DNA of 25,244 nucleotides from a virus: the IMG/VR virus record IMGVR_UViG_3300035181_001540, positions 1 through 25,244 of that record; one strand, 5' to 3'. Positions within the stretch are counted from its first letter, which is position 1; the number at the start of each line of letters is the position of its first letter. Under the pieces are notes generated by a model, which made no database searches, was not told the DNA's origin, and was given only the letters and a program-made list of their open reading frames with translations. Of this stretch, positions 1-25,244 are shown one piece after another. The position numbers and the translations under genes are program-made.

Positions 1-1
1 G

Positions 2-2704
2 CAGGGGATTTACGACAAGTATGCGAAGGAGCTGCAGCTATACCTAAACTCTCTCGGCGGGAAAGCTCGCAAAGACGCTCGCGGGCTGGACTGGACCGAG
101 GTCCCAACTCGTCCCGGAAAGCCTCCGCTAGCGTGGGGAGCTGCCGATCCGGAGCTAGTCAAATGGCTTGGACTGGGCGGGCTGATTGCGGGTATGGGGG
201 TTTACTCCTACAACCACCCGAAGGACTTTAACGCAGCACTCGCGACCGGACTGCTCAGCGCCTGGGCGGCTCGGAAGATTCTCCCTGGCGGAGAGCACGT
301 GGGTAAGATGCTTGATGACTCTTGGAATAGAGTCTTTCCCGAGCACGCATCGAGGGGAAGCGAGAAGGCTGCCGCGCATATGGGCCATCGACTGGCGGAG
401 GCAGCTCGTTCAGCCTCTACCTTTAAATGGGCGCAGGAAAAGCTCGAAGACTTTTTCAGCACTCGGAAAGAGGAGGGCTTGCCCTTTATTCTCAATTACG
501 AGAAAGGAAAAAAGCAAGCTAACCCAATGCTGGACGCTGTGGCAAAGAGCGTGCGTGAGTGGGGAGATAGGATATTTGAACAAGATGCTGCAAACGGGAT
601 TCAGTATGACCCGAGGGATAACTATATCGTCCACCAGTTCGAGGGAGACCCGGCGGCTGTTGCAAAACTTCTTGACTCAAAGTATGGGATTCGCTGGGGA
701 GATCCGTCCTTCTCCAAGGAGAGGCATTTCAAGTACATTGAAGATGCGCTGAAGTATATAGACCCAGCAACTGGCGAGCATCCCTTTAAACTTAAAACCG
801 ATAACCCTATAACTCTGATGCGGATGCGACAGGCTGCCTCTGATATGGCTGCTGCGAAGGTCTCAATCCTTAAAGACTTCGAGGGTGATGGACTTGCGCG
901 AAAGCTCGGAAAAGGGGATAAGCTCGGCCCAGGGGAGTTCGATTGGCGCAGTCCGAACGGGGATCTGTTTGCGGTCGGCCAGGATGTTAATCAAGTTCTC
1001 CACAACGCTTTCAAGGACTTCTCACTCTGGCTCGACCCCACAGCCCTCGGAGCTTCTTTCCGGGTAGGCATGGCGCTGAAGAGTGCAACTATTCCAATTA
1101 AACTGTTGAGTGCCTTTCACTTCGCTCACTTAACACTGGCGATGCCCTCCGCCACGACAATCTCCACGGCGGTGCAGTCACTTCTCGCGCACAACTACTC
1201 CCCGAAGAATTTTTTCGAGATAGCAAGTGGCGCGACGGTGGTAGGTCCGGCAGCTCAAATGTCTTACATGGGGCACCGCTCTATGGCAATGTACGAAGGC
1301 CGCCTGAAGAACCCCACAGTCCTCGACAAGGCAAGGCTGCAGCGTCAGATCGAGGGAGGAATGATTCCGTCGAGAGCTCAGGAGGAGGGACACGGCGTAG
1401 GAAACTGGGGGCATGCGGCGCAGCGCAAGTTTGTTCTTGCGGTGCAGGACCAGAAGTGGATGCGGGCGGGAGCATTTGCAGTGCCAGCGGCTGTGGGACT
1501 TGTTACCCACGGCTTCCTCGGGGCTTTTGTCCCGCGCCTGAAGCTCGGGGCCTATGACCTGATGGCTGATGCGGCGATCAAGAACGACCCCAGACTCGCG
1601 GTGGACGACACTGCCCGCGTGGAACGCTTGCGGCAAATCACGAAGGTCGTGGAGAGTCGCTTTGGGCAAATGCAATACAGCCAGAGGTTCTGGAACAAGC
1701 TCACGAAGGATGCGATGGTACTCTCTTTTCTCTCGGCAGGATGGCAGGCCGGGTTCCTCGACATGACAGTTGGGGCCGGAAAAGATCTCGGGAAGGCTAT
1801 TAAAGCGGGAGGCATTGGGGAATCCGCAAGGCTTGGTCTGCTTGAGCGCCCGCTGTTTCTTCCCGCCTACGCAGGGCAAACGGCTATTGTGGCTGGCCTC
1901 ATTACCTACATGATGACAGGAGAAGAGCCCGAGGGCATGGACTATCTCGCCCCGAGGTCTGGGACAGATATTGAGGGAAAGCCTGTGCGGCTTAACACTC
2001 CATTTTATACGCTAGAGGGGGCGAAAATATACAAGCACCTTGAGTCAGAAGGGCTTGCTAAAACTGCTCGCGACACCGTGGCAAATAAAATGTATGACTC
2101 GTATGAGGTACTTCGGATTCTTCTCCTTAACAAAGACTCGCAGGGACTGGAAATGTCGAACCCCGAATCATCGGCCATGCAGCAACTGGTCCAGCGCGGC
2201 TCGAGCGTGCTTCAGACTCTCACACCAATGTCGCTGGAAGCCGTAGAGCGCAAGGGCCTTGATAGCCTGGGGTGGCAGATGACGGCTATGGCAGGTTTCT
2301 CGCCAGCTCCGAATTACCTGGACAACACAGCGACAGAAAACAAAATCGATCAAGCCTACAGGAAAGAGGTCGGCTCGCACGAAATATCCTACGCGAAGGG
2401 AAAAGAGATCAGGGCCAGAGGAGACTATAAGGCGGCTCTTCGCGCTGGGAACGACGACAAAGCCGAGGCCCAGGCCGATGTGCTGCGAGATGACTTCGGG
2501 CTTCAGGAAAAAGACCTTGCAAAAATGCGGAAGAGTCTTCGAGACCCTCAAGCAATAACCCGCTTCAAGAATCTTTCCCCGGAGACACAAGCCCAGCTAC
2601 TGGACAAGATGCCGGGCGAGGAACTGATCGACTACCTTCGAGTAGCTTCTCCGAAGGCCCGTAAACTGTATTTGGAGAGTGAAGATGAAAGTTCTGATCG
2701 TTGA
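2..2704 (+). CDS. Large virion-associated protein, 3' part (partial)
   Basis: The reading frame is open from the left edge of the window, so the gene starts upstream and only the last 900 residues are visible; the first in-frame ATG (194) is not a convincing start because coding-type sequence continues before it. The protein is long, alanine-rich and largely helical, with hydrophobic stretches near the left edge (around LGLGGLIAGMGVYSY) and in the middle (around IPIKLLSAFHFAHLTLAMPS and FAVPAAVGLVTHGFLG). This composition and its place just before the lysis genes resemble the very large multi-domain virion or ejection proteins of podophages and some siphophages. I see no catalytic motif. The 3' end overlaps the next gene. 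The virion role is inferred from size, composition and position only. Confidence 0.7.
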   Translation, partial: QGIYDKYAKELQLYLNSLGGKARKDARGLDWTEVPTRPGKPPLAWGAADPELVKWLGLGGLIAGMGVYSYNHPKDFNAALATGLLSAWAARKILPGGEHVGKMLDDSWNRVFPEHASRGSEKAAAHMGHRLAEAARSASTFKWAQEKLEDFFSTRKEEGLPFILNYEKGKKQANPMLDAVAKSVREWGDRIFEQDAANGIQYDPRDNYIVHQFEGDPAAVAKLLDSKYGIRWGDPSFSKERHFKYIEDALKYIDPATGEHPFKLKTDNPITLMRMRQAASDMAAAKVSILKDFEGDGLARKLGKGDKLGPGEFDWRSPNGDLFAVGQDVNQVLHNAFKDFSLWLDPTALGASFRVGMALKSATIPIKLLSAFHFAHLTLAMPSATTISTAVQSLLAHNYSPKNFFEIASGATVVGPAAQMSYMGHRSMAMYEGRLKNPTVLDKARLQRQIEGGMIPSRAQEEGHGVGNWGHAAQRKFVLAVQDQKWMRAGAFAVPAAVGLVTHGFLGAFVPRLKLGAYDLMADAAIKNDPRLAVDDTARVERLRQITKVVESRFGQMQYSQRFWNKLTKDAMVLSFLSAGWQAGFLDMTVGAGKDLGKAIKAGGIGESARLGLLERPLFLPAYAGQTAIVAGLITYMMTGEEPEGMDYLAPRSGTDIEGKPVRLNTPFYTLEGAKIYKHLESEGLAKTARDTVANKMYDSYEVLRILLLNKDSQGLEMSNPESSAMQQLVQRGSSVLQTLTPMSLEAVERKGLDSLGWQMTAMAGFSPAPNYLDNTATENKIDQAYRKEVGSHEISYAKGKEIRARGDYKAALRAGNDDKAEAQADVLRDDFGLQEKDLAKMRKSLRDPQAITRFKNLSPETQAQLLDKMPGEELIDYLRVASPKARKLYLESEDESSDR

Positions 2705-4001
2705 TCCTATTGGCTGCGGGCTTGACCTAGCGCTGCGCTCGAAGCTCGCGGGGCATGATGTTAAGCTAGCCTGCGGCCCTCGCGCCGACAAGAAACCCTC
2801 GCGCATCGGAGATGGGCTGGTGACTCTCACAGGCGACTGGAAGAAGCACATGGGATGGGCAGACCTGGTGTTCATGACGGACAATGCTCGATGGATGGGA
2901 GACCTCGACTGGTATCACCAGAAAGGCTATCCCATTTTCGGGCCTACAAAGGCAGCAGCGGAATGGGAACTCGACCGGAAAGTTGGGATGAAGGTAATGC
3001 GGCAGTGCGGGATGGATATGATCCCCTCGACAGAGTTCTCGAACTACGACGAGGCGGAAGCGCTTGTCCGAGAAACCCTCAAGCGATATGTGTCGAAGCC
3101 TAATGGGGATAAAGATAAAGCACTGTCGTATGTCTCGAAGTCTCCTGCGGATATGTGCTACATGTTTGAGAGATGGAAAAAAGTGGGTGCTGCGCAGGGA
3201 GCGTTTCTTCTCCAGGAATTTGTGGGCGGAGTTGAAGTGGCTGTGGGTGGGTGGATGGGGAGTGAGGGATGGATCGGCCCTTGGTGCGAAAACTTTGAGC
3301 ACAAGAAACTCGGGAATGACAACACAGGCCCGAACACAGGGGAAATGGGAACGGTGCTGAAGTACACGGGGAAGAGCCAGCTGGCGGAAGAGCTTCTCAT
3401 TCCGGCGACGGAGATGCTGTTGGCCATCGGGTATATTGGATATGTTGATATATCTGTGATTATGGATAAGAAGGGAGGCCTTCGTCCGATGGAATGGACA
3501 ATGCGGCCGGGTTGGCCTCTCTTCAACATCCAGCAAGCGGTGCATCAGGGAGACCCGGTGGAGTGGATGGCGAACGCGCTTGAGGGAAGGGATACCCTGA
3601 AGGTGAAAGGGGATGTGGCCTGCGGGGTGGTGGTAGCAATCCCGGATTTTCCCTACTCGCATGTGACGCAGCAAGAGGTACATGGAATCCCGGTCTATGG
3701 GTTTGAGGACCTGGAGCACATCCACCCCGTTTCGATGATGGCGGGAAAAGCTCCTGCTATGCAAGACGGAAAAATTGTTGAGCAGGAATTGTTTGTTTCA
3801 GCCGGCGATTACCTGCTAGTGGCTAGTGGAACTGGGTCAACGGTAGACAGAGCGGTTTCGCGGGCTTACGCGCAGGTAAAGGAATTGGAAATCCCGAATT
3901 CTCCTATCTATCGAACAGACATTGGGAAAAGGCTGGAGGAGGACCTTCCGCTGCTGCAAGCAAAGGGTTTTGCAACGAGTGTTGTTTATGAGAGGAGCTG
4001 A
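2685..4001 (+). CDS. PurD-like ATP-grasp ligase (GARS family homologue)
   Basis: 438 residues. It aligns by eye along the whole of bacterial phosphoribosylamine-glycine ligase (PurD), an ATP-grasp enzyme of purine synthesis. Landmarks: GPTKAAAEWE (86-95; PurD GPxxAAxxLE), QEFVGGVEV (177-185; PurD EEFLDGEEA), FEHKKLGNDNTGPNTGEMG (PurD DHKRVGDKDTGPNTGGMG), a C-terminal YRTDIGKRLEED (PurD CRKDIGWRAIE). Two sites differ: the glycine-rich nucleotide loop (PurD ADGLAAGKG) reads PNGDKDKALS (139-148), and the metal/substrate motif (PurD EFNCRFGDPET) reads EWTMRPGWPLF (270-280), so an Asn, an Asp and a Glu are absent. A changed substrate or a non-catalytic role is therefore likely. ATG 2685 is preferred to GTG 2679 because GGAGAG at 2674-2679 is then 5 nt away. 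The gene overlaps the virion gene by 20 nt. No other purine gene is present. Confidence 0.85.
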   Translation: MKVLIVDPIGCGLDLALRSKLAGHDVKLACGPRADKKPSRIGDGLVTLTGDWKKHMGWADLVFMTDNARWMGDLDWYHQKGYPIFGPTKAAAEWELDRKVGMKVMRQCGMDMIPSTEFSNYDEAEALVRETLKRYVSKPNGDKDKALSYVSKSPADMCYMFERWKKVGAAQGAFLLQEFVGGVEVAVGGWMGSEGWIGPWCENFEHKKLGNDNTGPNTGEMGTVLKYTGKSQLAEELLIPATEMLLAIGYIGYVDISVIMDKKGGLRPMEWTMRPGWPLFNIQQAVHQGDPVEWMANALEGRDTLKVKGDVACGVVVAIPDFPYSHVTQQEVHGIPVYGFEDLEHIHPVSMMAGKAPAMQDGKIVEQELFVSAGDYLLVASGTGSTVDRAVSRAYAQVKELEIPNSPIYRTDIGKRLEEDLPLLQAKGFATSVVYERS

Positions 4002-4002
4002 T

Positions 4003-4425
4003 GTGAAAATCACTGTAGATAGGATTCATAAAGAGCCCGAGTACACTGTAGGGAAAATTAGCATTGACGGGGAACCGGCTGGATTCACCCTCGAGGACGC
4101 GGTAAGAGAAGTGCCCGGGCAGGCTGTTGAGACGTGGAAAATCGCAGGGGAGACCGCCATTCCGACCGGAACCTACCAGGTGATTATGAACTGGTCTCAG
4201 CGCTTCGGGAAAGTTATGCCCTTGCTGGTGGATGTACCAGGCTTCTCGGGGATTCGAATTCATCCAGGGAATACGGATGCGGACACCGAGGGCTGTTTGC
4301 TGGTGGGTCAGCACTGGGGCGGAGGAGATTGGATTGATGGAAGCAGACTAGCCTTTGGCCCGATTTACGGAAGGATTGAAGCGGCCGTTAATCGCGGAGA
4401 ACCTGTGATGATTGAGGTGATGTGA
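4003..4425 (+). CDS. DUF5675 family protein in the endolysin position
   Basis: 140 residues. It matches the DUF5675 pattern as I remember it: FTLED near the start, GETAIPTGTYQV, a run MPLLVDVPGFSGIRIHPGN, then TDADTEGCLLVG. The His, Asp/Glu and Cys in the last two motifs are plausible active-site residues, but I know of no established reaction for the family. GTG 4003 is preferred to ATG 3988 because GAGGAG (3992-3997) is 5 nt upstream. The gene starts 1 nt after the PurD-like gene and overlaps the holin-like gene as TGATG. It sits exactly where an endolysin would be, before a holin and spanins, and no other muralytic gene is in the window, so a cell-wall role is a reasonable inference. Confidence 0.8.
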   Translation: MKITVDRIHKEPEYTVGKISIDGEPAGFTLEDAVREVPGQAVETWKIAGETAIPTGTYQVIMNWSQRFGKVMPLLVDVPGFSGIRIHPGNTDADTEGCLLVGQHWGGGDWIDGSRLAFGPIYGRIEAAVNRGEPVMIEVM

Positions 4426-4655
4426 TGAAACTCATGGATATGCTTACAGAGAGCGATAACAGCACGGTTGATGCCGTTCGCGTGCTGGCGCTGGTCGCGG
4501 TAATTATCGGGCTGGCGCTGCAAATCTGGGTGGTGGTGCGCTGGTTCGGGCCGGCTCCGCAGCCGTTCGACTTTCAAAACTTTGGCATTGGCGTCGGCGC
4601 ACTGTTCGGCGGCGTGGGCATTGCGCTCAAGCTCAAGCCGGAGAGTCAAGCATGA
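4425..4655 (+). CDS. Holin-like two-span membrane protein
   Basis: 76 residues with two predicted membrane segments, about residues 17-42 (VRVLALVAVIIGLALQIWVV) and 53-70 (FGIGVGALFGGVGIALKL), joined by a short loop containing FGPAPQPFDF. Size and topology fit a small phage holin that would permeabilise the inner membrane at lysis. ATG 4425 overlaps the upstream stop as TGATG and has GAGG 7 nt upstream; a GTG at 4422 is in frame but less likely. Family-level identity was not recognised, so the call rests on topology and its place between the DUF5675 gene and the spanins. Confidence 0.65.
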   Translation: MKLMDMLTESDNSTVDAVRVLALVAVIIGLALQIWVVVRWFGPAPQPFDFQNFGIGVGALFGGVGIALKLKPESQA

Positions 4656-4747
4656 ACACAGCCGAGTTGGTAATGTTTGTTCTCGGAGCTGGGATTGGCG
4701 TTCCTATAGCCGCTATCTTTATTGTTTTGTTCTGGCTCAGGAGGTAG
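4652..4747 (+). CDS. 31-residue single-span membrane protein
   Basis: A very short ORF that starts with an ATGA overlap on the holin-like gene and ends inside the AGGAGGTAG that serves as ribosome-binding site for Rz. The product is almost entirely one membrane helix (from ELVMFVLGAGIGVPI to FIVLFW), closed by LRR. Tight coupling on both sides argues that it is translated. It could be a second holin, a pinholin or an antiholin-like modulator. No family is recognised. Confidence 0.6.
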   Translation: MNTAELVMFVLGAGIGVPIAAIFIVLFWLRR

Positions 4748-4753
4748 GATGAA

Positions 4754-5203
4754 ATGGAGCAATTTGCTATCTATGCCCTTGTGGTCCTGCTTGTTTGTGG
4801 TTCTGTTGGCGCTGCTAGCTACACTCGTGGCCACGCTAATGCTACGCGCACTTGTGCTCTTGATCGTGCGGCGGCTGTTAAACGCGCGACAAGCCAGGCG
4901 CAAGAAATTGCAAGACAGGATGCGGAGGTATCCGCCGGATTTGAAGTCACCCGCACTCGAGTCCAGACCGTTTATCGCGAAAAAGCCGTGGAGGTAGTCC
5001 ATGAAATTCCCCAAGATTGTGCTCGCTGCGCTGTTACCCCTGCTGGCCTTGGGCTGCTCAACCGAGCCATATCCGGCGCAAGTGCAGCGCCCGCCGATAC
5101 CGGCAAACCTTCTGAGCCCCTGCGAACGCCCGAGTCCACTTCTAGCCGGGACATTCCCGGAGGTGGCCGCGAAGTTGGTGGAGTCGAGCGGCAAGCTCTC
5201 TGA
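4754..5203 (+). CDS. Rz: Rz-like inner-membrane spanin (i-spanin)
   Basis: 149 residues. It has an N-terminal membrane anchor at residues 4-22 (FAIYALVVLLVCGSVGAAS), then a periplasmic alpha-helical/coiled-coil stretch (about 35-80, rich in Ala, Gln, Glu and Arg), a CARCAVTPAGLGLLNRAI segment reminiscent of proteobacterial phage Rz proteins, and a Ser/Pro/Gly-rich tail. The Rz1 gene lies entirely within or past its 3' part in another frame, the classic embedded Rz/Rz1 layout. AGGAGG at 4739-4744 is 9 nt from ATG 4754. Together with Rz1 it would fuse inner and outer membranes in the last lysis step, which implies a Gram-negative host. Confidence 0.82.
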   Translation: MEQFAIYALVVLLVCGSVGAASYTRGHANATRTCALDRAAAVKRATSQAQEIARQDAEVSAGFEVTRTRVQTVYREKAVEVVHEIPQDCARCAVTPAGLGLLNRAISGASAAPADTGKPSEPLRTPESTSSRDIPGGGREVGGVERQAL

Positions 5204-5249
5204 GTGCGCGGAGAAACATGCGGCGCTGGTGAAGGCTGTAGCACAGTGA
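5001..5249 (+). CDS. Rz1: Rz1-like outer-membrane spanin lipoprotein (o-spanin)
   Basis: 82 residues. It begins with a basic start and hydrophobic signal (MKFPKIVLAALLPLLALGCS) ending in ALGC, a slightly off-consensus lipobox with the lipidated Cys at residue 19. A proline-rich segment follows (QVQRPPIPANLLSPCERPSP), typical of Rz1. It is shifted in frame and starts inside Rz, with GGAGG 7 nt before its ATG. It runs 46 bases beyond the Rz stop. The embedded position, lipobox and proline content together make the call firm. Confidence 0.82.
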   Translation: MKFPKIVLAALLPLLALGCSTEPYPAQVQRPPIPANLLSPCERPSPLLAGTFPEVAAKLVESSGKLSECAEKHAALVKAVAQ

Positions 5250-5260
5250 AGGTAGTTCTT

Positions 5261-5285
5261 ACGCCCCTTATCGGCGGCGTTAAGC
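5261..5285 (-). repeat. attC-like half site 1
   Basis: On the minus strand the last codons of the ORF at 5280-5525 run into GCTTAAC (matches RYYYAAC), with the TAA inside the box. It is followed by GCCGCCGATAAGGGGCG, which folds into a short stem with a bulged G. The same core recurs in the next two spacers. I find no matching GTTRRRY box before the end of Rz1, so this looks like a truncated end of the array. Confidence 0.45.
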
Positions 5286-5525
5286 ATCAACGAACGTACC
5301 GGAATCATCTTCAAAAGAAAGAACCCACAATTTCTTGTTTCCTTTCTGCGCCTGAATCCAATCCCATGATTCTGTAATCTCATTTGGTTCTTCTCCTTCC
5401 GTTTCCACAAAACAGCGCCCGCCCATACAACCTGGCCATCCTTCTTGGCGCTCTAGTATTGTCACAAGCTCCGCGCATGTCATACGTTGCGCGTTCCATT
5501 TTTGGGTCCAGTGGTATGTTTTCAT
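5280..5525 (-). CDS. Hypothetical cassette-type protein
   Basis: 81 residues, not recognised. It is rich in Trp and acidic residues, with no membrane segment, and has several Cys (TCAEL, GCMGGRC). The coding sequence is more A/T-rich than the neighbouring phage genes. There is no good Shine-Dalgarno sequence before ATG 5525, only AGGCATCAG, and the TTAGGC box of the attC-like spacer ends 5 nt before the start. The TAA stop falls inside the next attC-like box. Short leader plus stop in the box is the arrangement of an integron gene cassette. Function unknown. Confidence 0.6.
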   Translation of the reverse strand: MKTYHWTQKWNAQRMTCAELVTILERQEGWPGCMGGRCFVETEGEEPNEITESWDWIQAQKGNKKLWVLSFEDDSGTFVDA

Positions 5526-5530
5526 CTGAT

Positions 5531-5609
5531 GCCTAATAAAAGTTTCAAGCGGAGCGCGCGCCCCTTATCGGCATTGCGGGGCGTAGCGCCTGTTAGCTGG
5601 GCGTTATAC
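5531..5609 (-). repeat. attC-like recombination site 2 (79 bp)
   Basis: Read on the minus strand it starts with GTATAAC (5603-5609), which holds the TAA of the upstream ORF, and ends with ATTAGGC (5531-5537), 5 nt before the next ORF start. Both ends approximate RYYYAAC and GTTRRRY, each with one mismatch. The interior holds GCCGATAAGGGGCGCGCG, shared with sites 1 and 3, and CGCGCTCCGCTTGAAACT, nearly repeated near 6390. Length fits attC elements. No integrase is in the window, so this is a structural resemblance, not proof. Confidence 0.5.
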
Positions 5610-5870
5610 GACTTCATAAGTGGCCTCGAAGATGGCAGGTTTGCATGGGTAAAATTCACCAGCTACGCCTTTAATTATCCAGTCGCCGACACTTGCTATA
5701 TGCGAACCCTCAAGTGTCGGAATCGTAAGAACACCATTTGTCCATGTAGCAAATTCTTTCCCATTGGTGTGCTGACCTTCGTTAATCCAGTGCAATAAGG
5801 CGTAAGTACCTTCGTCGTTTGAATACAAGCGAGCCTCAATTACTACTGGTTTTTTTCTAAATTTTGCCAC
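5604..5870 (-). CDS. Conserved small phage protein (AKFRKKPVVIEA family)
   Basis: 88 residues. The start (AKFRKKPVVIEARLY) and end (VGDWIIKGVAGEFYPCKP then FEATYE) match a small conserved protein I know from many tailed phages, of unknown function. GTG 5870 is chosen because the family normally begins directly at AKFRKKP and GGAG lies 6 nt upstream; ATG 5882 would add four residues and overlap the previous gene. The preceding ORF stops 1 nt upstream, so the two are translationally coupled. The TAA stop is embedded in the GTATAAC box of attC-like site 2. Confidence 0.8.
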   Translation of the reverse strand: MAKFRKKPVVIEARLYSNDEGTYALLHWINEGQHTNGKEFATWTNGVLTIPTLEGSHIASVGDWIIKGVAGEFYPCKPAIFEATYEVV

Positions 5871-5871
5871 G

Positions 5872-6099
5872 TCATTCTCCATTAAAATACAGTCGCTCTG
5901 CGTCAGAAGGTGTTCCCCAATGCTTACGCATCAGTGCTTCGAGCTTGTCCAGTGCATCTTGCGAGTTCGTGGCCTTTACTATTAGATTGGTCGGGAGATT
6001 CCAAGCTGGCATAACCGCGACCAGTACGTCGCCTTCCCACTGTGTTTTGATTTTCATGGGCATCAGTACAATATGCTCAATAACTTCACTTCGTTTCAT
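5872..6099 (-). CDS. Hypothetical small protein
   Basis: 75 residues, not recognised. ATG 6099 is preferred because GAGG lies 6 nt upstream; an ATG at 6120 would place the start inside the attC-like spacer. The product looks like a small soluble alpha/beta protein (KIKTQWEGDVLVAVMPAW then NSQDALDKLEALMRKHWG). It begins 12 nt after the GTTAGAA box of attC-like site 3 and is coupled to the next ORF, so the two appear to share one cassette-like unit. Confidence 0.6.
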   Translation of the reverse strand: MKRSEVIEHIVLMPMKIKTQWEGDVLVAVMPAWNLPTNLIVKATNSQDALDKLEALMRKHWGTPSDAERLYFNGE

Positions 6100-6111
6100 G
6101 TCGTTCCTCAC

Positions 6112-6167
6112 TTCTAACATTGCGCATCCAGCTTGGTCACGCGCGCCACTTATTGGCGGCGTTGGGC
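6112..6167 (-). repeat. attC-like recombination site 3 (56 bp)
   Basis: On the minus strand it begins with GCCCAAC (6161-6167, perfect RYYYAAC) and ends with GTTAGAA (6112-6118, one mismatch to GTTRRRY). Inside, CGCCAATAAGTGGCG forms a 5-bp stem and matches the CGCCGATAAGGGGCG core of sites 1 and 2. The upstream ORF ends inside the site, so its last residues are encoded by it, as seen in real cassettes. The downstream ORF starts 12 nt beyond. Confidence 0.5.
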
Positions 6168-6361
6168 GACATGAGTGCTGTTATCTGCGCAGCCAGCAAG
6201 ACGGCTTCGACTTCTTCCATGCTCACGTTTTCACCATATCGCTTACAGGCGGCCTTAACCGCTCGCAGAAAAATACACGAAAGTATCCACCCGTTAGCGT
6301 GCTCGTCACTGTCTGCCAATGGCCACAATGCCGTTTCGTTCAACTCAACAATTTCATCCAT
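6137..6361 (-). CDS. Hypothetical cassette-type protein
   Basis: 74 residues from ATG 6361, chosen over longer in-frame starts because GGAGA is 5 nt upstream. The product is helical and acidic at the start (MDEIVELNETALWPLADSDE), with a YGENVSMEEVEAVLLAAQ segment. The last residues (SPNAANKWRA) are encoded by attC-like site 3. It starts 16 nt after a GTCGGGC box that resembles a fourth attC end. No family recognised. Confidence 0.55.
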   Translation of the reverse strand: MDEIVELNETALWPLADSDEHANGWILSCIFLRAVKAACKRYGENVSMEEVEAVLLAAQITALMSPNAANKWRA

Positions 6362-6362
6362 T

Positions 6363-6563
6363 TCATTCTCCAAAAAGCCCGACAGTAGTTTCAGGCGGAG
6401 CGCGGAACAGCTGGCGCATCGGTTGCCAGTTGGTGTTGCCACTTGGCTTTGCAATGCACCCCATGCAGCGCAGCACGCGCTCGACCGTGTTCTTGTGGCT
6501 GGCATTGCAGGTAGCACACGTTCTTACCACAGTGCCTACCCACCGCGCGCCACGCGCAGCCAT
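6363..6563 (-). CDS. Possible small Zn-ribbon-like protein
   Basis: 66 residues; it overlaps the end of the upstream gene by 28 nt and ends 2 nt before the next start. It has CATC and, 16 residues later, CMGC, a spacing that could bind zinc. No clear ribosome-binding site precedes ATG 6563. It could be translated by coupling, or be an accidental open frame through the degenerate attC-like half site. Confidence 0.38.
   Translation of the reverse strand: MAARGARWVGTVVRTCATCNASHKNTVERVLRCMGCIAKPSGNTNWQPMRQLFRAPPETTVGLFGE
6377..6405 (-). repeat. Degenerate attC-like half site 4
   Basis: The minus-strand sequence CGCGCTCCGCCTGAAACT followed ten bases on by GGGC matches the end of site 2 (CGCGCTCCGCTTGAAACT ... 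GGC) at 17 of the first 18 bases. GTCGGGC at 6377-6383 is one base from GTTRRRY. The ORF at 6137-6361 starts 16 nt further on. No convincing partner box is visible upstream. Confidence 0.35.
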
Positions 6564-6985
6564 TCTTCGTAGCTGGCGGTGTTGCTGCCAAACGCGCTGG
6601 CCTTGTTATCCACCAGCCACTGCGCCAGTTCTTCGGGCGTCTCGAAGGCGGGGCTGATCGGCGTACCTTCGCTGGTGTCCTCGTACATCATCAGGTGCGT
6701 GCACTGCTCGGCAGGCCAGTCGGGCATGTAGTCGTCCCTGTGCGGGCGCTGGCTGCTGTACTGCTCGTAGGTCATGGCGCGGGCTTCGGGATAGGTGCAG
6801 TAGTCTGGGCGCCAGCCGACCTTCCACTTCGCGCACTCCTCGTCCCACTCGTCCACGCGCGCCTGGTAGCAGTCGGCTGGAGCCAGCGGCTTGTACTGCT
6901 CCACCATGCGTCCGGTGCAGTAGTCGGGCACCTGTTTCTTCGGGTGTTGCCAGTCGACCGGCACGTGCCTTACTTCTCTTCCCAT
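6536..6985 (-). CDS. Conserved phage protein (MGREVRHVP family)
   Basis: 149 residues. The start MGREVRHVPVDWQHP, the central YMPDWPAEQCTHLMMYE and the TSEGTPISPAFETPEELA block belong to a widespread tailed-phage protein of unknown function. ATG 6985 is selected over an upstream in-frame ATG because AGGAGA lies 6-7 nt upstream and the family begins there. It overlaps the previous gene by 16 nt. It is the first clearly standard phage gene to the right of the attC-like spacers. Confidence 0.85.
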   Translation of the reverse strand: MGREVRHVPVDWQHPKKQVPDYCTGRMVEQYKPLAPADCYQARVDEWDEECAKWKVGWRPDYCTYPEARAMTYEQYSSQRPHRDDYMPDWPAEQCTHLMMYEDTSEGTPISPAFETPEELAQWLVDNKASAFGSNTASYEEWLRVARGG

Positions 6986-7488
6986 GTCGTCTCTCCTGTG
7001 GCGCACGGATGCGCTTTACGCTCAAAAGAACCTTGCGCCTGCATCGCTTCGAGCTCCCTAACTTTTCTCATAGCAGTAGCTAGTTCAACCTGAAGCGCCT
7101 GGTTTCGGGCTTCCAGGGCGCGATTAACTTCCTGAACGCGGCGAAGTTTTTCTCCGGTAGACTCGTAGGCGAATGGCATGTTTGATACTCCTTTAGAAGT
7201 TTGAGCGCTGCTCCGGCTAACTGGCTCGGTCAGGCCGCTTATTATCGCAGCTGCACTTTCGGGGTGAGTCGCACACCACGCTGATAAAGTACCAATATCA
7301 TTTAAGTCGAGCACATGTTCTAGGAGAAGCTCGGCTTGAGCGGCAGTAAGCAAGTTTGTGCCGTAGGGCCAGCTGTCACTAAAGGCGTCTGCCGCCTCCT
7401 TGTCAAAATAAATATGACAGTCTGGCCTGAAGTCCCTAGGCAATTTCCAGCTCAAAAATCGACCAATCATCTGCTTTGGCACTTTCAT
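6970..7488 (-). CDS. Conserved phage protein with C-terminal coiled coil
   Basis: 172 residues. The N-terminal part (KVPKQMIGRFLSWKLPRDF, then WPYGTNLLTAAQAE) matches a small phage protein of unknown function found in many genomes. From Met104 the sequence changes to a heptad-rich helix (LRRVQEVNRALEARNQALQ), a likely coiled coil. A strong AAAGGAG precedes Met104 (7177-7179) by 8-9 nt, so a second product of 69 residues, or a fusion of two once-separate genes, is possible. ATG 7488 has GGAG 7 nt upstream and starts 1 nt after the upstream stop. Confidence 0.78.
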   Translation of the reverse strand: MKVPKQMIGRFLSWKLPRDFRPDCHIYFDKEAADAFSDSWPYGTNLLTAAQAELLLEHVLDLNDIGTLSAWCATHPESAAAIISGLTEPVSRSSAQTSKGVSNMPFAYESTGEKLRRVQEVNRALEARNQALQVELATAMRKVRELEAMQAQGSFERKAHPCATGETTWEEK

Positions 7489-7489
7489 T

Positions 7490-7723
7490 TCAGTCTCCTA
7501 TCTTTTCGTAAAGTTTAGTCTGTCTGAACCCGCTGGACTTTAACAGTCCCTGGGATTCGGCCACTCGTAGCATGTCATAGAGGTTTAGGGGTTGCGGCTT
7601 AAGAATTGCCGTGGCCTCTTGCGCGGTGAACTGGGGAGGAAGCTGCGCCAGCAGAGCTTTATTTCGCTTGATGGACTCCGCCCGCTTCCGGGCATTTTGT
7701 CTTGAAGCTTGGGGTAGGATCAT
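7490..7723 (-). CDS. Hypothetical small basic protein, possible HTH
   Basis: 77 residues, basic N-terminus (MILPQASRQNARKRAESIKRNK) and a central FTAQEATAIL followed by LNLYDMLRVAESQGLLKSSG, a helix pattern compatible with a winged-helix or HTH fold. It starts with an ATGA overlap on the upstream gene and ends 1 nt before the next. Function unknown; DNA binding is only a suggestion. Confidence 0.65.
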   Translation of the reverse strand: MILPQASRQNARKRAESIKRNKALLAQLPPQFTAQEATAILKPQPLNLYDMLRVAESQGLLKSSGFRQTKLYEKIGD

Positions 7724-7971
7724 TTAAGTTTCTCCAGTACAGGTTTAAGACAGTTGCACTTGCCTTCGCATTCATAATCCCCGTCACGCCAGCGGGCTTT
7801 ATGAAAACGAACAGCTCGTTCGGTTACTCCCAGCCGAAGCGCGATCAAGCCCGTCTGGCGGTTACGCTGAAAGAAAGCCCATAGGCAGCAATACCCTAGG
7901 CCGTCAGTGATGAGGTGTTTGAGAGAGGGGGAAGTGTTGGAGTAGCCGAGGAGGTGGCGGTAGCTTGGCAT
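7720..7971 (-). CDS. Small HTH protein
   Basis: 83 residues. TGLIALRLGVTERAVRFHKA (about 39-58) is a good helix-turn-helix segment of the kind seen in small phage proteins. A Cys pair follows (CEGKCNC), perhaps binding metal. ATG 7971 is preceded by GAACC and a leader shared with the gene at 17.8 kb. It lies downstream of the helicase-like gene with a 36-nt gap and overlaps the next gene as ATGA. It may regulate late leftward genes; this is inference. Confidence 0.7.
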   Translation of the reverse strand: MPSYRHLLGYSNTSPSLKHLITDGLGYCCLWAFFQRNRQTGLIALRLGVTERAVRFHKARWRDGDYECEGKCNCLKPVLEKLK

Positions 7972-8006
7972 GATAGGTTCACATAATGGATGGGTTATAA
8001 GAACAC
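7969..8006 (-). promoter_or_regulatory. Repeated leader element A (start region of the HTH gene)
   Basis: The 38 bases ending at this start codon match 28 of 38 bases of the leader of the gene at 17600-17818, including GAACCTATCATG and TAACCC. It contains an A/T-rich TTATAA and TTATG. It could be a promoter, an operator or a common translation leader. Confidence 0.45.
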
Positions 8007-8007
8007 A

Positions 8008-9201
8008 CTAGTCTTTTCCAACATACGCCAGTATCATCTTACCGTTTCGCTGCACCAGCTCGAGATACCCCGCCTTAATGGCTCCGCTCACGATTCCCTC
8101 GAAATCCCGCGCATCTGGAAAAGCGGTATGAAGATTGCGGTAGCACTGCTCGTAGGGAGCCTCTCCTGCCCGCTTAATGTAGGCAATGAGGCGATCAGCC
8201 TGCATCGACGTTTCACTCTTCCCGATACGGGAAAAGACCTGAGCAAAGTCGGCCTCCGTTGCTTTGAGCATAATCTCCGCGAGGATCAGATCGTCGACTG
8301 TGATGATTAGGGCGTCGCGCTGGGAGGCGGCAAGAATCATAGCAAGTTTATGGAGGTGAGTTTGCTTGCGCGCAACATAACCCTCGAAGCGTTCGTCAGG
8401 GTAATCGGTGGAGGATGTTTTCCAGTGTTTCAAATACCACGCCTCACCCCATGTGCGAGCTTCCGGAGATAGGATGTACTCCCCGCAAAGGGAGGTTGCG
8501 ATGTGTTCGAGATCCTGGATTAATTTCTTGCGCGTCTCTGTGGTATCTTTCGGAAAGTTATACTTGGGGTAAGCGACGAAGTGCTCCTTCGCCTCCGCAT
8601 AGACGAAGATGCAGCGAGATGTTAGGCCCCCTCCCACGGTCGAGGCGGGCATGTTCTCTGCAATCCAGTGGGGGGTTGTGCACCCGAGGAGATTGATCCA
8701 CGGCCCCTCCACCACATCGTTCCCCGAGGTCTTAGTCTGCTTCTCCAGTTTCTTCCGGCCGTCCCAGAGGTCGATGAAAAGATTAACCATCTCTTTGTTA
8801 TGCGGGTCGATGAGGTTGCCGAGTTCAGAGGCGATGAGGTTCAGTGGACTCATCGGGTAGTACTCTCCCTCGAACTCGAAACTCTCACACGAGGCCGCGA
8901 AGGAAGTGACCAGGGATTGCCAAGTCACCACATCTGGGCCGAAACGAATGCCGGGGATTTCCCGGAGAAAGGACTCAGCCATTCCGGCTGTAGTGGACTT
9001 GGAGACAATCCCAGGCGGTGCAACGAAGATAATGAAGAAGTTGGGAATCCACCGAAAGGCTATCTGGTCCATCCAGACTTTTTTCCGGAGAACCCCGGAG
9101 ATAGCCCACACAGCTGCCCAAAAGTGCATTAACTTCGGAGCTTCGGTGTGAGCCGCCAGTGCCACATAGGCATCAATCCAGGAGGGGCAATGGCGGGCCA
9201 T
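8008..9201 (-). CDS. Phage helicase-like ATPase (DUF3987-like)
   Basis: 397 residues. Residues 52-70 (IPNFFIIFVAPPGIVSKST) form a strand plus P-loop-like segment in which the usual Gly before Lys is Ser (SKST). LNLIASELGNLI (120-131) would be the Walker B/acidic strand, with Glu126. This resembles phage ATPases annotated as DUF3987 or helicase/primase-like proteins, which usually keep the changed P-loop. A C-terminal helical part includes DDLILAEIMLKATEADFAQV and may be a winged-helix domain. It starts 1 nt after the polymerase stop (TGAgATG), so the two are coupled and presumably act at the fork. A DNA-unwinding role is inferred from context. Confidence 0.65.
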   Translation of the reverse strand: MARHCPSWIDAYVALAAHTEAPKLMHFWAAVWAISGVLRKKVWMDQIAFRWIPNFFIIFVAPPGIVSKSTTAGMAESFLREIPGIRFGPDVVTWQSLVTSFAASCESFEFEGEYYPMSPLNLIASELGNLIDPHNKEMVNLFIDLWDGRKKLEKQTKTSGNDVVEGPWINLLGCTTPHWIAENMPASTVGGGLTSRCIFVYAEAKEHFVAYPKYNFPKDTTETRKKLIQDLEHIATSLCGEYILSPEARTWGEAWYLKHWKTSSTDYPDERFEGYVARKQTHLHKLAMILAASQRDALIITVDDLILAEIMLKATEADFAQVFSRIGKSETSMQADRLIAYIKRAGEAPYEQCYRNLHTAFPDARDFEGIVSGAIKAGYLELVQRNGKMILAYVGKD

Positions 9202-9202
9202 C

Positions 9203-11668
9203 TCAGCAATCTCCCCAGGACACGTCCGAGGTGTTGATGCCGACGGGGATGATGAGAGGGTCGTCGTAGGGAATAGCTACTCGAGAGACTCCTTTAATCC
9301 GCTCGATCATCTCGGCTTTGCGGTGGGAGGGGAACTGCCCCGCGAGCGAGTCATGAACTTGGATTAGAACCTGGACTTCGGGGATATGCTCATAGATATT
9401 CATCCAGATTCGGTTGATGTAACAGCCGACTGTGGATTGTGGAACCCAGGCAAGGGCTTCTGGGAGCACTCCGTCGAGGCGGTCAAAGATGTGCCAGCGA
9501 TAGCCAAACTTATTGGAGACGAAGTGGTAGCGATTAATCTGATCGAGAGTTCGATCGTGCCATCTCTTGATACCTGGATGCGCAGCAAACCAGGCTTTCT
9601 GAGCGCGGTCGATTTCGTGAATTCCTCTGCCAGTGTTTGCAGCAACTGTTCGCGCGCCTCCTCCGTAGTTAGTGGCATGACAAAAGACCTTGGCGAACTC
9701 TCGCTTGTGCTTTCGCGGGCCTCGGTGGTCAGGGTACTTAGGATGCGTTTCAACCAGTTCTTCATATGGAGGCGGCTCCTGTCCGTCAATCGAGTAGACA
9801 TTTAAAAGGTGTATATCAACGCCCATGCGCAGGGCGGCTTTTAGTTCCTCGTCCTCGGACTCCCAAACGACAACCTGAAGGTCTGCGCGGTCGAGGTCCA
9901 TATCGAAGAAGGTGAAGCCGGGGTCTGGAACATACATGGAGCGCATGTTGGGAAGGTTGAAGGTCATCCCGCGAGCTTTGGCCTTGCCTATTGATTTTGA
10001 TTTCTCGGAGGGGATGTTCTGGAGGTTGGCTCCGCCGCCGAAGGCGTTTTCGCTGGAGGACAGGCGATACGAGTAAGGTGCGCTTTTACCGCCAGCATTG
10101 CCTCCGATGTTATAAGAACAACGCATACGCTGGTCAACGTCAAGACGAGCAAGAATAAAAGTAGACAGAAACACCCCAAGAGTTCGCAGATCGGAAATTG
10201 CATTAATGATGGGGGCAAGGAGAGGTTCCTTCTTTTTAATTGCTTGGAGGGCTTCGTCGTCACAAGTCAGGTGCCCAGGGATACCTTTTTTCGCGCGAGT
10301 CATCTGGCGCGGAGCTCCGAGATCGTCGTAGAAGAGTTTGACCATCTGGACAGGGGATTTCGGATTAATGGGATGGCCGAGGACTTCGGTGAGGAAATCC
10401 GTGCGCGAGTCGATGGCCTCCTGAACCTCCATAGCAAGGGCATTCCGACGAGCTTGGTCAACTCGAATGCCTCTGGTCATGGCCTGCAAGACGGGCCAGA
10501 ACAGGCGCTGCTGGAATGCCTCAACCTCCGCCAGACCAAGAGAGCCGATGGTTTGGATAAGGGCTTCGCCGACTTCACGAGTGCGCACACAGTCGGTACA
10601 GTTATAAGCCCACAGCACATCTTCGGATTGTTTAATCCCCCAGGTCTTTCCGTCATCTTTCCAGAACACTGGGTGCGGGGAATAGAGAGAGGAGAGAAAG
10701 CCAAGGCCCTTGGGGAGCGCGACGAAGGCGGTGTGCTGGGAGATCATAGTATCCTGCGCGCCTCGCGGGATGAAGTGCCAATGGCGATAGGTGTACTGCG
10801 CATCGTAGAGGCCGTTTTGCCACCTTACCTGAGCGTTGGCGTGGGCGAGGAGGCGGTAGAGGGCGTACACGATCTCCGCCTCTTCCTCAATTTCCCAATA
10901 CCCATCGCGACGCTCGATGCACATGAACGGAATGCAAAGGGCTTGACTGGTCGACCACGAGAGGCCGGCGCAAGCGATATGACCTGCGCGAGTCTCGAGG
11001 TCGAAGTCAATCCACATCGGGCCGCGCTCGACCTCAGCCTGTAGGGCCCAGAGTTGATTCATAACCTGCTGGAATCCCGGACGAACCTGGAAATGCCAGT
11101 CCGGAGGATTGGAGTATTCCGGGCTTTCACGCTCCCGCGCGGCTCTTCGCAGGTCATTGAGCATGAGGGCGCGCGAGTCCCACTGCGCCAGCACCGCGCG
11201 AGGAGACAGGGTTGGAATTAGCTTAGGCTGCGTGGGGTTGCCGTTGACCGAGAGGCAAGAGCCCCGCCACTTCGCCACACTCGTTGCGCCGGTAAGAGCC
11301 CACATAGGGGCATTTCCCAGAGTCACGATGATATTAGGCTTGACGATGGAGATTTCCACGAGTAGCCTCTCGTAGGAGGCCATGAAAGCTTTCGTAACGT
11401 GCGCATCCCGGAAGGGGAGGAGGTCAGCTCGCCAGTCCTTTTTCTTGGTAATGATCCAGGAAGAGAGATCCCCACCAGCCGGGCGGGTGTTGGCGAGATT
11501 GGTGAGGTAGCACTCTGATCGCATCAGGCCCGCTTCGTGAAGAAGGCGGTTGAGCTCCTGGCCAGAGGCTCCGTTGAAGGGAGTTTGAGAACGCTCGTCT
11601 TCGTAACCAAAACATTCTCCGATTAGCATAATGCGCGCCGGAACCGGACCTTCGCCAAATCTAGACAT
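9203..11668 (-). CDS. polA: DNA polymerase, family A, with N-terminal UDG-like domain
   Basis: 821 residues in three parts. Residues 1-165 resemble uracil-DNA glycosylase family 4/5 (MLIGECFGYED, TPFNGASGQELNRLL, TLGNAPMWALTG) but lack the N-terminal Cys pair of the Fe-S enzymes, and the HP motif reads LSPRAVL. Next is a 3'-5' exonuclease (DFDLETRAGH, NGLYDAQYTY, YNCTDC). From about 400 is a Pol I palm: motif A DLDRADLQ with Asp591, O-helix REFAKVFCHATNYG with Arg656, Lys660, His664 and Tyr668, and motif C VHDSL with Asp773. His664 aligns with E. coli Phe762. There is no 5'-3' exonuclease. A UDG-Pol fusion is known from SPO1-type phages. The gene starts 5 nt after the methyltransferase stop. 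Confidence 0.9.
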   Translation of the reverse strand: MSRFGEGPVPARIMLIGECFGYEDERSQTPFNGASGQELNRLLHEAGLMRSECYLTNLANTRPAGGDLSSWIITKKKDWRADLLPFRDAHVTKAFMASYERLLVEISIVKPNIIVTLGNAPMWALTGATSVAKWRGSCLSVNGNPTQPKLIPTLSPRAVLAQWDSRALMLNDLRRAARERESPEYSNPPDWHFQVRPGFQQVMNQLWALQAEVERGPMWIDFDLETRAGHIACAGLSWSTSQALCIPFMCIERRDGYWEIEEEAEIVYALYRLLAHANAQVRWQNGLYDAQYTYRHWHFIPRGAQDTMISQHTAFVALPKGLGFLSSLYSPHPVFWKDDGKTWGIKQSEDVLWAYNCTDCVRTREVGEALIQTIGSLGLAEVEAFQQRLFWPVLQAMTRGIRVDQARRNALAMEVQEAIDSRTDFLTEVLGHPINPKSPVQMVKLFYDDLGAPRQMTRAKKGIPGHLTCDDEALQAIKKKEPLLAPIINAISDLRTLGVFLSTFILARLDVDQRMRCSYNIGGNAGGKSAPYSYRLSSSENAFGGGANLQNIPSEKSKSIGKAKARGMTFNLPNMRSMYVPDPGFTFFDMDLDRADLQVVVWESEDEELKAALRMGVDIHLLNVYSIDGQEPPPYEELVETHPKYPDHRGPRKHKREFAKVFCHATNYGGGARTVAANTGRGIHEIDRAQKAWFAAHPGIKRWHDRTLDQINRYHFVSNKFGYRWHIFDRLDGVLPEALAWVPQSTVGCYINRIWMNIYEHIPEVQVLIQVHDSLAGQFPSHRKAEMIERIKGVSRVAIPYDDPLIIPVGINTSDVSWGDC

Positions 11669-11673
11669 GGAGG

Positions 11674-12981
11674 TTAGCCTTTCAGGGAGTTTAAAGTTTC
11701 TAGTGAAGTGCCGTAGAACTCAGGGGAAAGCTCAATGCCCGTGGCTGCGCACTTTAGGGAGTGGGCTGCGCCGAAGACCGGGCCTGTGCCGCAGAAAGCG
11801 TCGAGAACCTTATCACCAGGTTTGACGGAACGGCGCAGGAGTTCGTGGAAGAGGGAGACCGGCTTCGCCGCGCTGTGGCCTAGACCTTCGCCGGAGGTAG
11901 TGGTGATAACATCCCCGGAGATGAAGTTGACAGGCTTCTCCCCCTTCACCGCGTAGAGGCAAAGCTCGTATTTGCGCTGCGGGCCTTGGTCAATCCAGGG
12001 AGTGCGAAAGCCGGTAGGCTTCACCCAGATGAGAGGGGTGCGGAAAACCTTCCAGCCCGCGAGCATTAGCGCCCCTTTCCAGCGAGTAAACCAGTCAAAG
12101 TCGAGGAAGAGGTAGAGGTGGGCCTGCGCCTTGGCGACACGGAAGGACTCGGGCGCAAACCACTCGATAATAGAGGCTAGGTTCTCGGTGGTATCTTCGT
12201 ACTCATGGGCTCGTGCAGCACTCCCCGCAGCACTTCCAAAGGCGTGAGCGTTCATCCCATAGGGAGGGTCTGTGATGATAACGTCGAAGTCTTCTGGGTC
12301 CATCTTACTCATCCACTCGCGAGAGTCCCCCTGGAGCAGGGTGTGTGAGATGGCGGAAAATGTTCGACCAAAAGTCTCTGCGAGAGCGGTGTGACGAGCG
12401 GTTTGTTCTTTCCTCTTGAGAATTCCCAGGGCCTCTTTTGCTGTCTTCGCGGCTTTGATCTCGGGGTCGTGGAGATTGCGCGCAAGAATGAGGTCGTTTC
12501 GTGTATCGGTGTGTGAGGAACCAAGGCTAGAGCCACGGGTTTCTTGGGCGAGTGTGGCGACTGTGGGGGCTGGAACTCCTGAAGCCTCGGCCTGAAGGCG
12601 GCGCAGTTTAGCGAGCTGGGCGGTTGCCGCAGCGCGTTCGGGCCACGTAAATGCCTCTCGTTGGTTGTTCTCGTCGACCTCGATCTCCAGGCGCTGCATG
12701 GGTGTGAGGTCAGTCCAAAGGGTGTAGGGGACGAGACCGACAGCCACGGGCTCGTTATCGTAGGAGAAAGATTGTCCGAGCTCGTAGAGGTCAGTGATGG
12801 CCCGAAGGCGGCGCTCCCCAGCGCGAAGCACATAGGAATCCCCGACAAGCTCGAGAACGGGAGCCTGGAGAAGCCCGACGCTCTGAATGGAAGACTGGAG
12901 CATTTGATTAGCCGCTTCGGGGAATTCGCGCCGCTGGCGATCCTCGACGATAATGGACTCGAGAGAGATGAAGCGTTTCAT
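11674..12981 (-). CDS. ParB-like domain fused to DNA methyltransferase (DPPY type)
   Basis: 435 residues. The N-terminal half has a ParB/sulfiredoxin-type fold signature with VLRAGERRLRAITDL (51-65). The C-terminal half is an amino-methyltransferase: catalytic DPPYG at 238-242 and the AdoMet motif LDAFCGTGPV at 393-402. Motif IV before motif I is the beta-class order. It would methylate adenine N6 or cytosine N4 in DNA; the target is unknown. Start ATG 12981 is chosen because AGGGA lies 9 nt upstream and the ParB part begins there. Its place among replication genes suggests self-protection or marking of replicating phage DNA. No restriction partner is seen, so it is an orphan. Confidence 0.88.
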   Translation of the reverse strand: MKRFISLESIIVEDRQRREFPEAANQMLQSSIQSVGLLQAPVLELVGDSYVLRAGERRLRAITDLYELGQSFSYDNEPVAVGLVPYTLWTDLTPMQRLEIEVDENNQREAFTWPERAAATAQLAKLRRLQAEASGVPAPTVATLAQETRGSSLGSSHTDTRNDLILARNLHDPEIKAAKTAKEALGILKRKEQTARHTALAETFGRTFSAISHTLLQGDSREWMSKMDPEDFDVIITDPPYGMNAHAFGSAAGSAARAHEYEDTTENLASIIEWFAPESFRVAKAQAHLYLFLDFDWFTRWKGALMLAGWKVFRTPLIWVKPTGFRTPWIDQGPQRKYELCLYAVKGEKPVNFISGDVITTTSGEGLGHSAAKPVSLFHELLRRSVKPGDKVLDAFCGTGPVFGAAHSLKCAATGIELSPEFYGTSLETLNSLKG

Positions 12982-13005
12982 GGTCTTATTCCCTGGGAAA
13001 AGGTG

Positions 13006-13023
13006 GAGGGGCCGAAGCCCCTC
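13006..13023 (-). terminator. Hairpin with UUCG loop
   Basis: Minus-strand RNA would form GAGGGGC-UUCG-GCCCCUC, a perfect 7-bp stem closed by a stable cUUCGg tetraloop, followed at once by CACCTTTTCCC. It lies between the ssDNA-binding-type gene and the methyltransferase gene and may attenuate transcription or protect the upstream mRNA. Confidence 0.5.
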
Positions 13024-13034
13024 GAGGTTAGTGG

Positions 13035-13493
13035 TTAAGCAAGACGTGCGACGGCCGTTACGCGCTCGACCGGCTGACCTTCCCACAGCTCATGGCTAAC
13101 CTTCACGAGCACCGTGCGACCTTGCATGACGCGAGCGGAGAACTTATCGCCTGCGTTGTTAAGGTCGACGGCTTCTCGGTAAAGGCGCAGCCGACGGTTT
13201 TTACCTACTCCGTTGTCGATCATTCCGGCGGGAGTGAGGTCGAGCATCACGCTGTCCTTCAGGGTGATGGTCGGGGGAAGGCCCATCGCGGCTTGAAGCC
13301 CTGCGGGAACTTCGATCAGGAGGGGAACGTCCCAGGCAATGCCGGACTTTGTGGGGTCGGCTTTGCCCTGCCATGCGCGAGCGGTTACTTCACCGATAAC
13401 GCCGGTGTAGTCTCCGATAGGCAGCGGGGGGCGCTTCTCGGTCGGGGTGTCGAGGGTTGCGTCGAGGAACAGAGAGGGGTCGAAAGATGACAT
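13035..13493 (-). CDS. Possible single-stranded DNA-binding protein
   Basis: 152 residues, mostly beta in appearance (LPIGDYTGVIGEVTARAW, PPTITLKDSVMLDLTPAGM, RTVLVKVSHELWEGQPVERV). The GDYTGVIGEV start resembles phage proteins of the DUF669/SSB-like kind that accompany RecA-like ATPases. ATG 13493 is selected because TGGAGT lies 7 nt upstream; an earlier in-frame ATG has no good site. It lacks the acidic C-terminal tip of bacterial SSB. The call rests on fold impression and proximity to the RecA/Sak4-like gene. Confidence 0.5.
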   Translation of the reverse strand: MSSFDPSLFLDATLDTPTEKRPPLPIGDYTGVIGEVTARAWQGKADPTKSGIAWDVPLLIEVPAGLQAAMGLPPTITLKDSVMLDLTPAGMIDNGVGKNRRLRLYREAVDLNNAGDKFSARVMQGRTVLVKVSHELWEGQPVERVTAVARLA

Positions 13494-13570
13494 GATGTGA
13501 ACTCCATTGAGGTTAAGGGTTGTTAGGCGGTACAACTAGGGGAGCAGCTGCCAAGACTGCTCGACACATC

Positions 13571-13744
13571 TTAAGGGTGAAAGCGGGCGGAATCTAGGAG
13601 CTCGTTGACAAACTCGTCAATCTGGCGGAGCTCGTCGAGTCCCCCTGGGAGAAGGGCGTCATACGCATCCTCGGCGAGGTGGCCGGGGGGATTCGACATT
13701 GCCTCGAAGCACCATTCTCCATCAGGCCAGTATCGGATTTTCAT
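13571..13744 (-). CDS. Hypothetical small acidic protein
   Basis: 57 residues (MKIRYWPDGEWCFEAMSNPP at the start, then GGLDELRQIDEFVNELLD). A strong GGAGGAAA lies 8 nt before ATG 13744, and the upstream gene stops 1 nt before this start. Acidic, helical C-terminal half. No family recognised, but the translation signals are very good. Confidence 0.7.
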   Translation of the reverse strand: MKIRYWPDGEWCFEAMSNPPGHLAEDAYDALLPGGLDELRQIDEFVNELLDSARFHP

Positions 13745-13745
13745 C

Positions 13746-14597
13746 TCACTTTCCTCCGCGACCAGTCCACTTCGCCATGACTTGGCCGAAGTCGGGAGAC
13801 TGGCGGGCTTTGATCGGGAGGTTCCGGGATTTCACGTCGACGTTGGCTGCGGCAGTATCCCAGTAGAACTTATCCCCCTCGCGTACGGTGTAGATAACGT
13901 CGCTGAAGAGCTGGGGAATTTCATTCGCGAGAGCCTTGCCGATGCTCTTGGTCATGAGCTTGATGCCGCCTGTGATCTCGTCGGTCTCGCGAGTGACGTG
14001 CGCGGTAATGGCGAAAGTGCAGGGGATGCCTTGGGTGCAGAGGCGCAGGAAGTTCATCAAATTGTTCTGCGCGACCCCGTAGTCGGGCATGGAGGCAGTG
14101 GGCTTTGCCCCAATAACCATTTTGAAGGCGGCGTTTGAAAGTTCGCTGAGCGTATCGATGGCGAAAATTCGGTCGACGCCCCAGGAGTCGACAGCCCCAA
14201 ATTTCTCCCCGGTGCGGTCGTCGGGGAAATCGGCGCAAGCACTCAGGATAGCGTGAAAGGCGTTATTGATGCCGCCTCGATTTGGGTCAATCATCTTGGT
14301 TATGGCCTCGTAGGACAGGCGGCCGACGGAGTCCGCTGCGACCATGAGGGACTTGAGCGATAGGGGCTTTGTTATGGTGGAGTGGTAGTGGAGGGACTTC
14401 GGGACCTCAAGGCCTCGATCAAGCCAGTACCCGAGAAGGGATTCGAGGCCGTTTTCGGTGAAGAGGACAAACATCTGCTTGCCGTTGGCCTCGGCCCAGT
14501 CGGCCAGTGTGCCGAGCGCGTAGGTCTTGCCGGTGCCTGCGGGACCTTCGAGAAGAATCTTCGGGCCCATTAGGGAGGAGGGGGATGGACTTGTCAT
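13746..14597 (-). CDS. RecA/Sak4-like ATPase (AAA_24 type)
   Basis: 283 residues. Walker A GPAGTGKT at 18-25 and Walker B RIFAID at 143-148; later ITAHVTRETDEITGGIKLMT is the kind of sensor strand seen in phage AAA_24/Sak4 proteins, which bind ssDNA and promote annealing or recombination. ATG 14597 is chosen because AAGGAA is 6 nt upstream and the upstream gene ends there with an ATGA overlap. An SSB-like gene is close downstream, a pairing common for Sak4-type systems. A purely replicative role is also possible. Confidence 0.75.
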   Translation of the reverse strand: MTSPSPSSLMGPKILLEGPAGTGKTYALGTLADWAEANGKQMFVLFTENGLESLLGYWLDRGLEVPKSLHYHSTITKPLSLKSLMVAADSVGRLSYEAITKMIDPNRGGINNAFHAILSACADFPDDRTGEKFGAVDSWGVDRIFAIDTLSELSNAAFKMVIGAKPTASMPDYGVAQNNLMNFLRLCTQGIPCTFAITAHVTRETDEITGGIKLMTKSIGKALANEIPQLFSDVIYTVREGDKFYWDTAAANVDVKSRNLPIKARQSPDFGQVMAKWTGRGGK

Positions 14598-14950
14598 GAG
14601 AGTTCCTTGGAGAAGAGGAGGAGAAAAACCTCGCGCTTGAGAAGCTCGGGGGAAACGTTGGCGAGATCCGTGTCGGGGGGGATAAGATGGCCGTCTCCGC
14701 ACTCCGGGCAATGGCGAGCCTTGACGACCCAGCGCGCTAGGGGAATTGGCCGATAGGTGAACTCGAAAGAATAGACGGCCCTGGCCCAAAGTTCGCCGCA
14801 CTGCGGACAGATAAAGGCGATGTTGGGCCAGTAGGCACTCGAGCGCTCGCCGCTCGGGGAAGCGTATCCGCAGCAATACTGGCGGATTTCTCCCACAAAG
14901 CGAGAGGACTCGAGAAAACGCAGGGTAGCGTTACCGTCTATTTGACTCAT
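14594..14950 (-). CDS. Zinc-binding small protein
   Basis: 118 residues with YCCGYA, ICPQCGELW and HCPECGDGH, which gives enough CxxC pairs for one or two zinc ribbons. It begins with an ATGA overlap on the upstream gene and ends with an ATGA overlap on the RecA/Sak4-like gene, so its production is probably coupled to both. It might bind nucleic acid; family unknown. Confidence 0.7.
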   Translation of the reverse strand: MSQIDGNATLRFLESSRFVGEIRQYCCGYASPSGERSSAYWPNIAFICPQCGELWARAVYSFEFTYRPIPLARWVVKARHCPECGDGHLIPPDTDLANVSPELLKREVFLLLFSKELS

Positions 14951-15201
14951 TGGGCGAAAGGCTGCTCGTCGGCGTCCTGGAGGCCGAAGGTTGTGAATTC
15001 ACTGACAAAGCGCTCAAACACCGTCTGCGCGAGGAATTGCATGAACGGCTCGGACAGGACTCGGTGAAGAGACGGAAGGGGGCGCGTGCACTCGTACCCG
15101 TGCTGGGAGACATGGGCGATTGCAATCTGGGCGGAGTCTTCGTCAAAAGTAAACTGAACGTCCCAGTCTTGGCCTGCAGCCTTAATTATCAGTAGGTTCA
15201 T
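14947..15201 (-). CDS. Hypothetical small protein
   Basis: 84 residues (MNLLIIKAAGQDWDVQFTFD at the start), soluble alpha/beta character, no motif recognised. AAGGAG lies 7 nt before ATG 15201. The end overlaps the zinc-protein start as ATGA and the beginning overlaps the upstream ORF by 20 nt. Confidence 0.65.
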   Translation of the reverse strand: MNLLIIKAAGQDWDVQFTFDEDSAQIAIAHVSQHGYECTRPLPSLHRVLSEPFMQFLAQTVFERFVSEFTTFGLQDADEQPFAQ

Positions 15202-15385
15202 TGTCAGACTCCTTCAGGAAAGGCTCGTCACGAATGGTTAGGATTTGCGCAATCGCTTCGTCAAGCAGAAGTCGGGGGATGCTGATTGTGTTAGAGGTGT
15301 AACTGCGCGTTTGGGTAAGCTCGATGGAATCTTCGGTGGACTCGATTGTCAGTCCGGCAAAGGATGGCATGGTGAGAGAGGGCAT
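15182..15385 (-). CDS. Hypothetical small protein
   Basis: 67 residues from ATG 15385 (MPSLTMPSFAGLTIESTEDS). This start is preferred over an in-frame ATG at 15427 because GGAG is 6 nt upstream and the earlier start would lie inside a hairpin. Short beta-rich N-terminus, then a helix LLLDEAIAQIL. No family recognised. Confidence 0.6.
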   Translation of the reverse strand: MPSLTMPSFAGLTIESTEDSIELTQTRSYTSNTISIPRLLLDEAIAQILTIRDEPFLKESDNEPTDN

Positions 15386-15409
15386 GATGGGCTCCGAGAG
15401 GTTGGATTG

Positions 15410-15452
15410 ATGCAACAGTGCATCCACTAGAGGCCCGGGGGAGAGCCTCTAG
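15410..15452 (-). terminator. Two adjacent hairpins after the nuclease gene
   Basis: CTAGAGGC (15427-15434) pairs with GCCTCTAG (15445-15452), and GATGCA (15410-15415) pairs with TGCATC (15420-15425) across a 4-nt loop. Both lie 11-54 nt after the nuclease stop on the minus strand. There is no T-run, so this is a possible Rho-dependent or mRNA-stabilising structure. Confidence 0.4.
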
Positions 15453-15463
15453 GGGCGGAACTG

Positions 15464-16711
15464 TCAGTCGCCGGAGTCCATATCGGTTTCGACGATCTGG
15501 CGAGCAATCTCCTCGCACTGGGAGGCGCAGAAATCGCGCGTCTCGGGCTTTCGTAAAGCGGTGTCGAACCCTAGAAACCAGTAGTTCTGAGGGTTATACT
15601 CTGACTTGCCGGGCAGCCTGCCGGAGTAGGTCAGGCCGACGCCCGCCTTGATGGGCACCTCGGTGTACTCCTTCTCATAGAGAGAGGAATCCGACGGCAC
15701 TTCCACATACCCGAGCCAGTAGGGAAAGAAGCCCGCACTGGCAACTCGGAAGAGAAGCGCCTTGGGACCTGCGGCAGTTTGCCACTGCCGGTCTAAGATG
15801 AAGCTGAATGGAACCTCCTCGCGGGTAACGGGATTCCATTTCCGGCGCTCGAACTCAGTCTCGAGCCAGGGTGTAGGGTCTTGGGAGAGGCAGACTTTTC
15901 GGAAGGTGCAGCCGCCGTAGTGGTTGCAGCTCTCGTCGAGGTTGTAGTCCCAGTAGCCCTCGAGCCAGGCGGCCTTCATTCGATTGAGGTCACGGGTGAG
16001 CTGCTCGCGCCAGCGATCAATCATCCATTGGGGGCGATAGGTGATGGCTTGCTGGGTGTCATATTTCGTCTTGAGGATGGAAACGCCCCTGACGAGGAAA
16101 CCAGAGAGGGGGATGCCCGCTTGCTGCGCTCCCCAGCAATAGCCGGTGAACTGGGAGCGGAGGTCCCATTGCTTCGACCACGATGCGCCGAGGGAAGAGG
16201 TCGTCTTGTCGTCCTCCCCGTAGCGAGCGCCTGCGAAGTCGACGACTTGGTCCATACGGCCGCAGTAGATTAGGGGATTGCCCGTCTCGGGGTGAAGGAC
16301 GTCGAGAAGGGGCTCCGCGAAGGAGAACTCTATGCCGTGACGACCGGGAGAGATCAGGGAGGGCTTCGCTGCGTCGGTTTCGAGAGGGTATTGGTCGAAG
16401 GTATATTCGAGTGCGCCGAGCATCCGCTCGAGGGATTTGGCTGAGTCGGGCGGGCACTCGAATTCCCCGTAGAACTCGAGGAGAGCGTGGAGGCCTTTCG
16501 CCAAGGCGATCTCGGGGGAAGCGCCCTCGGTGAAGTAGGCCAGCCGGGCTTTCTCGAGACCGTGGGCGTATGCTCCGCCAGCGTGGAGGTGGACATTCGG
16601 GATTTTGGATTTCCAGTGCTGGATGTATGCGAGCTCGGCGTAGCGTGGGCAGGTGACGAATGCGCTTCGGATGGTATTGTCGATGACTTCGGGGAATGGA
16701 TAGCGTGTCAT
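15464..16711 (-). CDS. PD-(D/E)XK nuclease, Cas4/AddB-like with Fe-S cysteines
   Basis: 415 residues. The nuclease core shows GRMDQVVDF (Asp154) and GEDDKTT (Asp167/Asp168 and Lys169), then QFTGYCWGA (motif with Gln187 and Tyr191). Cys21 (TCPRYAELAY) plus Cys262, Cys268 and Cys274 near the C-terminus are placed like the four cysteines that hold the 4Fe-4S cluster in Cas4 and AddB. It would cut or resect DNA ends during recombination or replication. ATG 16711 has GAGG 7 nt upstream; longer in-frame starts read through the previous gene. It sits with the RecA/Sak4-like and SSB-like genes. Confidence 0.85.
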   Translation of the reverse strand: MTRYPFPEVIDNTIRSAFVTCPRYAELAYIQHWKSKIPNVHLHAGGAYAHGLEKARLAYFTEGASPEIALAKGLHALLEFYGEFECPPDSAKSLERMLGALEYTFDQYPLETDAAKPSLISPGRHGIEFSFAEPLLDVLHPETGNPLIYCGRMDQVVDFAGARYGEDDKTTSSLGASWSKQWDLRSQFTGYCWGAQQAGIPLSGFLVRGVSILKTKYDTQQAITYRPQWMIDRWREQLTRDLNRMKAAWLEGYWDYNLDESCNHYGGCTFRKVCLSQDPTPWLETEFERRKWNPVTREEVPFSFILDRQWQTAAGPKALLFRVASAGFFPYWLGYVEVPSDSSLYEKEYTEVPIKAGVGLTYSGRLPGKSEYNPQNYWFLGFDTALRKPETRDFCASQCEEIARQIVETDMDSGD

Positions 16712-16728
16712 GGTGGGGCCTCGAGAGG

Positions 16729-16950
16729 TTAGGATAGAACGGTGCGAGACGGGGTGTGCCAAGCACACCAGGTGGAGAAGGTGACTTGAGGAAATCCGCA
16801 GGCGGGTGTTGGAACGAGCTCCCGTCCCTTGAGGGTTTCCTGCGGGAGGACAAGCCACTGGAGCACGGGGGGATTTGTGCGGCACTCTCCCAGGTTTGGT
16901 TCATGCTGATAGGGGGAGAAGGAGGTGCAGGTTCGGCAGGTCTTTGACAT
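16729..16950 (-). CDS. Small zinc-binding phage protein
   Basis: 73 residues. The pattern CRTCTSF ... GECRTNPP ... WCAWH is that of a common small phage metal-binding protein (Cys pair, GECR-NPP, terminal WC). Function unknown. TGGAGT precedes ATG 16950 by 6 nt; the upstream gene stops 3 nt before. Confidence 0.75.
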   Translation of the reverse strand: MSKTCRTCTSFSPYQHEPNLGECRTNPPVLQWLVLPQETLKGRELVPTPACGFPQVTFSTWCAWHTPSRTVLS

Positions 16951-16953
16951 GGT

Positions 16954-17157
16954 CTACTCCATTTCCGCGAGAAGGTCTGCGGCCGAGGGAACCTCAACCT
17001 TGGCTTTCTTGGCGCGAGAGGTGGCGGATGCGATGCCTGCCGAGACGCGGCCCTGGCGCAGCGCGCTAATGGCCTCTTTCATTTCCTCGAGGGCGAGGGT
17101 TCCATCAAGGGCTTTTTGCCTCCAGATGGCTATCTTGGCGTTAAGCTCGGGTGTCAT
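16954..17157 (-). CDS. Small protein with SAADLLAEM tail
   Basis: 67 residues. The first half is helical (AIWRQKALDGTLALEEMKEA), then a basic linker (SRAKKAKVEV), then the C-terminal tail PSAADLLAEME. That tail is nearly identical to the tails of the proteins at 17891-18574 and 20409-20948. AAGGAA lies 7 nt before ATG 17157, which overlaps the upstream stop as ATGA. Confidence 0.7.
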   Translation of the reverse strand: MTPELNAKIAIWRQKALDGTLALEEMKEAISALRQGRVSAGIASATSRAKKAKVEVPSAADLLAEME

Positions 17158-17321
17158 GGTGATTCCTTAGGAGAAGTGGGTGAAGTGAGGGCTTTAATGG
17201 CCTCTCGCGTGAAGTTGAGGAGGTGGTTAAGGCGGTAGGCGAGTTCCTGGTTCTCGAGGATTTTCCTAACTGTGTCGTCCTCGATCGCGTGAAGCTCCTT
17301 GAGGGCCTCCTCGGGGCTCAT
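17154..17321 (-). CDS. Hypothetical helical protein
   Basis: 55 residues (MSPEEALKELHAIEDDTVRK at the start), amphipathic helices throughout. It overlaps the genes on both sides by ATGA, which supports real translation even though its own ribosome-binding site is weak. No family recognised. Confidence 0.65.
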   Translation of the reverse strand: MSPEEALKELHAIEDDTVRKILENQELAYRLNHLLNFTREAIKALTSPTSPKESP

Positions 17322-17596
17322 CTGGGTTCAGGACTTGAGAGTCTTCGCTCGAGGGCCTCGACCATTTCCGCCGGGCCCTGGATGTAATACCCAGGGGGGA
17401 ATCCGTGCGCCTCGAGGGGAAGCGTGCGAGAGTGGAAGAATGCGCGAATTAGGCCCTCGAGGAACGCCTTGTGCGCTCCTTTCGGAACGCGCTCCTCAAG
17501 GGGGGAGTAGAGGTGGAGGTCCATCTGAGCCCGAATCGGGGCTTCGAGCTTCACATGGAGGTGCTCGGTTGGGATAAGAGCTCTTGGCGCAGGCAT
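17318..17596 (-). CDS. Conserved phage protein (MPAPRALIPTEHLHV family)
   Basis: 92 residues. MPAPRALIPTEHLHVKLEAP followed by YSPLEERVPKGAHKAFLEGL and PPGYYIQGPAEMVEALERRL belongs to a small phage protein I recall from several genomes, function unknown. It might have a ribbon-helix-like core. GGAGG lies 7 nt before ATG 17596, and the upstream gene stops 3 nt before. Confidence 0.72.
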   Translation of the reverse strand: MPAPRALIPTEHLHVKLEAPIRAQMDLHLYSPLEERVPKGAHKAFLEGLIRAFFHSRTLPLEAHGFPPGYYIQGPAEMVEALERRLSSPEPR

Positions 17597-17599
17597 GGC

Positions 17600-17818
17600 T
17601 CAAGCCTCCGGGGAGAGGGTGAGCTCGATAAAGTGGAGCTCGGTGAGGGCTTGCGCAGCCCGTCGGGCCTCGTCGGACTCGAAGAGGGTGGAAGGTCCAA
17701 ACCAAGCTCCAGCGCGACCAGCCAGCCGCACGTCGGTTTCATTCCAAGGGCGCTCGCCAAACTTTCCGGGGGAGGTGGGATAGGCGCAACGAGAGGGGAC
17801 TGGGTAGAAGAGGGACAT
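17600..17818 (-). CDS. Hypothetical small protein
   Basis: 72 residues (MSLFYPVPSRCAYPTSPGKF at the start), with a C-terminal helix DEARRAAQALTELHFIELTL. It is the first gene after a hairpin and carries the repeated leader element. No family recognised. Confidence 0.6.
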   Translation of the reverse strand: MSLFYPVPSRCAYPTSPGKFGERPWNETDVRLAGRAGAWFGPSTLFESDEARRAAQALTELHFIELTLSPEA

Positions 17819-17853
17819 GATAGGTTCCTATAACGGTGGGGTTACGTGTTCAC
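17816..17853 (-). promoter_or_regulatory. Repeated leader element B
   Basis: 38 bases ending at the start codon of the gene above, 28 of 38 identical to the leader at 7969-8006; the last 12 bases, GAACCTATCATG, are the same. Both copies follow a gap in the leftward operon. A promoter or protein-binding site is plausible. Confidence 0.45.
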
Positions 17854-17881
17854 GCCCCTATCTTGCGAAAAGGGGCGTGAA
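17849..17881 (-). terminator. Perfect 11-bp hairpin downstream of the 18 kb gene
   Basis: TTCACGCCCCT (17849-17859) and AGGGGCGTGAA (17871-17881) pair perfectly with an 11-nt loop, 10 nt after the stop of the minus-strand gene at 17891. There is no T-run. It may end or attenuate transcription, or be an operator, because it overlaps leader element B. Confidence 0.5.
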
Positions 17882-17890
17882 TCCTTACCT

Positions 17891-18574
17891 TCAGCCCATT
17901 TCGGCCATCAGGTCTGCCGCACTTACCACTGGCGCGTCTTTGGCCGGAGCCTTGGCCGCGCGCTCGGCTTCGAGACGCTCGATAACAGCGGCCGTCGGGG
18001 TGCCCGGCTGTTTGAACGAGTCATACAGCATCTTCCGGGTGAGCTTCTGGCCGGCTGCGGCAGCGGTCGCCATCTTCTTATCCATGAAGGCTTTAATGGT
18101 GGCAATGTCCTTCCCGTTGACCTCGGCAATCGCCCGCAGGACAATCCCCGCGCCAGAGACTCCGGAACCCTCGCCAGCGGTTCGGACACTGTTCCAGCTA
18201 TCCGAGTTCGTTAGGCGAGTGTGCAGGGCCTCGACCGCTAGGAACATATCCTCAGCGGATGCGGGATTGCCCGCCTCATCCTTCGCACCGGCAACCTCGT
18301 CGCCGAGTTTCTGTGCATAGCCGTGGCCTGCCGCATAAATAACATGCTGTTGGGGAACAACGGCCAGCAGCGTGTTTCCATCCAGGAAGTCAAAACGCAC
18401 CGCAACGCCCTCGGGAGTCTGAATAACCTCCTTCAGCATTTTGCGCTTGCCTGCGAATTCGACCACGCGGCCATCTGTCATGGTTACTGTGGTGATTGTG
18501 CGAGGAGCTTTTGCCTCCTGGACTTGTTCACCCTCGATACCTTCTGTTTGTTCAACTTGCTTGACGTCTGACAT
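17891..18574 (-). CDS. Conserved phage protein with SAADLMAEM tail
   Basis: 227 residues, function unknown. An N-terminal acidic, Gln-rich stretch is followed by VTMTDGRVVEFAGKRKMLKE and a central domain with AAGHGYAQKLGDEVAG and LTNSDSWNSV, as in a family of phage proteins I have seen in replication modules. The C-terminus is a helical linker rich in Ala/Lys/Glu ending in VSAADLMAEMG. The layout (domain, linker, tail) parallels the protein at 20409-20948. ATG 18574 is used because AGGAG is 8 nt upstream. Confidence 0.75.
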   Translation of the reverse strand: MSDVKQVEQTEGIEGEQVQEAKAPRTITTVTMTDGRVVEFAGKRKMLKEVIQTPEGVAVRFDFLDGNTLLAVVPQQHVIYAAGHGYAQKLGDEVAGAKDEAGNPASAEDMFLAVEALHTRLTNSDSWNSVRTAGEGSGVSGAGIVLRAIAEVNGKDIATIKAFMDKKMATAAAAGQKLTRKMLYDSFKQPGTPTAAVIERLEAERAAKAPAKDAPVVSAADLMAEMG

Positions 18575-18671
18575 AGCTAAAACTCCTAAAATTGGCGAGC
18601 CTTTAAACGGGCGACTCGCCATTACCCGTTGCGGAGAGGGCTCGAGCCGAGACCCTCTCGACACCGGAAGC

Positions 18672-18836
18672 CTAACCGGCCAGTGCTAGGCCCAGCCCGA
18701 GCCCGAGGAGGAACATCGCGAGAAGCCCGAGGCCGATTGCGACAACCGCATCCGGGTCTCGGCCGAAGTGAGCGTCCATCCCGGTTGCCTCTCGGTAGGT
18801 GCGTGGAAAGCGGAGGGTTTGATTAGAATCCATCAT
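18672..18836 (-). CDS. Small protein with C-terminal membrane segment
   Basis: 54 residues. A soluble N-terminal half (MDSNQTLRFPRTYREATGMD) precedes one strongly hydrophobic helix (VVAIGLGLLAMFLLGLGLGL). AAAGGAG lies 6 nt before ATG 18836 and overlaps the stop of the upstream gene. It could be a membrane-anchored early protein. Family unknown. In the 97-bp gap after it, GAGAGGG (18634-18640) and CCCTCTC (18653-18659) form a hairpin. Confidence 0.7.
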   Translation of the reverse strand: MMDSNQTLRFPRTYREATGMDAHFGRDPDAVVAIGLGLLAMFLLGLGLGLALAG

Positions 18837-18847
18837 TTGGGGCTCCT

Positions 18848-19018
18848 TTAGTCGAGAAGGTCAAACACATAATCGGGTTCGAGGCCAAACCAATCCGCGA
18901 GCACCTCTTCCGGGTCATCCCCTTCGAGCACCTCTTCCCTCGCCCTTGCGATCTGCTGAAGGGCTTCATCCTTCGAAATCCCATCCCGTTCCATTAACAC
19001 TTCGAGTAAACTTTTCAT
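18848..19018 (-). CDS. Small acidic phage protein, tandem copy 1
   Basis: 56 residues: MKSLLEVLMERDGISKDEAL at the start, GDDPEEVLADWFGLEPDYVF near the end. It matches a known type of small acidic phage protein (DPEEVL then GLEPDY), function unknown. AAGGAG overlaps the upstream stop. It is clearly paralogous to the next ORF (same length, same blocks). Confidence 0.75.
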   Translation of the reverse strand: MKSLLEVLMERDGISKDEALQQIARAREEVLEGDDPEEVLADWFGLEPDYVFDLLD

Positions 19019-19029
19019 TTCTTTCTCCT

Positions 19030-19200
19030 TCAGCCGATAAGAGCATATAGATAATCTGGCCCGAGGCCAAACCAGTTCTCGAGCACTTCCACTGGGTCGT
19101 CCCCCTGGAGCACCTTTTCCTTCGCCATCGAGATCTGCCAGAGGGCTTCGTTCCGTGAAATCCCGTCTCGCTTTATCAAAAATTCAATTAAATTTTCCAC
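19030..19200 (-). CDS. Small acidic phage protein, tandem copy 2
   Basis: 56 residues from GTG 19200, with AAGGAG 7 nt upstream. KRDGISRNEALWQI and GDDPVEVLENWFGLGPDYLY align without gaps to copy 1, though DNA and protein have diverged well. An older tandem duplication is likely. Function unknown. Confidence 0.72.
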   Translation of the reverse strand: MENLIEFLIKRDGISRNEALWQISMAKEKVLQGDDPVEVLENWFGLGPDYLYALIG

Positions 19201-19239
19201 TTCCTTGCTCCTTCGTGCCGCGTCTGAGGTGCGGCGAAC

Positions 19240-19620
19240 CTATTGTTTGTCCGGGAAGTAGGCTGCCATTTCTTCCAGCAGTTCTTTCCCGCTAACCACC
19301 AACCCGCGCTCGAGCACCGCATTAGCTGCTGCGCGCTCGGGGGAGATCGCATCGGATTCGCGCAGGCTTTTGTGCAGCCGCTCGAGGCTTCCCTCGAGGT
19401 TGAATTCCGCAAGTTGGGCTGGCTGCTCCCGCGCCTTCTCCTTCTCCACCCAAGCGTAAGTCCGCCCCTTCAGCAAGTCCCGCATGGTACGAAGCCCGCA
19501 GCAGGCCATTTCCGCCAGTTCCCGCGCCGGAAGGGCGGAGGCCCGGAACCCGCGCACCTCGGCATCGGTGAAGATGGCCGCTGCGCGCTGCTTCCTTTCG
19601 AGCGCTTCCTTATCTCGCAT
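19240..19620 (-). CDS. Small HTH-type protein
   Basis: 126 residues. FTDAEVRGFRASALPARELA followed by CGLRTMRDLLKGRTYAWV looks like the small HTH domain found in phage proteins that end in a basic recognition helix and KGRTY. A helical, Glu-rich C-terminus follows. It overlaps the upstream gene by 11 nt. It may bind DNA near the adjacent repeat region; the target is unknown. Confidence 0.7.
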   Translation of the reverse strand: MRDKEALERKQRAAAIFTDAEVRGFRASALPARELAEMACCGLRTMRDLLKGRTYAWVEKEKAREQPAQLAEFNLEGSLERLHKSLRESDAISPERAAANAVLERGLVVSGKELLEEMAAYFPDKQ

Positions 19621-19807
19621 TGCGTTTTGTCCTATAGAGGGAGACTATTCCCCACGCCAGCTGCACGGCTTTCTCAAGCTCGAGCGGGGCGAGTGCGGGA
19701 AGCTCGAGCACCAGCCGGCCGTCGTTGAGCGACGCCCAACGCTCGCCGTCAACGAACAGGATTGTCTCGGTGGGGAATTCTAGGGTTTTCCAGCGTTTTA
19801 TGGACAT
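19610..19807 (-). CDS. Hypothetical small protein next to the repeat region
   Basis: 65 residues (MSIKRWKTLEFPTETILFVD, then a helical end). No Shine-Dalgarno is visible: the 20 bases before ATG 19807 are nearly all C, A and T, being the complement of a G-quadruplex motif. It is the first ORF after the 600-bp non-coding region. Unrecognised; the small size and missing ribosome-binding site lower confidence. Confidence 0.55.
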   Translation of the reverse strand: MSIKRWKTLEFPTETILFVDGERWASLNDGRLVLELPALAPLELEKAVQLAWGIVSLYRTKRNAR

Positions 19808-19810
19808 GGT

Positions 19811-19827
19811 GGGGATGGGTGGGTGGG
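19811..19827 (+). other. G-quadruplex motif
   Basis: GGGGATGGGTGGGTGGG: four G-runs with loops AT, T and T, which satisfies the strict G3N1-7 pattern. It starts 4 bp outside the ATG of the minus-strand gene ending at 19807 and lies on the template strand for leftward transcription. Confidence 0.7.
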
Positions 19828-19883
19828 TTGCAAAATGGGTAGTATAGGGTATGGATGGGATAGGTCAATGGTAAATTTGTACC

Positions 19884-19903
19884 GGATTTGGCCGGATTTG
19901 GCC
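19884..19903. repeat. 10-bp tandem repeat
   Basis: GGATTTGGCC occurs twice head-to-tail, followed by GG. It is close to the G-quadruplex motif. Confidence 0.6.
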
Positions 19904-19983
19904 GGCCCGTGTATGCACGGAATGCGGATTTGTAAGAACAATGGGCGCGATGGTATGTTTGTCAGGTGTGGCTTTTGTGCAAC

Positions 19984-20020
19984 ATTGCCTAAAAAAGCAT
20001 CAATAATTGCCTAAAAAAGC
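19984..20020. repeat. 15-bp direct repeat (iteron-like)
   Basis: ATTGCCTAAAAAAGC occurs at 19984-19998 and 20006-20020, i.e. two helical turns apart, which is typical of iterons bound by an initiator protein. Confidence 0.6.
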
Positions 20021-20127
20021 GGCAAGGGACGTTGCACGAATGCAACATCAGGTGTGCGGTAGTAGCTGTATCATCATCTCAAAATGCCCATTTCATCAAT
20101 GAAATCAATGGGTTACGTCAATGTGCT

Positions 20128-20288
20128 GTAGTAGTAGCATCATCATCATCTTGCCATACCCTCTCGCCCTGGTTTTGTAAAATGTGTAAGAAGAAAAAAA
20201 AAAAATTAATACACAACCTATTATAACCCGCCCTATTTTGGTGCAAGGGGAAAGGGGGGGCAGATGATGATGATGATGATGATACTAC
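20128..20288. repeat. Triplet-rich inverted repeat around an A-run
   Basis: GTAGTAGTAGCATCATCATC (20128-20147, continuing to 20150) is the approximate reverse complement of the (GAT)7 plus ACTAC segment at 20263-20288. A partial third copy is at 20059-20078. The arms enclose about 110 bp including the A-run and the leftward promoter. Confidence 0.55.
20220..20246 (-). promoter_or_regulatory. Sigma70-like leftward promoter
   Basis: On the minus strand TTGCAC (20241-20246), 15-bp spacer, TATAAT (20220-20225). The -10 is perfect; the spacer is short. It points toward the long leftward block beginning at 19807, about 400 bp downstream. Confidence 0.5.
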
Positions 20289-20321
20289 GACCGCACGCGA
20301 CAATGGGCCAAATTGGGACGC

Positions 20322-20362
20322 AAAAAGGGCGGGCATAGGGTTATGTGCCTTAATGCCCGCCC
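20322..20362 (-). terminator. Rho-independent terminator
   Basis: Minus strand: GGGCGGGCAT ... ATGCCCGCCC (10-bp perfect stem, arms 20353-20362 and 20327-20336) followed directly by TTTTT (20322-20326). It lies 46 bp after the stop of the gene at 20409. An outer arm pair (AAATTGGG at 20310-20317 with CCCAATTT at 20365-20372) flanks it and could make a larger cruciform. Confidence 0.8.
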
Positions 20363-20408
20363 GCCCCAATTTGGGCCGTTATGGCCCGTTTACGGCCCGC
20401 CCGGCGGC

Positions 20409-20948
20409 CTAGTCGTCGGCGTCCATTTCCGCCATTAGACTATCCGCCGATACGCCCGCCGTTTCTGCCGATTTGGCCGCCATTTCCGCCCTAATCGCCG
20501 CTATCGCCGCTTTCACATCCCCCGCTTCAGACCAGACCTTGCGAGCGTCTTCGATCGAAATCCCACGTTTCACGGACATTCCGGTAATCAGGCTATCCGC
20601 CTTCGCAAACCCGACGCCCAGAGCACGTTGCATCGCTTCGACCAGCATCGCATGGTTGACGCCACGCGGCGCATTGCGCGGAAGTTCCCACGCGCCGCCG
20701 TTGTTATAGTGTTCGACAAGTTCGCGTACAGCCGCCGCCTTTTCGTCCGGCGTCGCGCCTTTCGCCAGCGCGGCTTTGTCCCCGCACCGTTGCTTGAGCC
20801 CGTGGTACACGGCGTACTCGAGCACGCTTTCCGCAAGGTTGGACAGGCGCAGGATGATAGATTCCTGCCCCCGGAAAGCCCATGCGATAGCCTTAGCCGA
20901 CTGGTCGATCGTTACGGTCAGGTCTTTACCTCTGGTGTTTTCAGTCAT
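20409..20948 (-). CDS. Phage protein with SADSLMAEM tail, same layout as the 18 kb protein
   Basis: 179 residues, unrecognised. ATG 20948 is chosen because GGAG is 6 nt upstream. The central part has LSNLAESVLEYAVYHGLKQR, CGDKAALAKG and NNGGAWELPR, comparable in order to HGYAQKLGDEVAG and NSDSWNSV of the protein at 17891-18574, so the two may be distant paralogues. The end is a helical Ala/Glu linker and VSADSLMAEMDADD. A strong terminator follows, so it closes the early leftward cluster. Confidence 0.72.
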   Translation of the reverse strand: MTENTRGKDLTVTIDQSAKAIAWAFRGQESIILRLSNLAESVLEYAVYHGLKQRCGDKAALAKGATPDEKAAAVRELVEHYNNGGAWELPRNAPRGVNHAMLVEAMQRALGVGFAKADSLITGMSVKRGISIEDARKVWSEAGDVKAAIAAIRAEMAAKSAETAGVSADSLMAEMDADD

Positions 20949-21030
20949 GGTGTTCTCCAATGTGATGCGCCAAACGGCGCGGGATGGGCATAGTGCCCCC
21001 GGCGGCGACTGTCACCCGCCGCGAGGTGCG

Positions 21031-21222
21031 TTACGCGTAGATCACCCGCCGCCAGTCAGGCGCGGCTTGGGTGGAGCTTTCCGCAACCGATCGCCAGCCC
21101 GAAGGCAATGGCCCGTCGGGAATGGACGCGGAAATCATCGGCGCCCGTCGACCTTTCACCGTAACCTCGCGGGCACCGGGCGGTAGGGTATTTAGAATAT
21201 CAACCAGTTCTTTTGCAGTCAT
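21031..21222 (-). CDS. Hypothetical small protein
   Basis: 63 residues from ATG 21222 (MTAKELVDILNTLPPGAREV), with GGAG 7 nt upstream. The start resembles small phage proteins that carry a short KELVDILNxLPP helix. Two hairpins (GCGCC/GGCGC at 20967-20980 and GGGCA/TGCCC at 20986-20998) lie in the 82-bp gap before the next gene. Confidence 0.6.
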   Translation of the reverse strand: MTAKELVDILNTLPPGAREVTVKGRRAPMISASIPDGPLPSGWRSVAESSTQAAPDWRRVIYA

Positions 21223-21290
21223 GTTCATGCTCCAAGCCGGGACAATTCCCGTCAAACCGCCTGTCACGCGGCTTGCCGTGTGTTGCCTGA

Positions 21291-21494
21291 TTAGTCCTCT
21301 TCGATCACTACTTCCAACACGCCTTTCGTCACGTCGTTAAACCATTTCCGGGCAGTTTCGTTTTGCGCCCGATCGCGCCACGCAAGCTCACATTCCAGAA
21401 TCAGACTAAGGCAGCGTTTCAGGGTAAATTCGTGAGCGATTTGCAAGGCGAGCTTTTCGCTAACCTCTTCGCCGTTCATGTAGTAGGTCGTCAT
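21291..21494 (-). CDS. Small protein, tandem paralogue 3
   Basis: 67 residues: MTTYYMNGEEVSEKLALQIA at the start, then AWRDRAQNETARKWFNDVTK and an acidic end. Closely related to the gene at 21732-21935, more distantly to 21496-21708. AAAGGG precedes the ATG. Function unknown; the acidic C-terminus is shared. Confidence 0.72.
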   Translation of the reverse strand: MTTYYMNGEEVSEKLALQIAHEFTLKRCLSLILECELAWRDRAQNETARKWFNDVTKGVLEVVIEED

Positions 21495-21495
21495 G

Positions 21496-21708
21496 TCATT
21501 CCCTTTCGTTGGTTGGTTCAGTCGCTATCTCGAGCACGCTTTCCGGCGCGTTACTAAGCCATTCCCAAGCGGCCTCGGTCCGCGCCCTATTGCGCCACAC
21601 GTCTTCTGTCACGAACAGCACAAAGCCGGGCTTCTGGATAAGCTCGAGGACACGCTCCAGAGCGCGGCTCTCGCTGATTTCTTCGCCATCCATGAAGTAG
21701 ATTTTCAT
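21496..21708 (-). CDS. Small protein, tandem paralogue 2
   Basis: 70 residues: MKIYFMDGEEISESRALERV, then WRNRARTEAAWEWLSNAPES. Same block order as its two neighbours (Y-MDGEE-SE--AL, W--R-R-E-A-W). AAAGGA precedes the ATG. It is the most divergent of the three. Confidence 0.72.
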   Translation of the reverse strand: MKIYFMDGEEISESRALERVLELIQKPGFVLFVTEDVWRNRARTEAAWEWLSNAPESVLEIATEPTNERE

Positions 21709-21731
21709 GTCAATTCCTTTCGTGGGCCGGG

Positions 21732-21935
21732 TTAATCGTCTTCAGTCACTATCTCGAGCAGGCTTTCCGTTACGTTGTTAATCCATTCCCGCGCGGCTTC
21801 GTCCCGCGACCGAGCGCGCCACGCGGTTTCGGTATCGGCCAGCTCGAGGCCGTGCTTCAGGGTAAACTCGCGGGCAATCCGCAAGGCGCGTTTTTCGCTT
21901 ACCTCTTCGCCATCCATGTAGTAGTAGGTCGTCAT
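21732..21935 (-). CDS. Small protein, tandem paralogue 1
   Basis: 67 residues from ATG 21935, with AAAGGA about 7 nt upstream; the longer in-frame ORF to 22277 reads back through repeat-rich intergenic DNA and is rejected. MTTYYYMDGEEVSEKRALRI and AWRARSRDEAAREWINNVTE match paralogue 3. It is the first gene of the leftward cluster. Confidence 0.75.
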   Translation of the reverse strand: MTTYYYMDGEEVSEKRALRIAREFTLKHGLELADTETAWRARSRDEAAREWINNVTESLLEIVTEDD

Positions 21936-22275
21936 GCTATTTCCTTTCGGTGGGGTGTGGTTGGGGGGCTGATCGACAAGCAAGCTATGGGCCAATGTGT
22001 TCACATAACCTTTTCCTTGTGGAATCAATAGGTTAGGGCTGGCACGATTCTTGCCCAGTCCATCATGTGTCGAAATCCCGTCGCACATGACGAAATCCCG
22101 TCGGCACGATTCTTGCCATGCCGCCGCCCGCCCATCCCCCGCCATGCCGCTCGCCCGCCGCCCTCCTGCCCGCTCGCCTGCCCGGTCTCCCTCCCCCCTC
22201 CGCCGCCTCCGCCCGGTCTCCGCCCCCCCGAATCCGAGGCCGGTGGGGGGCAAACGGCTCGCGCACGCGCGCGCC

Positions 22276-22298
22276 ATATCCCGTCGGGATATTTTTTA
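22276..22298 (+). terminator. Palindromic hairpin with T-run
   Basis: ATATCCC-GTC-GGGATAT followed by TTTTT, resembling a Rho-independent terminator on the plus strand, although no plus-strand gene lies directly upstream. It contains the same ATCCCGTCG core as the two direct repeats to the left, so an operator role is equally possible. Confidence 0.45.
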
Positions 22299-22368
22299 GC
22301 GGGAAATGAACTGTGAACACGTCACGAGTTTGTTATCGGTTCCCAGTTCGTCCATTCCCCCCATCCCA

Positions 22369-22397
22369 TTGACACCGCCCCCGCCCTAGTCTATCCT
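22369..22397 (+). promoter_or_regulatory. Sigma70-like promoter for the terminase genes
   Basis: Perfect -35 TTGACA (22369-22374), 17-bp spacer, -10 TATCCT (22392-22397, 4 of 6 matches to TATAAT). It ends 35 bp before the terminase small subunit start. Confidence 0.65.
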
Positions 22398-22431
22398 TCC
22401 TGCATACCCACCCACCAGCCCGCAGGGAAGA

Positions 22432-22890
22432 ATGCCCCCTCCTCGCCTTCGCTACACTCACGATGCTCTTGTCGATATGGTCATTGCGGAGCCGTATCTG
22501 GCGCAGAGCGAGCTTGCGGCGCGCTTCGGGTACACGCAAAGCTGGATCTCGATCATCATGACGAGCGATGCGTTTCGGGCGAAGCTCGCGGAGAGGCGGG
22601 AGGACCTGGTCGATCCGATTCTGAAGGTGACGCTCGAGGACAGGTTCCGGGCGATGACGCAGCGCTCGCTCGAGATCCTTCAGGAAAAGCTCTCCGTCCC
22701 TGCGAGCGTAGTCCCGGACGGGCTGGTGCTCAAGGCGATGGAGCTGGGGGCGAAGAGCCTCGGGCTGGGCGGGAATGCTCCTCCGCAGGCCCTTCCCCCC
22801 GATCACCTTGATAGGCTGGCTGAACGGCTCCTCACGCTCCAGCGCGGAATCTCGGGGCGCGTGATTGAAGGGGAGGTTACAGATTGCTAA
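22432..22890 (+). CDS. Terminase small subunit
   Basis: 152 residues. The N-terminal part has an HTH-like stretch (YLAQSELAARFGYTQSWISI, about 21-40) for binding the packaging site, then a helical middle (VDPILKVTLEDRFRAMTQRS) and a C-terminal part rich in Leu/Pro. Size and position directly before TerL support the call. GCAGGGAAG precedes ATG 22432. It overlaps the next ORF as TAATG. Confidence 0.72.
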   Translation: MPPPRLRYTHDALVDMVIAEPYLAQSELAARFGYTQSWISIIMTSDAFRAKLAERREDLVDPILKVTLEDRFRAMTQRSLEILQEKLSVPASVVPDGLVLKAMELGAKSLGLGGNAPPQALPPDHLDRLAERLLTLQRGISGRVIEGEVTDC

Positions 22891-23072
22891 TGCGCGAAGT
22901 TCCCCTTGAGACCCTCACCCTCGAGATTGGGAGGCTGATGGTGCAGGTCGATGGTGCGTTCGAGGATTACTTGTTTAATGCAGGGGCCATTGCGGCCCTT
23001 CTGTGGCTGCGCGACGGGGGAGCGGCTCCCTCTGAGACGGGGCTTATGGCCATCGAGGAGCCGCCCGAATGA
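22890..23072 (+). CDS. Hypothetical small protein between terminase subunits
   Basis: 60 residues (MREVPLETLTLEIGRLMVQV at the start). ATG 22890 overlaps the TerS stop (TAATG); a TTG at 22884 is in frame but less likely. It overlaps TerL by ATGA. Helical with a hydrophobic middle (NAGAIAALLWL). Family unknown; coupling suggests a head or packaging accessory role. Confidence 0.6.
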   Translation: MREVPLETLTLEIGRLMVQVDGAFEDYLFNAGAIAALLWLRDGGAAPSETGLMAIEEPPE

Positions 23073-24526
23073 CAGTCCGGCTCAGCGCTCCCTTGATCGA
23101 GAGTTTCGCTGGAACGTTCCTGTCTCCGATGTATGATGACCCGCAGGCAACTCCGGACTGTCACCGGGAGTGGTGGGAGATGTACTGCCAGGACGACGCG
23201 CAGGTTGCGATCGCCGCTCCTCGGGGACACGCGAAGTCCACCGCGCTGACACACGACTTCGCCCTAGCGAACGCGCTCTTTCAGGTCGAGTCTCACATCC
23301 TGATCGTGAGTGCGACGGAGGAACTGAGCATCGGGCACCTCGGGGATATTGCGAAAGAGCTTCGGGACAACGACGACCTCATCCGGCATTTCGGAGTGGA
23401 GAAGTTCCTCACCGACTCGAAGGGCGAGATTGTTATTCGCTGCCGTGGCGGGTACGAGTTTCGGATCATTGCACGGGGAAGTGGCCAGAAACTCCGGGGG
23501 CTGAAGTGGAATGGCAGGCGGCCCGGCCTTATCATCTGCGATGATATGGAAGAGGATGAGCAGGTCGAGAACACCGACAGGCGGCGGAAGTTTCGTCAGT
23601 GGGTTATGCGCGCACTCCTGCCGCTCGGGCGGAGGAACTGCAAGATTAGGTGGCATGGGACGATCCTCCACGAGGCCGCAATGCTTGCGCGGATTATGAA
23701 GGATGACACCTGGGTGAGCGCTCTCTACAAAGCTCACGAGGGGTTCGATGACTTCTCCTCCATCCTCTGGCCCGAGATGTGGAGTGAGGAGCGGCTGCGT
23801 AGCAAGCGCGAAGGGTACATTGCCCAGCACGACCCGGCGGGCTACTCCCAGGAGTACCTCAACGACCCCTTCGATAACAGCGACGCGTATCTGAGGCGAG
23901 ACGACTTCCTCCCCATGACGCCGGCAGACTACGAGGCCCCTGGCTATGTGAAGGTGGGCGTGGACTTCGCGGTCTCGAAGGCTGATAGAGCCAATCGCAC
24001 CTCCTTCACCGTCGGGTCGAGGGGCGCTGCGAACACCATCTGCATCCGGGACGAGCGGGTGGGTAGGTGGGAGCCTCTCGAGTGGATTGAAGTGTTTTTT
24101 GAGCTGGAGGAGCGCTGGCATCCCGACGAGTTCATTGTTGAGGGTGGCGTGATCTGGAAAGCGATTTCTCGGACAATCTTCAACGAGATGACGGCAAGGG
24201 ATGTTTTTTTCTCCATCCGGGTTCTCAACCCCGTGAAGGATAAGGGAGTGCGCGGACGGCCGCTGCAGAAGCGCCATCGCGCAGGAGCCATGCGGTACGA
24301 CAAAGCGGCCTCTTGGTATGCGGCCTACGAGGCTGAGCTCCTGCGCTTCACGGGCACCTCCGACGCGCTTGCCGACGACCAGTTTGACTCCACTGCCCTT
24401 CTGGTGAGGGGGTTCGACGAATCCGCCGCAGTGGAAGAAGAAGACTTCCTCCCAGAGGATGAGTTAGAAGTTCGGCGTGCTCCTCGCGGCGGGTCTGCGG
24501 GGCGCAGTATGACAACTGGATATTGA
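23069..24526 (+). CDS. terL: Terminase large subunit
   Basis: 485 residues. ATPase part: Walker A APRGHAKST (50-58) and Walker B GLIICDDMEED (153-163), with SATEEL (81-86) after the next strand. Nuclease part: VGVDFAVSKAD (296-306) supplies the first acidic residue of the RNase H-like site, EGGVIWKAISR the middle part and ADDQFDSTALL the last acidic residues. It is the motor and headful or cos nuclease that packages DNA into the prohead. Length is normal for TerL. It overlaps the upstream ORF by ATGA. The C-terminus is acidic, then Arg/Gly-rich. Confidence 0.92.
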   Translation: MTVRLSAPLIESFAGTFLSPMYDDPQATPDCHREWWEMYCQDDAQVAIAAPRGHAKSTALTHDFALANALFQVESHILIVSATEELSIGHLGDIAKELRDNDDLIRHFGVEKFLTDSKGEIVIRCRGGYEFRIIARGSGQKLRGLKWNGRRPGLIICDDMEEDEQVENTDRRRKFRQWVMRALLPLGRRNCKIRWHGTILHEAAMLARIMKDDTWVSALYKAHEGFDDFSSILWPEMWSEERLRSKREGYIAQHDPAGYSQEYLNDPFDNSDAYLRRDDFLPMTPADYEAPGYVKVGVDFAVSKADRANRTSFTVGSRGAANTICIRDERVGRWEPLEWIEVFFELEERWHPDEFIVEGGVIWKAISRTIFNEMTARDVFFSIRVLNPVKDKGVRGRPLQKRHRAGAMRYDKAASWYAAYEAELLRFTGTSDALADDQFDSTALLVRGFDESAAVEEEDFLPEDELEVRRAPRGGSAGRSMTTGY

Positions 24527-24538
24527 AAAGGAATCACA

Positions 24539-24682
24539 ATGGCTCTCGAACTAACCCTTACCGCTTTTGCACAGGCCCTGGTCGCACGAACCTCGGAGGA
24601 TGAGATTCAAGCCGCTACGGCTGCGCTGCTCGCTGACCTCCAGGCTCTCGTGCCGGCCCCGGCTCCGGCTCCTGCGCCATGA
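24539..24682 (+). CDS. Hypothetical 47-residue protein with Pro-Ala tail
   Basis: MALELTLTAFAQALVARTSE at the start and a (PA)n tail (VPAPAPAPAP) at the end. AAAAGGA lies 6 nt before ATG 24539. It overlaps the next ORF as ATGA. Unknown; tightly packed, so likely translated. Confidence 0.6.
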   Translation: MALELTLTAFAQALVARTSEDEIQAATAALLADLQALVPAPAPAPAP

Positions 24683-24783
24683 AAAAAGCCAAGACCCCCA
24701 AGGCGGTAAAGACGCCTGAGCAGCAGCGCCCCCCGACCGAAGCCAAGCCTATTCCCCAGCGCAAACAGCTGGCGGGCTACTGA
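24679..24783 (+). CDS. Small basic protein
   Basis: 34 residues, Lys/Pro-rich (MKKAKTPKAVKTPEQQRPPT at the start, RKQLAGY at the end). ATGA overlap with the previous ORF. Phages often have such short basic ORFs after terL; function unknown. Confidence 0.5.
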   Translation: MKKAKTPKAVKTPEQQRPPTEAKPIPQRKQLAGY

Positions 24784-24797
24784 AAGGGAATTGAAAA

Positions 24798-24854
24798 ATG
24801 TCTTCTGTAAAGCGCCATCCGAGCAAGGGTGACGGGAAAGCGCGCGGTCGATGA
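24798..24854 (+). CDS. Possible 18-residue basic peptide
   Basis: ATG 24798 follows AAAGGGAATTGAAAA, a fair ribosome-binding site, and the ORF (MSSVKRHPSKGDGKARGR) ends by overlapping the next start as ATGA. It is very short; it may be a translation coupler. Confidence 0.35.
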   Translation: MSSVKRHPSKGDGKARGR

Positions 24855-25162
24855 GTCGGATCGTCCTAGCGTCTAAGTCACTGGGGGAGACCCGGCGGGA
24901 AACTTTCGACTTCTCGTCGCGTCTGGCCTCCGGGGAAACTCTGACCGGGGCGTCGGGTAGCGCGTCAGTCTACAGCGGCACCGACGCCTCGCCCTCCGCT
25001 TTGATTCAAGGCTCTGCGAGTGTGAACGGAGCGCTTGCGTATGTTACTCTGACCGGCGGGGTTGTCGGAGTGCTTTACGAGGTTCTCTGCACCGCTACTA
25101 CCTCTGCCGGACAGGTCCTTGCGCTGTCTGCCTACTTAGCTCTTATCCCGGACCTGCAATGA
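24851..25162 (+). CDS. Probable small virion protein (beta-rich)
   Basis: 103 residues, rich in Ser, Thr, Ala and Gly, with beta-strand-like blocks (SGSASVYSGTDASPSALIQG, then VNGALAYVTLTGGVVGVLYE). It resembles small Ig-like or head-decoration proteins encoded near terminase in phages. Overlaps the preceding and following ORFs by ATGA. Virion role is inferred from composition and place. Confidence 0.55.
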   Translation: MSRIVLASKSLGETRRETFDFSSRLASGETLTGASGSASVYSGTDASPSALIQGSASVNGALAYVTLTGGVVGVLYEVLCTATTSAGQVLALSAYLALIPDLQ

Positions 25163-25244
25163 TTAAGCTTGAGACTCTCCTGACCCTCGACGACAGTGCG
25201 ATGCTTTCGCCAAACCTGTGCGATCGTTTCTCGGAGAGAGACCT
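25159..25244 (+). CDS. Start of a gene cut by the window edge
   Basis: ATG 25159 overlaps the stop of the preceding gene as ATGA. The first 28 residues (MIKLETLLTLDDSAMLSPNL, continuing) are visible. Its place after terL and small genes fits a portal or head protein, but nothing in the fragment identifies it. Confidence 0.5.
   Translation, partial: MIKLETLLTLDDSAMLSPNLCDRFSERD

Follow-up and report, generated by a model that had tools for sequence, protein, structure and literature searches.

Integrase-less arrays of attC sites (CALINs) have already been reported in phages, virulent ones included, complete integrons are found in some temperate phages, and IntI1 recombined five of the six phage sites tested (Qi et al. 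2023, PMC9892861). The phages that we describe share with those CALINs both the lack of an integrase and the presence of DNA methyltransferase cassettes. They differ in that the published cases are single genomes of isolated phages, whereas here several haplotypes of one phage can be compared. A second point of reference is the reverse integrons of Treponema, whose intI reads toward attI and whose cassettes run in the usual direction (PMC3607928, PMC7691350). In these, as in the phage arrays considered below, intI and the cassette genes are transcribed in one direction. Finally, T4-type phages have mobile regulatory stem-loop cassettes, for which homologous recombination has been proposed as the mechanism; we know of no attC boxes in them and of no link to integrons. 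The likeness lies in the stem-loops between shuffled small phage genes, but the arrays described here have attC boxes and match attC models, and thus do not fit the T4-type class.

The locus lies in a 25.2-kb virus record, analysed in full and referred to here as the window, that encodes a large terminase, a DNA polymerase, a primase and an Rz-like spanin. Judged from its sequence, the region at 5255-6410 is very probably a phage-borne integron cassette array without an integrase of its own, in other words a CALIN, partly decayed in this particular genome. Given this decayed array, together with the different genes found between sites of the same type in near-identical phages, phages appear to trade cassettes via the integron system.

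A core motif, CGCCGATAAGGGGCG, is found on the minus strand of the region, exactly at 5262-5276, with one mismatch at 5559-5573 and with two at 6144-6158. Allowing up to three mismatches, there are five matches in the window against 1.25 expected, a count reached by 1 of 100 shuffles, and three of the five fall within 900 nt. Read on the same strand, the boxes are GCTTAAC (5285-5279), GTATAAC (5609-5603) and GCCCAAC (6167-6161), and the partner boxes ATTAGGC (5537-5531) and GTTAGAA (6118-6112) give spans of 79 and 56 nt. The first-pass annotation had proposed an integron-like array on the basis of spacers with a shared core and box layout, lengths of 79 and 56 nt, A/T-richness relative to the flanks and no integrase nearby. 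All of this holds: the cores and paired boxes are in place, the box coordinates return the two lengths, and GC content is 0.47-0.49 over 5251-6250 versus mostly 0.53-0.64 nearby. Searches for a tyrosine recombinase or IntI were negative for the window and for a 42.8-kb relative (G006), neither of which matched the TIGR02249 or PF00589 profiles. Two of the proposed spacers are incomplete. The right half of the first is present but its second box is missing, and the fourth, described as degenerate, is likewise a half site only (Table 1). There is also an extra, decayed box between ORF2 and ORF3, and the array therefore originally held at least four cassettes. Rfam had no match in 4900-7000, BLAST with a consensus site returned nothing from phage and plasmid collections, and the only DNA similarity of the region to isolated phages was a short segment within the phrog_419 gene, which is a common one.

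Table 1. Sites and genes of the candidate cassette array (window coordinates).
Position	Strand	Feature	Basis or detail
5262..5285	+	attC right half (L'-R'), CGCCCCTTATCGGCGGCGTTAAGC	R' box GTTAAGC 5279-5285; left half not found
5280..5525	-	Cassette gene 1, 81 aa	ORF; stop codon within R' box
5531..5609	+	attC-like site 2, chimeric	R'' GCCTAAT 5531-5537, R' GTTATAC 5603-5609
5604..5882	-	Cassette gene 2, 92 aa, phrog_419 (function not known)	PHROG match, 109 bits
5872..6099	-	Cassette gene 3, ~75 aa, no family match	ORF with upstream GAGG
5902..5908	+	Decayed R' box GTCAGAA (GTTAGAA in L009), boundary of gene-3 cassette	Edge of homology to L009
6112..6167	+	attC-like site 3, chimeric	R'' TTCTAAC, R' GTTGGGC; comparison of arms
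6137..6361	-	Cassette gene 4, 74 aa, no family match	ORF; attC arm encodes the C-terminus
6377..6404	+	attC left half, right end of array	R'' GCCCGAC, L'' TTTCAGGCGGAGCGCG; same half site in L006
7013..7034	+	Probable remnant of another attC left arm (GCGCTTTACGCTCAAAAGAACC)	Match against L068

The composition of the array becomes clearer when its parts are traced in related contigs. The string of the first half site recurs in L003, L016 and L002-L006, where it makes up the right half of full attC sites. Gene 1, which had no Pfam or PHROG match, recurs in L006 at 96% identity, behind another attC. The left arm of site 2 is the same as in an attC of L009, with 28 nt of identity to L009/L008, and site 3 combines an L009-like left arm with an L006-like right arm. 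No DNA match to gene 2 was found in L006, L009 or L068. Gene 3 has a 91% relative in L008, and its overlap with gene 2 follows the loss of an attC once located between them. A copy of gene 4, 97% identical, sits behind a full attC-like site in L006. Where the window retains the probable remnant past the array's right end, a full attC (6858-6944, 44 bits) is present in L068.

Other features of the window are recorded here for completeness. Beside the lysis genes, and common to all haplotypes, is a 440-aa protein (2679-4001) without a PHROG match, which looks ATP-grasp-like by eye. Small ORFs occur in tandem, as two copies at 18833-19196 (182-nt spacing, 73% alike) and as three copies at 21285-21924 (~220-nt spacing, 62-82% alike), and a low-complexity stretch with an ATGATG run lies at 20118-20370, where regional GC is ~0.44.

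To compare the sites with attC of bacteria, we gathered bacterial intI-linked arrays from the class of a Tepidiphilus MAG and chose 42 attC sites, from which a first covariance model was built with zero phage sequence. A second model (R2), built on 100 bacterial-array matches, gave the same picture. These models, and before them a box-and-helix score, replaced a first arm-pairing score that did not separate the arrays from shuffles. In the sister phages the first model found three sites in L006, seven in L068/L013 and four in L009 (the fourth weak, E 0.32), with further sites in L002-L005 and L016. Scores reached 44 bits in three phage contigs with ~96% identical flanks, and all 29 of the covariance-model matches listed sit on the array strand. 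L006, L009 and L068 each carry the two or more covariance-model attC per array by which a CALIN is recognized. That a phage-free model detects full sites in near-identical phages bears out the proposal of an integron-type cassette array inside a phage.

The window's own sites are another matter. The first model returned a single weak site there (5531-5609, plus strand). With R2, site 2 scored 16.9 bits (E 0.0041 in a 3-kb stretch and 0.11 across five loci, rough values from a short calibration), and site 3 scored 9.1 bits, which is very weak. The attC covariance search thus gave clear sites in the sister phages but not in the window itself. Sites of the attC type have unpaired, extrahelical bases, an expectation that fits the two extra bases on the L''-side arm (AAG[C]GGG[A]CGCG vs CGCG CCC CTT). 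Bottom-strand folding of L068 8397-8464 and 6858-6944 left the R boxes paired, with z -3.7 for each. The bottom-strand fold anticipated for the window's spacers did not appear: folded as single strands, they were not clearly better than shuffles. Because of the weak scores and the folding, we regard these sites as remnants and not as demonstrably functional attC; they are chimeric or truncated, and probably inactive.

Bacterial integrons such as that of the Tepidiphilus MAG contig L016 resemble the phage arrays in the sequence and structure of attC and in the length of the cassettes. The core is exact within a full attC of L016 and of the phage contig L003, both of which have intI. Among 300 genomes of the order of the Tepidiphilus MAG, that MAG alone was positive for the core. 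Two of three genome matches, in Oscillospiraceae (L014) and Sphingobium (L015), had no attC boxes and were judged to be chance.

Exchange of cassettes is suggested by comparison of the haplotypes, all of them metagenomic, as are all phage sequences used here. The motif GCCCCTTATCGGCGGCGTT is present in five viral contigs. L006 and the 42.8-kb contig L008/L009 are ~96% identical to the window within 2392-5265 and 7509-11304, and diverge from it across most of 5266-6420. Genes 1 and 4 are common to the window and L006, gene 3 is common to the window and L009, and the haplotype L068 has none of genes 1-4 by DNA. In other words, the window, L006, L009 and L068 have flanks that are ~96% identical and different cassettes in the same slot. 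Related phages with the region swapped at the boxes were the test that the first-pass annotation had called decisive, and such swaps are what these near-identical phages display, with whole cassettes, delimited by R' boxes, gained or lost. Two 48% relatives of a flanking protein (L011 and L012) were of no use as empty sites.

In shared cassettes, homology often begins or ends at the integron cut, G|TTRRRY. Homology between the window and L006 over gene 1 begins at CGGC|GTTAAGC, that between the window and L009 over gene 3 begins at GC|GTYAGAA, and that between L006 and L009 over a methyltransferase cassette ends at GGCGTT. An otherwise dissimilar viral contig, L070, shares one cassette with L009 and L068 at 83-86% identity, with R' boxes at its bounds; here homology begins at TTAGGC or TGCGTYAGG, and in the L068 comparison it stops at GGCGTTA. 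Overall, 13 of 16 homology edges fall in attC and 6 of the 16 lie within 5 nt of the G|TT cut (p = 5e-8 and 6e-6 relative to the array share, for edges that were hand-classified and are not independent). The remaining edges are inside attC arms or loops, or in a methyltransferase gene.

The array of L006 also holds a Mom-family gene (PF25680, 129 bits), two N6_N4_Mtase genes and an RNA ligase gene. In L006 (array 1-4860), L009 and L068 the methyltransferase cassettes have shared ends and different middles, as would result from exchange of the part for target recognition. Very short sites consisting of two R boxes alone (CTGCTAACTAGGCGTT) occur at L006 2582-2604 and L009 13996-14020, where L068 has a full attC.

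Could the spacers be derived from attC and yet have been swapped without any action of IntI, through recombination (homologous or phage-encoded) at repeated hairpins? We consider this unlikely, although it is the most serious of the alternatives. Homologous recombination would also give edges such as the 7 of 16 that lie inside attC arms or loops, sites 2 and 3 of the window are joins of two arms, and the phage has no integrase. Counter to this, the 6 of 16 edges at G|TT share only ~1-11 nt, attC boxes and polarity are kept across many unrelated contigs, and related phages encode IntI next to such arrays. Less probable still is that the swapping is only apparent and reflects misjoins of short-read assembly at repeated attC sequences. 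The recurrence of attC arms of 20-45 nt among contigs and the resemblance of both window sites to two-arm joins speak for such misjoins, but different cassettes with long flanks recur in no fewer than two further assemblies (3300035661, and 3300036715 with two contigs), and several junctions share <12 nt, less than the word sizes that assemblers use. A last alternative is that the spacers are ordinary conserved hairpins, terminators or regulators, that resemble attC by chance. Hairpins are frequent between small phage genes, and the window sites do score weakly, but this explanation is barely credible given the full attC scores of sister phages under a phage-naive model, the same core in attC adjoining intI, and cassette-sized presence/absence among near-identical phages.

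Returning to the cassette array reading, the orientation of the genes relative to attC sets these phages apart from bacterial integrons. Because attC is nearly palindromic, the gene strand had at first been taken as the attC strand. The covariance models and the intI-linked arrays refute this. The attC polarity of the array is that of the plus strand, antiparallel to genes 1-4 on the minus strand, and the boxes formerly called first and second therefore swap roles. For example, the L006 site at 3655-3706 scores 37.5 bits with R2 on the array strand vs 13.3 on the opposite strand.

Gene orientation was assigned for each attC-to-attC interval from ORF length, start codon and Shine-Dalgarno signal. 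In bacterial integrons (nine loci) the genes are parallel to attC in 57 of 64 intervals and antiparallel in 7, whereas viral genes are mostly antiparallel: 38 antiparallel and 2 parallel intervals in the set picked by sequence similarity, and 29 and 7 in contigs picked by their encoded IntI. Pooled, and with a repeated record excluded, 62 of 71 viral intervals are antiparallel and 9 parallel; ORF length alone gives 35 antiparallel and 8 parallel for viral arrays. By contig majority, 16 viral groups are antiparallel and 1 is parallel, compared with 9 parallel bacterial loci (p 3e-6), counts in which some contigs are related, the first viral set was chosen by similarity and short ORFs are open to miscalling. 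L070 has two arrays of opposite polarity, and the genes are antiparallel in both. Among previously described phages, TJE1 has genes parallel to the two attC that we detected, unlike those here, and P12002L had no match with the covariance model. The records behind L085, L070 and L076 (G392, G379 and G385) are phage-like with 7 to 15 attC each, and G392 and G379 each have two arrays of opposite polarity.

Although the phage of the window is without intI, some of its relatives encode one. Full-length IntI were found in L003 (468 bits) and G388 (460 bits), which in a tree of 25 rows, a small sample, are sisters (100/98) and adjoin the Tepidiphilus IntI. Searching with both recovered 20 viral loci, these two among them, so that intI is present in L003, G388 and ~18 further viral loci. 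Of the 54 attC matches in these loci that are on the opposite strand from intI, 50 are upstream of it and point away, as in bacteria, and the cassette genes mostly run toward intI. Proteins encoded in the same records include terminase, portal and virion proteins, as well as phage integrases near IntI. L098-L116 (IMG/VR), L003 and G388 have a related group of IntI, often near a phage integrase, with antiparallel arrays upstream. This group is absent from Qi et al. 2023 (PMC9892861). Relative to attC polarity, then, the direction of intI is the usual one in the phage arrays and it is the cassette genes that are inverted. The Treponema type is distinct because there intI, not the cassettes, is inverted. 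No description of antiparallel phage cassettes or of the phage IntI group was found in the literature searched, which included few subscription papers, and the antiparallel architecture, like the turnover of cassettes at population level, looks new.

Cassettes would enter and leave such arrays when IntI recombines the folded, single-stranded bottom strand of attC at G|TT. For phages without intI, the enzyme may be supplied in trans, either by an integron-bearing host, as the first-pass annotation had proposed, or by a temperate phage that co-infects the cell and encodes IntI itself, two capture routes that we regard as equally possible. The genes are presumably expressed by the leftward (minus-strand) transcription of the phage, from their own ribosome-binding sites. 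As they are antiparallel to attC polarity, expression from an integron Pc promoter is not expected. Chimeric and half sites may have arisen through later recombination or deletion between attC arms. A speculative rationale for the antiparallel layout is that, during transcription, the non-template strand would then be the attC bottom strand. The phages probably benefit through rapid turnover of small accessory genes, among them the DNA modification genes (Mom, DNA methyltransferases) of the sister arrays.

Looking across all of these loci, we lean toward the view that phages hold an integron branch of their own. This would comprise a related IntI group in temperate phages, and inverted-gene arrays, with or without integrase, whose genes are read as part of the phage operon, in the direction of intI and along with it. 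The cassettes would form a phage-adapted pool, rich in small and DNA modification genes, that is exchanged between phages during infection. The layout, with genes antiparallel to attC and reading toward intI, is the reverse of the textbook one, and the arrays tie phage DNA-modification (counter-restriction) genes to integrons. If the system is active, its cassettes need no Pc promoter, and phages would be both vehicles and users of integron cassettes. Site-specific cassette exchange, instead of illegitimate recombination, is a concrete and testable way in which phages could turn over genes rapidly.
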